NCBI RefSeq assembly: GCF_903914075.1 | Contig: NZ_CAIWNQ010000002.1 | Span: 372,001-436,000, forward strand | Origin: Ruegeria sp. THAF57 | GTDB lineage: Bacteria; Pseudomonadota; Alphaproteobacteria; Rhodobacterales; Rhodobacteraceae | Reading direction: 5' to 3' | Length of the DNA stretch: 64,000 nucleotides | Shown here: positions 1 to 64,000 of the stretch, piece by piece | Layout of the letters: each line of letters opens with the position of its first letter | How positions within the stretch are numbered: the first letter of the stretch is position 1 | Notes under the pieces: model-generated | What the model saw: only the letters and a program-made list of their open reading frames with translations | What the model was told of the DNA's origin: nothing | The model's database searches: none | Program-made: the position numbers and the translations under genes

Positions 1-2
1 GG

Positions 3-332
3 GATTCAATCGGCGTGATTGTCAATCTGTTCTCGAACCCCATCAACTTTACCCCCGTTCGCCCGGTCGACAATATTGGCGTCTACGCCGAGGTTGTACG
101 CCGCATGGGGGATCGGGGCCGGTTCTCGGACACGGTTGATTCAATCCTGTACGAAAGCGCCGACAGTTACAGGCAGGCACAGACCATCTACCTGCAAAAC
201 CGGCGCTTTGAACTGGCAAGGGACGATGAAGAGGCCTATTTGGGTCTGTATGACGATCCCTATGCCGAAACCGGGACCGACCCTGTCAGGGACCCCTACC
301 TAGACCCCTACGAGGACCCCTATGCCGAGTAA
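3..332 (+). CDS. mlaA: MlaA (VacJ) lipoprotein, C-terminal part, cut by window start
   Basis: The reading frame is already open at the window edge, so only the C-terminal part (about 109 residues) of the protein is visible. The segment with SNPINFTPVRPVDN, followed by YESADSYRQAQTIYLQNRR, is typical of the end of MlaA/VacJ, the outer-membrane lipoprotein that removes mislocalised phospholipids from the outer leaflet. A GTG at 15 is internal and not a credible start. The last 30 residues are an acidic tail rich in DPY motifs (DDPYAE, RDPY, LDPY, EDPYAE), which I do not recognise as part of the family core. The stop overlaps the start of mlaC by 11 bases, so the two genes are probably translationally coupled. 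Confidence 0.85.
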   Translation, partial: DSIGVIVNLFSNPINFTPVRPVDNIGVYAEVVRRMGDRGRFSDTVDSILYESADSYRQAQTIYLQNRRFELARDDEEAYLGLYDDPYAETGTDPVRDPYLDPYEDPYAE

Positions 333-930
333 CCATCTGAACCGACGCGGTTTCATCGCCACCGGCCTGGCCGGGGCGCTGATGACCGCCCTCCCTGCTT
401 TTGCCCAGACCGAAGCCAGCGCCAAGGCACTGGTTGTCAGTGTCGTGGATGAAATCAACCGCGTGATCGCCTCGGGTAAGTCCGAAAAAGCGATGATCCG
501 GGATTTTGAGAAAATCTTCGTGAAATATGCCGACGTGCCGATCATGGCGCGCTATGTGCTTGGGGCCGATGGCCGGTCCGCCAGCCCTGCGCAACTGAAG
601 CAATTTACCAGCGCATTTCAGGGCTATATCTCGAACAAATACGGTCGCCGTTTCCGCGAATTCATCGGCGGTCAGGTCACCGTGCGCAATGCCCGCAAAA
701 TCAAGGCCGGGTACGAGGTTCGCACCTCGGTCAAGCTGCAGGGATCGTCGCCGTTCGAAGTGACCTTCCTTGTTTCGGACAAGTCGGGGCGCGACAAGTT
801 CTTCAACATGTTCATCGAAGGCGTGAATATGCTGCTGACCGAACGGACCGAGGTCGGGGCCATGCTGGATGCCCGCGGTGGTGACCTGAACCGCCTGATC
901 AAGGACATGAACCGGAACAAGGTGAGCTGA
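322..930 (+). CDS. mlaC: MlaC-family phospholipid-binding periplasmic protein
   Basis: 202 residues, the usual MlaC/Ttg2D length. The N-terminus has a twin-arginine-like signal (RRGFIATGLAGALM, then ALPAFA before the cleavage site). The body fits the family: an IRDFEKIF/YADVPIMARYVLG region, then QFTSAFQGYISNKYGRRF and a GRDKFFNMFIEGVNML segment near residue 155. MlaC carries phospholipid across the periplasm between outer-membrane MlaA and the inner-membrane MlaFEDB transporter. Here it directly follows mlaA with an 11-base overlap. No mlaFED genes lie in the window, so they must be elsewhere if the system is complete. A strong terminator follows. Confidence 0.88.
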   Translation: MPSNHLNRRGFIATGLAGALMTALPAFAQTEASAKALVVSVVDEINRVIASGKSEKAMIRDFEKIFVKYADVPIMARYVLGADGRSASPAQLKQFTSAFQGYISNKYGRRFREFIGGQVTVRNARKIKAGYEVRTSVKLQGSSPFEVTFLVSDKSGRDKFFNMFIEGVNMLLTERTEVGAMLDARGGDLNRLIKDMNRNKVS

Positions 931-950
931 TCCGCCTCACGCTCAGAATG

Positions 951-987
951 GCGCCGCCCGATCCCTGATCGCGCGGCGCTTTTGTTT
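951..987 (+). terminator. Rho-independent terminator of mlaAC
   Basis: GCGCCGC at 951-957 pairs with GCGGCGC at 973-979 and is followed at once by TTTTGTTTT. It lies 20 bases after the mlaC stop. The T-tract ends at the 3' end of the opposing gtsD gene, so it may also limit convergent transcription. Confidence 0.85.
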
Positions 988-2081
988 TAATTCAACCGTT
1001 CGCCGGTTTCCTTGGCAAAATAGGACACCTTGCTCATGTCAAAGGCAAGGTTCAGCTTCTTGCCAGCCTGCGCACGGGTTTCCGCGTGCAGACGCGCCGT
1101 GACCTGCTTGCCGCCCAACTCCGAGACCACATAGGTATCGGCCCCCGCCGGTTCGACCATATCGACCAGACACTCGGCCTCTTGCACCCCGTCACCTGCG
1201 CGGAACCCAGCCTCGGCGATGTCTTCCGGGCGCAGGCCTAGAATCACATCCTGCGGCAGCGACAAATCACGTGCATCGTCCAACACCAGTTCACCGCCGT
1301 CGCGCGCGATAGCGATTTGAGTGCCCGAGCCATTCTTACGCGCCTGCGCAGGGATCAGGTTCATCGCGGGTGAGCCCATGAAATCCGCCACAAACAGGTT
1401 GGCGGGATTATTATAGATTTCGGCCGGGGTGCCGATCTGCTGCACCACGCCGCCTTTCAGCACGACGATCTTGGTTGCCAGCGTCATCGCCTCAATCTGG
1501 TCATGGGTCACGTAAACGATCGACGCATCCAGCGTCTGATGCAGTTTCTTGATCTCGGTCCGCATCTCCACCCGCAGCTTGGCATCTAGGTTGGACAGCG
1601 GTTCATCAAACAGGAACAGCTTGGGATCGCGCACCAGCGCCCGACCCATGGCCACACGCTGACGCTGACCACCCGACAACTGGCTGGGGCGGCGATTGAG
1701 CAGAGGTTCGATCTGCAAAAGCTGAGCGACCTCTTTCAACTTGGCATCCTGCGTCGCCTGATCGACCCCGCGCACTTTCATACCGAACGTGATGTTCTTG
1801 GCGACAGTCATGGTCGGGTAAAGCGCATACGACTGGAACACCATCGCGATGTCGCGGTCCTTGGGACTGACATGGGTCATGTCATTGCCACCAATGGACA
1901 AGGTGCCGCCGGTGATTTCCTCCAGCCCTGCGATACAGTTCAGCAGGGTGGACTTGCCGCACCCCGAGGGGCCGACCAGAACCAGGAAATCACCCGGCTC
2001 GATCGAGATGTTGATGTCCTTTAGAATCTCGGTCGCGCCGTAATTTTTATATAGGTTTTGGATATCGAGGATCGGAGCCAT
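987..2081 (-). CDS. gtsD: Sugar ABC transporter ATPase, MalK/UgpC type (GtsD-like)
   Basis: 364 residues. An N-terminal ABC domain shows Walker A GPSGCGKST near residue 38, the signature [15 protein letters not shown] near 134, Walker B LFLFDEP, and a D-loop SNLDAKLR. A C-terminal TOBE/MalK-type regulatory region follows (LRPEDI near 285). This architecture is standard for CUT1 sugar importers. It sits 3 bases after gtsC in a four-gene operon read right to left. The assignment to the glucose/mannose Gts system comes from the binding protein at 3914-5158, because the ATPase sequence alone would not fix the substrate. Confidence 0.85.
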   Translation of the reverse strand: MAPILDIQNLYKNYGATEILKDINISIEPGDFLVLVGPSGCGKSTLLNCIAGLEEITGGTLSIGGNDMTHVSPKDRDIAMVFQSYALYPTMTVAKNITFGMKVRGVDQATQDAKLKEVAQLLQIEPLLNRRPSQLSGGQRQRVAMGRALVRDPKLFLFDEPLSNLDAKLRVEMRTEIKKLHQTLDASIVYVTHDQIEAMTLATKIVVLKGGVVQQIGTPAEIYNNPANLFVADFMGSPAMNLIPAQARKNGSGTQIAIARDGGELVLDDARDLSLPQDVILGLRPEDIAEAGFRAGDGVQEAECLVDMVEPAGADTYVVSELGGKQVTARLHAETRAQAGKKLNLAFDMSKVSYFAKETGERLN

Positions 2082-2084
2082 GAT

Positions 2085-2990
2085 TTATCCCTTCACAGAA
2101 CCGGCGGTCAGACCGCGGATGAAATACTTACCGGCAACGACATAGACGAGCAGCGTCGGCAGCCCCGCGATGATCGCGGCGGCCATGTCGACGTTGTATT
2201 CTTTGACGCCGGTGGTGGAGTTTACGATGTTATTCAGCGCCACGGTCACGGGCTGCGTACCCGCCTGACTGAAGGACACGCCGAACAGGAAGTCGTTCCA
2301 GATCTGCGTGAACTGCCAGATCACGGTCACAACGATGATCGGCAGCGACAACGGCAGGAAGATTGACCAGAAAATCCGCAGAAACCCGGCCCCATCCACG
2401 CGCGCGGCCTTGGTCAGCTCGGACGGGATGGTGACATAGTAGTTGCGGAAAAACAGCGTGGTGAAGCCCAGCCCGTAGATCACATGGACAAAGATCAGGC
2501 CCGGAATGGTCCCGGCGATCCCCATCATACCAAGCAGACGCGCCATCGGCAGCAAAACCACCTGAAACGGGATGAAGCAGCCAAACAACATCAGCGAGAA
2601 GATGATGTTCGCGCCTTTGAACCGCCACTGAGCGACGACATAGCCGTTTAGCGCGCCCAGAAGGGTCGAAATCGCCACCGCAGGCACCGCGATCAGGACC
2701 GAGTTCCAGAAATAAGGCCGCAAGCCCTCGCACTGAATACCTGTACAGGCACCGGACCATGCCGTTTTCCAGGCGTCAAAGCTGACCTCGCGCGGCAAGG
2801 AAATCAGGGACCCTGTGCGGATTTCCTCAAGGCTTTTTAGAGATGTGGTCAACATCACAAAAAGCGGCATCAGGTAATACAGCGCAAACAGGCCCAGCAG
2901 GACATAGAGCAGCCAACGCAGGGCAATCTTGCCAGCGGCACTTTGGCTACGGGGTTCGGTTTGGGATTGGGGCATCGACAGATCAGTCAT
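2085..2990 (-). CDS. gtsC: Sugar ABC transporter permease, MalG type (GtsC-like)
   Basis: 301 residues, within the normal range for CUT1 inner-membrane subunits. Hydrophobic segments include LLYVLLGLFALYYLMPLFV near the N-terminus. The EAA loop is visible as ELTKAARVDGAGFLRIFWSIFLPL, which contacts the ATPase. It overlaps the end of gtsB by 8 bases, implying translational coupling. The insert after the first membrane segment contains two cysteines (GACTGIQCEG), also expected in glucose-type permeases of this group. Function: half of the membrane channel for sugar uptake. Confidence 0.85.
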   Translation of the reverse strand: MTDLSMPQSQTEPRSQSAAGKIALRWLLYVLLGLFALYYLMPLFVMLTTSLKSLEEIRTGSLISLPREVSFDAWKTAWSGACTGIQCEGLRPYFWNSVLIAVPAVAISTLLGALNGYVVAQWRFKGANIIFSLMLFGCFIPFQVVLLPMARLLGMMGIAGTIPGLIFVHVIYGLGFTTLFFRNYYVTIPSELTKAARVDGAGFLRIFWSIFLPLSLPIIVVTVIWQFTQIWNDFLFGVSFSQAGTQPVTVALNNIVNSTTGVKEYNVDMAAAIIAGLPTLLVYVVAGKYFIRGLTAGSVKG

Positions 2991-3855
2991 TTTTCGCCCT
3001 CAGCTCTGAGTAAAGATAGGGAACGACGATGGCAAAGACGACCAACATCATGATCATCGCGGACGAGGCCGCCTGACCGATATCACCGCGCGAAAACGCC
3101 ATGGCGTACATGTAGGTTGCCGGCAGATCGGTCGCGTAACCCGGACCACCACCTGTCAAGGCGATGACAAGGTCAAAGCTTTTGATCGCAAGGTGGGCCA
3201 GCACGATGAAGGCCGACAGGAAAATCGGGGCCATCGAGGGGATGATGATCGCCGTATAAATGCGCCATGTGGGGATACCATCGACCTGCGCGGCCTTGAT
3301 GATCTCACCATCCACGGACCGTAACCCGGCCAGAAACAGCGCCATGACGAAGCCCGAGCTCTGCCAGATCGCAGCCATGACGATGGTGTAGATGGCGTAG
3401 TCGGGGTTCACTAGCCAGTCGAACTCGAAGTTTGTGAACCCCCAGCCCTGCACCATGGATTCGATGCCCAACCCCGGATTCAAAATCCACTTCCACGCCG
3501 TACCGGTCACGATCATCGACAGTGCCATCGGATAGAGGTAGATCGTGCGGATCGCCCCTTCGACGCGGATCTTCTGATCCAGCAGGATCGCCAGCAACAG
3601 GCCCAACACCATCGCGATCACGATGAACAGCGCGCCAAAGATATACAGGTTGTTGATTGCCGTATCCCAGCGGGGCGAGTCGAACAGGCGTTCATACTGG
3701 ATGAAGCCCTTGATTTCGTATTTCGGCAGCAATTTCGATCGGGTTAGCGACACCCAAGCCGTCCATCCGATAAAGCCGTAGACAAAAATCAATACGGCAA
3801 TGAACGACGGTGCCAGCACCACCTTGGGCAGGTGGTTTTCCAGCCATTCGGACAT
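2983..3855 (-). CDS. gtsB: Sugar ABC transporter permease, MalF type (GtsB-like)
   Basis: 290 residues with about six membrane segments, starting APSFIAVLIFVYGFIGWTAW. The EAA motif reads EIIKAAQVDGIPTWRIYTAIIIP. It is followed by LTGGGPGYATD, the periplasmic GGGP loop typical of CUT1 permeases. It partners with GtsC. A stable inverted repeat lies between this gene and the upstream binding-protein gene, so the permease genes are probably expressed at a lower level than gtsA. Confidence 0.86.
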   Translation of the reverse strand: MSEWLENHLPKVVLAPSFIAVLIFVYGFIGWTAWVSLTRSKLLPKYEIKGFIQYERLFDSPRWDTAINNLYIFGALFIVIAMVLGLLLAILLDQKIRVEGAIRTIYLYPMALSMIVTGTAWKWILNPGLGIESMVQGWGFTNFEFDWLVNPDYAIYTIVMAAIWQSSGFVMALFLAGLRSVDGEIIKAAQVDGIPTWRIYTAIIIPSMAPIFLSAFIVLAHLAIKSFDLVIALTGGGPGYATDLPATYMYAMAFSRGDIGQAASSAMIMMLVVFAIVVPYLYSELRAKND

Positions 3856-3875
3856 TTTTTCCTCCGGGGAAAGAT

Positions 3876-3905
3876 GCTCTGCCCCGTCAGTATAAGGGGC
3901 AGAGC
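3876..3905 (-). promoter_or_regulatory. Intercistronic stem-loop between gtsA and gtsB
   Basis: GCTCTGCCCC (3876-3885) and GGGGCAGAGC (3896-3905) form a perfect 10-bp stem with a 10-base loop. It lies between the gtsA stop and the gtsB start and has no T-tract. This fits an attenuator or 3'-end-stabilising hairpin that keeps binding-protein mRNA in excess over permease mRNA, a common arrangement in ABC operons. Confidence 0.75.
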
Positions 3906-3913
3906 GTATTGGA

Positions 3914-5158
3914 TCAGTAGCTGTTTGCCACTGCGTCCGCCAGTTGCTGAACCGCGTCAGCCGAGGACATTTCCGAGTTGAAATGCGCGGTTACAACATC
4001 GGTAATCGCACCAGACTGCGACCCACGCAATGCCATGCCATGCGCATAGGACGGCAGCAGTGAACCGCTGGCCGAGGTCGAGCCCATGTCTTCGGCCGAC
4101 AGGTTTGCGCAGATGTCAAAGTCATCCAGCGCCACGTCGGTCCGTGCCGGGATCGAACCTTTGTTCAAGTTGAACACTTTCTGAAAGTTCGGCGCGACGA
4201 TCAGCTTGGCCAGCAGATCCTGACCCGCTTTCTTGTCATCTCCGTCGACGTCGAACATGGCGAAACTGTCTACATTGTACAGGTAGCCGTCACCGGGCGT
4301 CGACGCGCACAGGAAGTCCTCACCCGGTTTTTTGCCAGCCGCCAGAAACTCACCTTTGGCCCAGTCTCCCATGATCTGAAAGGCCGCTTCGCCGTTCATC
4401 ACCATGGCCGTCGCCAGGTTCCAGTCACGGCCCGAGAAATTTTCGTCCACGTAACCACGCAGGGTCCGCATCTGGTCAAACACCTGCACCATTGTGTCCG
4501 AGGTCAGCGCCTCGGGGTCCAGATCAACCAGCGCTTTTTGATAGAACTCCGGTCCGCCGATGCCCAGCAGAACAGCCTCAAACACGGTCGCGTCCTGCCA
4601 GGACTGACCACCATGAGCCAGCGGGATTACCCCCGCATCCATCAGCTTGACTGCAGCCGCGTTGAACTCGTCCCACGTGGTCGGCATCTCGATGCCATTG
4701 GCGGCCAGAACGTCCGCATTGGCCCAGATCCAGTCCACGCGGTGAACGTTCACAGGCGCGGCACACCATGTGCCTTCGCACATCATATGACCCGCGATCG
4801 AGGCGGGCAGAACATCGGCCCAGCCTTCGGCTTCGGCAACGGATGAAATATCGGCCAGAACGCCTTCTTCATACCATTCCTGAATCGCCGGGCCCTTTAG
4901 CTGAACAGCCGTTGGCGCGTTCCCGGCCAGAACACGGGCACGCAGGGCTGTCATTGCAGCATCACCGCCGCCACCAGCGACCGGCATGTCGGTCCAGGTG
5001 CCGCCGTTCGAGGCGAATTCTTCCTGCAGAACAGCCACCGACTTGGCCTCACCACCCGATGTCCACCAATGCAGAACTTCGGCCTCGGGGCCCGCCAGCA
5101 CCGACGATCCGGCCACAACCGCCATCGTCGATACAGTGGCAAATGCAAAACGCTTCAT
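3914..5158 (-). CDS. gtsA: Glucose/mannose-type ABC binding protein (GtsA-like)
   Basis: 414 residues from the ATG at 5158, chosen because GGGAGGAG lies just upstream and a classic signal peptide follows (KRFAFATVSTMAVVAGSSVLAG). A longer upstream frame exists but adds 18 residues before the signal. The mature protein starts EVLHWWTSGGEAKSV and carries the PVAGGGGDAAMTALRARV, VNVHRVDWIWAN, LAHGGQSWQD and QIMGDWAKGE segments that I recall from Pseudomonas GtsA and Thermus glucose-binding proteins. It captures glucose or a related hexose in the periplasm for GtsBCD. It is divergent from a two-component system, as in pseudomonads, where gltR-gtrS adjoins gtsABCD. Confidence 0.87.
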   Translation of the reverse strand: MKRFAFATVSTMAVVAGSSVLAGPEAEVLHWWTSGGEAKSVAVLQEEFASNGGTWTDMPVAGGGGDAAMTALRARVLAGNAPTAVQLKGPAIQEWYEEGVLADISSVAEAEGWADVLPASIAGHMMCEGTWCAAPVNVHRVDWIWANADVLAANGIEMPTTWDEFNAAAVKLMDAGVIPLAHGGQSWQDATVFEAVLLGIGGPEFYQKALVDLDPEALTSDTMVQVFDQMRTLRGYVDENFSGRDWNLATAMVMNGEAAFQIMGDWAKGEFLAAGKKPGEDFLCASTPGDGYLYNVDSFAMFDVDGDDKKAGQDLLAKLIVAPNFQKVFNLNKGSIPARTDVALDDFDICANLSAEDMGSTSASGSLLPSYAHGMALRGSQSGAITDVVTAHFNSEMSSADAVQQLADAVANSY

Positions 5159-5287
5159 TTTCTGTCTCCTCCCTGAGAACTCACTGGCTGCCGCAGCAGC
5201 GATAACGGCCATACTGGTGTTCGGGTGCCCTCTGGCAACGTGAAATCCGCGTCAAACAGCTGCGATGGTCCAAATATTCACCGCTTC

Positions 5288-5333
5288 TGTTACAGCGTGT
5301 TACGTTGACATTGAATCTGTTTCCGTTCGTTAC
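5288..5333. promoter_or_regulatory. Tandem hexamer array, candidate response-regulator operator
   Basis: In the divergent promoter between gtsA and the response regulator, TGTTAC occurs at 5288 and 5298. TGTTTC occurs at 5318 and CGTTAC at 5328. All spacings are multiples of 10 bp, which puts them on one helix face. OmpR-family regulators bind tandem direct repeats with about 10-11 bp spacing, so this is probably the operator of the adjacent regulator, as two dimer sites 30 bp apart. Confidence 0.6.
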
Positions 5334-5375
5334 AATTGATGACGCCAGGAGGCAGAGCACGGGAGGACGAATACA

Positions 5376-6110
5376 GTGAGCATTCCGCGGCTGTTGGTGG
5401 TCGATGACGACCCGGACATGCGGTCAATGATGACCCAGTTCCTGCAGCAAAACGGCTTTATCGCCCTTCCCGCCAGTTCCGAGGCTGAAATTCGCGCGCA
5501 TCTGAACGCGGGCCGCATCGACCTTATTCTGCTGGACGTCATGCTGGGCGATGAGAACGGCGTTGAAATCTGTTCCCGGCTGCGCGCCGAACAGGACGTG
5601 CCGATCATTCTGGTATCCGCTTTGTCGGCAGATCACCAACGAATGGCGGGGTACGAGGTTGGGGCCGATGACTACATCGCCAAGCCGTTCAATCCTCAAC
5701 TCCTGCTGGCCCGCGTGCGCGCAGTTATGCAACGGGCGCGCCGGACGCCTTCTTTAGCCTATCGCCGCCGAACCCGAAGTTTCCGGTTCGACGGGTGGCT
5801 CTATGACGGTAAACGGGATGAAGTACATTCGCCCGAGGGATATTTGGTTGCGCTGTCCCAACGTGAAACGGCGCTGCTGAAGGTTTTGCTGGCCAATCCG
5901 CATATACCACTGAAGCGCGACGAAATCGTTACCGCGCTGGACGTAACCGGCGATTCAGACAAGCCAGAGGCGCAAGGACGGGCCATCGACATGCTGGTTG
6001 GTCGCTTGCGGTCAAAGATCGAAGCCAATCCGAAGGACCCACAGATGCTTCGCACTGAGCGCGGCGTTGGATACGTATTCGCCGCAGACGTTTCGGTACA
6101 GGAAGAATGA
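5376..6110 (+). CDS. OmpR-family response regulator, GltR-like
   Basis: 244 residues from a GTG start with GGGAGGA 8 bases upstream. The receiver domain has the acidic pair DDD at 10-12, phosphoacceptor D54 in LILLDVMLGDENG, and K103 in YIAKPF. The C-terminal winged-helix DNA-binding domain ends with the usual RAIDMLVGRLRSKIE and LRTERGVGYVF. Its stop overlaps the kinase start (ATGA). The position divergent from a glucose ABC operon matches Pseudomonas GltR/GtrS, which controls glucose uptake, so control of gtsABCD is the likely role. This is inferred from neighbourhood, not from any specificity residue. Confidence 0.87.
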   Translation: MSIPRLLVVDDDPDMRSMMTQFLQQNGFIALPASSEAEIRAHLNAGRIDLILLDVMLGDENGVEICSRLRAEQDVPIILVSALSADHQRMAGYEVGADDYIAKPFNPQLLLARVRAVMQRARRTPSLAYRRRTRSFRFDGWLYDGKRDEVHSPEGYLVALSQRETALLKVLLANPHIPLKRDEIVTALDVTGDSDKPEAQGRAIDMLVGRLRSKIEANPKDPQMLRTERGVGYVFAADVSVQEE

Positions 6111-7549
6111 CGTTGCGCCTGCGCAACCTCGGCTGGATCTGGGCGGTATCGGCGTTTGCCGTCGGAGTGCTCTGCGCAAGCCTGTGGTTCGCGTCATCCC
6201 GCGCCTGGACTCAATTCCTGACCCGCTCTTTTGTTGCTGGGTTTACGATCTATGAGGACCTGCGCACCGGAAAGGTTTCATCCCCAGAGTATTCAATCAC
6301 GCCCCTGTCGCCCGAAAACGCGGCGCTTGCAGAGAGAGGTGAATTCAATCGCATTCCGGGTTTCTCGAACCGCCGCTATGTAACCAACCTGTCGATCCTG
6401 ACCGGCAGTTCATCCCCACTGAGTGGGCGGGAACTGACGCTGGCCGTCCTGTCTGACCGGTTGGTCTATCCGGTGTCCGATATCGTTTCGGGCAGCGATC
6501 AGACCGGACCCGAAAAGATGGGCAACCTGACCAGACTGCTGGCGACTTATTGCAGTGAACCAATCGTGTTCGCGCAATTCGGGCGGGGGCCGTGGTACCA
6601 AGTGGATGGAACGAACATCTGGGGATGCCGGGCCGCGCCCGCCGACCTGAGATTGCCGGCAATCCTTTTGGGCGTTGTCGCGCTGGCGGTGATCATGACG
6701 TCGGTCGGGAACGCGTCGGACGCGTTCAGCCGGTTTTCCCACGCCTTACGAGAGCGCCAACGGCGCGGCGGCCCTGACAGTTATGACACGAGCGGCCCAG
6801 CTGAACTGCAGGACATCGTATCGGCCGTAAACGCACATCTCGAAGCGGAACGCGCGCAACTGGAAAAACGTGCGACAGTTCTGTCCGGAGTCAGTCACGA
6901 CCTCGGAACGCCCGCAACCCGTGTCCGGCTGAGGGCCGCCCTGATCCCCGATGACGAGCTGCGCGAAAAGCTCGAGGCGGATGTGGACCAGATGACAGGG
7001 ATGATCGAAAGCGTCCTGACCTACACGCGGTCTGAACTCAGCGTTGAAGAGCCGCGCCAGATTTCACTGACCGCTTTGGTCGAAGCGGTCGTCGCTGATT
7101 ATCAGGATATGGATCTGCCGGTAACCTTGCAAAAGGTCGATCCGGTGGCGGTGCAGGGCGCGCCTTCGGTCTTCATGTCCCGCCGGGGACAAGGCAGCCT
7201 GCCCGAGACACGGCGTATGCTGGTCATGGGACGCCCGATTTCCCTGAAACGTGCCTTGACCAATCTGATTGACAACGCTCTGAAATATGGCCGCCATGCC
7301 GAGGTGCAACTGGAAACGGATGCGCGCACCGCAACCATCACAATTCAGGATAAGGGCACCGACCTGTCCGTTTCGGATATCGAAAATCTGATGACCCCGT
7401 TTCGGCGTGGATCGAATACGGGATCGTCCGATGGTTTCGGGCTGGGGCTGACGATTGCCGCGACAGTTGCAGAACAGCACGGAGGCGCGCTGAGTTTCGA
7501 GGCCGGTGACAGGGGCCTACGCGCGTGCTTGCAGATCACCCGGCAATAA
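6107..7549 (+). CDS. Sensor histidine kinase, GtrS-like
   Basis: 480 residues. A first membrane segment lies at about 9-30, a periplasmic sensor region at about 31-180, and a second membrane segment at about 181-203. A HAMP-like linker follows, then the phosphoacceptor H264 in SHDLGTPATRVRLR. The ATPase domain shows the N-box (LTNLIDNALKYG) and a GFGLGLTIA G-box. It overlaps the regulator gene by four bases and forms a two-component pair with it. The periplasmic region could sense a hexose or its oxidation product, as suggested for GtrS, but the ligand cannot be read from sequence. The gene ends 4 bases from the opposing fliP. Confidence 0.88.
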   Translation: MTLRLRNLGWIWAVSAFAVGVLCASLWFASSRAWTQFLTRSFVAGFTIYEDLRTGKVSSPEYSITPLSPENAALAERGEFNRIPGFSNRRYVTNLSILTGSSSPLSGRELTLAVLSDRLVYPVSDIVSGSDQTGPEKMGNLTRLLATYCSEPIVFAQFGRGPWYQVDGTNIWGCRAAPADLRLPAILLGVVALAVIMTSVGNASDAFSRFSHALRERQRRGGPDSYDTSGPAELQDIVSAVNAHLEAERAQLEKRATVLSGVSHDLGTPATRVRLRAALIPDDELREKLEADVDQMTGMIESVLTYTRSELSVEEPRQISLTALVEAVVADYQDMDLPVTLQKVDPVAVQGAPSVFMSRRGQGSLPETRRMLVMGRPISLKRALTNLIDNALKYGRHAEVQLETDARTATITIQDKGTDLSVSDIENLMTPFRRGSNTGSSDGFGLGLTIAATVAEQHGGALSFEAGDRGLRACLQITRQ

Positions 7550-7553
7550 CAGG

Positions 7554-8285
7554 TCAGGTCATATAGCTGCGCACCAACGCACCTGCGATCAAGGACCAGC
7601 CATCCGCGATAACAAAGAATGCCAACTTGAACGGCAGCGATACTGTCGCTGGCGGCACCATCATCATGCCCATAGACATCAGCACCGCAGCAACAACCAG
7701 ATCGATGATCAGGAAGGGTAGGAAGATCAGGAAACCGATCTGAAATGCCCGCGCGATTTCGGACAACATGAAGGACGGCATCAGGATCGAAAGCGGTGCT
7801 TGTGGCGACAAGGCAATCGCCTCTCCTTCGGGGCGCAAGGCGGCCATCGCATGAAAAGTATCCGGATCCAGCCGCGCCGCCATAAAGCCGCGAAAAGGTT
7901 GCAGGGCGCGCTCAAGCGCCGGTTCCACATCCAGTGTTTCATCGATCATTGGGCGAATGCCGGTTGTCCAGGCTTCGGTAAAGACAGGCTCCATAATGAA
8001 ATAGGTGAGAAACAAGGCCAGGCTCACGATCAGCATATTGGGCGGAGATTGCTGCAATCCGATACCTTGCCGCAGAATGGCCAGAACTGTGATCAGAAAG
8101 GGAAAGCACGTGATCATGATCGCCAGACCGGGCGCAAGGCTCAGCACCGTGATCAGAAGGATCAACTGGATTGTCCGCGCCGAGATCGAGCCGCCCTCTC
8201 CCAGCGAGAGCGACAGCTCTTGCGATGCCGCCAGCGAGGGCATCAAAGATACAGCGGCGACGGCCACCCAAAGCAGCAAGCGCAT
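7554..8285 (-). CDS. fliP: Flagellar export gate protein FliP
   Basis: 243 residues from the ATG at 8285, which overlaps the fliN stop as TGATG; a TTG one codon earlier is less likely. It has a signal-like N-terminus (LLLWVAVAAVSLMPSLAAS), then the FliP hallmarks LAPGLAIMITCFPFLITVLAILRQGIG, QSPPNMLIVSLALFLTYF and the C-terminal PSFMLSEIARAFQIGFLIFLPF. FliP, with FliQ and FliR, forms the helical export gate at the centre of the MS ring. FliQ and FliR are not in the window. Confidence 0.95.
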   Translation of the reverse strand: MRLLLWVAVAAVSLMPSLAASQELSLSLGEGGSISARTIQLILLITVLSLAPGLAIMITCFPFLITVLAILRQGIGLQQSPPNMLIVSLALFLTYFIMEPVFTEAWTTGIRPMIDETLDVEPALERALQPFRGFMAARLDPDTFHAMAALRPEGEAIALSPQAPLSILMPSFMLSEIARAFQIGFLIFLPFLIIDLVVAAVLMSMGMMMVPPATVSLPFKLAFFVIADGWSLIAGALVRSYMT

Positions 8286-8572
8286 CAACCGATCCCGTTC
8301 TGCAAGTCCGCAATCTCGGTCAACCTCACGGCTAGCTGACCTGCCTGATCGCCCTCCATCTCTTCCAACAGTCCGCGCGCCACCAAGTGATCGCCAACAT
8401 ACAAATCGACAGGGTCTTCGATCCGCTTGTCCAAGGTCAGCACCGCATTCTCACCCATGTTCAGCAAATCCCGGATCAGGGGGCGCGCGCGCCCGACCGA
8501 GACCGTGACCTCGATCGGCACCGAATCGAACGGGCTGGATTTTTCGGGTTTTGGGGTTTGGTCGTCACTCAT
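8285..8572 (-). CDS. fliN: Flagellar motor switch protein FliN
   Basis: 95 residues forming little more than one SpoA (surface presentation of antigens) domain: VPIEVTVSVGRARPLIRDLL followed by LDKRIEDPVDLYVGDHLVARG. FliN builds the lower C-ring with FliM and FliG and docks the FliH-FliI export ATPase. The gene overlaps the upstream fliH-like gene by 8 bases and is coupled to fliP. The short form lacking a long N-terminal extension is normal for this lineage. Confidence 0.92.
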   Translation of the reverse strand: MSDDQTPKPEKSSPFDSVPIEVTVSVGRARPLIRDLLNMGENAVLTLDKRIEDPVDLYVGDHLVARGLLEEMEGDQAGQLAVRLTEIADLQNGIG

Positions 8573-9161
8573 TGCTCAATGCCTCTTTTGCCTCAAAAAC
8601 ATACGCGTCGAATGCGCCTGAGATCGTTGCAAGCAGGGCGCTGCAATCTACCTCACGTTGGAAAACACCGACCTGCAAGCGCGCTTGACCGGGCTCCAAT
8701 GCCGGGTCTTCAATCACCTGGGTCGCGGAGGACAGACTCTCTGGCACCATGCTCTCCAACTCGGGCGCGCACCCTTCGGGCACAAAGACCTGCATGGGCT
8801 GCCCGATGTGATCACGCGCGAATTCGGTCAACTGTTCGACCAACCGGGCCGCAAAACCCCGATCCAGTGTTTCGGGCAATACGGTTCGCATTAGACTCTG
8901 GAACATCGGCTCCAACGACGTGGACATCCGTGCAATCGCTTCGTGGTATGTGAAGGACATATCCTCAAGTGATTTAGCCAGAGTTGCAGACGCCTCGCCA
9001 CGGTCCTGTTCCCGCGCCTGAAGCGCGTCTTCCCATCCTGCGCTATAGCCTTCTTCGAACGCAGCCAGCCGCATTTCTTCCAGCGCGTCGTCATCCAGCA
9101 GGTGCACCTTTCCTGTTCCGGCATGCAGGGTAAAATCTTCCAGAAGGTGAGCAATCGACAT
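8565..9161 (-). CDS. FliH-like flagellar export ATPase regulator
   Basis: 198 residues, coupled to fliF by a TGATG overlap. The N-terminal half is acidic and helical (EEMRLAAFEEGYSAGWEDALQ, then a likely coiled coil). The C-terminal half resembles FliH/HrpE, ending with a PGQARLQVGVFQREVDCSALL stretch similar to the ARLQWxxGxxxxD end of FliH. FliH binds the FliI ATPase and links it to FliN. Similarity is weak at sequence level, and the call leans on its place between fliF and fliN. No fliI is present in the window. Confidence 0.65.
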   Translation of the reverse strand: MSIAHLLEDFTLHAGTGKVHLLDDDALEEMRLAAFEEGYSAGWEDALQAREQDRGEASATLAKSLEDMSFTYHEAIARMSTSLEPMFQSLMRTVLPETLDRGFAARLVEQLTEFARDHIGQPMQVFVPEGCAPELESMVPESLSSATQVIEDPALEPGQARLQVGVFQREVDCSALLATISGAFDAYVFEAKEALSNE

Positions 9162-10750
9162 CAGACCCGCTCCTCCTCTTCCTCAAGCCAACTGCGCAGG
9201 ATTTCGACAGTCTCTTCCTGCTTGTCGCCGATCATCGCCCGCAGCCGGTCCACCGGATCAGCGATGGTTGCCGCGGCGAGTGCCGGTACATTGCCTGCGG
9301 GCGCCTGCCCTTCAAGCGGTGCGAAATTGCCGCTGTCCCCAGTTGCGATCTCACCGATCAAGGCAGCCTCTGGCTCGGTCGGCTGGGACGCAGGCAACAA
9401 CGTGGTCGCCTCGGTCGGCTTCGTTAGGATTGGGCGGATCACGAACAGGCCCAAGACCAGTGCGACAACCGCCAGAACAACCATCTGAATCAACGACATC
9501 GCGTCCAAATGCACTTTTTGCCAGATCGATGCAGACGCCAACGTCCCCTGTGGTTCAACCACCGGGAGGTTCAGGGACTTTAGTGTAATCACGTCGCCAC
9601 GCTCTGCGTCGAAACCAACCGCCGAAGCCACCAATTCTTCAAGAGCATCTAGTTCTGCCTGCGGCATCGGTTCGAAGCGTTCCACCCCAGCGGCATCCAC
9701 CGCGCGAGTTCCGTTCACCAGAACGGCGACAGTCAGTCTTTTGATCGCCCCCGGTGCATTGTGAATCTCAAGCTCTGTCTCTGAAACCTCATAGTTCACA
9801 CGTTCGCGCGTTTGCGTCGCGTTCGAGTTCGACTCATCACCACCCGCGCCGTCGCCATCCGGCAGGTTCGACGCCACAGTTACATCCGCCGATTGGTTCC
9901 GCGCACTGTCCGAGCGCTCCTCGACATCCGTGCTGATCGCGACCCGACCGTTGGGATCAAACCGACGTTCGCGAATGGATTCCGTTTTGGTCACCGTATC
10001 AACGCTGACCTCAACAACTGCGTTTCCGGCGCCGACTCGAGCTTCGACAAGGCGCAAGACCCGCTCGCGCAACTGGCGCGACTTATCATCAGCCGTGTCC
10101 GAGGCAACAGCATTATCCTGCGCGCCAATCACGGCCCCGCTGGAATCGATTACCGCCACATTTTCAGACGCAAGCCCACTTACGGCCGAGGCAACAAGAA
10201 AGCGGATCGCCTTGGCCTGATCCGCTGTAATATCCGCACCCGAAGAAACCAGGTAAACCGACGCTGTTGGCGCGATGCTGCGTTGAAACGGATTGGTTGA
10301 TCCATTCGCTATGTGCACACGCGCCTGACTGATATGCGGGCCGCCAACGATGGTCCGGGCCAGCTCACCTTCTTTTGCGCGCCAATAAGCAGCATCGAAC
10401 ATCTGCGACGTCGTGCCAAAACCGCTGAGCGAATCCAGAAGCTCGTATCCCTGCGTTCCGTTGGCGGGCAAACCCTCGCTCGCCAGTGTCATGCGCAGTT
10501 CGTCCCGCTGCGACCCCGGCACATAGATCGAGCCGCCCCGAATCTCATAGTGAACGCCACGCTGTTCCAGCGATCGGACGATATCCCCCGCCGCGCTACT
10601 TTCCAGCCCGGCATAGAGCAAGGTCATCGACGGTGCCGTCACCAATCGCGACATCGCAAGGACGCCAAAAAACACCAGCACAACCGCACCGGCAAGGATG
10701 ATTTGTTTACGCCTGTCCAAATTAGCCCAGACAGTTCCGATCTGCTGCAC
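9161..10750 (-). CDS. fliF: Flagellar MS-ring protein FliF
   Basis: 529 residues from the GTG at 10750, which has GGAGG five bases upstream; an in-frame GTG two codons earlier would overlap that ribosome site. The first membrane segment is at about 18-38. It is followed by the ring-building region with SLLYAGLESSAAGDIVRSLEQRGVHYEI-type sequence and YWRAKEGELARTI. A second membrane segment is at about 430-450 and the short cytoplasmic tail ends in EEEEERV, which binds FliG. The MS ring is the base on which the flagellum assembles. The gene heads the minus-strand arm of the flagellar block. Confidence 0.94.
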   Translation of the reverse strand: MQQIGTVWANLDRRKQIILAGAVVLVFFGVLAMSRLVTAPSMTLLYAGLESSAAGDIVRSLEQRGVHYEIRGGSIYVPGSQRDELRMTLASEGLPANGTQGYELLDSLSGFGTTSQMFDAAYWRAKEGELARTIVGGPHISQARVHIANGSTNPFQRSIAPTASVYLVSSGADITADQAKAIRFLVASAVSGLASENVAVIDSSGAVIGAQDNAVASDTADDKSRQLRERVLRLVEARVGAGNAVVEVSVDTVTKTESIRERRFDPNGRVAISTDVEERSDSARNQSADVTVASNLPDGDGAGGDESNSNATQTRERVNYEVSETELEIHNAPGAIKRLTVAVLVNGTRAVDAAGVERFEPMPQAELDALEELVASAVGFDAERGDVITLKSLNLPVVEPQGTLASASIWQKVHLDAMSLIQMVVLAVVALVLGLFVIRPILTKPTEATTLLPASQPTEPEAALIGEIATGDSGNFAPLEGQAPAGNVPALAAATIADPVDRLRAMIGDKQEETVEILRSWLEEEEERV

Positions 10751-10808
10751 GCTCACCTCCGACTCGCCGACATTCTGCCCAGCGCATCCCTTGTTTGGAC
10801 GATTGCCC

Positions 10809-10823
10809 TTAACAATCGGTTAG
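10809..10823. promoter_or_regulatory. Candidate CtrA box between fliF and fliL
   Basis: TTAA-N7-TTAG lies in the short divergent region between fliF and fliL, one mismatch from the CtrA consensus TTAA-N7-TTAA. CtrA controls flagellar genes in several Rhodobacterales, so one site could drive both arms. The evidence is one motif match plus context. Confidence 0.45.
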
Positions 10824-10869
10824 TCCCTGCCGGGTTATGACGATTGCTGAACGGATGAATGAGGACGTC

Positions 10870-11367
10870 ATGACCGACGCGACCGCAGAACAGGCAGAAA
10901 CCCCGAAAAAATCGGGGAAAATGGGACTGATCATCGGCCTGATTCTGGCGATGATCGGCGCAGCAGGTGGGTATTATCTGACCACCTCGGGGGTGCTGCC
11001 AATTGGGACCAGGACCAGCACGCATGAGGCCAAAGAAAAAAAGGAAAATACGCCCGGAATGGCGCTGCCCGATGTTGGCTTTGTCGATCTTCCGCCAGTG
11101 ATCGTTTCGGTAAATACAGGCACGTCCCGCCATTTGAAATTTCACGCTCAGCTTGAGGTGGATTCTGAATTCCTGGGCGATGTCGAAAAAATGAAACCGC
11201 GAATCATGGACGTTCTGAACGGATACCTGCGCGCGGTCGAAATCTCAGACCTCGAAGATTCGCTGGCGCTGATGCGTATCCGCGGGCACCTGCTTCGACG
11301 CATCGGAATAGTCGTCGGAGAAGATCGCGTGCGCGATGTCCTCGTCATGGAATTCGTACTGAACTAG
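10870..11367 (+). CDS. fliL: Flagellar basal-body protein FliL
   Basis: 165 residues from the ATG at 10870, preceded by GAGGA; frames opening at 10837 add 11 unsupported residues. There is a short cytoplasmic N-terminus and a single membrane segment (MGLIIGLILAMIGAAGGYYL). The periplasmic FliL domain contains FVDLPPVIVSVN, the LKFHAQLEV strand and the C-terminal VRDVLVMEFVLN. FliL surrounds the stator units and modulates torque. It starts the plus-strand arm, opposite fliF, with the possible CtrA site between them. Confidence 0.92.
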   Translation: MTDATAEQAETPKKSGKMGLIIGLILAMIGAAGGYYLTTSGVLPIGTRTSTHEAKEKKENTPGMALPDVGFVDLPPVIVSVNTGTSRHLKFHAQLEVDSEFLGDVEKMKPRIMDVLNGYLRAVEISDLEDSLALMRIRGHLLRRIGIVVGEDRVRDVLVMEFVLN

Positions 11368-11376
11368 GAGGCGAAG

Positions 11377-11877
11377 TTGGAACTGATCGCAGATATGTTG
11401 CTTGTTGCGGGGGCCCTTGGTGCGGGCTTGTACTGCTTCGTTCTGTCCCGGCGCCTGAGGCGTTTCACCGATCTGGAAAAAGGGGTCGGCGGCGCGGTGG
11501 CTGTCTTGTCGACGCAGGCGGATGAGTTGAAGAAGTCACTGGATTCAGCACGTGCAGCGTCTGACAAATCCGGCGATGACCTGAAGGTTCTGACACAGAG
11601 GGCAGAAACAGTTGCGCAGCAGTTGGAATTGATGATGGCGTCGATGCACGACGTCATCTCGGAAGAACCTAAACCCGAGACCCCCACCAAAACAGAAGCC
11701 GAAACTGCGCCAGAGGCCCCAGAGACAGAGACTGCACCAGAAGTGGCTCCGAGTGCTGAGGCCTCAGACGATGAAATGGATGACGTACAGAAACCAGAGC
11801 AAGACAGCCCCGCCAAACGACCGGTTGGCCTGATGTTCATGCGGCATGGTCGTAGTCGGGGCGAGGTCACAGGATGA
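11377..11877 (+). CDS. Unknown membrane-anchored coiled-coil protein of the flagellar cluster
   Basis: 166 residues from a TTG start with a strong AGGAGG five bases upstream; the SD decides this start. One N-terminal membrane segment (MLLVAGALGAGLYCFVLS) is followed by RRLRRFTDLEKGVGGAVAVLSTQADELKK-type heptad sequence (about residues 25-95). Next comes a low-complexity tail rich in Pro, Glu, Thr and Ala (about 98-145) and a basic end. I do not recognise a family. The position between fliL and the motE-like gene, with an ATGA overlap to the latter, points to a structural or chaperone role around the stator. Confidence 0.75.
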   Translation: MELIADMLLVAGALGAGLYCFVLSRRLRRFTDLEKGVGGAVAVLSTQADELKKSLDSARAASDKSGDDLKVLTQRAETVAQQLELMMASMHDVISEEPKPETPTKTEAETAPEAPETETAPEVAPSAEASDDEMDDVQKPEQDSPAKRPVGLMFMRHGRSRGEVTG

Positions 11878-12446
11878 AGCGCAAACCTGCCAATCGCCCC
11901 AAAGGCGGTGTTCTTGCAGTGATATCTGCTTTGATGGTCGGATCGGCCGCGATTCGAGTAGGACTTGAAGCCGGACCTGCCCTCGCCAAAACGACCGAAC
12001 CAGCGGCATTCGAGTCCAATAAAACTCAGGTAGACCAGCCCGGGGCACAGGAACTTCTGACCGCGCTGTTGCGCCGCGAAGAAGCGTTGAAAGACCGTGA
12101 GGCGGCGTTGCTGGTAAAGGAAAAGGCTCTGGGCATTGCGGATCAGGCTATTGAGAACAGGTTGGTCGCCTTGCAGGAGGCCGAAGAAAACCTGCGCGAA
12201 ACGCTGGCCTATGCCGAAAAAGCCGCCGAAACCGACCTGACACGCCTGACTGACGTTTATCAAAGCATGAAGCCGAAAGACGCCGCAGCCTTGTTTGAAA
12301 CGATGGACCCGAAGTTTGCGGCGGGTTTCCTGTCGCGCATGCCATCCGATGCGGCAGCGGGCGTTCTGGCCGGGCTCAGCCCCGAGGCGGCTTATACGAT
12401 CAGTGTCATCATGGCCGGTCGAAACGCCTCCGCCCCGCAGGAATGA
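11874..12446 (+). CDS. MotE-like stator chaperone (MgtE-N-like domain)
   Basis: 190 residues. A basic N-terminus and signal/anchor (VLAVISALMVGSAAIRVGL) are followed by a long helical region dominated by EEALKDREAALLVKEKALG-type coiled coil (about 60-120). The C-terminal domain (DAAALFETMDPKFAAGFLSRM near 140-160) is the MgtE-N-like fold seen in MotE. In Sinorhizobium MotE is a periplasmic chaperone for MotC. It precedes motA here, supporting a stator-related role. The next gene, motA, follows after 43 bases. Confidence 0.75.
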   Translation: MKRKPANRPKGGVLAVISALMVGSAAIRVGLEAGPALAKTTEPAAFESNKTQVDQPGAQELLTALLRREEALKDREAALLVKEKALGIADQAIENRLVALQEAEENLRETLAYAEKAAETDLTRLTDVYQSMKPKDAAALFETMDPKFAAGFLSRMPSDAAAGVLAGLSPEAAYTISVIMAGRNASAPQE

Positions 12447-12489
12447 CCTGAAGCTTACTACCCGCCTTTGACTCTGCTGGAGATCACAC

Positions 12490-13359
12490 ATGATCGGACT
12501 AATCGGAATTGTCGTCATTTTCGTCATGGTATTCGGTGGCTATCTGGCTGCTGGTGGCAAGATGGCAATTATTTTGAAATCGCTGCCGTTTGAAATGATG
12601 ATGATCGGGGGGGCGGCTGTCGGTGCTTTTCTGATCAGCAACGACATGAGCGCTGTGAAACACACCGCCAAGGACATCGGCAAAGTGTTCAGGGGCCCGA
12701 AATGGAAGCCGGAAGACTATCGCGATCTCTTGTGCCTGTTGTTTTCCCTGATCCGAATTGCAAAGGCCAATCCGGTCGAGGTGGAGCAGCATATAGAGGA
12801 CCCCGAAAATTCATCTTTGTTTTCGGCCTATCCAAAAATTCAGTCAGACAAAGAAGCCGTTGATCTGATTTGCGACACGATGCGCTCTGCGTCGATGAAC
12901 TATGACGATCCGCATCAAGTCGAAGAAGTGCTGGAAAAGCGGATGGAGGCGAATTTTCATCATGCCATGCATTCCAGCCACGCCCTTCAAACGGTCGCTG
13001 ACGGCCTGCCCGCACTGGGGATTGTCGCCGCCGTTTTGGGTGTGATCAAGACAATGGGGTCCATCGACCAGCCACCCGAAGTTCTGGGAAAGCTGATTGG
13101 CGGCGCCCTTGTTGGGACATTTCTTGGTGTTTTCCTGGCATATGGTCTGGTCGGACCCTTCGCCGGCAAGCTGAAAGCCGTGGTTGAAGAGGACAACCAT
13201 TTCTACCAGCTGATCAGGGAAGTGCTGGTCGCCAACTTGCACAACCACAATCCTGCAATGTGTATCGAGGTTGGGCGTCAGAACACGCCCACCCACAACC
13301 GGCCGGGTTTCTCCGAGCTTGAAGACGCGCTGAAAGAGCTCAAGCAGGCGGCGGCATGA
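12490..13359 (+). CDS. motA: Flagellar stator protein MotA
   Basis: 289 residues, typical for the longer MotA of alphaproteobacteria. Four membrane segments are apparent: IGIVVIFVMVFGGYLAAGG, PFEMMMIGGAAVGAFLI, ADGLPALGIVAAVLGVIKTMG and GTFLGVFLAYGLVGPFAGKL. The last two carry the conserved prolines of the ion channel. The cytoplasmic loop has the charged HQVEEVLEKRME region that meets FliG. MotA needs MotB, which is absent from this window. Its stop overlaps the next gene by four bases. Confidence 0.94.
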   Translation: MIGLIGIVVIFVMVFGGYLAAGGKMAIILKSLPFEMMMIGGAAVGAFLISNDMSAVKHTAKDIGKVFRGPKWKPEDYRDLLCLLFSLIRIAKANPVEVEQHIEDPENSSLFSAYPKIQSDKEAVDLICDTMRSASMNYDDPHQVEEVLEKRMEANFHHAMHSSHALQTVADGLPALGIVAAVLGVIKTMGSIDQPPEVLGKLIGGALVGTFLGVFLAYGLVGPFAGKLKAVVEEDNHFYQLIREVLVANLHNHNPAMCIEVGRQNTPTHNRPGFSELEDALKELKQAAA

Positions 13360-15497
13360 TCAGAGCAGCAATACTTGCCGTGGCCCTGATGGCAATTGCT
13401 TGTGCGGCTGTCGCGCAGGATGTTCCGGTTCGGTCAGGTGAACACGAAGGTTACACGCGGCTGGTGGTACAAGTGCCCACGAACACGGGCTGGACCCTTG
13501 CGCAGACCAAGAATGGCGCACGCCTGAGCGTTGCGTTGGATGGCGTGAAATTCGATACCCGCTCGGTCTTTCGCCGGTTGACGCAAAATCGTCTGGCGGC
13601 GATTTCACAGAGCACTCCGGGAGGAGCGCTGGAGATGCAATTCGGTTGCGACTGTGTCGCGTCTTCGTTTTTGCACAACAAGACAATGATCGTGGTGGAT
13701 ATTGCTCCGGCGGCATTGCTCCCGGAAATCAGCGGTGACATCCCATCCCCGCTGCTGCCCAAAGCTATCCCGGCGCAAAACCCGCTGAAGCAAACACAAC
13801 TGCCGGAGGCGTTGTCGCTGCCACTATTGAGCTTGAATGCGCAACAGTTTGAAAGCCAGTTATCGGCCCGGTTGCTACAGGGTGCCGATCGCGAACTCGT
13901 CGATCTCAAGATTGCTCCGGTTGGGCCCAGAGCATCCATCGCGCAAGAGCCTGCGCTTGCACCGATGGATCTGGACGCAAATATCACCGTGACTTCGGTT
14001 TTGGATGAATTGGATGAATTTCTGGATGCAGGCATTATCCCGAATGAACGCCAGCCTCAGTGCCTGTCCAGCGCAGACCTAAGCTTTGGGACATGGGGCG
14101 GAACGAACCCGTTTCCCGAACTGGTGTCAGCGCTCCGGTCAGCAGTGTATCAGGAATTCGATACCCTCGATGAAACGAAAGTATTGGAATTGGCAAAGCT
14201 ATACGCGTCCCATGGGTTTGGCGCAGAAGCGATTCAGGCATTGGGCTTGTTGGGCCGGAATTCGCCTGAATCAGAACGCATCAACGCGATCGCGCAGTAC
14301 CTTGATGACGGCCAGGTTTCAGGGTCAAACCCGTTCAAAGGCCAGCAGGGGTGCGACAGCGACGCGGCATTGTGGGGGGTGCTGACCGAAGGGAATCTAT
14401 CGGATGATGTTCGGTTGAAGACGGTGGAACAGACCTTCCAGCGCTTGCCAAAACATCTACGGCGTCAGGTAGGCCCTGCCTTGGCCGAGATTTTGACTGA
14501 AGGTAAGGAAGTGGAGGCCGCCCGGCGCGTATTGCGGACGGTTGACCGGGTCTCGGACTATTCCACGGCAAGCGCGTCGCAGGCCAAGGCGACCGTCGCA
14601 ACGGTGGAGGGCGATGGAGAGCGCGCCGAAACACTTCTGAGGGACGTCCTCTCTTCTTCGGACACAACGGTAGAGGCTCCGCTGGCCCTTGCACGACTTG
14701 TCGAGAAACGGTGGCTCGACAGAGGCTCTGTTTCTGCGAAAGAAGTCGAATTGGCCGCCTCTTACGCTGTTGAATTCCGAGGTTCAGAGCTTCAGCCCAC
14801 GACCCAGCGCACCCATGCAGTTGCACTAAGTCTGAATCATGAATTTGATCAGGCGCTGAACCTTCTGGGGGAAATCCCCAAGGACACGGAGGATGAGGTG
14901 GCATTGAACCGGGTCACGCAAATGCTGGTGGAACGTGCAGATGACACGACTTTTTTGCGCCGCACGCTGATAATGTCGAAAAGAAACGCCCACGCCCTGT
15001 CGACAGAAACCGCCGTCGCTGTTGCAACCCGATTGGCATCGCTTGGTTTTGCGGGCCCGGCCCATTCCATGGCAAGTCGAATTCAAGACAAGACGCAAAA
15101 ATCGGATCGCGCGCGTATTCGGGCACAATCTGCCTTGCAGAGTAACCGACCGCATCAGGCGCTGCTTGAACTGGCTAAAACCCCGTCTACGGATGCTGTT
15201 GATCTTAGGGCACAGGTGTTGCAGGCGACCGGCGACTTCGCTGCCACGGCCAACGTGTTAAGGGCTTCGGATCAGCACGAAGCGGCTAACAGATTTTTCT
15301 GGCTGGCCGATCTCAATGACGAAGTGGAAACTAAACTTGACGATCGGTATAGCCAAGTCAGCCAATCCACTCAGTTCCTTTCGCAACCGTTGACCCGCAG
15401 CCCGGACAGGCCCTTGGCCGATGCCAGGGAACTCTTGCAGCACAGTGCCATTACCCGACGGGAGATTGTTGCGCTCCTGTCGAAAGTGGCTGAATGA
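13356..15497 (+). CDS. Large secreted helical-repeat protein linked to motA, unknown
   Basis: 713 residues, coupled to motA by an ATGA overlap. A signal peptide (AAILAVALMAIACAAVA) is followed by about 100 residues (RSGEHEGYTRLVVQVP, TRSVFRRLTQNRLAAI) resembling an AMIN-type beta domain. After a Pro/Leu-rich linker, most of the rest is alpha-helical with TPR-like spacing (EAIQALGLLGRNSPES, EAARRVLRTVDRVSDY, HQALLELAKTPSTDAV). Two cysteine pairs may form disulfides. I know no named family. The context suggests a periplasmic partner of the stator or basal body, analogous in position, not in sequence, to rhizobial MotC. Confidence 0.8.
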   Translation: MIRAAILAVALMAIACAAVAQDVPVRSGEHEGYTRLVVQVPTNTGWTLAQTKNGARLSVALDGVKFDTRSVFRRLTQNRLAAISQSTPGGALEMQFGCDCVASSFLHNKTMIVVDIAPAALLPEISGDIPSPLLPKAIPAQNPLKQTQLPEALSLPLLSLNAQQFESQLSARLLQGADRELVDLKIAPVGPRASIAQEPALAPMDLDANITVTSVLDELDEFLDAGIIPNERQPQCLSSADLSFGTWGGTNPFPELVSALRSAVYQEFDTLDETKVLELAKLYASHGFGAEAIQALGLLGRNSPESERINAIAQYLDDGQVSGSNPFKGQQGCDSDAALWGVLTEGNLSDDVRLKTVEQTFQRLPKHLRRQVGPALAEILTEGKEVEAARRVLRTVDRVSDYSTASASQAKATVATVEGDGERAETLLRDVLSSSDTTVEAPLALARLVEKRWLDRGSVSAKEVELAASYAVEFRGSELQPTTQRTHAVALSLNHEFDQALNLLGEIPKDTEDEVALNRVTQMLVERADDTTFLRRTLIMSKRNAHALSTETAVAVATRLASLGFAGPAHSMASRIQDKTQKSDRARIRAQSALQSNRPHQALLELAKTPSTDAVDLRAQVLQATGDFAATANVLRASDQHEAANRFFWLADLNDEVETKLDDRYSQVSQSTQFLSQPLTRSPDRPLADARELLQHSAITRREIVALLSKVAE

Positions 15498-15529
15498 CCT
15501 TGGAGGAATTGAAAAATTCTCTTTGTTAG
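15494..15529 (+). pseudogene. Eleven-codon coupled ORF, possible stub of a lost flagellar gene
   Basis: The stop of the 713-residue gene overlaps an ATG (ATGA) that opens a frame MTLEELKNSLC before a TAG. Coupled starts usually mark a real downstream gene, and flagellar genes would be expected here. The short frame may be the residue of a gene removed when the cluster was rearranged, or a chance ATG. The nonamer GTTAGAGCC contains its stop. Confidence 0.25.
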
Positions 15530-15545
15530 AGCCTTTTTCGATCAA

Positions 15546-16898
15546 TTATCGAGTAACCGGGTCAAAGATTAGTTGTGCCAAATCAGAATAGCGGCTTGTC
15601 GGTTCACACCATCCTAAAATGGTAGTTCGGATGGCATTCGCCCTTCGCTCACCCACCACAGGCGCGGCAAATTCTGTGTATTTGGCAATTACGTCTTCGC
15701 GTTCAAAGGGTACTTCGGGACCGCCGCGTGCGTGCACATCGCCCGAATCCAATTTTCGCCCATCTGTGGTCCGGATGCTGACATCCGCCCATCTGCCTTT
15801 CGGAAATCGCTCAGCGTGGCGCTTTGACTGAGAGGTATGGATGCGCGTCATGAACTCGGCAACAGACGGGTCCACCAGGCCATCCCCTGAAATATGTTCG
15901 ACCCCGATCCGTCCGTAAATTGCCTGAACCGCAACGGCAAAGGGCAGGGAATACTGCGCCTGTGACGTCGTTTCCGGCATTCCCCCAAACAGGCACACAG
16001 CCTCATCAAAACTGTTGATCTGGATGGATAGAATTTGTTCGTGCGTCAGATCATTCGACACCATGACCGCGCGAACCGCATCAATTGCCGCGTGCGCCCA
16101 GCGGCAGATCGGATAAGGTTTTACATATTGGTGTTCGACCTGCCAGAACTGACCCAGATCAGCCCAATGAGATGCCGCAGACTGGGCTTCGATCGTGATG
16201 GCCGGGGCGCCGGTAAATCCCTTTTCGGCCAGAACAGCAGCGGACAGTCCAACCAGCGCCCCCCAGCCAGAGCCGTCGTGCAGCATCGTTGGATTCGCAA
16301 TTTCCCGCATCATCTGACTGCGCGGGCCGTGATACTCGGCGATCCCCATGGCCTGTCGCAATTGTTCCCGTGTATGCCCCCGCAAGCGCGAGGCCATTGC
16401 CGCCACACCCAGCGCGTTCCACGCGCCCGATGTATGATAATCGTCGACCGAGGCGTGCAGCGACAACCCGGCGCGCCCGGCAACCTCATACCCGGTGATC
16501 ACGGCAGCCAGCGCCTCGGGTCCGCTCAGGTCGGGGCAATGCTCGGCGAGGGCGACAAGCGTGGGCAAGACGACAACGCCGATATGCCCCTTGGTCGGGT
16601 TGTACCCGTCATGCCCGTCCAGATTGTCGGTTTGGGTCGCCATGGCATAGGCAGCCCCTGCCATGCTGACCCGCCGCCCATCGAACATCATACGCGCGCT
16701 AAAATCCTCCTGCGTGCTGGCAAACAGCACTGACGCTGTTTCACGAGCGATCACCCCCGCCTCCATCGGACCAGAGGCGATCAGGATACCCATCGTGTTC
16801 AGCATCATCAGCGAGGCTGCGTCCATCGCGCTTTGCGGCATCTGATCCGCAGTCCGGCGCAGTGCAAAATCCGCGACCTGATCGAACGTCCCCGTCAT
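15546..16898 (-). CDS. MmgE/PrpD family protein
   Basis: 450 residues, the family's usual size. It shows the alpha-helical N-terminal MmgE/PrpD domain with TQTDNLDGHDGYNPTKGHIG and an ALAAVITGYEVAGRAG segment. The KPYPICRWAHAAIDA motif and a C-terminal lid domain (GDGLVDPSVAEFMTRI) follow. Family members include 2-methylcitrate dehydratase, cis-aconitate decarboxylase and iminodisuccinate epimerase; which reaction applies cannot be read here. Its start overlaps the end of the dimethylglycine-dehydrogenase-like gene (ATGA), so it is translated as part of the betaine-degradation operon and probably acts on a related small acid. Confidence 0.85.
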   Translation of the reverse strand: MTGTFDQVADFALRRTADQMPQSAMDAASLMMLNTMGILIASGPMEAGVIARETASVLFASTQEDFSARMMFDGRRVSMAGAAYAMATQTDNLDGHDGYNPTKGHIGVVVLPTLVALAEHCPDLSGPEALAAVITGYEVAGRAGLSLHASVDDYHTSGAWNALGVAAMASRLRGHTREQLRQAMGIAEYHGPRSQMMREIANPTMLHDGSGWGALVGLSAAVLAEKGFTGAPAITIEAQSAASHWADLGQFWQVEHQYVKPYPICRWAHAAIDAVRAVMVSNDLTHEQILSIQINSFDEAVCLFGGMPETTSQAQYSLPFAVAVQAIYGRIGVEHISGDGLVDPSVAEFMTRIHTSQSKRHAERFPKGRWADVSIRTTDGRKLDSGDVHARGGPEVPFEREDVIAKYTEFAAPVVGERRANAIRTTILGWCEPTSRYSDLAQLIFDPVTR

Positions 16899-19339
16899 TT
16901 TACCGGTTCCGCCACAGGTTGCCTTATGTCCCGAAGACGCAGACCTGACGGATCAAATGGCGGCTCAGCCAAAAGCGTGGCTTTGTGCGGTTTGCCTAGG
17001 ATGAAAATACTCACCGTATCTCCGGGCTGCGCGACCTTGGGGTTGGCATAACCGATCGCCAGAGACTTCCCTACACTGTAGCCGAATGCGCCAGAGGTCA
17101 CCCGACCAACCGGCGTTCCATCCGGGGTAAATATTGGCTCACCGCCGGATGCATCGGCATGGGTTGCCTCCACTTCAAACATCGACAGAACCTCACGCGG
17201 GGTATTGTCTTTGACAGCCACATACGCGTCCTTGTGCAAAAAGTCCTTGTCCAGCTTGATCAGCCCAGCCAGCCCAACTTCTTGCGGCCAATATTCCTGA
17301 GAATACTCCCGCCCCCAGGAACCGTATCCCTTTTCAATCCGCAATGACCCCAACGCGCGGCCACCAACCGGACCACCCCCCAAGTCCTTCGCAGCCCCTA
17401 ATAGCGCTGTGTAGAGCCTGATTTGATCTTCTTCGGCGCAATGAAGCTCCCACCCCAGGTCACCGGTAAAGCTGACACGGATGGCCAGACAGGGCACACC
17501 CGCAACCTCGATCCGGCGGGACCGTATAAAACGGAACCCTTCGTTTGACAGGTCCGCATTCGTGAGGCGCTGTAACAGGTCACGCGACTTTGGCCCTGCC
17601 ACGTTAAAGCCCGCAATGCGGTTCGTTGCGACTTCGAACGTCGTACGTTGGGGCAGGTCGACCATGTTGAAGAACCGTTGGTGATAGCGTTCTGCCATGC
17701 CCGAGCCGATCATCATGAACGCGCCCTCGTCGGTTTTGGTGATGGTGAAATCACCCGCAACTCCGCCGCGCACCGAGATCATGGGGGTCAGACAGGACCG
17801 CCCGATTTCGGTCGGCACCCGGTTGGCGACCAGACGCTCCAACCAATCATACGCGCCGGGTCCTTTGACGACGTAGTTGGCGAAGTTCGAGATGTCGATC
17901 ACACCCACATGGTCACGCAACATCTGCGCCTCGCGGCCCACAGGTTCCCACCAGTTCTGTCGGGTGAAACCGTTGGTGTCGGTCACACCGGGTTGGTCGG
18001 CAAACCAAAGCGGATGTTCCCAACCGCAGTTCAGACCAAAGACACAGCCCATGTCCTTTTGCATATGATAGGCCGGGCGCACACGGGCGGGGCGACCCGC
18101 GCTGCGTTCTTCATTCGGGAAATGGATGGCGAAACGGTGCGTATAAGCGTCTTGGACCCGCGCCTTGGTGAATTTCTTGTCGGCCCAGTCGCCAAATCGC
18201 GCCAGATCCCACGCGAACATATCGTATTGCGGCTCGCCCTCGATCATCCACTGCGCTGACAGCAGGCCAAGACCGCCCGATTGCGAAAATCCGGGGATGA
18301 TCCCGGTGCAGCAGAAATAGTTCTGCAACTCGGGCACCGGCCCCCAGATCGCATTCGAATCCGGCGACCAGATCATCGGGCCATTGATCACCCGTTTCAC
18401 ACCTGCGGTCGCGGCGACTGGCACACGTTCGGTGGCACGAATGACGTTTTCCATGATCCGGTCCAGATCGTCGGGGAACAAATCATGGGCAAAATCCAGC
18501 GGCGTTCCGTTTTCGGCCCAGAACTTCATGTCTTTCTCGTAGGCACCGATCAGCAACCCGTTGCCTTCCTGCCGGAAATAATACTCACCATCCCTGTCGG
18601 CGATGGATGGCAGGCGGCGGCCCAAGGCTGCGACCTCATCAATTGCTTCGGTGACGAAATACTGATGCTCGGTCGGTTGCAAAGGCAACTCGATCCCGGC
18701 CAGCGCCGCAACTTCGCGCCCCCAGAGACCGCCTGCATTGACCACCCACTGTGTGTGGATGTCCCCTTTCTCCGTGCGCACGATCCACGAGCCGTCGGGT
18801 TGCTGTTCAGTGCCTAATACGGGGCAAAAACGCTCAATCGTGGCACCCATCGCGCGGGCGCCGGCAGCGTAGGCGTGGGTCACGCCGGAAGGATCCACAT
18901 TGCCACCATCAGGTTCGAACATGATGCAGCGAATGTCATCGAACTGTGCCAGTGGGTGCAATTCCATCGCTTGTTCGCGGCTAATCTCGTGGAAGTTCAG
19001 GCCGTAGAACTTCGCCTTGGCCTCTTGCAGACGCAACTGGTGTTCGCGGTCCTCGGTCTGCGCCAGATAGAGCGAGCCGGACTGGAAAACGCCGCAGCCC
19101 TGCCCGGTTTCCTTCTCCAGTTCTTTATACAGGTTCATCGTATAATGCTGGATGCGGGTGATGTTGTTGTTGTCGTGCAGCCCGTGGATATTGGCCGCCG
19201 CGTGCCATGTGGACCCGCTGGTCAGTTCATCGCGTTCCAGCAGGACAACATCGGTCCAGCCGAGCTTGGCCAGATGATACAGGATCGAGCAGCCGACCAG
19301 CCCCCCTCCGATCACAACGGCTTGTGCGTGGGTTTTCAT
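16895..19339 (-). CDS. Dimethylglycine dehydrogenase-type FAD/GcvT fusion enzyme
   Basis: 814 residues in four parts. A DAO-type FAD domain has VVIGGGLVGCSILYHL at 8-23 and the SGSTWHAA motif near 43, where related enzymes bind FAD covalently. Then come an FAO_M-like middle region (about 365-420), a GcvT folate-binding domain (about 425-700) and a GcvT C-terminal barrel (about 720-800). Such enzymes oxidatively demethylate dimethylglycine or sarcosine and pass the one-carbon unit to tetrahydrofolate. Position after betB supports a role in betaine breakdown. Sarcosine, dimethylglycine or another N-methyl amine are all possible substrates. Confidence 0.85.
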   Translation of the reverse strand: MKTHAQAVVIGGGLVGCSILYHLAKLGWTDVVLLERDELTSGSTWHAAANIHGLHDNNNITRIQHYTMNLYKELEKETGQGCGVFQSGSLYLAQTEDREHQLRLQEAKAKFYGLNFHEISREQAMELHPLAQFDDIRCIMFEPDGGNVDPSGVTHAYAAGARAMGATIERFCPVLGTEQQPDGSWIVRTEKGDIHTQWVVNAGGLWGREVAALAGIELPLQPTEHQYFVTEAIDEVAALGRRLPSIADRDGEYYFRQEGNGLLIGAYEKDMKFWAENGTPLDFAHDLFPDDLDRIMENVIRATERVPVAATAGVKRVINGPMIWSPDSNAIWGPVPELQNYFCCTGIIPGFSQSGGLGLLSAQWMIEGEPQYDMFAWDLARFGDWADKKFTKARVQDAYTHRFAIHFPNEERSAGRPARVRPAYHMQKDMGCVFGLNCGWEHPLWFADQPGVTDTNGFTRQNWWEPVGREAQMLRDHVGVIDISNFANYVVKGPGAYDWLERLVANRVPTEIGRSCLTPMISVRGGVAGDFTITKTDEGAFMMIGSGMAERYHQRFFNMVDLPQRTTFEVATNRIAGFNVAGPKSRDLLQRLTNADLSNEGFRFIRSRRIEVAGVPCLAIRVSFTGDLGWELHCAEEDQIRLYTALLGAAKDLGGGPVGGRALGSLRIEKGYGSWGREYSQEYWPQEVGLAGLIKLDKDFLHKDAYVAVKDNTPREVLSMFEVEATHADASGGEPIFTPDGTPVGRVTSGAFGYSVGKSLAIGYANPKVAQPGDTVSIFILGKPHKATLLAEPPFDPSGLRLRDIRQPVAEPVK

Positions 19340-19413
19340 CGGCGTGACCTCCTGCTGGCGCGCGAATAAACTCTTACCAGAAAGTCAGCCACAGGTTCCG
19401 GGGGCCTTATGTT

Positions 19414-19442
19414 CTGTTCCCGACGCAGAATGTCGGGAACAG
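19414..19442 (-). terminator. Strong inverted repeat downstream of betB
   Basis: CTGTTCCCGAC (19414-19424) and GTCGGGAACAG (19432-19442) form a perfect 11-bp stem with a 7-base loop. There is no clear T-tract, so it may act as an mRNA-stabilising or attenuating hairpin between betB and the dehydrogenase gene, not a full terminator. Confidence 0.65.
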
Positions 19443-19464
19443 GTAAGTTCTGCCTCGAATAATT

Positions 19465-19480
19465 CTCAACCAGAGTTGAG
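19465..19480 (-). terminator. Short hairpin directly after the betB stop
   Basis: CTCAAC (19465-19470) pairs with GTTGAG (19475-19480) around a 4-base loop, immediately after the betB stop codon. On the minus strand AATTATTC follows. With the larger stem-loop 22 bases on, it makes a two-hairpin intercistronic region. Confidence 0.45.
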
Positions 19481-20935
19481 TTAATACGGCGCCTCGACAT
19501 CGTTCATCGAAACATAGACAGTCTTCATCTCGCTGAAGTGGTTGATCGCCAGTTTCGAGTTCTCGCGCCCTACACCCGACATCTTTGAGCCGCCAAACGG
19601 GGCCTCGACCGGAGCCAAGTTGTAGGTGTTTATATAGCAGGTACCCGCCTCGAACCCGGCCACGATGCGGTGGGCGCGGGTCAGATCGTTGGTAAAGACA
19701 CCGGCGGCAAGACCAAACTCGGTATCATTGGCGCGGGCCAACACTTCTTCTTCGGTGTCGAAATCCAGAACGGACATCACCGGGCCAAAGATTTCCTCGC
19801 GGGCGATGGCCATGTCATCGGTGACATCGGCAAAAACGGTGGGCTGCATATAGAACCCGTCGCCCTCGATCCGGTCACCGCCATAGACTAGCTGCGCGCC
19901 TTCGGCCTTGCCTTTGTCGACGTAGCTCAACGCGATTTTCATCTGATTTTCACTGACCATGGGGCCGAAAGTGACGCTTTCATCCAGCGGATCACCGATT
20001 TTTGCGGCGGCCAGGCGCTCGCACAGGCGGGCAAGGAATTGGTCCTTAATGCCTTTCTGCACGAAAACGCGGGTGCCGTTGGAACAGACCTGACCCGAAG
20101 AATAGAAATTGCCCAGAATCGCGCCCGAAACGGCGTTTTCGATATCGGCATCGCCAAACACGATCATCGGGGATTTGCCGCCCAACTCCATCGTCACGTG
20201 TTTCATGTCAGCGGCGGCAGCGGCATAAACTTTGCGGCCCGTGGGCACCGATCCGGTCAGCGACACTTTGGCCACGCGCGGATCTGTCACCAGCGACGCG
20301 CCGACATCTCCGTACCCTTGTACCACGTTGTAGATGCCCTTGGGCGCACCAGCTTCGATCAGAAGCTCGGCCACCTTCAACGCGGACAAGGGCGTGGTTT
20401 CTGACGGTTTGAATACCATGGCGTTGCCACAAGCCAGCGCCGGCGCGCCCTTCCAGCAGGCGATCTGGGTTGGATAGTTCCATGCGCCGATGCCGACGCA
20501 CACGCCCAGCGCCTCGCGGATGGTATAAACGAAGTCGCCACCGCCAAGCGGGATGTGTTCACCAGTCAGCGAAGCCGCCAATCCACCAAAATATTCCAAC
20601 GCGTCAGCTCCGCTGGTGGCGTCAGCGACCAGCGTTTCCTGCAGCGGTTTGCCGGTATCGTGGGTTTCCAGAATGGACAACTCACGATTGCGTTCGCGCA
20701 TGATGTCAGCGGCGCGACGCAGAACTCGGCCACGCTCGGTTCCCGACAGCGCAGCCCATTCGCGTTGAGCCACTTTTGCACTGTTTAGAGCCTGTTCGAT
20801 AACTTCTGCCGTGGCGGAGTGCAGCCGGGCGATAATCTCTCCGGTTGCGGGAAAGATAACGTCGATGGGGGCGCCATTGGTGTCTTCGACGTATTCGCCA
20901 TTGATGAAATGGCTCGCCTTAGGCTGGAATTTCAC
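19481..20935 (-). CDS. betB: Betaine-aldehyde dehydrogenase
   Basis: 484 residues from a GTG start with AAAGGA about 10 bases upstream. The N-terminal [14 protein letters not shown] is typical of proteobacterial BetB. The catalytic machinery is intact: [10 protein letters not shown] with the general-base Glu, [12 protein letters not shown] with the nucleophilic Cys, and [10 protein letters not shown] in the NAD domain. It converts betaine aldehyde to glycine betaine using NAD(P)+. betA and betI are not adjacent, but a palindrome upstream resembles a BetI operator. The downstream genes extend the pathway from betaine towards sarcosine. Confidence 0.93.
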
Positions 20936-20975
20936 GACCGGGTCCTTTTCAGAAGTCTTTCTTCGGCTCTAACTT

Positions 20976-20997
20976 TTATTGATTGATCAGTCAATAA
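20976..20997. promoter_or_regulatory. BetI-like palindromic operator upstream of betB
   Basis: A 22-bp inverted repeat (half-site TTATTGAYTGA, one mismatch between halves) lies about 41 bases upstream of the betB start. BetI, a TetR-family choline sensor, binds AT-rich TTGA..TCAA palindromes in bet promoters, so choline-inducible control is likely. No betI gene is in the window. Confidence 0.6.
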
Positions 20998-21055
20998 ACG
21001 TAAATACGGCAAACTCTCGCTGATGTGAATCACCGCCCTCTTGAATAGAGAAGTT

Positions 21056-21093
21056 AATGTTCCATTTATGTTCCACATAGTCAGAGGAACATT
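21056..21093 (+). promoter_or_regulatory. Potential SD-sequestering stem with two competing upstream arms
   Basis: AATGTTCC at 21056-21063 and ATGTTCC at 21068-21074 (11-base period) are both complementary to GGAACATT at 21086-21093. That segment includes the last bases of the Shine-Dalgarno site of the gene starting at 21097. Either arm could pair and mask the ribosome site, so this may be a small translational switch. Both arms are visible in sequence; the function is inferred. Confidence 0.45.
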
Positions 21094-21096
21094 CCG

Positions 21097-21426
21097 ATGT
21101 CTTACGCCACGCAAAATTCTGCTCTGAACGGCCCGTCGAACGACTATCACTTGCTGCCCGTCACTGATCGGCAAATGCGCTATGCGCGCGCGATTGCTCT
21201 GCAGTCAGCTTTGGAAATCCCCGTCGAAGCGCAACGGGATCGCCGGGCTATGTCGCAGTGGATATCAGCGCACAAACCGCATGATCCATCACCCTTTGCC
21301 AATTATCCAACCGGCAAGCAGGTGGCCTATGCCGAGCGGATTGCCCGCAGCAAACGCAGACAAATCCCGCAGGAGTGTTTTCGGGACAAACATGCGATGT
21401 CGCTGTGGATCGACCACAACAAATAG
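21097..21426 (+). CDS. Small protein with two copies of a 38-residue motif, unknown
   Basis: 109 residues, ATG with GAGGA eight bases upstream. Residues 23-60 and 72-109 are two copies of one motif: (T)xxQxxYAxxIAxxxxxxIPxExxxDxxAMSxWI. The second copy resembles a short domain that I recall at the end of some rhodobacteral topoisomerase-like and hypothetical proteins, beginning PTxKQVAYA. The basic, helical character is compatible with nucleic-acid binding, but no function is established. It stands alone, between the BetI-like site and the opposing channel gene. Confidence 0.8.
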   Translation: MSYATQNSALNGPSNDYHLLPVTDRQMRYARAIALQSALEIPVEAQRDRRAMSQWISAHKPHDPSPFANYPTGKQVAYAERIARSKRRQIPQECFRDKHAMSLWIDHNK

Positions 21427-21430
21427 CGGA

Positions 21431-21934
21431 TCAGTTTTCGCTGTGTGAGCGTGCGTAAATCCCCACCGCTGCGGCCACAAACAGACCCAACAGGATATAG
21501 CCGGTGATAGCTTCGGCCACGGCCAAACCACGACACATTCCTGCCGGGTGTAAATCCCCAAACCCAACTGTGGTGAAAGTCACGTAAGAGAAATACAAAA
21601 CATCAGTTGGGCCGCGCGCGCCTACGACACACAGGTCGTAATAACCGAACGACCCATAGACAGCCGCAAAAAGAAAGGGGACGACCTGAATGAAGGAGAT
21701 CCCCATCAGCAGCAGTTGCCGCCGGGGTGATTTGACCTGAGTCATGTAATACCAGGTCTGCGAAACAAGCCAGATCGTCAACAGAACGGTTGTTGCTGTA
21801 CCGATCTTGTCGCCCGCCGTGGTTTCACTTAGCCGCGACAGCCCGTACCAAGCAATGAAACTGGCGACCACCAACCCAAGGGCAGCAACCAAGGTCGATT
21901 TCCACTCTTCCAGAGTAATCGGGTCGCGGTGCAT
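21431..21934 (-). CDS. Small potassium-channel-family protein
   Basis: 167 residues from the ATG at 21934, chosen because CGGAGG precedes it; a longer frame adds 8 residues. Two N-terminal membrane segments (LVAALGLVVASFIAWYGL and TTVLLTIWLVSQTWYYM) are followed by a third (FIQVVPFLFAAVYGSFGYYD). A pore loop carries the selectivity-filter-like TFTTVGFGD, and a last helix (AEAITGYILLGLFVAAAVGIYA) follows. The filter matches the TVGYGD type with Tyr to Phe. There is no RCK or cyclic-nucleotide domain. It probably conducts K+ or another cation; gating is unknown. Confidence 0.82.
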   Translation of the reverse strand: MHRDPITLEEWKSTLVAALGLVVASFIAWYGLSRLSETTAGDKIGTATTVLLTIWLVSQTWYYMTQVKSPRRQLLLMGISFIQVVPFLFAAVYGSFGYYDLCVVGARGPTDVLYFSYVTFTTVGFGDLHPAGMCRGLAVAEAITGYILLGLFVAAAVGIYARSHSEN

Positions 21935-22009
21935 GAAACCTCCGTCAGTATGAGACACGGTTAATCATCGATTCAGAGGCGCATACCCGCAACCTGAAAA
22001 ATCAGAGGT

Positions 22010-22915
22010 TTAGGTCGTGCCCAGATGCTCGTGCCCGCGTTGACGCGCCAGTCCGATCTGTTTCTGCCGCTCGCGAAAACGCATTTTGTCCGCCTCTGAC
22101 GTTTCATTGATGCACCGGTGGCAGGACACGCCATGCTCGTATTCAGGGCGCTTCATATCTTCGGGCAGGATCGGACGTCGGCAGCCGTGACACAGGTTAT
22201 GTGGCCCCTCGACCAGCCCGTGTCCGACGGACACGCGGTTGTCGAACACGAAACACTCGCCTTGCCACGTGCTGTCTTCGGCGGGCATTTCCTCAAGATA
22301 ACGCAGAATGCCGCCTTTCAGGTGATAGACATCCTCGACCCCTTGCCCCAGCAGGAAGTTGGTCGATTTCTCGCAGCGGATGCCGCCGGTGCAAAACATG
22401 GCAACGCGCTTGTTGTGGAAGCGGTCCTTGTTCTCTTCCCACCACGCCGGGAATTCACGGAAACTGGCCGTTTCAGGGTCTATTGCGCCTTCAAACGTAC
22501 CAATCGCCACCTCGTAATCGTTACGCGTGTCGATCACCACCACGTCGTCCGAGCGGATCAGGTCATTCCAATCCTCAGGCTCGACATAGTTACCGACACG
22601 GGCGCGCGGATCGACATCCGGTTGGCCCATGGTCACGATCTCTTTCTTCAGGCGCACCTTCATCTTGCCAAAAGGCGGATGATCGGCGGTAGCCTCTTTC
22701 CATTCAAGATCCGCGCATCCTGGCAATGCCTTGATATGGGCCAGCACCGCGTCGATCCCCGCACGCGGGCCTGCAATGGTTCCGTTGATCCCTTCTTGCG
22801 CCAGCAGCAACGTTCCTTTGACCGCTTGCGCGCGACACAGCTCAAGCAAAGGCGCGCGCAGGGCGGCATGATCCGGGAATCGGGTGAAGTGATAGAGGGC
22901 AGCGATGGTATACAT
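22010..22915 (-). CDS. trhO: tRNA uridine(34) hydroxylase TrhO (rhodanese family)
   Basis: 301 residues, the normal length. The N-terminal ferredoxin-like domain has GTLLLAQEGINGTIAG. The central rhodanese domain contains VVVIDTRNDYEVAIGTF and the catalytic Cys in AMFCTGGIRCEKS. A C-terminal cysteine-rich zinc-like region (CHGCRRPI...CHRC) completes the family pattern. TrhO (formerly YceA) makes 5-hydroxyuridine at the tRNA wobble position. No obvious Shine-Dalgarno precedes the ATG. Confidence 0.93.
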   Translation of the reverse strand: MYTIAALYHFTRFPDHAALRAPLLELCRAQAVKGTLLLAQEGINGTIAGPRAGIDAVLAHIKALPGCADLEWKEATADHPPFGKMKVRLKKEIVTMGQPDVDPRARVGNYVEPEDWNDLIRSDDVVVIDTRNDYEVAIGTFEGAIDPETASFREFPAWWEENKDRFHNKRVAMFCTGGIRCEKSTNFLLGQGVEDVYHLKGGILRYLEEMPAEDSTWQGECFVFDNRVSVGHGLVEGPHNLCHGCRRPILPEDMKRPEYEHGVSCHRCINETSEADKMRFRERQKQIGLARQRGHEHLGTT

Positions 22916-23011
22916 GCGCGCGGTCTAAACCTGCATTCAAAGAGTCGCAAGAGACCGGATTGACGCCCCCCTGCTGGCCGCCTACCGATATGACAACGCA
23001 AGGAGGCCCTG

Positions 23012-23605
23012 ATGACCCACGCCCTGATCGTAATCGACGTCCAGAACGACTTTTGCCCTGGCGGCGCGCTGGCCGTACCAGAAGGGGATGAGATCGTTGC
23101 CCCCATCAACGCCATGATGGACGATTTCGACGCGGTGATCCTGACGCAGGACTGGCATCCAGCAGGGCATTTGTCTTTCGCCAGCTCTCACGCGGGCAAA
23201 AATCCTTATGACATGGCTGAGATGCCCTATGGCCCGCAGGTATTGTGGCCGGATCACTGTGTGCAGGGGACCAAGGGCGCGGCGTTTCACCCTGACCTGC
23301 GCAGCGACGGAGACCTGATCATCCGTAAGGGGTTTCGCAGCGACATCGACAGTTACTCCGCCTTTTTTGAGAATGACCAAACCACACCCACGGGCCTTGA
23401 AGGATATCTGAATACACGCGGCCTCAGGAAACTGACCATGGTTGGGCTGGCCACAGATTTTTGCGTCCATTTCTCGGCGGTGGATGCGGCGCGGCTTGGG
23501 TTTGACGTGGCAGTGCGCATGGATATGTGCCGCGCGATTGATCTGGACGGCTCATCGGCGGCGGCCCAAACGGCCATGCGTGATGCAGGTGTGACGTTGA
23601 CCTAG
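23012..23605 (+). CDS. pncA: Nicotinamidase PncA
   Basis: 197 residues, ATG with AAGGAGG. Catalytic residues of the isochorismatase fold are visible: Asp in VIDVQNDFCPGG (near residue 8), Lys in IRKGFRSDIDSYSAFFEND, and nucleophile Cys in GLATDFCVHFSA. Metal-binding DWHPAGHLSFASSH is also present. It hydrolyses nicotinamide to nicotinate, which PncB (24300-25592) then uses for NAD salvage. The stop overlaps the end of an opposing unknown gene by four bases. Confidence 0.95.
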   Translation: MTHALIVIDVQNDFCPGGALAVPEGDEIVAPINAMMDDFDAVILTQDWHPAGHLSFASSHAGKNPYDMAEMPYGPQVLWPDHCVQGTKGAAFHPDLRSDGDLIIRKGFRSDIDSYSAFFENDQTTPTGLEGYLNTRGLRKLTMVGLATDFCVHFSAVDAARLGFDVAVRMDMCRAIDLDGSSAAAQTAMRDAGVTLT

Positions 23606-24135
23606 GGCGTCGACCCTGAATCCGCCAGGTATTTGAGTATGACAAATATGACCACGGCCAGGCCCAATGCGACACCGACCCGTGCCGGTACGGTCCGACG
23701 TTGGGGTGTTGCAGGCGATTTGTAACGCGGATTGGGTGTCCAATCGGCCACCTTTCTGCGCTGACCGTTCCTTGGGCGGGCCGTTTTGACGTCACGCAGG
23801 AACTTCCAAAAGTCAAATTCACCGCAATATTCGCCCTGAACCCCAAGATCACGAATATTGGCAAACAAGGCGCGCAGAATCCGCTCGCGCTCGGCCTCGT
23901 CACGCGGACGATAAAGGCCGTGCAGCAGCTCACTGCCGGTGGCGTCCAGACCAAAGCCTGCATCCTGGAAGATTTTGCGAATCTTCGGCGAGGTCGCACG
24001 CAAGGCGTCCGCCGTCTTCACGTCGCGAAACATCGCACGCAATACCGGCTTTTGCGAATTTCCATCCGCGCCCGTTTCCTGACCACCATCCCCCGGGTCG
24101 ACTACAACGATGTCAAAATCGTACTCGAGAACCAT
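23602..24135 (-). CDS. Unknown protein with C-terminal membrane anchor
   Basis: 177 residues. The first 120 are soluble, acidic then helical (AFRDVKTADALRAT-like, PRDEAERERILRALFANIRDLG). A basic linker rich in Arg, Lys and Pro (about 120-148) leads into one hydrophobic helix (VGVALGLAVVIFVILKYLA) near the C-terminus, giving a tail-anchored or inside-out topology. I recognise no family and no catalytic motif. It lies between pncA and pncB in opposite orientation; the 164-bp AT-rich gap on its 5' side also serves pncB. A link to NAD salvage is only positional. Confidence 0.7.
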   Translation of the reverse strand: MVLEYDFDIVVVDPGDGGQETGADGNSQKPVLRAMFRDVKTADALRATSPKIRKIFQDAGFGLDATGSELLHGLYRPRDEAERERILRALFANIRDLGVQGEYCGEFDFWKFLRDVKTARPRNGQRRKVADWTPNPRYKSPATPQRRTVPARVGVALGLAVVIFVILKYLADSGSTP

Positions 24136-24299
24136 TCACTATTTAAACCTCGTCTTCCCTTCCATACTTTTCACTAACAAGCGAAAAGAACTCACAATAT
24201 GCTCGCTTTGTGACCTGACATTGTCATTGTCCCCGAACGAGCGACTCTTGCCATTCAACGCACCGATTGATCTAACAACGGAAATCGCAGGAGTTCCTC

Positions 24300-25592
24300 A
24301 TGGTCGATATTGCGGCGCGCGTGTACAATCATAAATGGCAGATTGACCCAATTGTCCGGTCTTTAATCGACACAGATTTCTACAAACTGCTGATGTGCCA
24401 GTCAGTGTTTCGAAATAAGCCCCAAACGGATGTGGTGTTTTCGCTGATCAATCGGTCGAATCACATCCCCCTGGCCCAGCTTATCGACGAAGGCGAGCTG
24501 CGGGAACAGTTGGATCACATCCGCTCACTAAGCCTCAGCCGGGGCGAAAGCACGTGGTTGCGGGGCAATATGTTCTACGGCAAACGGCAGATGTTCCGCT
24601 CGGATTTCATGGAGTGGTTCGAGAATCTGCGCCTGCCGCCCTACCACCTGGAACGCAAGGGCGATCAGTACGAACTGACCTTCGAAGGCAAGTGGCACGA
24701 GGTCATGCTGTGGGAAATCCCCGCCTTGGCCGTTCTGATGGAGATGCGGTCGCGCGCCGTACTGAATGACATGCGCCGGTTCGAGCTTCAGGTGCTCTAT
24801 GCTCGTGCGATGACCCGCGTTTGGGAAAAAATCGAACAGCTGCGCGGAATTAAGGGATTGGGTATTGCCGATTTCGGTACGCGTCGCAGGCATTCCTTCC
24901 TGTGGCAGGATTGGTGCGTCCAAGCCATGATCGAAGGGCTGGGGCCTGCGTTCACGGGTACTTCGAACTGCCTGATTGCCATGCGGCGCGAGGTTGAAGC
25001 CATCGGCACCAACGCGCACGAGCTGCCTATGGTCTATTCGGCGCTGGCGGATACCGATGAGGCACTGGCACAGGCACCTTATGATGTTCTCAGCGACTGG
25101 CATGACGAACATGACGGTAATCTTCGCATCATCCTGCCTGACACCTATGGCACGCAAGGGTTTCTGGATCGCGCACCTGATTGGTTGGCCGGATGGACCG
25201 GTATCCGCGTAGACAGCGGCGATCCGGCCACCGGCGCGGAAATAGCAATCCAATGGTGGAAATCACGCGGCGAAGACCCAATGGAAAAGCGGGTGATCTT
25301 TTCTGACGGGTTGGACGTAGACAAAATCCGCGAGCTGCACAGCCAGTTTGCCGGGCGCACCAAAGTGTCGTTTGGGTGGGGCACGCTTTTGACCAATGAT
25401 TTTCGCGGGCTGGTGCCCGATGACGCGCTGGCCCCGTTTTCCTTGGTGTGCAAAGCGGTTTCGGCCAATGGCCGCCCAACGGTCAAACTGTCGGACAACC
25501 CGGAAAAGGCAATGGGCCCGGCGGACGAAATCGAGCGCTACAAGCGCGTGTTCGGTGTGGGTGCACAAGAGTCGATCGAGGTGATTGTTTAG
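24300..25592 (+). CDS. pncB: Nicotinate phosphoribosyltransferase PncB
   Basis: 430 residues, ATG with CAGGAG upstream. Typical segments are SLIDTDFYKLLMCQSVF near the N-terminus, the GIADFGTRRRHSFLWQDW catalytic loop, GTSNCLIAMRR, and the phosphate-binding WTGIRVDSGDPATGAEIA. It condenses nicotinate with PRPP (ATP-assisted) to nicotinate mononucleotide. With PncA it completes the Preiss-Handler salvage route. The gene ends 3 bases from the opposing aldehyde dehydrogenase. Confidence 0.95.
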   Translation: MVDIAARVYNHKWQIDPIVRSLIDTDFYKLLMCQSVFRNKPQTDVVFSLINRSNHIPLAQLIDEGELREQLDHIRSLSLSRGESTWLRGNMFYGKRQMFRSDFMEWFENLRLPPYHLERKGDQYELTFEGKWHEVMLWEIPALAVLMEMRSRAVLNDMRRFELQVLYARAMTRVWEKIEQLRGIKGLGIADFGTRRRHSFLWQDWCVQAMIEGLGPAFTGTSNCLIAMRREVEAIGTNAHELPMVYSALADTDEALAQAPYDVLSDWHDEHDGNLRIILPDTYGTQGFLDRAPDWLAGWTGIRVDSGDPATGAEIAIQWWKSRGEDPMEKRVIFSDGLDVDKIRELHSQFAGRTKVSFGWGTLLTNDFRGLVPDDALAPFSLVCKAVSANGRPTVKLSDNPEKAMGPADEIERYKRVFGVGAQESIEVIV

Positions 25593-25595
25593 GCT

Positions 25596-27047
25596 CTAAC
25601 CATGGAAACTTGCCACCGTTTTGAGTTGTGAGAACCCAAACAGCGCCTCAAATCCCTTTTCGCGACCATGCCCGGATTTTCCCACCCCGCCAAAGGGCAG
25701 TTCCACGCCGCCACCGGCGCCATAATTGTTGACGAAAACCTGACCCGAGCGCAGACGTTTTGCCAATCGCATCTGGCGTGCACCATCGCGGGTCCAAATG
25801 CTGGCCACCAGGCCATAATCGGTTCCGTTGGCAATCTGCACGGCGTCTTCCTCGGAATCGAACGGAATCAAGACCTGCACAGGGCCGAATATTTCGTCAC
25901 GGGCCAACGCGTGATCGGGCGGCACGTCAGAAAACAGCGTTGGACGGACATAGGCCCCATCGGTTGGCGCGTGCTCAACGATGCGCCCCTGCGCAGCGAC
26001 TTTCAGATCCACTCCCTTGGACAAAAACCCTTCAACGATGTGCTTTTGACGGGCGGAAATCAGGGGACCGAGCCGCAAATCCTCATTCGCTGGTCCAACG
26101 GTCAGATCGGCATAGGCGTCGGCCATACGGGATTTGACCTGCTCATACACTCCACGCTGCACCAATATGCGAGACGAGGCGGAACAAGTTTGACCCGCGT
26201 TCTGAATGCCTGCGTTCGCCAGATACGGCAGGGCAGCGTCCAGATCGGCATCGTCAAACACCAATTGTGGGGACTTCCCGCCCAATTCCAGCGTCACCGG
26301 CACCACATTGCGGCCTGCTGCCTGTTGCACCAGCGCACCTGTGGCGACCGACCCGGTAAACGAAATATGATGCACGCCGGGATGACCGGACAACGCGGCA
26401 CCAGCCTCGGCACCCAATCCTGGCACCACATTCAACGCACCTGCTGGCAACCCGGCCTCTTGCGCCAGATGTGCGAAGGCAAGTGCCGTCAGACAGGCTT
26501 CTTCGGCAGGCTTCAGGACACAGGCATTGCCCATCGCCAGCGCAGCCCCGACCGAACGGCCAATGATCTGCATGGGGTAATTCCACGGCACGATATGGCC
26601 GGTCACCCCATGCGGCTGTCGTAGCGTGTAGACGGTGTAGCCTTCCAAATAAGGTATTGTGTCGCCCATGACCTTGTCGGCGGCACCGCCATAGAACTCG
26701 CAATACCGCGCCAGCGCCACAGCATCGGCGCGGGCCTGTGTCAGGGGTTTTCCGACATCCATCGCCTCCAGAGCTGCCAGATCATCGACCCGTTCCAATA
26801 CCAACTGACCCAATCGCGTCAGGATGCGGCCCCGCTCCAGCGCGGTTTTACGGCCCCAGTCACCGTCAAGGGCCGATTGCGCGGCTTGGACCGCTGCGTC
26901 GATATCTGCAGCCTCGCCTCGGGCGATACGGCAAATCTCAGCCCCGTCAGAAGGGTTGACCAAAGGCAAGGTCGACCCCGAGGTGGGATCGCCCCATGCG
27001 CCTCCGATCAGACAATGGGTTGGGTTGAACCAGAGAGGATTGGGCAT
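25596..27047 (-). CDS. NAD-dependent aldehyde dehydrogenase, last gene of the importer operon
   Basis: 483 residues with a complete catalytic set: VTLELGGKSPQLV (general base), AGQTCSASSRILV (nucleophile Cys) and PWNYPMQIIGRSVG in the cofactor domain. The broad family includes betaine-aldehyde, aminobutyraldehyde and aliphatic aldehyde dehydrogenases; specificity cannot be fixed by eye. It starts 34 bases after the double ATPase gene on the same strand, so it probably oxidises an aldehyde derived from the imported compound. AGGAG precedes the ATG. The motif GTTAGAGCCGAA just upstream also occurs before betB. Confidence 0.9.
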   Translation of the reverse strand: MPNPLWFNPTHCLIGGAWGDPTSGSTLPLVNPSDGAEICRIARGEAADIDAAVQAAQSALDGDWGRKTALERGRILTRLGQLVLERVDDLAALEAMDVGKPLTQARADAVALARYCEFYGGAADKVMGDTIPYLEGYTVYTLRQPHGVTGHIVPWNYPMQIIGRSVGAALAMGNACVLKPAEEACLTALAFAHLAQEAGLPAGALNVVPGLGAEAGAALSGHPGVHHISFTGSVATGALVQQAAGRNVVPVTLELGGKSPQLVFDDADLDAALPYLANAGIQNAGQTCSASSRILVQRGVYEQVKSRMADAYADLTVGPANEDLRLGPLISARQKHIVEGFLSKGVDLKVAAQGRIVEHAPTDGAYVRPTLFSDVPPDHALARDEIFGPVQVLIPFDSEEDAVQIANGTDYGLVASIWTRDGARQMRLAKRLRSGQVFVNNYGAGGGVELPFGGVGKSGHGREKGFEALFGFSQLKTVASFHG

Positions 27048-27080
27048 TTCGATCTCCTATTTCGGCTCTAACATTGGGAA

Positions 27081-28679
27081 TCAAGCCACCTGACTGCCGA
27101 TATCTGGCAGAACAGGCGCGGCGTCGATCAAGGTTCGGGTATAGGGATGCTGGGGGTCGGAAAAGACCTGCTCGGTCTCACCCTGCTCAACAATTTTACC
27201 GGCCTGCATCACCATCACGCGGTCAGTGATTGTTCTGACGACACTAAGATCGTGGCTGATAAACAAATAGGTCAGGTCATATGCCGCGCAAAGCTCAGCC
27301 AAAAGGTCGAGGATTTGCGCGCGTACGGATACGTCAAGCGCCGAAACAGCCTCGTCAAACAGGATCAGCTCGGGCTGGATGATCAAGGCGCGGGCAATGG
27401 CGATGCGTTGCCGCTGACCACCGGAAAATTCGTGGATGTACTTATCGGCATCCTTGGGGCTGAGGCCCACGGCACTCAGCATTTCGGCGATCAGGTCCTG
27501 GCGTTCTGCCCCCATGGGAGGATTTTCCAATACGTGAAACGGTTCCGTGATCAACCGCTCGACCCGGTGGCGGGGGTTGAAACTGCCATAGGGGTCTTGG
27601 AACACCACCTGCATCTTTCGCCGCACGGCTGGGTTTGGCTTGTGGCCCGCAAAAACGGGCTCCCCTTCCAGTCGGATGTCCCCGGCCTGAACCTCCTCCA
27701 AACCCAAAATCGCCCTTGTTAGGGTCGATTTTCCACATCCAGATTCGCCAACCAATCCCAAACGCTCCCCACGTTTGAGGGTGAAGCTGACCTGATCGAC
27801 GGCGCGGTGATGACCGGGTGTATCAAACAAGCCTTTCCGGGGAAGGCGATAGTCGCGGACAACCTGCGTAACCTCAAGCAACGGGCGCGGGCTTATCGTG
27901 TCGGGCAGAGAAACCTTGTGGCCAGACGCTTCGAACAGCATGCGCGTGTAGGGGTGCTGCATGTTGCGCAACAGGCTTTCTGTCACCCCTTCTTCAACGA
28001 CTTCGCCGTGACGCATAACGACGATCTTGTCCGCCAAATCCGCCACAACCGCCAGATCATGGGTGATCATCAGCAGACCCATGCCATATTCGCTGACCAA
28101 CCCCCTGAGCAGATCGAGGATCTGCGCCTGCGTGGTGACATCCAGCGCCGTCGTGGGTTCGTCCGCGATCAACAAGGTCGGGCGCAGCGCAATGGCCATG
28201 GCGATCACGACACGCTGGCGCTGACCGCCTGACAATTCGTGCGGATAACGGGTCAGGGGGAAACGGTCAGGTGGCAGCCCCACGCGGGTCAGAACCTCCT
28301 CGGCGCGTTCACGGGCTTGCGGGCGGGGCATCGCCTTGTGGATCAGGATTGTCTCCATCACCTGATCCCCGATGGATTTGACCGGGTTCAGTGCGGTCAT
28401 CGGTTCTTGAAAAACCATTCCGATCGCGGCACCGCGCAGGGCACACATGTCCACCTCGGGGCGGGTCAAAAGGTCATGGCCTTCCAGCCGGATTGCACCT
28501 GTTGCCTGCCCCCCGTTCGGCAGCAACTGCATCACGGCCAATGCAGTCATCGACTTGCCCGACCCGCTCTCGCCGGTTACGGCCACAATCTCACCCGGGG
28601 CGATGGACAGACTGACCTGTTTCAGGATCGGCGTGCCGTGGATCGTCAGAGACAGGTTTTCAATATCCAGCAAGCTCAT
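27081..28679 (-). CDS. Double ATPase of a peptide-type ABC importer (DppD-DppF fusion)
   Basis: 532 residues from the ATG at 28679, which overlaps the permease stop (ATGA); a longer frame adds 11 unlikely residues. It has two complete ABC domains: Walker [10 protein letters not shown] near 35, signature [17 protein letters not shown], then Walker [10 protein letters not shown] near 308 and signature [15 protein letters not shown]. Two OppD/OppF-type C-terminal extensions ([10 protein letters not shown] and [10 protein letters not shown]) are present. Fused pairs are common in this transporter class. It powers uptake through the two permeases upstream. Confidence 0.93.
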
Positions 28680-29491
28680 GCACGCGCCACCCTTATCCGA
28701 GGATCCAGCCAATCACGCAGACCGTCCCCCAAAAGGTTCAGACCCAGCACGGTGACGATAATGGCAAGCCCCGGAATCAGAGCCAAATGCGGGGCAAAAC
28801 TGACCATTGTCTGTGCGTCGGCCAACATCCGGCCCCAACTGGGCGTTGGCGGTTGCGCCCCCAGACCGACATAGGACAGGCCCGCCTCGGCCAGTATGCC
28901 CAGCGAGAACTGAATGGTCCCTTGCACGATCAGCAAATTGGCGACGTTGGGCAGAATGTGTTCGGCTGATATCCGGGCGGCACCTTTGCCAGACACACGG
29001 GCGGCAAGGATGAACTCGCGCTCCCACAGGGACAGCGCCGCGCCGCGGGTGATGCGGGCAAAAACGGGAATGTTGAATATGCCGATTGCGATAATTGCAT
29101 TGATCGCCCCGGCGCCGAACACAGCGGTGATCAGGATCGCGATGACTAGCGAAGGGAACGCAAAGACCAGATCGTTGCCGCGCATGATCACCTCATCCAG
29201 CCACGATCCTTTGCGCGCTGCTGCCGCCAATCCCAGCGGCACACCAAGCGCCATGCCGATACCCACCGCAACCAGGGCCACCGCAATGGACGTTCGCGCA
29301 CCGACCATGATCATGGAAAACATGTCGCGGCCAAAATGATCCGTTCCGAACCAGTGCTGCGCATTTGGTGGTTGCAGCTTGTCCGGGATATTCAGCGCGG
29401 CATAGTCGTAAGGCGTCCAGACAAACGAGACCAAGGCCGCCAGAACAACCAGCGACGACAAAGCCGCGCCTAGGATCAGGTTGCGGCTCAT
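28676..29491 (-). CDS. Peptide-type ABC permease, DppC family
   Basis: 271 residues from the ATG at 29491, which overlaps the stop of the DppB-like gene. The frame is open much further upstream, but that part (to 29929) is a shadow of the other permease. Features: FGTDHFGRDMFSMIMVGARTS after the first membrane segment, the EAA-type loop EREFILAARVSGKGAARISAEHILPN, and GLGAQPPTPSWGRML, all hallmarks of DppC/OppC. It forms the translocation channel with the DppB-like subunit. Confidence 0.93.
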   Translation of the reverse strand: MSRNLILGAALSSLVVLAALVSFVWTPYDYAALNIPDKLQPPNAQHWFGTDHFGRDMFSMIMVGARTSIAVALVAVGIGMALGVPLGLAAAARKGSWLDEVIMRGNDLVFAFPSLVIAILITAVFGAGAINAIIAIGIFNIPVFARITRGAALSLWEREFILAARVSGKGAARISAEHILPNVANLLIVQGTIQFSLGILAEAGLSYVGLGAQPPTPSWGRMLADAQTMVSFAPHLALIPGLAIIVTVLGLNLLGDGLRDWLDPRIRVARA

Positions 29492-30435
29492 GTCCGGCTC
29501 CTCAGGCGCGGATCGACGGCGGCATAGGCCAGGTCGACCAGAAAATTTACGGTGATGACGGCAAACACCAGCAGCATGACCACCGATTCCACAACGATCA
29601 AATCCCGGGCAGAGATCGCCTGAAACACCAGCCGCCCGAGGCCCGGAAGGTAGAACACCTGCTCGATAATGATGGACCCGGCCAACAGGAACGAGAATTG
29701 CAGCCCGATAATGGTCAGCACTGGTATCAGAGCGTTGCGCACCCCGTGCCTCCACAAGGCTTGCCTGCGCGTTAACCCCTTGGCACGGGCGGTGCGCATG
29801 AAGTCTTCTCCCAGAATATCCAGCAGGGATGACCGCATCACCCGCGCCAAAATCGCTGCTTGCGGCAAGGCCAGCGCGATAGCGGGCAGGGTCAGAGAAT
29901 GCAGGCCAGTCCAGAACCCGGTGTCCCACCCTGCGAACCCTCCGGCATTGAACCAGCGCAGGTTGATGGCGAAGATTAGCACCAGCATCATCGCAAACCA
30001 GAAATTGGGAACCGCGATGCCCAACTGCGTGGCACCCATCACGGTCAGATCCCCCGGTTTACCCCGTCGCGCGGCGGCATAGATACCCGCGGGAAAGGCG
30101 ATCAGGGTCGACAGGGTCAGCGCGTATAACGCCAATGGCAGCGACACCCACAAACGATCTGCAATCATCTGCGAAACCGGCGTTCGATATGTGTAGGAGG
30201 TTCCGAAATCCCCCATCAGCATCCCGCCAACCCAGCTAAAGTAACGCTGAATCTTCGAGCCATCCAATCCAAGCTCTGCACGCAGCGCGGCCAACGTGTC
30301 CTCTTGCGCGTTGACGCCCAGCATAAAGGATGCGGGGTCGCCGGGCGCAACCTCGATCACGGCAAAAATGACCACCGAGGCCACGGCCAGGCTGATCATC
30401 AGAGATATCAGACGTTTAAGCGCATAACGGAGCAT
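29488..30435 (-). CDS. Peptide-type ABC permease, DppB family
   Basis: 315 residues if the ATG at 30435 is used; a GTG three codons upstream (30444) is also possible, and neither has a strong ribosome site. The start MLRYALKRLISLMISLAVAS and the later APGDPASFMLG, GDFGTSYTYRTPV and EDFMRTARAKGLTRRQALWRH (EAA loop) identify the DppB/OppB family. It follows the ligand-gated channel gene after about 40 bases and overlaps the DppC-like gene. So the channel gene sits inside the transporter operon, not beside it. Confidence 0.92.
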   Translation of the reverse strand: MLRYALKRLISLMISLAVASVVIFAVIEVAPGDPASFMLGVNAQEDTLAALRAELGLDGSKIQRYFSWVGGMLMGDFGTSYTYRTPVSQMIADRLWVSLPLALYALTLSTLIAFPAGIYAAARRGKPGDLTVMGATQLGIAVPNFWFAMMLVLIFAINLRWFNAGGFAGWDTGFWTGLHSLTLPAIALALPQAAILARVMRSSLLDILGEDFMRTARAKGLTRRQALWRHGVRNALIPVLTIIGLQFSFLLAGSIIIEQVFYLPGLGRLVFQAISARDLIVVESVVMLLVFAVITVNFLVDLAYAAVDPRLRSRT

Positions 30436-30475
30436 TGGTGCCACGTTAGGATCACATATCGCCTGGGTCCAGCAC

Positions 30476-31552
30476 CTAAGGGATCAGAAGATAGGCAAAA
30501 ACTGCGTAACCGACGATAGCGGCATAGCCCAAAGGATAAATCCACTTGATCGCATAGTTGTCCAGCTTGCGCGCAGCCTCTTCTCGGCCCGACACTTTGA
30601 GCTTGCGAAGGGCCACGTTGAACACGATCAAAGCCCCGGTCATCAGGAACATGCACTGCAGAACAAAATCCAGAAACGTCAGGTAACCCAGCTTGGGCAG
30701 ATCGGCCGAGATTGCCCAGTTGAAGGCCACAAAAACCAAAAGGTTACCTCCGGCGATTTCAATCCGCCTGCGGTATTCGTCCAGAAAGAACAGCGCCCAG
30801 CCGACGGTGATCAGCACCAGCATCGGCAGGAAAACACGGATCACATAGTAGGTCAGGTGACGACTGCCTTCAAAGACCAGCGCGATCTGATCACTGTCCT
30901 GCCCCGACAAGCCCGGAACCGTCGATGCTTCGACACGGGCGTTTCCAAGAACCCACTCTTCCTCACCCAGCATGTCGCCCAGGCCCGAGTGGTCTTCGAG
31001 CGGATAATAGGACACATATTCCGAGGGAAAGATTGAGACGACTTCAAAGAAGAAATCCTGCGTGTCGAACGGGTATTTGCGAAAATCGAAATGCGGGGCC
31101 TGCAACGTCAGATTGGATTTCTCGACATAGACCACCCGACCGTCATACCGCAGCGAGGCGGCGGACTCGTGTATCCATTTGTTGGACTGCTGGTTGTGAA
31201 TGACGAAAGCGGGCAACACGGCCCCGATACTTGCCGCGTGGTCGGCCAGTGCAGGTGGATTGAAAACCCGGATATCCCGACCCAATGCCTGTTGGTCGAA
31301 GGCCAGCGCGGGATCGGTCCATTCCACCCGCAACACAACAACCGCGCCGTAATTCTCGGCCTTTTGGTCAACGCTGGTGATCTGGTCAATCCTGATGCCG
31401 ATACCAACCTGCAAAGGGTTTTCCGGCGTGCCTGCCAGCGCATCCAGCCGCCCGCCAAGCGCGTTTTGTGCCTGCGCCTGCCCGCCCATGACCAACACGA
31501 GGCAGGTTAGGGAAACAAGCAAACAAATGGCGCGATACACAATCATAGTCAT
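30476..31552 (-). CDS. Prokaryotic pentameric ligand-gated ion channel (Cys-loop receptor homologue)
   Basis: 358 residues from the ATG at 31552; the longer frame to 31582 runs through a terminator hairpin and is unlikely. A signal peptide (IVYRAICLLVSLTCLVLVMG) leads to an all-beta extracellular domain with the family hallmark KYPFDTQ at about 149-155; the flanking disulfide cysteines are absent, as in other bacterial members. M1 (YYVIRVFLPMLVLITVGW, about 235-257), M2 (about 263-284), the invariant-type ADLPKLGYLT M2-M3 loop, M3 (about 291-312) and C-terminal M4 (about 335-358) are all present. By position it is co-transcribed with a solute importer and probably shares its ligand. Ligand and ion selectivity are unknown. 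Confidence 0.9.
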   Translation of the reverse strand: MTMIVYRAICLLVSLTCLVLVMGGQAQAQNALGGRLDALAGTPENPLQVGIGIRIDQITSVDQKAENYGAVVVLRVEWTDPALAFDQQALGRDIRVFNPPALADHAASIGAVLPAFVIHNQQSNKWIHESAASLRYDGRVVYVEKSNLTLQAPHFDFRKYPFDTQDFFFEVVSIFPSEYVSYYPLEDHSGLGDMLGEEEWVLGNARVEASTVPGLSGQDSDQIALVFEGSRHLTYYVIRVFLPMLVLITVGWALFFLDEYRRRIEIAGGNLLVFVAFNWAISADLPKLGYLTFLDFVLQCMFLMTGALIVFNVALRKLKVSGREEAARKLDNYAIKWIYPLGYAAIVGYAVFAYLLIP

Positions 31553-31565
31553 CAGGATTCTTCTG

Positions 31566-31595
31566 AAAAACAGGGGCCACACATGGAAGCCCCTG
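31566..31595 (-). terminator. Attenuator between binding protein and channel genes
   Basis: On the minus strand CAGGGGC pairs with GCCCCTG (7 bp, 11-base loop) and is followed by TTTTT. It starts 6 bases past the binding-protein stop and precedes the channel gene. Partial read-through would give high binding protein and low channel and permease levels. Confidence 0.8.
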
Positions 31596-31600
31596 AAAAG

Positions 31601-33088
31601 TTATTCAGACCAACTGATTTCCGTCAGGTCGATGGCAGCCGTCGGCGCGTTCTTCCACAGGCCCTGCACACCCGCCCGCGCAACACCCAACTTGGCAAGC
31701 TGGAACAGGTATCCATTGACATAGTCGTTCGAGATCAGCCTTTGGGCTTCACCCAACAGCTTTTTACGCTCGTCTGGGTCGGTGGTTTCGTTCAGCGTAT
31801 TCATCAAAGTCTGAAAATCGACGCTGTCATACTGGAAATAGTAATCCGGCCGGGCATAGATTCCGATATCCATGGGTTCCGTATGGCTAACAATCGTCAG
31901 GCCAAAATCCTTGCCCTTGAACACGGATTCCAACCACTGCGCCCATTCCACGTTGATGATTTCCGCCTGAATTCCAACCTCAGCCAATTGCGCTGCGACG
32001 ATCTCGCCGCCGCGCCGGGCATATGATGGGGGCGGCAGGTGCAGCGTGGTTTCGAGCCCTTTTTCATACCCCGCATCTGCCAGCAACTGGGCGGCTTTCT
32101 TGGGGTCATAGGCCGATTTCCCGGTCAGATCGACATAGGCCGGGTTGTGCGGGGCAAAGTGGGTTCCAATCGGTGTGCCATAGCCGAACATGGCCCCGTC
32201 GATAATGGCCTGGCGGTCAATGGCATGCGCCACGGCCTGCCGCACCCGAATATCATCAAACGGTGGCTGCTTGTTGTTGGTGGACAGGATGGTTTCGCCT
32301 TCGGTTGATCCGACAAGCACTTGAAACCGCGGATCAGCCTCGAACTGAGGCAGGTTTTCAGGCGCCGGGAAATTGTCGAATACGTCCACATCCTCGGCCA
32401 TCATCGCGGCAAAGGCGGCGGTGGGGTCCGAGATGAACTTGAACGTGGCGGTCTCTAGCGCAGGTTGTTCACCCCAATAATCCGGGTTGCGGTTCAATGT
32501 GATGCTGTCACCCTGAACCCATTCACCAAAGGTGAAAGCTCCGGTTCCGACAGGGTTGGTCTTTATGTTCTCGATACTCTCGGGGGCCACGATCACCGCG
32601 TCACCCCAAGCTAGATTGAACAGAAAATTCCCGTTTGGGGCTGAGAGTGTGACCTTGACGGTCAGGGGGCCCATGACCTCGACGCTTTCGATCCCGGCGA
32701 ACAGGGCTTTTTGCGCATTGGCACTGTCTTCGGCGGTGGCGCGATCAAGGCTGAACTTGACGTCTTCGGCATCCATCGTTGTGCCATCATGGAACGTAAC
32801 CCCGTCGTGCAGCTTGAAGGTATAGACCGTGCCGTCCTCGGAAATCTCCCAGCTTTCTGCCAGGCCGGGCACGACCGACCCGTCACCCATGAACCGCGTC
32901 AGACCTTCGAAGATATTCGTGTACACAACCGAATCGATGGCCTGCGCCGCGGCGCTGGTCGGGTCAAGATGCGGCGGTTCCAGTTGCATTGCGATGGTTA
33001 TGTCGGACTTGGCCAAAGCCTGCGTTGCAAACAGGCTGGCACCCACTGCAAGGGCCGAGGCAAAGGACCGAAACATCTGCTTTGTCAT
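31601..33088 (-). CDS. Family-5 (dipeptide/oligopeptide-type) ABC binding protein
   Basis: 495 residues from the ATG at 33088 with GGGGAG upstream; a longer frame adds 29 residues before a clean signal peptide (FRSFASALAVGASLFATQALA). The SBP_bac_5 pattern is clear: PPHLDPTSAAAQAIDSVVYTN, GLAESWEISEDGTVYTFKLHDGVTFHDG, NPVGTGAFTFGEW and VRQAVAHAIDRQAIIDGAMFGYGTPIGTH. Family members bind peptides, opines, nickel chelates or other amines, so the substrate is open. It is the first gene of the operon with the ligand-gated channel, two permeases, ATPase and aldehyde dehydrogenase. Confidence 0.93.
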   Translation of the reverse strand: MTKQMFRSFASALAVGASLFATQALAKSDITIAMQLEPPHLDPTSAAAQAIDSVVYTNIFEGLTRFMGDGSVVPGLAESWEISEDGTVYTFKLHDGVTFHDGTTMDAEDVKFSLDRATAEDSANAQKALFAGIESVEVMGPLTVKVTLSAPNGNFLFNLAWGDAVIVAPESIENIKTNPVGTGAFTFGEWVQGDSITLNRNPDYWGEQPALETATFKFISDPTAAFAAMMAEDVDVFDNFPAPENLPQFEADPRFQVLVGSTEGETILSTNNKQPPFDDIRVRQAVAHAIDRQAIIDGAMFGYGTPIGTHFAPHNPAYVDLTGKSAYDPKKAAQLLADAGYEKGLETTLHLPPPSYARRGGEIVAAQLAEVGIQAEIINVEWAQWLESVFKGKDFGLTIVSHTEPMDIGIYARPDYYFQYDSVDFQTLMNTLNETTDPDERKKLLGEAQRLISNDYVNGYLFQLAKLGVARAGVQGLWKNAPTAAIDLTEISWSE

Positions 33089-33258
33089 AGAAATAACTCC
33101 CCACTGAATATCCGCGACCCCTTGGTTTCCGGGCCTTTCAAAGACCAATGTCACTTTAAACCTTAGGTCAATCAAGGGATTGTTGGCGCAACCGGGGTTT
33201 CTTAGCCCGTGTCCGATCTGCTATGCCGCGCTGCAACATGAACCCCGGAGGAGCGATC

Positions 33259-34098
33259 ATGAGCGCCACCGCCCGCAAAAAGGCCCCGAATGCCGAGGAT
33301 ATCCGCGCCCGCAAAGGGGGCGAGCCTCTGGTCAGCCTGACCGCCTATACCACGCCCATGGCACGGCTGATGGATGACCATTGCGACTTTGTTCTGGTGG
33401 GCGACAGCGTCGGCATGGTGCTGCATGGTCTGGAATCGACCCTTGGGGTGACGATGGAGATGATGATCCTGCATGGTCAGGCCGTCGCGCGCGGTTTGAA
33501 CAATGCGATGATGGTCATTGATATGCCTTTCGCCAGTTACGAGCACTCACCAAACGAGGCTTTCCGCAACGCCGCCCGCCTAATGGCTGAAACAGGCGCA
33601 GGCGCGGTCAAGCTGGAGGGCGGAGTCGAGATGGCCAACACCATCCGCTTTCTGGTCAAACGCGGCATCCCGGTGATGGCGCATATCGGTCTGACGCCGC
33701 AATCCATCAACACGCTGGGCGGCTACAAGGTGCAAGGCCGGGACGACCAGGCCGAGGCTGTTCTGGCAGATGCCCGCGCCGTTGCCGAAGCGGGTGCGTT
33801 TTCCGTAGTGCTCGAGAAGGTTCCACAACGGCTGGCCGACCAGATTACGGCTGACATCGCAATCCCCACGATTGGGATCGGTGCCTCTGCCGGGTGCGAT
33901 GGTCAGATTCTGGTGGTGGATGACATGGTCGGCTTTTTCACCGCCTTCAAACCGAAATTCGTCAAACGCTATGCCGAGCTTGGCCCGCTGGCGGAATCGG
34001 CGATCGCGGAATACGCCGCCGAAGTCCGCGCACGGACATTTCCGGCCGCGGAACACGTGTTCTCTGATCAGGCTCCGGCCAAAGGACCCGCTAAATGA
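33259..34098 (+). CDS. panB: 3-methyl-2-oxobutanoate hydroxymethyltransferase PanB
   Basis: 279 residues from the ATG at 33259, preceded by GGAGGA; an ATG at 33223 has no site. It shows [33 protein letters not shown] (substrate and Mg binding), [26 protein letters not shown] and [15 protein letters not shown]. It forms ketopantoate from ketoisovalerate and methylene-tetrahydrofolate, the first step of pantothenate synthesis. It overlaps panC by four bases. Confidence 0.95.
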
Positions 34099-34937
34099 CT
34101 GCACCAATCCTGCGCCGCCTGACGGATTTGCGCGCATTGACGACTCAATGGCGCAACAACGGTGAAACGATCGGCGTCGTACCCACGATGGGCGCATTGC
34201 ATCAGGGGCATCTGTCGCTGGTTGAAGCGGCCAAGGCGGGTTCGGACCGGGTGATCGTGACCATTTTCGTGAACCCCAAGCAGTTCAACAACCCCGAGGA
34301 TCTGGCCAAGTATCCGCGCACCGAAATCGAGGACGCGCAGAAACTGATCCCATATGGCGTCGACGCGATCTATGTGCCCGACCCCGAGGAAATCTATCCG
34401 CAGGGGTTCGCCACCACCGTTTCCGTCTCGGGCCTGACCAATGTGATGGAAGGCGAATTCCGCCCCGGCCATTTTGATGGCGTGGCGACTGTGGTTGCCA
34501 AGTTGTTTCTGCAAACGCAGGCGGATCGCGCCTATTTCGGGGAAAAGGACTATCAACAACTGATGGTCGTGCGCCGCATGGCACGTGATCTGGACATTCC
34601 GGTCGAGGTGAACGGCTGCCCCACGGTTCGCGAACCCTCGGGGCTGGCGATGTCGTCGCGCAATTTGCGCCTATCGCCGGAAGGGTTGGACATTGCCGCC
34701 AACAAACACCGGATCATGCGCGAGCTTGCCAAGGAATTGGCCGATGGGGCCCAGTTCGACACTTTGGCCGCGCGGGCAGAAACGGAATTGCTGGCCGCAG
34801 GGTTTACGCAGGTCGAGTATATTCAGCTACGCTGCGCCGATACGCTTGAGCCGCTGACCCATGCATCACGCCCTGCGCGCCTGTTTGCGGCGGCCTGGGC
34901 GGATGGCGTCCGGTTGATCGACAATATTCCGGTCTGA
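34095..34937 (+). CDS. panC: Pantothenate synthetase PanC
   Basis: 280 residues. The HIGH-like motif is in [14 protein letters not shown], followed by [45 protein letters not shown] and the KMSKS-like MSSRN. It ligates pantoate with beta-alanine using ATP. Its start overlaps the panB stop (ATGA), the common panBC arrangement; panD and panE are not nearby. Confidence 0.95.
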
Positions 34938-35003
34938 ACGCACTGGCACCCACATCCTTGTTTGCGCTAAAGTCCCGCAAAACGAAACGGGAGGGGCGCA
35001 GGC

Positions 35004-36482
35004 GTGACCTTTATTCTTGCCATTGATCAGGGCACTACATCTTCGCGGGCCATTTTGTTTGACGCGGATATGCGACGCGTGGACACCGCTCAGCATGAGT
35101 TCACGCAGCACTTTCCCCAAGAAGGCTGGGTCGAACACAACCCCGAGGAAATCTGGGACAGCGTTCTTCGGGTCTGCCGTGAAGTGATGGACAGTGCCGG
35201 CGCGACGCCGGATCAGATTGCCGGGATCGGGATCACCAATCAGCGAGAAACAACCGTTGTCTGGGATCGCGCCACAGGCAAGCCGATCTACAATGCCATC
35301 GTCTGGCAGGACCGCCGCACCGCCGAGATCTGCGCCCGTTACAAACAAGCGGGCTGCGAAGACGACGTCACCGCCCAGACCGGGCTGCTGCTGGACCCGT
35401 ATTTCTCGGGCACCAAGGTGAAATGGCTGCTGGATACCGTACCGGGCGCGCGGGACAAGGCCGAGGCCGGAGAATTGATGTTCGGCACCATCGACTGTTT
35501 CCTGATCTGGCGCCTGACCGACGGGCGCAGCCATGCCACCGACGCCACCAACGCCGCCCGCACCCTGCTGTTCGACATCCATAACGGAGAATGGAGCGCC
35601 GAGATCTGTGATCTGCTGGATGTTCCGATGAACATGCTGCCCGAGGTGCACGACTGTGCTTCGGACTTTGGAACAACAACCCTGCTGGGCGGCGAGATTC
35701 CCATTTTGGGCGTCGCAGGCGATCAACAGGCCGCCACGATCGGGCAGGCGTGTTTCAAACCGGGCATGATGAAATCCACCTATGGCACCGGGTGCTTTGC
35801 GCTTTTGAATACCGGTTCTAAGCCCGTGGAATCCAAGAATCGCCTGCTGACAACCATCGCCTACCAACTCAATGGTCAGCGCACCTACGCGTTGGAAGGG
35901 TCGATCTTTGTCGCCGGGGCCGCCGTGCAATGGTTGCGCGATGCGCTGCAGATCATCGAGTCTGCCGCCGAAAGCGGCGAGCTTGCTCAGCAGGCCGACC
36001 CGAACCAGAACGTCGTTCTGGTTCCTGCCTTCACCGGTCTGGGCGCGCCCTATTGGAAACCGGATTGCCGCGGGGCTGTTTTTGGCCTAACCCGCAACTC
36101 AGGGCGCGCCGAATTTGCCCGTGCGACGCTGGAAAGCATCGCCTACCAGACGCGCGACCTGTGGCATGCCATGCAAGGGGATTGGGGCCAAGACACCAAG
36201 GTGACCTTGCGTGTGGATGGCGGGGCCAGCGCATCGGACTGGGCCATGCAAGGTCTGGCGGATTACTTGGGGGCTGCAGTAGACCGCCCCGTCATGCAGG
36301 AAACGACGGCACTGGGCGCTGCTTGGCTGGCTGGAATGCGCGCGGGACTTTACCCCAAGCAACATGAATTCTCGGAAACATGGGCGCTGGATCGCAGATT
36401 TGAACCCGAACTGTCAGACGAAGACCGAGATGCCGCCTACGCACGCTGGCAACGGGCAGTGTCAGCAGCGATGGCATTCTGA
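35004..36482 (+). CDS. glpK: Glycerol kinase GlpK
   Basis: 492 residues, GTG start with GGGAGGGG nine bases upstream. FGGY-kinase features are complete: [16 protein letters not shown] at the N-terminus, [18 protein letters not shown], the signature-like [12 protein letters not shown], and [18 protein letters not shown] near the C-terminus. It phosphorylates glycerol to sn-glycerol 3-phosphate. No glpD, glpF or glpR lies nearby, so it is a single-gene unit here. It ends 13 bases from the opposing smpB. Confidence 0.95.
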
Positions 36483-36495
36483 AAAAGCGGAAGGG

Positions 36496-36972
36496 TCAGC
36501 TATGATCCTTCATCAACCGCTGTTTCTGACGTGACCAATCCCGTTTGGCCTGGGTTTCGCGCTTGTCATGGGTCTTTTTACCCTTGGCAATCCCGATCTT
36601 CACCTTGGCCCGACCCTTGTGATTGAAATACAAAACCAGCGGCACCAGCGTCATGCCCTTGCGCTGGGTCGCGTTCCACAGGTTCGACAATTCCTTGCGA
36701 GATACCAGAAGCTTGCGGCGGCGACGTTCTTCATGCTTGAAGACCTTCGCCTGCTCGTAGGGGGCGATATAGCTGTTGACCAGCCACAACTCTCCATCAT
36801 CGACCGAAGCATAGCTGTCCGCGATGTTCGATCCCCCGGCCCGCAGGGATTTGACCTCGGATCCTTCCAGCACGATGCCGCACTCGATATCGTCCTCGAT
36901 CGCGTAATCGAAACGTGCCCGCCGATTTTCGGCGATGACTTTGTAATTCGGGTCTGTCTTCTGCTTGGCCAT
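36496..36972 (-). CDS. smpB: SsrA-binding protein SmpB
   Basis: 158 residues, the usual size. [15 protein letters not shown], the [15 protein letters not shown] core, the [14 protein letters not shown] basic patch and the C-terminal [17 protein letters not shown] tail are all diagnostic. SmpB carries tmRNA into stalled ribosomes for trans-translation. The ssrA gene is not in the window. The alternative rescue factor arfB is about 3.3 kb away. Confidence 0.96.
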
Positions 36973-37013
36973 GACGCGTTGATTTAGGCGGCTTCAGGCG
37001 GCCTTGCAAGCCC

Positions 37014-37556
37014 TCAGGTCTTGGCCGAGATGATCAGGTCGGGGCCAAAAATTGTGTCGGCATGGTTATGCAGATAGATCTTGAGCCATGGGGTGAACCG
37101 CGCCGGGTGGCGCTGCACCTCGGCCAGAAGGTCGTGATAGTCGATCCAACGAATATCCATCACTTCGTCCGGGTTCGGCTCGATGGTCAGGGGGCCGCGC
37201 ACATGGGCAAGGAAAACGTCAACCACTTCATGTTCGATCATCGAGTTACCGACATCGGCGTGATACTCCAGCCGGTGGCGGTATTCGGGGTATAGGCCGG
37301 TGATCCCCAGCTCTTCGCGCAGGCGACGCACGGCGCATTCCGAGGGTGTCTCGCCCCAATCGGGATGGGTGCAGCACGTATTCGCCCATAGGCCGGGCGT
37401 GTGGTACTTACCCATCGCCCGACGCTGCAGCAGAATTTCGGTGCCACGCACGACAAAGACCGACACCGCCTTGTGCCGGAGACCCTTTTCATGCGCCTCC
37501 AGTTTGTCCACGGGGGTCAACTCACCATCAACCCAGGCCGGGATCATAATTCCCAT
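37014..37556 (-). CDS. idi: Isopentenyl-diphosphate delta-isomerase, type 1
   Basis: 180 residues from the ATG at 37556 with AGGAG upstream; the open frame extends 36 residues further without support. It is a Nudix-fold enzyme with the catalytic Cys in WANTCCTHPDWGE, the following AVRRLREELGI Nudix-type helix, and metal-ligand Glu in SMIEHEVVDVF. It interconverts IPP and DMAPP for isoprenoid synthesis. In phototrophic relatives idi often lies with photosynthesis genes, but none is visible here. Confidence 0.94.
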   Translation of the reverse strand: MGIMIPAWVDGELTPVDKLEAHEKGLRHKAVSVFVVRGTEILLQRRAMGKYHTPGLWANTCCTHPDWGETPSECAVRRLREELGITGLYPEYRHRLEYHADVGNSMIEHEVVDVFLAHVRGPLTIEPNPDEVMDIRWIDYHDLLAEVQRHPARFTPWLKIYLHNHADTIFGPDLIISAKT

Positions 37557-37708
37557 TTGATGTCTCCTGCTGCCGATCCTACTGAACGGCCGGACAAAAC
37601 TTTCTGGCTGTCGCCGGACCGGCTTGGCTTTGCGGTTGCATCCCACCGGTGCATTTGAATCCACATTATTCCAAGGTGGCGCTGATCGACTTAGTTATCA
37701 ACCGCACG

Positions 37709-37734
37709 AAAGGCCGCAGGTAACTGCGGCCTTT
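37709..37734. terminator. Bidirectional-type hairpin after the cytochrome c gene
   Basis: AAAGGCCGCAG and CTGCGGCCTTT form an 11-bp stem with a 4-base loop (GTAA), flanked by short A and T runs. It lies about 32 bases past the cytochrome stop on the minus strand and separates that gene from idi. Confidence 0.8.
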
Positions 37735-37765
37735 GTTCAACTTCCCAAGCTTGTGGATTCAGGCG

Positions 37766-38179
37766 TTATTCGCCCGAAACGCTGACAATATAAGCGTACA
37801 CATCTTCGGCACCCGACTTCAGCCGGAATGTCATTTTGGACTTGGCCGCGGTGTCATCCAGATAGGTTTTCAAGAAAGCCTTGGGGTCCTGAGCGTATTC
37901 AACAAATGTTGTCTCGTCCCAGACCAAACCGTTTTCACCTGCGGCGGCAAGGCTGTCACCATATTTGAACCCCTCAACCGTTCCGGCCGTGCGTCCGGCA
38001 ATACCATAAAGATTCGGGCCGGTCTTACCGCCCTTGACGATTACTTCTCCGGCGGGGTCGGCGATCAGGTGGCAGGACTTGCACTTGTTAAAAGCTTTCT
38101 TGCCAGCGTCTGCGTCGCCTTCAGCAAATGCAGGAACGGCCAACAGGCCCATGAGTGCGGTTGCGAGGATGCGATTCAT
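37766..38179 (-). CDS. Periplasmic class I cytochrome c (c2/c550 type)
   Basis: 137 residues from the ATG at 38179 with GGAG upstream; the longer open frame overlaps the next gene and adds no signal. The signal peptide RILATALMGLLAVPAFA is followed by one haem site, CKSCH, near residue 33. GGKTGPNLYGIAGRTAGTVEGFKY is characteristic of cytochrome c2, and the likely Met ligand is in AKSKMTF. It is a soluble electron carrier between the bc1 complex and oxidases or other acceptors. Confidence 0.92.
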   Translation of the reverse strand: MNRILATALMGLLAVPAFAEGDADAGKKAFNKCKSCHLIADPAGEVIVKGGKTGPNLYGIAGRTAGTVEGFKYGDSLAAAGENGLVWDETTFVEYAQDPKAFLKTYLDDTAAKSKMTFRLKSGAEDVYAYIVSVSGE

Positions 38180-38270
38180 AGCTTTGCTCCGATACAAATT
38201 GGCTGACATGAATGGAAACCTGCAAGAGAGCAGAGTCAACGCGCAGATTGCCGCGTACGAAAGTCGGAAA

Positions 38271-39311
38271 TCACACCGGCCCCGTGTCGGTAGTTGCGGC
38301 ACCATCCTGTTGGGACCAGCAGGGCAGCAGGTCACCCTCTGCTGGCGCAGCAAGATAGACAGCGCGCGCAATTGCGCGGGCGAGGCAGATCGAAGCCGCA
38401 TGGCCAATCATGCCCAAATCGGGTCCAGTGCTACGGATCTCGCGCGCACCGGTGCTAACCCCGAACACCAAGTCCCCGTCACCTGGCGTATGGGCCGGAA
38501 CAATGGCCCGTGAGATCCCGTCGTGGGCGGCAACTGCCACGCGCTGACACTGTGACTTGGTCAATGCCGCGTCTGTTGCAACGATTGCAATCGTTGTGTT
38601 TGTCTTGTCTGGTTCGGCAGGATGCATGACCTGCGCTTTACGGCTGATTACCTGCCGCCCCAGACCGGTTGCAGGGTCGGTGCCCCACCCGCCGAATTCC
38701 CGGTCGATTTCGAAGGGCGCGGCCCAAAAATGCCTGTCCCCCGGGGTGGTGACGCTGCCCAGTGGATTCGCGGCGACAAGAGCGCCGACCGTTACCCCGT
38801 TATCCAGAACCAATGAGGCCGACCCCAGCCCGCCTTTGTGCATCGCCGTAAGCGCGCCGGTCCCCGCCCCGCTGCTTCCGAGGTCGAACTGATCCGACGC
38901 GGTTTCAAATGCGCGTCGCCCGAGGACGCGATAGGGATTATCGTCCCAGTCCTTGTCCCCTCCGTTCAAAAGATCGAACAGGATCGCGCCCGGCACGATG
39001 GGAACAACCGCGCGGCCCACCGGAAATCCGCGCCTACGTGCGTATAAAGCGTCAGAAACACCAGCGCATGCATCCAACCCAAAGGCTGATCCACCCGACA
39101 GGACAAGTGCATCCACCCTGTCTACGGACTTGTCCGCAGCCAGCAGATCGGTCTCACGCGTGCCCGGCGCGCCTCCCATGACATGCACTGAGGCCATGAA
39201 GGGGCTGTCAGAGGTCAGCACGGTTGTACCCGATTTCAACGCATCGTCCTGCGCGTTGCCGACCAAAAGGCCGGGAACATCGGTGATCAGGTTCTTTGGT
39301 CCGGGGGTCAT
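38271..39311 (-). CDS. P1-family peptidase (DmpA-like aminopeptidase)
   Basis: 346 residues. It starts NLITDVPGLLVGNAQD and continues with ALVLSGGSAFGLDACAGV, RVGRAVVPIVPGAILFDL-type sequence, and GSSGAGTGALTAMHKGGLGS, all diagnostic of the P1 (DmpA/BapA) family. These enzymes self-cleave into two chains and act on N-terminal D- or L-residues or beta-peptides. No signal peptide is seen, so it should be cytoplasmic. No clear ribosome site precedes the ATG. Confidence 0.9.
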   Translation of the reverse strand: MTPGPKNLITDVPGLLVGNAQDDALKSGTTVLTSDSPFMASVHVMGGAPGTRETDLLAADKSVDRVDALVLSGGSAFGLDACAGVSDALYARRRGFPVGRAVVPIVPGAILFDLLNGGDKDWDDNPYRVLGRRAFETASDQFDLGSSGAGTGALTAMHKGGLGSASLVLDNGVTVGALVAANPLGSVTTPGDRHFWAAPFEIDREFGGWGTDPATGLGRQVISRKAQVMHPAEPDKTNTTIAIVATDAALTKSQCQRVAVAAHDGISRAIVPAHTPGDGDLVFGVSTGAREIRSTGPDLGMIGHAASICLARAIARAVYLAAPAEGDLLPCWSQQDGAATTDTGPV

Positions 39312-39337
39312 TTGTTTCTTTGAATTTTGGGCCGAAA

Positions 39338-39386
39338 AGCGCGCAGGCGCGCTGCCTCCGGCGGGGATATTGTTAGCCAGATGAAG
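39338..39386. repeat. Rhodobacteral intergenic repeat-like element
   Basis: AGCGCGC-AG-GCGCGCT (39338-39353) is an inverted repeat. It is followed by the block CTCCGGCGGGGATATT and then GCCAGATGAAG (39357-39386). From memory, very similar CTCCGGCGGG-TATT-GCCAGATGAAG strings recur between genes in many Rhodobacteraceae genomes. Only one copy is present here, so repeat status rests on recall, not on this window. Confidence 0.5.
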
Positions 39387-39392
39387 AGCGGG

Positions 39393-40139
39393 TCAGATGC
39401 AACGGCCACCGTCGACCTCCAAAGCTGTGCCGGTGATCATGCTGGCCTCGTCCGAACACAGGAAACACGCTGCGTTGGCCATGTCTTGAGGTGTCGAAAA
39501 ACGGCCCAAAGGGATGGTGGACAGGAATTTGGCCCGGACCTCGGGCGTCTCCTCTCCCATGAACGATTTCAGCAGGGGAGTTTCGCCCGCGACCGGGCAG
39601 ATCGCGTTGACACGCACACCCGAGGGGGCCAATTCCACCGCCATTGTTTTTGTTGCGGTGATCATCCAGCCCTTTGACGCGTTATACCAGTTCAGGTTCG
39701 GACGTGGTGACAGCCCGGCGGTCGAGGCCACGTTCAGAATTGCCCCTGCTCCGCGCGTCTTCATCTGCGGAACAAAGGCGCGCGCCGTGAGGTAGACGGA
39801 TTTCATGTTCACCGCGAAGACCCTGTCAAAATCCTCTTCGGTTACCGCTTCCAACGGGGTCGGCAAGTGGGTGACACCGGCATTGTTCACCAAAATGTCC
39901 AGTGGCCCGAGCCTGTCCGCAGCGGCCGCCGCCATGTCCTGAACCGAAGGGCCGTCGGCAACATTCACCTGTTGTGCAAAAGCTTGTGTCCCGAGTGAGT
40001 CCGCCATGTCATAAGCCGCGTCGCCGTTGATATCGGCGATCATCACACGCGCGCCTTCGGACAGGAACTTTCGGACGATACCCGCCCCAAACCCTGAGGC
40101 GCCACCCGTCACGATTGCGGTTTTTCCTTCCAGCCTCAT
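39393..40139 (-). CDS. Short-chain dehydrogenase/reductase
   Basis: 248 residues from the ATG at 40139 with GGGAGG upstream. It shows the Rossmann glycine motif TGGASGFGAGI, NNAG, a catalytic Ser in NVASTAGLSPRPN, and the YNASK Tyr-Lys pair. A PVAGETPLL loop and C-terminal GTALEVDGGRCI follow. It is a classical SDR with probable NAD preference (Asp in MIADING after the second strand). The substrate is unknown; similar roseobacter proteins are loosely annotated as glucose or 3-oxoacyl reductases. Confidence 0.9.
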   Translation of the reverse strand: MRLEGKTAIVTGGASGFGAGIVRKFLSEGARVMIADINGDAAYDMADSLGTQAFAQQVNVADGPSVQDMAAAAADRLGPLDILVNNAGVTHLPTPLEAVTEEDFDRVFAVNMKSVYLTARAFVPQMKTRGAGAILNVASTAGLSPRPNLNWYNASKGWMITATKTMAVELAPSGVRVNAICPVAGETPLLKSFMGEETPEVRAKFLSTIPLGRFSTPQDMANAACFLCSDEASMITGTALEVDGGRCI

Positions 40140-40199
40140 ACCCTTGCCTCCCGGTCGTCTTTGCGCGCCAGAGTAGCAAGGCACCACAAACTTACCAGA

Positions 40200-40619
40200 T
40201 TAATCTTCCGACACCCGACCCCGGAGCGCCTTGACGTCCGAGCGGGCCTTTTTCGCCGCCAAGCGTCGTTTAACCGAGCCGTAGGTGGGTTTTGTCGCGA
40301 TACGCCGTTTGGGTTTAACCAATGCACGAGCGATCAGGTCTGCCAACCGGTCGCGCGCAATCTCGCGATTGCGGGCCTGACTGCGGGTTTCCTCACACTG
40401 GATGATGATTGCGCCGTCCTTAGTCCATCGACGCCCGGCCAGCCGTTTCAACCGGTTTTTGACTGGATCGGGCAACGAGGGCGAGCGTGCGGCTTCGAAC
40501 CGCAGCTCAACGGCGGTTGAAACCTTGTTCACGTTCTGCCCGCCCGGACCGGACGATCGCACGAAACTTTCGGTCAATTCCCAATCCTGCAGGACGATAT
40601 CGTCGGTGATGCGCAACAT
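40200..40619 (-). CDS. arfB: Alternative ribosome-rescue factor ArfB (YaeJ)
   Basis: 139 residues. The release-factor catalytic GGQ lies in RSSGPGGQNVNKVSTAVEL. The basic C-terminal tail (PKRRIATKPTYGSVKRRLAAKK) enters the empty mRNA channel of stalled ribosomes in this family. The short length without codon-recognition domains separates it from RF1/RF2. It hydrolyses peptidyl-tRNA on non-stop ribosomes, backing up the SmpB-tmRNA system, whose smpB is also in this window. Confidence 0.94.
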   Translation of the reverse strand: MLRITDDIVLQDWELTESFVRSSGPGGQNVNKVSTAVELRFEAARSPSLPDPVKNRLKRLAGRRWTKDGAIIIQCEETRSQARNREIARDRLADLIARALVKPKRRIATKPTYGSVKRRLAAKKARSDVKALRGRVSED

Positions 40620-40643
40620 GAGATGGACCTTACTCGGCCAGTG

Positions 40644-40680
40644 CGAAAACAGAAAGGGCCGCCCCGGTGGGACGGCCCTT
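40644..40680 (-). terminator. Terminator downstream of the micro-ORF
   Basis: On the minus strand AAGGGCCG pairs with CGGCCCTT (8 bp; the loop has its own CCC/GGG potential) and is followed by TCTGTTTTC. It ends the small transcript carrying the 18-codon ORF at 40751-40807, and lies just upstream of arfB. Confidence 0.8.
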
Positions 40681-40722
40681 CGAAAGTTCAGGAGGTCGGG
40701 TCGGTTAGATCAATCGACCAGC

Positions 40723-40738
40723 CGGAGCGAACGCTCCG
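40723..40738. other. Compact hairpin in the micro-ORF 3' region
   Basis: CGGAGCG-AA-CGCTCCG forms a 7-bp stem with a minimal loop, 12 bases after the micro-ORF stop. It adds to the structured character of this short transcript. Confidence 0.6.
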
Positions 40739-40750
40739 CCAAGGGCTGCC

Positions 40751-40807
40751 TTAACAGGCGATCCCCCCGGTTGTTCCGACACCTCTCTCCAATCTCTTTC
40801 TCGACAC
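40751..40807 (-). CDS. Candidate 18-residue peptide with near-maximal Shine-Dalgarno
   Basis: GTG-started frame MSRKRLERGVGTTGGIAC. It is preceded, with 7-base spacing from AGGAGG, by a 14-base perfect complement of the 16S rRNA tail (AAAGGAGGTGATCC on the minus strand, 40809-40822). The peptide is basic at the N-terminus and ends in Cys. It is followed by a hairpin, an ACCTCCT anti-SD copy (40690-40696) and a terminator, so the whole 190-base unit could be a leader-peptide gene, a dual-function small RNA or both. It sits 74 bases after the transporter stop. I do not recognise it. Confidence 0.5.
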   Translation of the reverse strand: MSRKRLERGVGTTGGIAC

Positions 40808-40881
40808 TGGATCACCTCCTTTTCTATCTGTTGCGGTTGATAAGGATGGTGACACAAGATGCGCTATTCTCAAAGCACTTT

Positions 40882-41526
40882 TTATGCGGGCTGCGCGGAC
40901 AGCCGCGCAACGATCACTTTGAACGGGATCAGCGCGATCAGCGCCAGCGAGAGTTTTACCAGCCAGTCGGCAAAGGCCAGCGTGACCCACAGAGGCGCCA
41001 TCGGGCCTGACAGCATGAAGGGCACAGGCTCCCACGCCCAGTTGATCGCGGTATCGGCATTTGCGCCGAAGAATGTGACCGAAGCTGAGAAGGCCAGAGT
41101 GAAGAAGATCGCGGTATCCAGCGCCGATCCAACAAGCGTCGAGACCAGCGGCGCGCGCCACCAGCGGCCACCGCGCAGCGAGTTGAACACGGTGACGTCG
41201 GTCAGTTGCGCGATCAGGAAGGCCGTGCCCGAGGCCACGGCGATGCGCAACGGCACGGCGGCATAGGTGAAGCCGTCACCTTGCAGCATGATCTGGCTGC
41301 CGATCAACGAGCAGATGATGCCGGTGATGAAGCCAGCGAACACGACCTTGCGGGCAGTGGCCACGCCATAGACACGGTTCATGATGTCAGTGACCAGAAA
41401 GGCCAGAGGATAGGTAAAAGCACCCCAGGTCAGCAATCCGTCAAGGATCAGGAACTGGACCAGGATGTTCGAGGCCACAACAATGGCGGCCATGGCAATG
41501 ATGCCGGGAATATAAGAGCGTTGCAT
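40882..41526 (-). CDS. yhhQ: Queuosine-precursor transporter, YhhQ/VUT family
   Basis: 214 residues from the ATG at 41526; an upstream frame adds 20 non-hydrophobic residues. There are about six membrane segments. Family motifs are ASNILVQFLILDGLLTWGAFTYPLAFLVTDIMNRVYG near the N-terminus and DTAIFFTLAF, where VUT proteins keep an Asp and aromatic residues. YhhQ takes up queuine or preQ precursors for tRNA modification. No preQ1 riboswitch was recognised upstream. trhO, another wobble-uridine or tRNA gene, is elsewhere in the window. Confidence 0.9.
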   Translation of the reverse strand: MQRSYIPGIIAMAAIVVASNILVQFLILDGLLTWGAFTYPLAFLVTDIMNRVYGVATARKVVFAGFITGIICSLIGSQIMLQGDGFTYAAVPLRIAVASGTAFLIAQLTDVTVFNSLRGGRWWRAPLVSTLVGSALDTAIFFTLAFSASVTFFGANADTAINWAWEPVPFMLSGPMAPLWVTLAFADWLVKLSLALIALIPFKVIVARLSAQPA

Positions 41527-41617
41527 TTTCAGATGCCCGTTTTGACAAGGTAGCGGCGACTTGGCCAAGGGACCGTCCCAAGGCAAGCCGCGCTTCTAGA
41601 CGCTTGATCAGAGACTG

Positions 41618-42502
41618 TCAATCGGGCAGCAGATATTCCACCAACTCGGTGCGCTGCAGCGCAAGGAAATTGTCATCGGACACCATAGTGGCGCGCAGGC
41701 GACCGCGCTCATCACGCCAGATCGACACGCCTTCGAGGTTGTCGTGCCCCCCCATTCCGGTGGTGAACAGAACCTCTTCGCCGGTGGGCGTGTCATCCTG
41801 AAGCCGCCACCGGCGAAGGCGCGACCGGAAACCCATCAGCGACACCGAGCGTTCCAGAACGTAAAGTCTGCCGTCAGGTCCGAAATCGGCTGCTACGGGT
41901 AAAAACCGCCCGCGCTGAGGCAAAACGAATGGTGTCGACCAGACCTGCCCGTTCCAGCGGTAAACCAGAATGTCGCCATCCTCGGTCCGGCCTTTCTCGG
42001 TCAAGGTATAGAGCCGCTGTTTGCCGTCGATCGCCAGCGCCTCGAACGAGCCGTTATTGGGTAACTGGTCAAACGCTTTGGGGCGCGGCAGGACGCGCGC
42101 TTTGGATCCCGGCGCTGAATAGTGGGCGACGCGATGAACACGTTCGAACGAAATGAAAAAGCTGCCATCCGGCGCCACGGCCAGCCCTTCGGAATCACCG
42201 GAAGACCCGGTTAATGGCTGGCCTGTGCTGGACAAAATCGGCCATTTCCCAGTGATTTCGACGCCTGAAATTGCATCGCCTTCACGTAGAATTCTGGCGT
42301 ATACCAGAGTGGCCCGGTCACTCAGCACCATCATATTTTGTCCGTCCGCCGAAACATGCAGCGCGGAAAACCCACCGAACCAGCCAGCCGGGTCGCTCCA
42401 GGCAAAGCTGCCTAACTCAACGGCAGTCTTTGTTTCGACGGCCCAGGCCGGTCCTGCCAGACAAAACGCGGATATCAGTTGGATTGCAGTACGGCGGCGC
42501 AT
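41618..42502 (-). CDS. Secreted esterase-like/phytase-fold protein
   Basis: 294 residues. A Tat- or Sec-type signal (RRRTAIQLISAFCLAGPAWA) is followed by a beta-propeller-like domain: GGFSALHVSADGQNMMVLSDRA, SEGLAVAPDGSFFISFE, NNGSFEALAIDGKQRLYTLTE and GGHDNLEGVSIW. This matches the 'esterase-like activity of phytase' family. It starts 28 bases inside the end of mepA and so belongs to the same operon. Its enzymatic activity, if any, is unproven, but a cell-envelope location is likely. Confidence 0.87.
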   Translation of the reverse strand: MRRRTAIQLISAFCLAGPAWAVETKTAVELGSFAWSDPAGWFGGFSALHVSADGQNMMVLSDRATLVYARILREGDAISGVEITGKWPILSSTGQPLTGSSGDSEGLAVAPDGSFFISFERVHRVAHYSAPGSKARVLPRPKAFDQLPNNGSFEALAIDGKQRLYTLTEKGRTEDGDILVYRWNGQVWSTPFVLPQRGRFLPVAADFGPDGRLYVLERSVSLMGFRSRLRRWRLQDDTPTGEEVLFTTGMGGHDNLEGVSIWRDERGRLRATMVSDDNFLALQRTELVEYLLPD

Positions 42503-43338
42503 TGCTGGGGCAGATCGGCCAAACGATATTCTCGGCGTTTTTTCGGTGGCGGCGCATTTGGATCAGGCGGCGGCGGGTTCAGGATATTGTTCACCCATTG
42601 CTGCGCTTCGGCGCAGCCGTCACCCTTGGGCGGCGGGTCCTGATTAACGCAGCCTCTGGACCCGCGCGGGCAGGCAAGCCGCACGTGGAAATGATAGTGA
42701 TGCCCCCACCAGGGCCGGATTTTGCGAAGGTAGGCGCGGTTGCCTTTTTCCTCTTTGCACATCTGCACTTTCGCACCGGGAAAGACGAATATTCGGGCGA
42801 CGCGTTTGTCCTTTGCTGCTTCGCGCAGAACGGCGTGATGCTGCTTGGTCCAGTTGCCGTTGACGAACGCTCCATTGGCACGGCGCAGGGAAACAGACGA
42901 GATATTCTCGCGCGCCTTGCGGCTAAGCCGCATGTCGTTACCCGGAAGCATCCAGATATCAATATCCAGACCCAACTGGTGCGATCGGTGCCCCGATGTC
43001 ATCGGCCCGCCCCGGGGCTGGCTGATATCCCCGATATAAAGACCATTCCAACCGGGTTGCCTGGCCGCGAATTGGCTGAGGTCTTGCACATAATCGATCG
43101 CCACCGGGTGTCCCCAATTGCGGTTACGCGACAGGCGCATGGCCTGCCATGTCGGGCCTGTTTCGGGCAGTTGCACCGACCCGGCGGCGCATCCGCGCGA
43201 ATAACTGCCGAAAGCGGCGGGTTTTTGTTGTGAACTTTGCTTTTGTGCTCCGAATAATTGCTTGGCCAGGGGTTGCGCCCCTGCGGAGCCTGCCAGTGTG
43301 ATTAAGGCCAATATTGCCAAAAAACGCTGTATTATCAT
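42475..43338 (-). CDS. mepA: Penicillin-insensitive murein endopeptidase MepA
   Basis: 287 residues with signal peptide (IIQRFLAILALITLAGSAGA). The LAS-type metal site is visible in SGHRSHQLGLDIDIWM and in WWGHHYHFHVRLACP, with the QDLSQFAARQ-like and CAAGSVQLP segments of the family. It cleaves D-Ala-meso-DAP crosslinks in peptidoglycan, outside the cytoplasm. Its start overlaps the MFS gene stop (ATGA) and its end overlaps the phytase-like gene by 28 bases. Confidence 0.94.
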   Translation of the reverse strand: MIIQRFLAILALITLAGSAGAQPLAKQLFGAQKQSSQQKPAAFGSYSRGCAAGSVQLPETGPTWQAMRLSRNRNWGHPVAIDYVQDLSQFAARQPGWNGLYIGDISQPRGGPMTSGHRSHQLGLDIDIWMLPGNDMRLSRKARENISSVSLRRANGAFVNGNWTKQHHAVLREAAKDKRVARIFVFPGAKVQMCKEEKGNRAYLRKIRPWWGHHYHFHVRLACPRGSRGCVNQDPPPKGDGCAEAQQWVNNILNPPPPDPNAPPPKKRREYRLADLPQQCAAVLQSN

Positions 43339-44702
43339 CTGCTCTGATCCCCTTCCGGTTTAACCCAGCGCATCAGGAATAGACCCAGAATAAACAACAG
43401 AATGATCGGTGACACCCCCAGACGCGCGCTGCCGGTTGCGGTTGTGGCAATCCCGATCAACAGAGGCGCGGCAAAGGCCGTGGCGCGACCCGACAAACCA
43501 TACAGGCCAAAGCTTTCCACCGGGGCCTTAGGATCGGTGTGACGCACCATCATGGACCGGCTGGCCGATTGCAAAATGCCGCCCATGCCACCAATCAGGA
43601 TGCCGCAGGCAAAGAACACAAGATCCGGCAGGCCCGATCCTTCGGGCAAAGCGATGCCGAAAACCTGCGTCCGGTCCATGGATACGATCGTAACGCAAAC
43701 GAGGATCAGAACCCAGATGCTGACCAAAATGACCGGTTTAGGGCCGTTTTTCTTGTCCAGCTTGCCACCGACCCACGAAAAGGCAGCGGCGGCCAGAACG
43801 CTGACGATCCCGAAGACGCCGATCTTGATGAGATCCCATTCCAGCACCAGCCGGGCGTATACACCGCCAAAGCTGTAAAGCCCGTTCAGCGCATCACGGT
43901 AAAACATCGAAGATCCCAGATAGCTGGCCAAGCTAAGCCGGTGCCGCAGGTTGGAAATCGAATGCGCCAGCAAGCCCAGCGCGTCGCGTATCGAGCCCTG
44001 TTTCTTGGAGGATGACTCGTCCCGCACCCACAGGAAATACGGCACCATGAACAGGATGAACCACCCGGCCGTGAACGGGCCGACGAACCGGGTGCCCTGC
44101 TGCTGCGCCGCATTCAACCCAAAAGCCGGGTCTAGTCCGATCAGCGTCTTGCCGTTGGCCTGCTCGACAAACAAAAGCAGCATGATCGCCAATGAAATCA
44201 GTCCGCCGAAATAGCCGAAGGCAAAGCCCGAGCCGGAAATCTCACCCACTTCCTTGTCGTCGCCCAGATCGGGCAACTGCGAGTTGATGAAGATCAGCGC
44301 ATATTCCGCGCCGACAAACCCAAGGCCAAAGGCCGACAGCATCAGCCACATGTTTGACCCATCCGGCAGCGTGTACCACAGCGCCGCGGACCCCACGACA
44401 TACATGACGGAAAACCCGAAGATCCAAGGGATGCGCCGCCCTGACACATCGGCCATCGCGCCCAAAAGCGGTGCACCAAAGGCGATGATCAACCCGGTGA
44501 TGGTCAGGCAATTCGCCCAAACCGTCTGTGCCCGTGCAGCCGCCGCCTCAGAGTCCAGCCCGGTTCCTGCGAAATACCCCGCCGCAACCCCGGCGAAATA
44601 GGGGCCAAAGACGAAGGTGACCAAAAGGCTGTGATATGGCTGCGTTGCCCAGTCGAAAAACCACCAGCCCCAGATGCGCTTACGCTTGGAAATCTCTGCC
44701 AT
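43335..44702 (-). CDS. MFS transporter, UMF1 family
   Basis: 455 residues with about 12 membrane segments. The N-terminal WWFFDWATQPYHSLLVTFVFGPYF is typical of UMF1/Atg22-like permeases, as are APLLGAMADVSGRR and the C-terminal GLYGLSGRATAFAAPLLIG. The substrate is unknown. Coupling to mepA suggests it could export or recycle a cell-wall-derived product, but this is only positional. It is divergent from the yggT gene. Confidence 0.88.
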   Translation of the reverse strand: MAEISKRKRIWGWWFFDWATQPYHSLLVTFVFGPYFAGVAAGYFAGTGLDSEAAAARAQTVWANCLTITGLIIAFGAPLLGAMADVSGRRIPWIFGFSVMYVVGSAALWYTLPDGSNMWLMLSAFGLGFVGAEYALIFINSQLPDLGDDKEVGEISGSGFAFGYFGGLISLAIMLLLFVEQANGKTLIGLDPAFGLNAAQQQGTRFVGPFTAGWFILFMVPYFLWVRDESSSKKQGSIRDALGLLAHSISNLRHRLSLASYLGSSMFYRDALNGLYSFGGVYARLVLEWDLIKIGVFGIVSVLAAAAFSWVGGKLDKKNGPKPVILVSIWVLILVCVTIVSMDRTQVFGIALPEGSGLPDLVFFACGILIGGMGGILQSASRSMMVRHTDPKAPVESFGLYGLSGRATAFAAPLLIGIATTATGSARLGVSPIILLFILGLFLMRWVKPEGDQSR

Positions 44703-44832
44703 GACTGCCCCTGTTCTTGTTGTTTTTAATAAGACGGGGCTTTGGACCGTTTCGCAAGCGTTCTATTGACCCAGACTTGCTCTTTCGGGCGCGGGCGCTT
44801 ACGTCTCGTCTGACGCAAATACCGGAGGCCCC

Positions 44833-45120
44833 ATGCTGTCACTGATCCAAATCCTGTTGCTGATCCTGGACATTGTCTGGTTCATCATTCTGGCCCATGT
44901 GATCATGAGCTGGCTGATCAACTTTCAGGTTCTCAACCTGCATCAGCAGTTGGTTGCGCAAATCTGGTACGGTCTGAACCGGATACTTGAACCCATCTAC
45001 GGCCCGATCCGCCGGGTTCTGCCGAATATGGGCGGTCTGGACCTGACGCCTCTGGTCGTTCTCGTCGGCGTCTATGCACTGCGGATCATCCTGATCAACA
45101 ATATGGTCTATTTCGTCTGA
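44833..45120 (+). CDS. YggT family membrane protein
   Basis: 95 residues with two membrane regions: ILLLILDIVWFIILAHVIMSWLI and LDLTPLVVLVGVYALRIILI. The conserved central RILEPIYGPIRRVLPNMGGLDLTP is the YggT signature. Roles in osmotic tolerance or in cell division and envelope assembly have been proposed for relatives. It is alone between a divergent MFS gene and recQ. Confidence 0.9.
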   Translation: MLSLIQILLLILDIVWFIILAHVIMSWLINFQVLNLHQQLVAQIWYGLNRILEPIYGPIRRVLPNMGGLDLTPLVVLVGVYALRIILINNMVYFV

Positions 45121-45197
45121 CCTCTTGTTCACCGAATCTTAGTATGTGATTGTCCTGTCATAAGAGCAGATAAACCTTAAAACAGGGCAATCCCCAC

Positions 45198-47237
45198 ATG
45201 TTCGACGCCGCGCCCCTGCTGCGAGATGTCTTTGGATTCGACGACTTCCGACCGGGTCAGGAAGAGATCGTCGATGCCGTGACCGTGGGTGAAAACGTGC
45301 TGGCCATCATGCCGACGGGTGGCGGGAAATCCCTGTGTTTCCAACTGCCTGCTCTGCTTCGCGACGGGGTGACAGTGGTGATCTCGCCTCTGATCGCCCT
45401 AATGCGCGACCAAGTACGGGGCTTGCAAGAGGCCGGGGTTGAGGCTGGTGCGCTGACCTCGGGAAACACGCCCGAAGAAACCGATGCCGTGTGGGAGGCG
45501 CTGGAGGCTGGGCGGCTTAAACTACTTTACATGGCGCCCGAACGTCTGGCCGCCGGGTCGGCACTGGGGATGTTGCGGCGGATCAATGTCAGCCTGATCG
45601 CCGTGGATGAGGCGCATTGCGTCAGCCAATGGGGCCATGATTTCCGCCCGGATTATCTAAGGATCGGAGAGCTGCGGCGCGCGTTGAACGTGCCTCTGGC
45701 CGCCTTTACCGCCACGGCGGATGCCGAAACGCAGGATGAGATTGTCGAGAAGCTGTTCGACGGCACCGAGCCCCGCAAATTTCTGCGCGGATTTGACCGG
45801 CCCAACATCCATCTGACCTTTGCTGCCAAGGACGGTCCACGCAAACAGGTGCTGGATTTCGCCGCCGCGCGCAAAGGGCAATCCGGCATCGTCTATTGCG
45901 GTACCCGCAACAAGACCGAAGTATTAGCGCAGGCCCTGCGCGCCGAGGGGCATTCCGCCTGCCACTATCACGGCGGTATGGACCCCGAGGATCGCCGCAT
46001 CGTCGAAACCCGCTTTGCCCGCGAAGATGGGCTGATCGTCGTCGCCACCGTGGCCTTTGGCATGGGCATCGACAAACCCGATATCCGCTGGGTCGCTCAT
46101 GCGGACCTGCCCAAATCCATCGAGGCCTATTATCAGGAAATCGGCCGCGCCGGGCGCGACGGTGGCCCGGCTGAAACGCTGACTCTGTTCGGCCCCGATG
46201 ACATCCGCCTGCGCCGATCGCAAATCGACGAAGGGCTGGCCCCGCCGGAACGCCGTATGGCCGACCATGCCCGGCTGAATGCTCTGCTGGGGTTGGCCGA
46301 GGCGCTGGCTTGTCGCCGCCAAACCCTGCTGGGGTATTTCGGCGAACAGGCTACGCCCTGCGGCAAATGCGATCTGTGCGATACCCCGCCCGAGGTGTTC
46401 GACGGCACCACCCCCGTTCGCATGGCCCTATCCGCCATCCTGCGCACCGAGGAATGGTTCGGTTCGGGTCATTTGATCGACATTCTTCTGGCCAATGAAA
46501 CTGACAAGGTTCGGGCGAGGCGTCATGATGCGCTGTCCACATGGGGCATCGGCAAGGACTGGTCCCGCCCGCAATGGCAGGCAATTTTCCGGCAGATGAT
46601 GGGGCATGATCTGGTTCGTCCCGATCCTGACCGCCACGGCGCGTTGCGCATGACCGAGGCCGCCAAACCGATCCTGAAGGGCGAGGCGCAGATTAACTTG
46701 CGCAAGGACACGATCCGCAAAGCCACTCGCCGCCCTGCCGTCAAGGCGATGGTGGCCGAAGAGGACGCGCCGCTGCTGTCGGCGTTGAAAGCGAAACGCC
46801 GCGCACTGGCGGAATCGCAGCGGGTACCGGCCTATGTGATCTTCCCTGACCGCACCCTGATCGAGATGGCCGAGACCCGACCCATGACGTTGGACGACAT
46901 GGCCCGGATCGGCGGCGTGGGGGCAAAAAAGCTGGAACGCTACGGCGATACGTTCCTTGAGGTGATCGCAGGCGAAGCCGCCGCGCTGCACCCCGCCCGC
47001 CGCAAACTGGCCGGACGCGATCAGGGTGAGATTTTCGATCAGCTTCTGGCAGTTCAGAACGATCTGGCGCGCGGGCCGGAGGGGATCGACAAACAGCTGA
47101 CCTGCTCGGCCTCACAACTGGCCAAGGTGGCGCAACTGCGCCCAGGCGATCAGCGCGGGTTGGAACAGGTGCTAGGCGATCGTCGCCACGAAAGGTTTGG
47201 GGCCGCCTTTCTGGACGTGCTGGCACAGGCAGGCTAG
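45198..47237 (+). CDS. recQ: ATP-dependent DNA helicase RecQ
   Basis: 679 residues. Motif I MPTGGGKSLCFQLPAL, DEAHCVSQWGHDFRPDY, and motif VI QEIGRAGRDGGPAE define the helicase core. Then come a zinc site (CGKCDLC), a winged-helix RQC region and an HRDC domain (RVPAYVIFPDRTLIEMAETRP, about 530-600). A further 70-80 residues after the first HRDC look like a second, degenerate HRDC-like unit. It unwinds DNA at stalled forks and in recombination. Confidence 0.95.
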   Translation: MFDAAPLLRDVFGFDDFRPGQEEIVDAVTVGENVLAIMPTGGGKSLCFQLPALLRDGVTVVISPLIALMRDQVRGLQEAGVEAGALTSGNTPEETDAVWEALEAGRLKLLYMAPERLAAGSALGMLRRINVSLIAVDEAHCVSQWGHDFRPDYLRIGELRRALNVPLAAFTATADAETQDEIVEKLFDGTEPRKFLRGFDRPNIHLTFAAKDGPRKQVLDFAAARKGQSGIVYCGTRNKTEVLAQALRAEGHSACHYHGGMDPEDRRIVETRFAREDGLIVVATVAFGMGIDKPDIRWVAHADLPKSIEAYYQEIGRAGRDGGPAETLTLFGPDDIRLRRSQIDEGLAPPERRMADHARLNALLGLAEALACRRQTLLGYFGEQATPCGKCDLCDTPPEVFDGTTPVRMALSAILRTEEWFGSGHLIDILLANETDKVRARRHDALSTWGIGKDWSRPQWQAIFRQMMGHDLVRPDPDRHGALRMTEAAKPILKGEAQINLRKDTIRKATRRPAVKAMVAEEDAPLLSALKAKRRALAESQRVPAYVIFPDRTLIEMAETRPMTLDDMARIGGVGAKKLERYGDTFLEVIAGEAAALHPARRKLAGRDQGEIFDQLLAVQNDLARGPEGIDKQLTCSASQLAKVAQLRPGDQRGLEQVLGDRRHERFGAAFLDVLAQAG

Positions 47238-47270
47238 ATACGCCCTATCAGGCAAGAAAAGAGGGCGGAT

Positions 47271-48041
47271 ATGCTGGTAGTGATTTCCCCGGCCAAGCGG
47301 CTGGACTGGGCCGAACGCGATGTGGCGGTCACTCAACCCGATTTTCAGGACGACGCGATCCGCCTATCGAAAACCGCCCGCAACCTCACGCTTGGCGATC
47401 TGAAAAAGCTGATGGACCTCAGCGACGATCTGGCCCGCCTGAACCGCGACCGGTATCGCGCGTTTTCTGACGCGCCCGAGGCCGATCTGACCCGCCCCGC
47501 CGCGCTGGCCTTTGCCGGGGACACCTATCAGGGGCTCGAGGCCGCATCGCTGGACACCGATGAAATGGCCTGGGCGCAGGATCACCTGCGGATTCTGTCG
47601 GGGCTTTACGGCGTGCTGCGCCCCCTGGACGCCATTCAGGCCTACCGGCTTGAGATGGGTAGCAAGCTGAAGACCCGACGCGGTAAGAACCTGTATGAGT
47701 ACTGGCGCGACCAGCTCAGTAAGGCGCTGAACGCACAAGGCGCGCAGATCGAGACAGACATTCTGGTGAATTGCGCCAGTCAGGAGTACTTTGGCGCTGT
47801 CGATCCAAAGGCACTTAAGCTGCGTGTGATCACACCTGTGTTCATGGAGGACAAAGCAGGCACCCCCAAAATCGTCAGCTTCTTTGCCAAGAAAGCACGC
47901 GGCGCGATGGCACGATACATCGTACAGCACCGCCTGACCGATCCTGCGGGGCTGTTGGATTTCGACACCGGCGGCTATGCACACCGGCCCGAGTTGTCGA
48001 CCGAGGACAAACCCGTCTTCGTGCGTCCCTATCAGGCCTGA
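47271..48041 (+). CDS. yaaA: Peroxide stress protein YaaA
   Basis: 256 residues, ATG with GAGGG upstream. The DUF328 pattern is complete: VISPAKRLDW at the N-terminus, LMDLSDDLARLNRDRYRAF, LSGLYGVLRPLDAIQAYRLEMG, and KARGAMARYIVQHRL. YaaA limits free iron under hydrogen peroxide stress in E. coli. It follows recQ after 33 bases, so both may share a transcript, and it overlaps the end of the opposing VOC gene by 10 bases. Confidence 0.94.
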   Translation: MLVVISPAKRLDWAERDVAVTQPDFQDDAIRLSKTARNLTLGDLKKLMDLSDDLARLNRDRYRAFSDAPEADLTRPAALAFAGDTYQGLEAASLDTDEMAWAQDHLRILSGLYGVLRPLDAIQAYRLEMGSKLKTRRGKNLYEYWRDQLSKALNAQGAQIETDILVNCASQEYFGAVDPKALKLRVITPVFMEDKAGTPKIVSFFAKKARGAMARYIVQHRLTDPAGLLDFDTGGYAHRPELSTEDKPVFVRPYQA

Positions 48042-48493
48042 GCCAGCATTGACCGGTCGTAAGCGACCAGTTCAACCGTGTTGCCCTCGGGGTCTTCGGT
48101 GAAAATCCCGCGCCAGCCAATCCAGTCGAATTGCTCAACCCGGTAGGACTGACCAATTTGTTCATACCAACGCATGACAGCGTCCTGTTCTTCGAAAGGC
48201 AGCGACAGGGCGATGTGATGCAAAGCCGACGCGCCGCCGGTCACCGGGGATTGATCACCTGTGGGATGCAAGCCCGGACGCGGCGCGGCTGTATGGTGGA
48301 ACAGGGCCAGAACCTGGGTATGCCCGCCGAAACCCTGCGCGATCTCAAAGAAAACGATCGCGCTGTCATGGTCGCCGCTGAGACGCCGCAATCCGATCAC
48401 TGTTTCATAAAACTCGACCATCGCCGGCATATCGGCGCATCGGATGGCAATCTCGCCCAGCGCGCGAGGCTGAAAACCACGTTCATTTGACAT
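48032..48493 (-). CDS. VOC (glyoxalase/dioxygenase-fold) family protein
   Basis: 153 residues with two beta-alpha-beta-beta-beta modules. LGEIAIRCADMPAMVEFYETVIGLRRL opens the first and LHHIALSLPFEEQDAVMRWYEQIG the second; the end is FTEDPEGNTVELVAYD with a metal-ligand Glu. This is the glyoxalase/bleomycin-resistance superfamily. The substrate is not predictable. It overlaps yaaA at the 3' end. Confidence 0.9.
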   Translation of the reverse strand: MSNERGFQPRALGEIAIRCADMPAMVEFYETVIGLRRLSGDHDSAIVFFEIAQGFGGHTQVLALFHHTAAPRPGLHPTGDQSPVTGGASALHHIALSLPFEEQDAVMRWYEQIGQSYRVEQFDWIGWRGIFTEDPEGNTVELVAYDRSMLAQA

Positions 48494-48511
48494 GCGTTCA
48501 GCCTAATTGGG

Positions 48512-50719
48512 TTATGGCTGTCCGGCAACGATTGCCTGCGTGCCCTCGGGTTGATGCGACAGGATCGCTTGATGGATTTTCTGTTTTTGCAGAGGTTTGG
48601 TCAGGTAGTGGTCCAAGCCTGCCGACAAAATCCCATGGTCATCCCCTGACATCGCATGCGCGGTCAGTGCGACGATCGGAACATGGCGGCCTGTCTCAAT
48701 CTCGCGCCGCCGAATTTCACCGGTGGCCTGCTTTCCGTCCATTTTCGGCATGGAAATATCCATGAAGATCAGGTCCGGGTCGAATTCACGATGGGCATCC
48801 ACGGCATCAAGTCCATTTCCGGCAAACCGCAGTTCGATGTTCAGATCCTTAACCATTTTCTTCAAGATCAGTTGGTTTGTCCGGTTATCTTCGGCCGCCA
48901 GAACCCGCATCAAGCGCCCGCCCGTCTGCGCGTTCGGGTGTTTAGGTTCCGCGCCTTCCGGTGCAGCTTTTTCTGCGGGTTCGGCCGGTGTTTCCTGACC
49001 AAGAGCGGTCAGGTGCGTATATAGTTCAGCCCGGGGAATGGGTTTTTGCAGAACGCCTTCGATCAGATGTCGAGCCGGGTTTGCGTGGATGACGGCAGGA
49101 TTGGCCGACATCACCACAACCGGCAGTTCGCCCCACCCGCGATCTTTAAGGATAGTCGCCAATTCCAGCCCATCCATATCCGGCAGGTCGTGATCACACA
49201 AAAGCAGTTCAACGGTATCGTCAACTGCGGCCAAAGCCTCTCCACCAGACGAACACACCGTGACACGCGATCCCAGCCGGCCGAGCTGCTTGGACAGGAT
49301 GGCCCGATTGACCGCCAAATCCTCGACAACCATCACGTGATGCAGACCCCCACCCAGATCCGGAGGGGCAGGCTGAACGCCTTCAACGGTCGGCATCGAC
49401 ACGCGGAACCCGAAACACGACCCACGCCCCGGTTCGCTTTCTACCCAGATCGTACCGCCCATCAGCGTGATCAGACGTTTTGTGATAGCCAGCCCCAGCC
49501 CGGTTCCTTCGAACTGGCGGTTGCGTTCATCTTCGACCTGATTGAACTCACCAAATATGTGGTCGATCTTTTCCGGTTCGATCCCGATCCCAGTGTCTTC
49601 GATCGCCACGTGTATATCGCAGGTCTTGGTATCGGTATTGGGCACCCCGGTAACGCGGATCAGAACATGGCCGTTGGCGGTGAATTTCACCGCATTGCCC
49701 ACCAGATTCGTCAGAACCTGGCGAACACGGCCCGGATCACCAACAAATAGCGTTGGCAGAAACAGGTCATAGTCCACCAACAGCGTCAGCCCCTTGTCGC
49801 GGACACTTGGCTGCAACAGCATCGCAACCTCAAGAATACAGCGCTCAAAGTCGAACTGTTCGGGGTGCAGGATCAGCTTGTCCGCCTCGATCTTGGAATA
49901 GTCGAGAACGTCATTGATGATGACCAGCAACGCCTCACCCGAGTTGCGGATCGTGTTAAGATAGAGCCTTTGTTCCTCGTCCAGAGGGGTTTCAGTCAGC
50001 AGGTCAGTCATCCCGACAATACCGTTCATCGGGGTGCGTATCTCATGGCTCATATTGGCCAGAAATGCGGACTTGGCGCGGTTTGCTGCTTCGGCCCGTT
50101 CGCGCGCGGCCGTCAATTCGGCCTCATGCCGGACCGAGGCCGAGATGTTCAGCGCCAGACTTACAACATCGCCACCATTGCCCCGCTGGTCGATCAGCTT
50201 CACATAATGACCATTCCACAGGCGGATAACTTCCGCGTTGGGATGCGGTTGTGACCAACGCTCCAGCATCCTTTGGATCCAGTCCGGTGCAGCCTCGGAT
50301 CGCAGATCAATCAGCCCCTCAGCGGCCAAAATCTCAAGTATCCGTGGATATGCGACGCCCGGCGCAACTTCGTCGATCCCATCAAACAAACTAAGGTAGG
50401 CCGTATTCGCTCCGATCAGGCGGTTATCGCCGTCAAAAAACGCGAAACCGTCCTGAAACGTCTGAATCGAATGCCATAACCGTCGTTCCGCCACTTCGAT
50501 CTTGGCTTTGGCCAGCGTCAGGTCGGATTTGACCTTTTCGTTCTCACCCCGAACCGTTTCCACCTCGGCCTGGGTTTCGCCGATGCGCTTGGTCAGGGCC
50601 ATTGCATGCAGGCCCAGCTTGCGGTTGGCGGCGGACAATTCGGCCTGCTTCATTTCCAAAAGACGCTCTGCCGCCAAACGTGCGCGTCGTTCCTGTGCCA
50701 GTTTTATTGCAAGACTCAT
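48512..50719 (-). CDS. Orphan hybrid histidine kinase with two receiver domains
   Basis: 735 residues, no membrane segment. An N-terminal coiled coil (about 1-75) precedes a PAS domain ([19 protein letters not shown], about 88-200). The HisKA helix has phosphoacceptor His in [14 protein letters not shown] (about 228). The ATPase domain contains [12 protein letters not shown] and [12 protein letters not shown]1 (Asp in [13 protein letters not shown]) and REC2 (Asp in [13 protein letters not shown], about 650) follow. No cognate regulator, HPt or H-NOX gene adjoins, so the phosphorelay partner is elsewhere. A cytosolic signal is likely. Confidence 0.92.
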
Positions 50720-50817
50720 CTTTGGTGATCCCGGACTAACCCGGGATCAACATCCAGCCAGAGCATGAAGAAGTGTTTAAGCGCTTACCGGGCGGCTCGG
50801 ATCACTGGCGCGGGCCG

Positions 50818-52860
50818 TCAGCGACGCCCCTCGCGCAACCAACCGCCCAGCAGGAAGCCCCCCGCCAGAAGCAGCACCAACCACGGCGGCAGCAAACCGG
50901 CCTGCGTGACGTCCCGGGTTTCATAAGCGTCGCGCGGCGTCAGGCCAATCCAGCCGCGTCCGGATGTCGGTCGTCCCGCACGCACATTGCGGATGGCGGG
51001 CAGACCGTCCTCCAGCCTGATCGCCCCACCGCGCAACTCGGCCAGCAGCGGATCCAGAACGTCCGAGGTTGCGATGGTGCGCTCAAATTCTTTCGGGGCG
51101 GCCGGACCTAACCCGATAACGGCGGACAACTCGCCTTCCTGCAAACGGTAAAGTCCGATTTCCGGCCCGAAATACTGCGCCTCGAACCGGCCGGGAGAAA
51201 TCATGTCGAGCGTGATGTCCAGCGTTTCCCCATTCGGGCGCGTGACCGTAACTGGACCGACCTCATCCTCAAGGGTCTGCCGAATGATCCGCATGATCTG
51301 GCCGTTGGCTTCGGCCCACAGCGCTTCTTCCTCAAGCTCGGGTTCTTTCATCATCCAATGCGCCAGCCGGCGCAGCAGTTCAAGCTGCGGCCCGCCCCCC
51401 TCGAACCCGCGGCTCCAAAGCCACGCGTGATCCGAGGCCAGCATTGCCACGCGGCCTTCACCCACACGATCAAGAACCAACAACGGTCTGTCTTCAATTC
51501 CGGTCATCAGCAACTCGCCCGAGCGGTGCTTTACGTCGATCTGGCGCAACCACGCGCCCCATTGTTCGGAATCGCCAAGATCAGTCGTAACCGGGTGGCG
51601 ATGCCCCAGATCGGTCACCATCGGGACAAAGCGTTCCTCGATCACCCGCGCGGTTGGTTGCGCAGGCAGGATTGGCGCCAGGGGCGAGCGAAAGATACTG
51701 TCCGCGCTGGCAAAGTCAGGCCCGGCCGCGATCAGGACGGCACCGCCGTCGTTGATATAGTTGTTGACGTTATCCAGATAGATCGCAGGCAAAATGCCGC
51801 GCCTCTTGTAACGGTCAAAGATGATCAGATCAAAATCGTTGATCTTTTCCAGAAACAGCTCTCGAGTTGGGAACGCGATCAGCGACAACTCATCCACCGG
51901 AACGCCGTCCTGTTTCTCAGGTGGCCGCAGGATCGTGAAATGCACCAGATCGACCGAGCTGTCAGACTTCAGCAGGTTGCGCCATGTCCGCCCGCCCGGA
52001 TGCGGCTCGCCCGATACCAGCAGCACGCGCAAACGATCGCGAACACCGTTCATCTGGATCAGCGCCGTATTGTTTCGGTCTGTCAGTTCGCCTTCGGCTT
52101 CGGGCACCGTGAATTGAATGACATTACGCCCGCCATGAGGCAGGCTGACGGGCAATTCCACGTCGACACCGATAGGGATCGAGAATTGTTGCGGCTCGGC
52201 CCCGTCGACCGAGATTTCAAGAGGCGCGTTGGTCGCGCCAGTAGGGGCCGCACCGCTATCTTCTACACGCAGGGTCAGGGTAACCGGCTCACCAATAATG
52301 GCAAAGGCCGGGGCATTGCGCACAATTAGGCGGCGGTCCCAGTCGGTGGCGCGCCCGGTTTGCAGCAAATGCATCGGCGCTGGCAGATCGGGTGCCTGAT
52401 CTGCATCGTGCACAATCCCGTCGGATACCACGAGAATTCCGGCGATCCGCGCGCGCGGTTCCTCAGCCAACGCCTCGTTCAGCGCAGCCATGACCTGCGT
52501 ACCTTCGTCGCCGTCACCATCACCGACTTTGATCCGGCGCAGCTCGGTATTGTCGCGCGACTCGATCTCGGCCGCCAGTTCTTCGGCTGCCAGCGCAGTC
52601 TGCTCGGCGCGGTCTGAAAGGGTCTGACTGGCGCTTTCATCCTCGATCATCAACACGATGTCTGTCAGGGGCGCGCGGTCCTCGATCTGGTAGACCGGAC
52701 CAGCCAGCGCCCCGATCACGACAAGGGCCGCCAAACCGCGCAGGGCCCAACCGGACAGACCCCGCCAAAGGGCCAGAACCACCCCGGCAAGGGCAATCGC
52801 GGCAACGGTGGCCAGAACGGGCCACGGGATCAGGGGATCAAAGATAACGGTTCCTGTCAT
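50818..52860 (-). CDS. Membrane protein of the MoxR operon, glutamine-amidotransferase-like fold
   Basis: 680 residues. Two N-terminal membrane segments (VLATVAAIALAGVVLALW and GLAALVVIGALAGPVYQI) lead into a vWA-like region with DIVLMIEDESASQTLSD (about 66-83). A later part resembles class-I glutamine amidotransferase-like folds (RLRVLLVSGEPHPGGR, FDLIIFDRYKR, GGAVLIAAGPDF), and a C-terminal membrane helix (PPWLVLLLAGGFLLGGWL) ends the protein. It is the last of four coupled genes (ATGA overlap with the DUF4159 gene). No catalytic triad is evident, so it is probably structural or binding. Confidence 0.85.
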   Translation of the reverse strand: MTGTVIFDPLIPWPVLATVAAIALAGVVLALWRGLSGWALRGLAALVVIGALAGPVYQIEDRAPLTDIVLMIEDESASQTLSDRAEQTALAAEELAAEIESRDNTELRRIKVGDGDGDEGTQVMAALNEALAEEPRARIAGILVVSDGIVHDADQAPDLPAPMHLLQTGRATDWDRRLIVRNAPAFAIIGEPVTLTLRVEDSGAAPTGATNAPLEISVDGAEPQQFSIPIGVDVELPVSLPHGGRNVIQFTVPEAEGELTDRNNTALIQMNGVRDRLRVLLVSGEPHPGGRTWRNLLKSDSSVDLVHFTILRPPEKQDGVPVDELSLIAFPTRELFLEKINDFDLIIFDRYKRRGILPAIYLDNVNNYINDGGAVLIAAGPDFASADSIFRSPLAPILPAQPTARVIEERFVPMVTDLGHRHPVTTDLGDSEQWGAWLRQIDVKHRSGELLMTGIEDRPLLVLDRVGEGRVAMLASDHAWLWSRGFEGGGPQLELLRRLAHWMMKEPELEEEALWAEANGQIMRIIRQTLEDEVGPVTVTRPNGETLDITLDMISPGRFEAQYFGPEIGLYRLQEGELSAVIGLGPAAPKEFERTIATSDVLDPLLAELRGGAIRLEDGLPAIRNVRAGRPTSGRGWIGLTPRDAYETRDVTQAGLLPPWLVLLLAGGFLLGGWLREGRR

Positions 52861-55619
52861 TGTCCCAACCTGTCCAGCAAGGCGGGCACGTGCACCTGAT
52901 CCGATTTGTAGTTCCCGGTCAGGACATGCATCACCAAATTGACACCAAAGCGGTTGGCCAGCTCTCGCTGACGCTCACCTGCATAGCCGCGTCCAACGGG
53001 CAAAAGGGCCTGACCGTTGCGGTCAACGGCCCACGCTCCGGCCCAGTCGTTGCCGCCGATCACCACTGGCGTCACGTTGTCGTTGAGGTTGCGGAACGGC
53101 ATCCCCTCGATCTGTTCGGCATCCAGTGGCGCGGCCTCAACCCAGACCTCGGTTCCGGCGTAGCGCCCCGGAAAATCCTGCAGCAGATAGAAAGCGCGCG
53201 TCAGCACGTGGTCACGCGGGACAGGCTCTAACGAAGGGATATTCAAAGGCGCAGCCAACTGCTGCAATTTGCGTCCATTGGGGCTGGAGGCGCCGAACCG
53301 CGCCACATCCGAGTCCCGCGTGTCAAACAAGATCATCCCACCCGAGCGCAGGTAAGCGTTGAGCTTGGCGTAGGCTTCAGCGGACGGTTGCGGTTGCTGG
53401 GGGGTTATGGGCCAGTAGAGCAACGGGAAAAAGGCCAGTTCGTCCCGCTCCAGATCAACGCCAATCGGTTCGGCTGGTTCGACGGACGTGCGATAAAACA
53501 GGGTTTGTGCAAGACCCCGCATTCCGGCACCCGCAATGTCATCGACCTGCGCGTCACCCGTCAGGACATGCGCCAACACCAGTTCCTTGGTGGCATTCAG
53601 GGCGAAATCGGTGTCTGCGGGTGTCTGCGCGTCCGCTTGAGGCACAAACAACAAAACTCCGACCGCCGTGGCTGCGACCTTGGCCAGACCCAACCGCCCC
53701 GACAACGCCAAAGACGCAATGACATCCACCGTCAGCAACAACAGCGCAAGGCTGAGCAGGATACCTCCGATGGGCGTTTCCGTGCTAATTTCCTGCCCCT
53801 TGATAGGCACATCCGGCGGCCAGACCGCAGGGCTGAGCACCGTGTCGCTGGTCAGAACATTCAGCGCCAGCTTTTGCTTACCGCTTTCGTAAAGCCCCGG
53901 ACGCAGATCCGGGCCAATTGCACCCGACACAAGATCGACGCCATCAACGCCCGACAGATTGCCCGCATCAGACAAGGTGCCAAACCCATCCATCACCTGA
54001 ATTGGCTCCCACGTGGTGCCCTGCAACTGGGACTCCTGCCGAGACTTGGCGGCCGAGGCGACGGCCAGCCGATCCAGCATTTCGACAAACAGGCCCGACA
54101 GGGGAAGGCTGGACCATTCTGCATCAGCCGTCACATGGAACAGCACAACCTGACCCAGCCCAAGCGCCTTGCGGGTCACCAATGGCGTGCCATCGGACAG
54201 CGAAGCAATCACGCGATCCGCCAGATTAGGGTCTGGTTGCGCCATGACCTGCGTGGTCACAGATACATCTCCGGGGACACTAAGCCCGTAAAAGGGTGAG
54301 CTTTCGGGGAACGGTGCAAGCCCCTTGGCCTCACCCCAGCTCATCGCGCCGCCAACTGATCGTCCGCCGCTGCGCAGGCGGACAGGCAACAGGATATCTT
54401 CCTCGTCACGGCCAAGATCACTGGCGGCCATACGCGGTCCGGCAAAGCGCAACAGCAAGCCACCCTCTTCGACCCATTCAACCAGTGCCGATTGTTCGCC
54501 CCCGGACAGTTTGGCGACATCGGCCAGAACAATCACATCCGGGTTGGCTGGCAACACATCCAGCAATCCGCCATCAACAAAATCCGCTGTCGGGATCAAA
54601 ACCTGGGTCAGGTAGTGCAACGGTGACAGCAACTCTAACCCTTCGCGATTCCGCGTCCCAGCGATCAGGGCAACTTCGCGCCGCCGCAGGCTGTCATCAG
54701 TCAGCGTCACAGCCCCCGCAGACCGTTCACCTTGAATTTCAAACCGCGTGATCCGCGCACGCAGTTCTGACGGCAGGGCCAGTTCTATCTGGGCCTGCGT
54801 TTCGCCGCCTGCAAACTCCACCTCGGCGGATTGCAGTACCCGCATCACCCCGGCCGGGTCGCGGCCCTGCGCCAAAACCGTGATGCGTTCAGCCGGGCCA
54901 GCCTCGGCCCGTTGCGCGGTCAACTGAATGACACCGTCCTGATAGCCAGCCGGCAATAACCCAACAACGGAAGAGGGCGACTGATATACGGTGACACCCC
55001 CGCGCGCCTGCAACGCAGCAAGGATCGTTTCGCTGTCGTCATAGGCCAGACGGTCACTGAACCAATGCGTTTCAAATCCTCCTTCAACCTGATCCAGCGC
55101 GACCAAAGCCTGTTCAATCTGCGGCGGCTTAGGCTGCCATGGCATCGGAACCAATCCGGGCAATCGACCGCTCCACGCCTCGGCGGCCTGGAAGACAGGG
55201 ACTTCGGGAACCGTCAGGTTAAGGATCGCGACCGTGCGCCCGGCACGCCCGGCCTCGGTCAGTTGCGCGTCAATCTGGTCCAACGTCGAAGACCAACGGG
55301 TTGCACCCGCCCAGCTTCCGTCTAGAACCAGCAACAATGGCCCTGATCCGGCTTGCTCTCGGGACGGGTTCAGAACCGGACCGGCCAACCCGATGATAAT
55401 CGCCGCCGCTGCCATCATGCGCAACAGCAGCAACCACCACGGGGTGCGGTCCGAAACGCTTTCTTCATCCTTCAACCCAAGCAGTAGCGTGACCGCCGGA
55501 AACAGCCTGCGGATCGGCGCTGGTGGCACAGCGCGCAGGATCAACCACAGGATCGGCAGGGTCAAAAGACCCAGCAACACCCACGGTGCGGTAAATCCAA
55601 TACCCGCCAGAACCGTCAT
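52857..55619 (-). CDS. BatA/DUF4159 membrane protein
   Basis: 920 residues from the ATG at 55619, which overlaps the DUF58 gene stop; a longer frame adds 11 residues. The N-terminus FTAPWVLLGLLTLPILWLILRAVPPAP is the BatA-type start with two membrane segments. A large periplasmic region with vWA-like sequence (GPLLLVLDGSWAGATRW) follows, then a membrane helix near 640. The DUF4159 domain is at the C-terminus (RTSVEPAEPIGVDLERDELAFFPLLYWP, GYAGERQRELANRFGVNLVMHVLTG). It is part of a MoxR-linked envelope or chaperone system of unknown substrate. Confidence 0.88.
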   Translation of the reverse strand: MTVLAGIGFTAPWVLLGLLTLPILWLILRAVPPAPIRRLFPAVTLLLGLKDEESVSDRTPWWLLLLRMMAAAAIIIGLAGPVLNPSREQAGSGPLLLVLDGSWAGATRWSSTLDQIDAQLTEAGRAGRTVAILNLTVPEVPVFQAAEAWSGRLPGLVPMPWQPKPPQIEQALVALDQVEGGFETHWFSDRLAYDDSETILAALQARGGVTVYQSPSSVVGLLPAGYQDGVIQLTAQRAEAGPAERITVLAQGRDPAGVMRVLQSAEVEFAGGETQAQIELALPSELRARITRFEIQGERSAGAVTLTDDSLRRREVALIAGTRNREGLELLSPLHYLTQVLIPTADFVDGGLLDVLPANPDVIVLADVAKLSGGEQSALVEWVEEGGLLLRFAGPRMAASDLGRDEEDILLPVRLRSGGRSVGGAMSWGEAKGLAPFPESSPFYGLSVPGDVSVTTQVMAQPDPNLADRVIASLSDGTPLVTRKALGLGQVVLFHVTADAEWSSLPLSGLFVEMLDRLAVASAAKSRQESQLQGTTWEPIQVMDGFGTLSDAGNLSGVDGVDLVSGAIGPDLRPGLYESGKQKLALNVLTSDTVLSPAVWPPDVPIKGQEISTETPIGGILLSLALLLLTVDVIASLALSGRLGLAKVAATAVGVLLFVPQADAQTPADTDFALNATKELVLAHVLTGDAQVDDIAGAGMRGLAQTLFYRTSVEPAEPIGVDLERDELAFFPLLYWPITPQQPQPSAEAYAKLNAYLRSGGMILFDTRDSDVARFGASSPNGRKLQQLAAPLNIPSLEPVPRDHVLTRAFYLLQDFPGRYAGTEVWVEAAPLDAEQIEGMPFRNLNDNVTPVVIGGNDWAGAWAVDRNGQALLPVGRGYAGERQRELANRFGVNLVMHVLTGNYKSDQVHVPALLDRLGQ

Positions 55620-56491
55620 GCCGTGCCCCCATCCAGCGCACGATAGAGCCACAACAGAGCCGCCTGCGCGCTGTCACCTGTATGGTGCAGACCAAGCTGC
55701 CACCCTGTCGCGCGGCACAACTGCGTCAGCGCGTCCTTTCGGTTGGCGAGCCGCTCCAGATAGCGGTCCCGCAACTCACCGGCTTTAAGGGTTTCGTGTC
55801 GCGCCGTGCCGCCAACGCTTTCGAATATGGTCCGCCCGCGATAGGGAAAGCTTTCCTCGGTCGGGTCCAGAACTTGCAACAGGACACCGCGCACGCCCCG
55901 GTCGGCGGCTTTGGTCAGGGCCAGCTCAACTTCATCCATAGGCCCGAGGAAATCGGAAATGAAGACGGCACGCGCGTGTGGGATCATGGCCCTGTGTTCT
56001 GGCGGGGCATAATCAGCCTCGGCATCTTCGGACCAAGCCTGCGCCAACCGCACGATCTGCGCATTGCCGCGCCGGGGCGGAAGGGTTGTTCCGGTCAGAC
56101 CCACGCGTTCCCCGCCACGCACCAACAGGATCGCCGTTGACAGACCAAGCAAGCGTGCCCGATCTGCTTTGGTGTGCAGGGATTTGTCGGACGCAAACCG
56201 CATCGACGCGCCCTGATCGACCCAGAGCATTACCGATTGCGCGATCTGCCACTCGCGTTCACGCACGAATTGCTGATCCCCCCGCGCAGACCGCCGGTGG
56301 TCAATCATCCGACGGCTGTCTCCGATCTGCGCCGGGCGGTACTGCCAGAAATCATCACCTAGACCTGACCGCCTGCGTCCGTGATCACCCAGCAGGACGG
56401 TTCCCGCCAGATGTTCGGCCCGCGCTAACAGCGGCGGCAGCCGGGACGCCTCGGCCTCGGATCTTTCGCGAAGGGTCAGCGCGGCATTCAC
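55616..56491 (-). CDS. DUF58 domain protein
   Basis: 291 residues. The DUF58 signature is present: GRRRSGLGDDFWQYRPAQIGDSRRMIDHRRSARGDQQFVRE, then a vWA-like core (VMLWVDQGASMRF, with the usual DxSxS reduced to DQGAS). It has no membrane segment. DUF58 proteins occur next to MoxR ATPases, which are thought to act as chaperones for vWA proteins. It is coupled to both neighbours by ATGA overlaps. Confidence 0.92.
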   Translation of the reverse strand: MNAALTLRERSEAEASRLPPLLARAEHLAGTVLLGDHGRRRSGLGDDFWQYRPAQIGDSRRMIDHRRSARGDQQFVREREWQIAQSVMLWVDQGASMRFASDKSLHTKADRARLLGLSTAILLVRGGERVGLTGTTLPPRRGNAQIVRLAQAWSEDAEADYAPPEHRAMIPHARAVFISDFLGPMDEVELALTKAADRGVRGVLLQVLDPTEESFPYRGRTIFESVGGTARHETLKAGELRDRYLERLANRKDALTQLCRATGWQLGLHHTGDSAQAALLWLYRALDGGTA

Positions 56492-57495
56492 GCCGCAGCC
56501 TCAGTGCGGATCAGCCCGGCAGCCGTGGATTCGATGAGATCCGCAAGGCTGTCACCCCGCGCCCGCGCCGCAAAGTTCAGCGCCATCCTGTGACTGAGGA
56601 CAGGGCGCGCCATGTCCAGCACGTCTTCGGCATTGGGTGCCAGTCGCCCTTGCAACATTGCCCGTGCCCGCACAGTCATCATTAACGCCTGCGCCGCACG
56701 TGGACCCGGCCCCCAAGCGACGGTTTCGGCCACGCGTTCAGAAACACCCGCCTCGTCCGGGCGGAAGGCGCGAACCAGATCAAGGATAAGTTCAACGACT
56801 GAGTCGCCCACGGGCATCCGGCGCAAAAGAACCTGCGCGGCCAGCAGCTCTTCTTTGGTGAAAATCTCGTGCGCGTCGTCTTCCTCGACGCCCGTGGTGG
56901 CCAGCAAAATGTCACGCTCGGTCTGGCGATCAGGGTATTCCACGTCGATCTGCACTAGGAAACGGTCCAACTGCGCCTCGGGCAGCGGATAGGTACCCTC
57001 TTGCTCAATGGGGTTCTGTGTCGCTAGCACGTGAAACGGTGTGCCAAGCGAGCGATCCTCACCCGCCACCGTCACCGTGCGTTCCTGCATCGCCTGCAAC
57101 AGCGCCGATTGCGTCCGGGGGCTGGCGCGGTTGATCTCATCTGCCATCAGCAACTGGCAAAAGATCGGGCCAGAAATGAACCTGAAATGGCGGCTGCCGT
57201 CTTCGGCGGTATCCAGAACCTCGGACCCCAGAATATCGGCAGGCATCAGGTCCGGCGTGAACTGAATGCGGTTGCCGTGCAAGCCCATCACGGTCGACAG
57301 CGTCTCGACCAGTCGCGTCTTACCCAGACCGGGCAGACCGATCAGCAACGCATGCCCCCCGCACAACAGCGCGGTCAGGGTCAGGTCCACGACCCGTTCC
57401 TGTCCGATAAAGCGGCGGGTGATCGAGGACTTGGCCTCTTGCAGTTTGGTTTCCAGCGCTTCGATCTCGGACACGAGGTCGGCAGGTTCGGTCAT
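56488..57495 (-). CDS. MoxR-family AAA+ ATPase
   Basis: 335 residues. Walker A IGLPGLGKTRLVETL near 55, Walker B LLMADEINRASPRTQSALLQAMQE, sensor ATQNPIEQEGTYPLPEAQLDRF, and the C-terminal lid (HRMALNFAARARGDSLADLIES). MoxR proteins act as AAA chaperones for vWA-domain partners, which are encoded just downstream. It is the first gene of the four-gene coupled operon and divergent from the DUF1285 gene. Confidence 0.94.
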   Translation of the reverse strand: MTEPADLVSEIEALETKLQEAKSSITRRFIGQERVVDLTLTALLCGGHALLIGLPGLGKTRLVETLSTVMGLHGNRIQFTPDLMPADILGSEVLDTAEDGSRHFRFISGPIFCQLLMADEINRASPRTQSALLQAMQERTVTVAGEDRSLGTPFHVLATQNPIEQEGTYPLPEAQLDRFLVQIDVEYPDRQTERDILLATTGVEEDDAHEIFTKEELLAAQVLLRRMPVGDSVVELILDLVRAFRPDEAGVSERVAETVAWGPGPRAAQALMMTVRARAMLQGRLAPNAEDVLDMARPVLSHRMALNFAARARGDSLADLIESTAAGLIRTEAAA

Positions 57496-57547
57496 GACTT
57501 TCCCTTCCGTGGACTAATATGGTTGAAGTGTATCGCGCGAAAAGGAA

Positions 57548-58138
57548 ATGGCAAAAGTAATGAGCGGACAAAAACCTGTGACACCTTCCCCTGATGGCAT
57601 TGCGGCATCAGTCAAAGCCGCCAAAACCAAGGGCTTGCCCCCGGTTCACCTATGGAATCCTCCGTTTTGTGGCGATCTGGACATCCATATCGCCAAAGAT
57701 GGGTCTTGGACTTATTTAGGGTCGCCGATCAACAGGTTCGAGCTTGTGAAGCTTTTTTCCTCAATTCTTAAGAAAGAAGAGGGGAAATATTACCTCGTCA
57801 CCCCGGTCGAAAAGGTGGGAATCACCGTCGAGGACGCGCCCTTCGTCGCGGTCGATTTCGATGCGACGGGCACCGGCACGGCGCAGGTGCTGACTTTCAC
57901 GACGCATGTGGGTGACACAGCCATCGCAGGGCCGGACCACCCGATCCGCATTGTTATCGACCCTGAAACAGATGAACCCGCGCCCTACATATTGGTGCGA
58001 GCCAACCTCGAAGCGCGGATCGACCGCAAAAGTTTCTACCGGCTGGTCGACATTGCCGAACACAATGGCGAATGGTTTGGCGTTTGGTCAGGTGGACAGT
58101 TTTTCTCCCTGATCCGGTCCGAGGATTTGCCGGACTAA
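57548..58138 (+). CDS. DUF1285 domain protein
   Basis: 196 residues. PVHLWNPPFCGDLDIHIAKDGSWTYLGSPINRFELVKLFSSILKKE and the later EDAPFVAVDFDATG and RANLEARIDRKSFYRLVDIAE match DUF1285. The function is unknown. It is divergent from the MoxR operon, an arrangement that I recall from other alphaproteobacteria. The ribosome site AAAGGAA is close to the ATG, and a second ATG four codons later is possible. Confidence 0.9.
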   Translation: MAKVMSGQKPVTPSPDGIAASVKAAKTKGLPPVHLWNPPFCGDLDIHIAKDGSWTYLGSPINRFELVKLFSSILKKEEGKYYLVTPVEKVGITVEDAPFVAVDFDATGTGTAQVLTFTTHVGDTAIAGPDHPIRIVIDPETDEPAPYILVRANLEARIDRKSFYRLVDIAEHNGEWFGVWSGGQFFSLIRSEDLPD

Positions 58139-59076
58139 GCCCGGCGCACCACCCGACGATCTTGCGCCAGCACCACGGCCACAGCCACGATCCCCGCGCC
58201 CAGCGCGCGAGTCCAGTTCCACTCGTCCCCCAGCACAAGCATGATCAACATCACGTAAAACGGCGCGATGTTGATGTGGAACGACGCCAGCGCCACGCCG
58301 ATTTTCCCGACCGAGGCGATAAAAAACACCTGACTCAGCCCCATCGAGATCAGCGCATAGATCACCAGCATTCCCGCTTGCTGCATATCAACCGGAGCCG
58401 TTGGGATGACATCCATCCCTAACTGCCCTGCCGCGAAGAACAGAAAGACGGCCACGACCAACCCGCCCACGAAGGTAATGGTACTACGCCCGGTCTGGCT
58501 GAGTTCTGGAAAGTCTCGCGCGGTTGCCATGCTGGCCCAGCAGAACAACCCCGTCGACACAATGGCACACCCAGCGCCCAGCCCTAGTTGAGCGGGGGCC
58601 ACCGCGCTGGTCGCGATTAACCCACCGATGATGGACACGATGACTCCGATAGCAAAACTCCACCGCAAACGTCGCGCACCGGTCGCCAGCTCCAACAAAG
58701 TCGCAAACAAGGGCGCACACGAGGCGATGATGGCCACGGTCACCGGGTCGGTCAGCTTTTGTGCCAGAATGATCAGGAACATCGCCGCCCCAAGCGTTCC
58801 GCCGACCAGCATCGCATGTCCCCAACGGGCGCGCAGCACGCGGGTCGGCCCGTCAAAAATCACCCAGATCGGAACCATCACCAACACCGCAATCGCCAGT
58901 CGCGCCACCAAAAGCGCGACGGGGGGCCAGCTTTGCAACAGCACCTCGGCCGCCGGAAACCCGGCTGCCCATGTCAGCATGCTTGCCACCGCCAAGCCAT
59001 TGCCGGGCAAGGCAGAACTGCGCCCGGCAGACACAGAAAGAGTGTTCCCGCGCACGGGGTCAGGGCTCATTGCCAT
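58135..59076 (-). CDS. DMT-family (EamA) transporter
   Basis: 313 residues from the ATG at 59076; another ATG lies two codons on, and the longer frame to 59208 lacks support. Ten membrane segments form two EamA repeats (LAVASMLTWAAGFPAAEVLL ... LTDPVTVAIIASCAPLFATLLEL, and FVGGLVVAVFLFFAAGQLG ... SFHINIAPFYVMLIMLVLGD). It is probably a metabolite exporter with an unknown substrate. It overlaps the end of the DUF1285 gene by four bases in opposite orientation. Confidence 0.88.
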   Translation of the reverse strand: MAMSPDPVRGNTLSVSAGRSSALPGNGLAVASMLTWAAGFPAAEVLLQSWPPVALLVARLAIAVLVMVPIWVIFDGPTRVLRARWGHAMLVGGTLGAAMFLIILAQKLTDPVTVAIIASCAPLFATLLELATGARRLRWSFAIGVIVSIIGGLIATSAVAPAQLGLGAGCAIVSTGLFCWASMATARDFPELSQTGRSTITFVGGLVVAVFLFFAAGQLGMDVIPTAPVDMQQAGMLVIYALISMGLSQVFFIASVGKIGVALASFHINIAPFYVMLIMLVLGDEWNWTRALGAGIVAVAVVLAQDRRVVRRA

Positions 59077-59249
59077 GGTGTCAGACCTTTTGTTGGAACG
59101 GCGACCGAAAATGATTCGCCGCATTGTCCCGAATGTCTCTGAATTGCCCCGGGCGATCTGGCCGATTTTCGACAATCTGTCGTTTTCAGTCCCTTTCCCT
59201 GAAATCACCCGACAGCTAAGGTCCGGTCACCTAAAACCCGGACCTGCCA

Positions 59250-60005
59250 ATGCCCAAATTTGCCGCCAATATCTCGCTGCTCTTTGCAGAACTTCCCTAT
59301 CTCGACCGGTTTCAGGCGGCAGCAGAAGCCGGGTTTCAAGCCGTTGAGATTTTGTTTCCCTATGATCTGGCCGCCAAGGAAACGCGGCGGGCCTTGCTGT
59401 CCAATGGGTTGGACCTTGTCCTGATCAACGCGCCGCCACCGAATTACACAGGCGGACAACCGGGCTATGCAGCAGTCCCCGGCGGCGAAGCACGGTTCCA
59501 ATCGGATATTCGTCGCGTGATGCGTTACGCCGATGTACTGAAACCGGGGCTGATCCACATCATGTCGGGCTATGCCTCGGGCCGTGATGCGCTGGACTGT
59601 TTCGTGGATAACCTAAAATGGGCTGCCGATTTCGCGCCCCAGCAACAGTTCACGATTGAGCCGCTGAACCCAATTTCGCAGCCAGAGTATTTCCTGAACA
59701 ACTATGACCTGGCCGCTGATGTTCTGAACCGAGTGAACCGCCCCAATGTCGGCCTGCAATTCGACAGCTTTCACGCCCATATGATCCACGGCAACGCGCT
59801 GGACGTGTGGACCCGGTGTAACGCCAACGTGGTCCACGCTCAAATTGGCGCGGCACCAGACCGATCCGAACCCGGGCGGGGGCCAACCGATTTTCCCGCC
59901 CTGTTCACCGCAATGGATGAGGCGGGATATACAGGGTGGGTCAGCGCCGAATACGTGCCCTCAACACCGCAAACGGTCAACAGCCTGAAGTGGATGCGCG
60001 CCTAG
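59250..60005 (+). CDS. hyi: Hydroxypyruvate isomerase-like sugar-phosphate isomerase/epimerase
   Basis: 251 residues with a TIM-barrel fold. Family segments are FAANISLLFAELPYLDRFQAAAEAGFQAVEILFPYD, IHIMSGYASG, FTIEPLNPISQPEYFLNN, and the C-terminal GRGPTDFPALFTAMDEAGYTGWVSAEYVPS. Acidic metal ligands (Glu in VEILFPYD and TIEPLN, Asp in QFDSFHAH) are kept. It interconverts hydroxypyruvate and tartronate semialdehyde in glyoxylate use; closely related isomerases cannot be excluded. No glyoxylate genes adjoin. Confidence 0.87.
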   Translation: MPKFAANISLLFAELPYLDRFQAAAEAGFQAVEILFPYDLAAKETRRALLSNGLDLVLINAPPPNYTGGQPGYAAVPGGEARFQSDIRRVMRYADVLKPGLIHIMSGYASGRDALDCFVDNLKWAADFAPQQQFTIEPLNPISQPEYFLNNYDLAADVLNRVNRPNVGLQFDSFHAHMIHGNALDVWTRCNANVVHAQIGAAPDRSEPGRGPTDFPALFTAMDEAGYTGWVSAEYVPSTPQTVNSLKWMRA

Positions 60006-60066
60006 CTCTGGCATTTGCTTTATAAATCCCGCAGATGAAAGAAACCGAGACTATAGGATTCGATCA

Positions 60067-60297
60067 ATGCTCCCTGCCCGCTATGCCCGCGCTCTGTTCA
60101 GCCTGATCATGTCGGGCCTGATGTCCTGCATCGTCACAGGCATCGCCACGGTCAAGGCGATCGGGTTGGGGCCAAACACGGCGGGCGACTGGATGGCATC
60201 CTGGGCTTTTTGCTGGCCGATCGCGTTCTCGGTTATTCTGATTCTCGGCCCCACCGTGCAACGGCTGGTCAACCGACTGGTCAGGCCGCAGGACTGA
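60067..60297 (+). CDS. DUF2798 membrane protein
   Basis: 76 residues with two membrane segments, ALFSLIMSGLMSCIVTGIAT and WMASWAFCWPIAFSVILILGP. Conserved prolines and the basic end VQRLVNRLV are typical of DUF2798. The function is unknown. It follows hyi after 61 bases and ends 44 bases before the opposing polA. Confidence 0.88.
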   Translation: MLPARYARALFSLIMSGLMSCIVTGIATVKAIGLGPNTAGDWMASWAFCWPIAFSVILILGPTVQRLVNRLVRPQD

Positions 60298-60341
60298 CCC
60301 GCTGCGAAGAGGGCCCATCGGGCCTGATGAGCAGCGCGCCC

Positions 60342-63137
60342 TTAATGCGCCTCGGCCCAGTTGGCACCCTGCCCGGCATCGACACTCAGCTTAACGTCCA
60401 GCTTCACCGCCGGGTCAGACGCGCCCTCCATTACGTCGCGCGCAATACCGATCACTTGATCCACCGCATCCTCGGCCACTTCGAACAGCAATTCGTCATG
60501 CACCTGCAACAACATCTTGGCGGGCAGCCCGTGGATCGCATCCGGCATCCGCACCATCGCGCGCCGGATCACATCCGCCGCTGTCCCCTGAATCGGCGCG
60601 TTGATCGCCGCCCGGCGCGAAAACCCAGCATGCGGCCCCTTGGCGTTGATCTCGGGCGTGTGGATCTTGCGGCCAAACAGCGTCTGCACATACCCATGCT
60701 CTTTGGCGAAAGCGACGGTGTCGTCCATATAGGCTCTGATACCTGGGAAACGCTCGAAATAGCGGTCGATAAAGCCCTGCGCCTCGGCCCGTGGAATGCG
60801 CAGGTTACGCGCCAGACCAAAGCCTGAAATCCCGTAGATCACACCAAAATTGATAGCCTTGGCCTGACGGCGAATATCCGGCGTCATCTCGTTCAATGGC
60901 ACATCGAACATCTCGGATGCGGTCATGGCGTGAATGTCCAACCCGTCCGAGAATGCCTGTTTCAACGCCGGGATATCCGCGATATGGGCCAAAATCCGCA
61001 GTTCGATCTGGCTATAGTCGAGGCTGACCATCACGTTACCCGGCTCGGCGATAAACGCCTCACGAATGCGGCGGCCTTCTTCGGTGCGCACCGGGATGTT
61101 TTGCAGGTTTGGATCGGTCGAGGCCAGACGGCCCGTGTTCGCCCCCGTGATTGAATAAGACGTATGTACCCGGCCCGTATCGGGATTGATATGGGTTTGC
61201 AGCGCATCCGTATAGGTCGATTTCAGCTTGGAAAGTTGCCGCCAGTCCAGCACGCGGCGGGGCAACTCATGCTCGGTTGCGAGGTCTTCCAGAATATCGG
61301 CCCCGGTCGAATACTTCCCGGTCTTACCCTTCTTGCCGCCCTCAAGCCCCATCTTGTCGAAGAGAATCTCACCCAGTTGCGCGGGCGAGCCGACATTGAA
61401 ATTCTCACCGGCCAACTCGTGAATATCAGCCTCTAACCCAGCCATTTTCTGTGCAAAGGCGTTGGACATGCGGCTGAGGACGTCGCGGTCCACCTTGATC
61501 CCGTGCATCTCCATTTCCTTGAGGACCGGCACCAGAGGGCGTTCGAGTGTCTCATAGACAGTCGCCACCTGCACCTGATGCAGTTGCGGCTTGAACAGTT
61601 TCCACAGGCGTAGCGTGATATCCGCATCCTCGGCGGCATAGGCGGTGGCCTCATCAATCGGCACCTTGTCGAAGGTGATGGCCGACTTGCCGGACCCCAG
61701 CAGCGGTTTGATCGGAAACGGTGTGTGATTTAGATAGCGTTCTGACAGAGTATCCATGCCATGCCCATGCTCGCCCCCATGCATCGCATAAGACATCAGC
61801 ATCGTGTCGTCGATCGGCGCCACTTCCACACCATAGCGCGCGAAAATCTTGGCGTCATACTTCATGTTCTGCCCGATCTTCAGGATCGACGGGTCCTGAA
61901 GCATCGGTTTCAGCAGGGTTAAAGCCGCATCCAGTGGCATCTGCCCCTCGGCCAGCGTATCGGACCCGAACAGATCATCTGCATCCCCATCGCGGTGAGT
62001 CAGCGGGATATAACAAGCCTCACCCGCCTCAACACACAGCGAAATGCCCACCAGATCGGCGATCATCTCGTTCAGACCGGTGGTCTCGGTATCGACAGCG
62101 ACCCAGCCGGTTTCATAGGCCCGGTCGATCCACACCTGCAGCGCTGCTGCATCCCGAACGCACTCGTATTTCGCGGCGTCAAAGGGGATATCCTCGGCCT
62201 CAGATACAACCTCGGGCGCGGGCGCATCGGCGATCACTGGGGCCTCGGCCCCCAGCTTGTCGGCAATGCGTTTGGTAAGGGTGCGGAACTCCATATCCGC
62301 CAGAAAACCCAGCAGCGTGTCCGGCTCGGGGTCTTTCACTTCAAGATCGTCCAGCGTGAAGTCCAACGGGGTGTTTTCGTCCAACTGCACCAGCTTTTTC
62401 GACAGCTCAATCTGGTCGCGCTTTTCGATCAGAGTCTGGCGGCGTTTGGGCTGCTTGATCTCTTCCGCGCGGTCCAGCAGCGTTTCCAGATCGCCATATT
62501 CGTTGATCAACAGGGCCGCCGTCTTGACCCCAATGCCCGGCGCGCCCGGCACGTTATCCACACTGTCGCCTGCCAGCGCCTGCACATCGACCACCCGTTC
62601 GGGGCCGACGCCGAATTTCTCGAACACACCATCACGGTCGATGCGTTTATTCTTCATCGCGTCCAGCATTTCCACGCCACCGCCGACCAGCTGCATCAGG
62701 TCCTTGTCCGAACTGACAATCGTCACGCGCCCACCCGCGTCACGCGCCTGAACAGCCAGCGTGGCGATGATGTCGTCCGCCTCATAGCCTTCAAGCTCTT
62801 TGCAGGCGATGTTGAAGGCGCGGGTCGCCTCGCGGGTCAGGGGCATCTGTGGCCGTAGATCCTCGGGCATCGCCTCGCGGTTGGCTTTGTACAGGTCATA
62901 AAGATCATTGCGGAACGTGTGCGAGCCCTTGTCGAAAATCACCGCCACATGGGTCGGCGCGTCGGGTCCGGCGTTCCCCTCGACATATTTCTGCAGCATA
63001 TTGCAGAACCCCGAAACGGCGCCGATCGGCAGCCCATCGGATTTTCGCGTCAGCGGGGGCAGAGCGTGATAGGCCCTGAAAATAAAGGCCGATCCGTCGA
63101 TCAGATGCAGGTGACATCCTTTTCCGAAATTGCTCAT
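60342..63137 (-). CDS. polA: DNA polymerase I
   Basis: 931 residues, GGGAG before the ATG. The 5'-3' exonuclease/FEN domain (about 1-290) has HLIDGSAFIFRAYHALPPLT and GYEADDIIATLA. A 3'-5' exonuclease-like domain (about 320-520) keeps the catalytic VAVDTETTGLNE acids. The polymerase domain has motif A VSLDYSQIELRILAHI, motif B RRQAKAINFGVIYGISGFGLA and motif C LQVHDELLFEV. It fills gaps and removes primers in repair and replication. Confidence 0.97.
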   Translation of the reverse strand: MSNFGKGCHLHLIDGSAFIFRAYHALPPLTRKSDGLPIGAVSGFCNMLQKYVEGNAGPDAPTHVAVIFDKGSHTFRNDLYDLYKANREAMPEDLRPQMPLTREATRAFNIACKELEGYEADDIIATLAVQARDAGGRVTIVSSDKDLMQLVGGGVEMLDAMKNKRIDRDGVFEKFGVGPERVVDVQALAGDSVDNVPGAPGIGVKTAALLINEYGDLETLLDRAEEIKQPKRRQTLIEKRDQIELSKKLVQLDENTPLDFTLDDLEVKDPEPDTLLGFLADMEFRTLTKRIADKLGAEAPVIADAPAPEVVSEAEDIPFDAAKYECVRDAAALQVWIDRAYETGWVAVDTETTGLNEMIADLVGISLCVEAGEACYIPLTHRDGDADDLFGSDTLAEGQMPLDAALTLLKPMLQDPSILKIGQNMKYDAKIFARYGVEVAPIDDTMLMSYAMHGGEHGHGMDTLSERYLNHTPFPIKPLLGSGKSAITFDKVPIDEATAYAAEDADITLRLWKLFKPQLHQVQVATVYETLERPLVPVLKEMEMHGIKVDRDVLSRMSNAFAQKMAGLEADIHELAGENFNVGSPAQLGEILFDKMGLEGGKKGKTGKYSTGADILEDLATEHELPRRVLDWRQLSKLKSTYTDALQTHINPDTGRVHTSYSITGANTGRLASTDPNLQNIPVRTEEGRRIREAFIAEPGNVMVSLDYSQIELRILAHIADIPALKQAFSDGLDIHAMTASEMFDVPLNEMTPDIRRQAKAINFGVIYGISGFGLARNLRIPRAEAQGFIDRYFERFPGIRAYMDDTVAFAKEHGYVQTLFGRKIHTPEINAKGPHAGFSRRAAINAPIQGTAADVIRRAMVRMPDAIHGLPAKMLLQVHDELLFEVAEDAVDQVIGIARDVMEGASDPAVKLDVKLSVDAGQGANWAEAH

Positions 63138-63207
63138 GCGCGCTCTCCCTGTCGGTCAGGGATGGTTCTGCCACAGGGCTGCGCGCGTGACCAGTCAGGA
63201 ACGCGGC

Positions 63208-63678
63208 TTATCCACCAAACAGACCGCTGAAGACGTCCGAGAAACTGTTCAGCAGCGCCATGATAACCAACACACCGAGGAAGGCGAAAAATGCAAAGGC
63301 AAAGAACTGGAACAGGATCGCGCCCACGCCAATGGCAACGCCTGCAATAGCGGGGCGTCTCTTTTCGTGGCGCAGGATACCAACAACGGACAACACAATT
63401 GCCAGCCCGCCCAACATGGCGACCCCGATACGCAGGAAATCGTCCAGATCACGGGTCGGCGCAACCGGTTCGGGCTGCTCAAGCCCGGCCGCGGCGCGCA
63501 GCGTGGATTTACCGATCTCGGCCGCCAATTCTCCCAAGGAAACCCCGGTGGATTGCTGCGGCGCGAACGGTCCTGCCCAGAACACAAAGAGAGCTGCAAA
63601 AAGCGCAATCGACGCGAGGCTAAATCCTGTCCAACCAAAAACAGGATTTGCTGTGTCAGTAGCGTGAAGGTCTGTCAT
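63208..63678 (-). CDS. Unknown membrane protein downstream of the zinc-finger gene
   Basis: 156 residues from the ATG at 63678; a GTG three codons earlier (63687) is also possible. There are four hydrophobic stretches: SLASIALFAALFVFWAGPF, RIGVAMLGGLAIVLSVVGIL, AIAGVAIGVGAILFQFFAFAF and FFAFLGVLVIMALL. A Gln/Pro/Glu-rich loop lies after the first. I recognise no family. It is separated from polA by about 70 bases and likely has its own transcript. Confidence 0.78.
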   Translation of the reverse strand: MTDLHATDTANPVFGWTGFSLASIALFAALFVFWAGPFAPQQSTGVSLGELAAEIGKSTLRAAAGLEQPEPVAPTRDLDDFLRIGVAMLGGLAIVLSVVGILRHEKRRPAIAGVAIGVGAILFQFFAFAFFAFLGVLVIMALLNSFSDVFSGLFGG

Positions 63679-63714
63679 CACTCTCACCGGGCTGGTTGCG
63701 ATTGAGCCTTAGCA

Positions 63715-63741
63715 CAAAAAACGCGGCGAGATTTTGGCGTT
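63715..63741 (-). terminator. Weak terminator after the zinc-finger gene
   Basis: On the minus strand AACGC pairs with GCGTT (5 bp) and is followed by TTTTG. It lies about 20 bases past the zinc-finger gene stop. The stem is short and the call is tentative. Confidence 0.45.
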
Positions 63742-63759
63742 CACCCTTTGAAAAGGCGA

Positions 63760-63936
63760 TCAGCCCTGATCTGTGCCCTTCAGGACATATTTGCAATCGC
63801 AATAGGGGCATTCGACCCAACCGGTATCCTCGGGGATTTGCAGCCACACGCGCGGATGGCCCAACGCGCCTTCGCCGCCGTCACAGGCAACTCGGGTGGT
63901 TTCCACGATCTTGGTTTCCGGCGCTTCGATGGTCAC
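63760..63936 (-). CDS. Zinc-finger (zf-CHCC) domain protein
   Basis: 58 residues if the GTG at 63936 is the start, which has GAAGGA 9 bases upstream; the frame stays open to the window edge, so a longer form is possible. The CHCC pattern is complete: Cys in [14 protein letters not shown], His in [10 protein letters not shown], and the Cys pair in [12 protein letters not shown], ending [10 protein letters not shown]. The family is related to the NDUFS6-type zinc-binding subunit of complex I and is found as stand-alone proteins in alphaproteobacteria. Zinc binding is inferred from the motif. Confidence 0.85.
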
Positions 63937-64000
63937 GGCTGGCGATCCTTCTTCGGTTGTCGGCCTCGCGGGGCATGTGTGACTGCGTTTATGAGCGATG

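Follow-up and report, generated by a model that had tools for sequence, protein, structure and literature searches.

A pentameric ligand-gated ion channel in a Ruegeria ABC importer operon: pore charges and gene neighbourhood

Introduction

What would a pentameric ligand-gated ion channel do in a marine alphaproteobacterium, and which ions would it pass when three arginines and a glutamate stand at the start of its pore helix? Both questions are raised by a locus of Ruegeria sp. THAF57, where a channel gene lies among the genes of an ABC importer. The locus is within a stretch of 64,000 nucleotides (contig NZ_CAIWNQ010000002.1, positions 372,001 to 436,000), which is called the window here and from whose first letter all coordinates are counted. 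According to a review (PMC4795631), not one channel of this family in a unicellular organism has a known biological role. An earlier note on this DNA had aligned the M2 pore helix by eye with that of GLIC and had suggested that its charges could give an ion selectivity different from that of the bacterial channels already studied, which are cation-selective. Here we report a comparison of the channel with solved structures and with its relatives, together with an analysis of its gene neighbourhood.

Results

The channel gene occupies 30476..31582 on the - strand of the window and encodes 368 amino acids from a GTG start. Alternative ATG starts are found at 31552 (codon 11, plausible) and 31546. 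The gene was assigned by Pfam, phmmer and AlphaFold2. The Pfam model of the ligand-binding domain, PF02931, matched with 45.7 bits versus a cut-off of 26, and no transmembrane model was reported in the Pfam scan; the NCBIfam models LGIC_1 and LIC matched as well, both below their own cut-offs. The Pro-loop motif, defined as F/YPxD in the text of PMC4795631 available to us, is present as YPFDTQ. In the AlphaFold2 monomer (mean pLDDT 85.1, pTM 0.71), a signal-like helix at the N-terminus is followed by the ligand-binding domain, with beta-sandwich strands over residues 57-241, and then by helices at 243-266, 270-292, 303-330 and 334-366. The structure prediction covered the monomer. We place the window protein in the Cys-loop / Pro-loop superfamily of pentameric ligand-gated channels and, within it, in the sTeLIC/DeCLIC subfamily, a grouping made in this analysis.

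The channel gene gave dN/dS values of 0.06-0.21 in eight of nine comparisons and was saturated in the ninth; the values are rough because dS was about 1 or more. Judged by dN/dS and by the M2 residues that are kept (see below), the frame is not a chance ORF. In the nine comparisons, dN was 0.10-0.36 for the channel versus 0.03-0.09 for the first permease of the importer, indicating that the channel evolves faster.

Among solved structures, phmmer matched the window protein to the cation channel sTeLIC with an E-value of 8.5e-78, to DeCLIC with 1e-69, and to the best GLIC chain with 5.1e-22. Fold matches of the AlphaFold2 model gave Z scores of 29.5 for sTeLIC (309 residues), 28.1 for DeCLIC and 26.4 for GLIC, a smaller gap than that seen by sequence. 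Because sTeLIC and DeCLIC are nearer by both measures, and much nearer by sequence, GLIC was dropped as the sole yardstick. We also considered the fold comparison as evidence on selectivity, and dropped it because anion channels match as well: chains of the anion-selective glycine receptor and RDL were among the best 50 Foldseek matches of the window model.

sTeLIC (PDB 6fl9) is 42% identical to the window channel and resembles it in its acidic 2' residue, Lys at -1', Arg at 0' and Leu at 9', whereas it has Thr rather than Arg at -2', Asp rather than Glu at 2' and Phe rather than Trp at 16'. DeCLIC (PDB 6v4a, 7q3g; 36-37% identity) has the 2' Glu, -1' Arg and 9' Leu in common with the window channel, but differs in having Gly at -2', Gln at 0' and Phe at 16' (F561), as well as extra N-terminal domains that are without counterpart in the window protein. 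Since sTeLIC also has no extra N-terminal domain, such domains do not define the subfamily. GLIC, from Gloeobacter violaceus, has the same fold and an M2 helix that aligns without gaps, but its identity is ~21%, with Glu at -2', Ala at -1', Asn at 0' and Thr at 2'.

The M2 pore helix comprises residues 270-292 (30707..30775; this and all other M2 features are on the - strand), as indicated by the AlphaFold2 secondary structure and by gapless alignment with GLIC, sTeLIC and DeCLIC. The earlier note had the region right, with an end at 30770 that clips the -2' codon, and its register by eye was correct: the phmmer alignment to GLIC chain 3tlt, an H11'F mutant, is gapless through M2, and LPK follows the helix in both proteins. 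That alignment bears out Arg at -2' opposite GLIC Glu222, Glu at 2' opposite Thr226, Leu at 9', and a run of three Arg (R271, R272 and R273) at -2', -1' and 0'. Arg271 at -2' (30770..30772) sits in the first turn of M2 in the monomer model, and Arg272 and Arg273 (30764..30769) correspond to GLIC A223 and N224. Glu275 at 2' (30758..30760) is the equivalent of DeCLIC E547 and sTeLIC D227 (chain numbering) and is proposed to form a cation-attracting ring. At the hydrophobic gate position, Leu282 (30737..30739) aligns with DeCLIC L554, which is named 9' in the accessible text of PMC9897478. The upper gate, 16', is occupied by Trp289 (30716..30718).

Similarity to the window's channel yielded 59 distinct channel proteins, the window's included. 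M2 residues were counted in the 58 that have a full M2, the 59th being dropped because its M2 is incomplete; 48 of these belong to an operon clade and 10 lie outside it. All 58 sequences have Glu or Asp at 2', Arg or Lys at -1', Arg at 0' and Leu at 9'. Position -2' is Arg in 47 of them (44/48 in the operon clade and 3/10 outside) and otherwise Ser (4), Gly (3), or Gln, Lys, Thr or Ala (1 each); within the operon clade, three of the 48 have Gln, Gly or Ser. At 16' the change is clade-specific, with Trp in 48/48 operon-clade sequences versus Phe in 10/10 outside. Twelve sequences of other branches (L107-L112, L114-L118 and L120, of which L114 aligns poorly) were left out of the 58, and only one of the 12 has an acid at 2' (L116; alignment read by eye). 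The 2' acid thus marks the sTeLIC/DeCLIC subfamily.

These counts do not sustain the view that the channel stands apart from the cation-selective bacterial channels already studied, since the nearer sTeLIC and DeCLIC have a 2' acid and a basic -1'. As read from the alignments, the M2 charges of the window channel are unusual when compared with GLIC, but mostly ordinary for its own subfamily, and Arg at -2' alone is particular. It is possible that these charges alter ion selectivity relative to the studied bacterial channels; taken by themselves, they are no pointer to a new ion preference.

The acidic residues near the cytoplasmic mouth of the window channel are Asp at -5', Glu at -4' and Glu at 2', each a putative ring in the pentamer. 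Over positions -5', -4', -2', -1', 0' and 2', the charges of the window channel sum to 0, and the sum is -1 to +1 in 25/25 aligned rows; sTeLIC and DeCLIC also give 0, and GLIC gives -1. Among the 10 sequences outside the operon clade, -5' is Glu in the three that carry -2' Arg, but Gln, Lys or Arg in the other seven, which suggests that an extra base at -2' is offset by an extra acid, although this sample of 10 sequences is small and phylogenetically clustered. Position -5' is Asp in 48/48 operon-clade sequences, also where -2' is Gln, Gly or Ser, and no compensation is therefore seen within that clade.

The window channel was also compared with known selectivity motifs. An acidic ring at -1' or -2', a trait of cation-selective members, is absent, with Arg at both positions; with -1' basic, the Glu that marks metazoan cation channels at this position is missing too. 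The looser cation trait, some acidic ring at the cytoplasmic mouth, is matched by the putative rings at -5', -4' and 2'. The anion motif, given as Ala-Arg/Lys before M2 without a nearby acid in the portions of PMC549065 and PMC4795631 at hand, is also absent: the window sequence is RRRIE, and -5', -4' and 2' are all acidic. The available text of PMC9897478 classes DeCLIC as cation-selective from two acidic residue rings at its cytoplasmic mouth and adds that this selectivity still needs validation under further conditions, so the yardstick itself is unproven. In oocytes, depletion of calcium appears to elicit cation currents through DeCLIC, according to the accessible part of PMC12664993.

An anion-selective or poorly selective pore, produced by the -2' Arg ring together with the basic -1' and 0', has in its favour that Arg takes the place of the GLIC acid, and the available text of Tasneem and colleagues (PMC549065) expects both selectivities in prokaryotic members from pre-M2 charges and gives six bacterial sequences in which a basic residue resembles the one found in anion channels. 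We nevertheless consider such a pore unlikely: it is the 2' acid that is invariant and the -2' Arg that varies, sTeLIC and DeCLIC also combine a basic -1' with an acidic 2', and the Ala that precedes the basic residue in the metazoan anion motif is missing. In addition, the ligand-binding domain is strongly acidic, each subunit carrying between -6 and -17 net charges in the 24 rows covering it, and this would attract cations. If the window channel conducts, its pore is probably cation-selective.

Two alphaproteobacterial channels of the other branches, L107 (G419) and L108 (G439), have TGRVGVTF and TGRFGVTF, respectively, leading up to and into M2. None of their residues between -2' and 2' is acidic, and in this they resemble animal anion channels. 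By their residues, a bacterial anion channel seems more likely to be found in these two than in the window protein. Titles and abstract openings in the literature yielded no paper on a bacterial member measured to be anion-selective.

It is also conceivable, but improbable, that the channel hardly conducts and instead senses a ligand as the importer's partner in the membrane, its cytoplasmic end being locked by R-2' and E2' on the pore face, an i/i+4 pair, four residues apart, in the first turns of M2. The 16' Trp of all 48 operon-clade sequences could narrow the upper gate, and the gene order with the importer would suit such a partner. However, the pore residues 9' Leu and 2' acid, which would be needless without conduction, are kept in all 58 sequences, and -2' varies among close orthologues.

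By alignment, Glu76 (31355..31357, - strand) and Glu207-209 (30956..30964, - strand) are the equivalents of DeCLIC E347 and of its loop F residues E479-E481, which the accessible text of PMC9897478 gives as the calcium site. Glu76 is kept in all 24 rows that have a letter there, and Glu207-209 is EEE in 25/25 rows. Calcium block of the window channel is a fair prediction from these residues.

In the window, the channel gene lies between the binding-protein gene and the permease genes of the importer, with short gaps on both sides, and the importer and aldehyde dehydrogenase genes are all on the - strand. The upstream gene encodes a family 5 solute-binding protein (31601..33175; PF00496, E 4.9e-93). 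Downstream of the channel are ABC permease 1 (29488..30444; PF00528, PF19300), ABC permease 2, a double ABC ATPase of the dipeptide/nickel type (27081..28712; PF00005 in two stretches) and an aldehyde dehydrogenase (25596..27047; PF00171, E 2.5e-152). The mechanical ORF of permease 2 spans 28676..29929 with PF00528 over ORF residues 229-413, and the true start is further downstream, near 29.5 kb. Scans found 1 promoter-like site versus 3.3 expected and 10 terminator-like sites versus 8.5 expected.

Assignment of a substrate from the similarity of the binding protein was dropped, as 52 family-5 sequences in the PDB match (best 1.6e-47) and 11 NCBIfam models match with none above its cut-off. 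For the aldehyde dehydrogenase, the 25 NCBIfam models shown all score below their cut-offs; one for aminobutyraldehyde dehydrogenase ranks among the better of these weak matches.

Titles and abstract openings in the literature revealed no paper on this operon. As described in the text of PMC549065 available to us, bacterial channels there have a conserved neighbourhood with a stand-alone PBP-II type binding-protein gene, which is like the arrangement here; the difference is that the binding-protein neighbour is named and not a whole operon with permeases, ATPase and aldehyde dehydrogenase. The same text contains no match for Silicibacter. Because a binding-protein gene beside a bacterial channel has already been reported as a theme, the locus does not represent a new kind but adds an example, one whose conservation is unusually good.

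In 44 of 53 loci from public genomes, a set found with peptide patterns from the window protein and therefore biased to close relatives, the channel gene comes directly after the binding-protein gene and ahead of the first permease gene. The whole gene set is present in 43 of these 44, the 44th (L053) ending early because of an insertion, and the order is kept down to channel identities of about 53-57%. The nine remote loci gave no match to the importer genes of the window operon, so the link between channel and importer is a lineage trait; remote channel relatives have other neighbours. A channel match was found in 40 of the 101 relatives searched and, besides the window's own genome, in 37 of 53 genomes of the same genus.

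Other genes intervene between channel and permease in L053 and in three Leisingera loci (L058-L060). L053 (Ruegeria sp. HKCCSA071) carries sarcosine-oxidase-type genes and an AraC-type regulator gene between channel and first permease (9265-15480), and L058 has an antiparallel gene of the histone-deacetylase family between channel and permease (9096-10418, E 9.3e-68); the channel-permease gaps of L059 and L060 are similar in size to that of L058. Two damaged copies were also seen. In Jhaorihella thermophila (L081, ~8000-9100) the channel gene is frame-broken and the surrounding importer genes match along their length, and a genome of the same family (G060) has a distant channel copy of 43% identity interrupted by stop codons, with another weak match elsewhere in the genome.

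All 16 channel-less genomes of the same genus retain the binding-protein gene, and the first permease gene lies nearby in each, which shows that the importer does not need the channel. When the channel slot was translated in 14 of these 16 loci, we found a gene of ~345 amino acids in seven (L086:3095-4114, and L088, L090, L091, L096, L097 and L099), a short antiparallel ORF in four and next to nothing in three; in the other two, L092 and L098, the gap has the size of the ~345-aa gene. The ~345-aa protein has a signal-like start. The L086 protein, one of the seven, has no Pfam match at 0.01; that it might be a repeat protein was an impression by eye.

On a quick-search tree of panB and the binding protein (66 rows, 46 with the channel and 20 without), channel presence changes at least 11 times, with at least 5 changes forced by well-supported branches; 20 of the 63 inner branches are weak. 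The early branches beside the channel-less outgroup all carry the channel, so that the simplest reading is one early gain followed by repeated loss, and transfer of the channel gene back into some genomes is possible. It is improbable that the channel gene is lodged in the operon for expression alone, functionally unconnected to the importer, as the importer's persistence in the 16 channel-less genomes, the different gene in seven of their slots and the other neighbours of remote relatives might suggest, given the order kept in 44/53 loci to such low channel identities and the short gaps that flank the channel gene in the window. Conserved order together with an importer retained where the channel is absent argues that the channel is an accessory of the importer.

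Discussion

We favour the reading, to which we assign a probability of about 0.6, that the window encodes a channel of the sTeLIC/DeCLIC type, most likely cation-permeable, which acts as an accessory sensor of a family-5 ABC importer. At the pore, the 2' ring of five Glu, with Glu at -4', would be the cation-attracting filter. The -2' Arg would be largely balanced, perhaps through salt bridges, by the acids at -5', -4' and 2', and would for that reason tune selectivity and not reverse it.

Channel and binding protein are probably produced together, and both would be exposed to the one periplasm. The opening signal may be periplasmic; candidates are the solute taken up by the importer, a molecule related to it, pH, and a loss of calcium. 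Once open, the channel could shift the membrane potential or the sodium flux during solute uptake. Most economically, the channel would be a sensor that binds the imported solute or a companion molecule and opens a cation path during uptake.

The histone-deacetylase family of bacteria includes acetylpolyamine hydrolases. Amines open the bacterial channel ELIC, according to a literature abstract. Together with the neighbour in L058 and the sub-threshold dehydrogenase model, this gives a weak hint, by analogy, of amine-type ligand chemistry, and may guide which ligands are taken first.

A bolder version seems quite doubtful to us. It would have a marine alphaproteobacterial lineage with a subunit-like importer-accessory channel that has a Trp gate and a filter of its own, the filter made bipolar by Arg at -2' and Glu at 2', a charge selectivity unlike that of all studied bacterial channels, and the importer's solute as ligand. 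Such a channel would be ligand-gated and would report on nutrient uptake or power it.

The operon is a better lead than the M2 charges. For the question of charge, the natural -2' variants (Arg, Lys, Gln, Gly and Ser) on a fixed 2' acid offer a ready series on charge selectivity in bacterial channels. For the question of function, a conserved nutrient-importer operon is a clue to role that is rare for bacterial channels of this family, and the presence of the binding protein in it gives a direct route, with the solute of that protein as candidate ligand of the channel.
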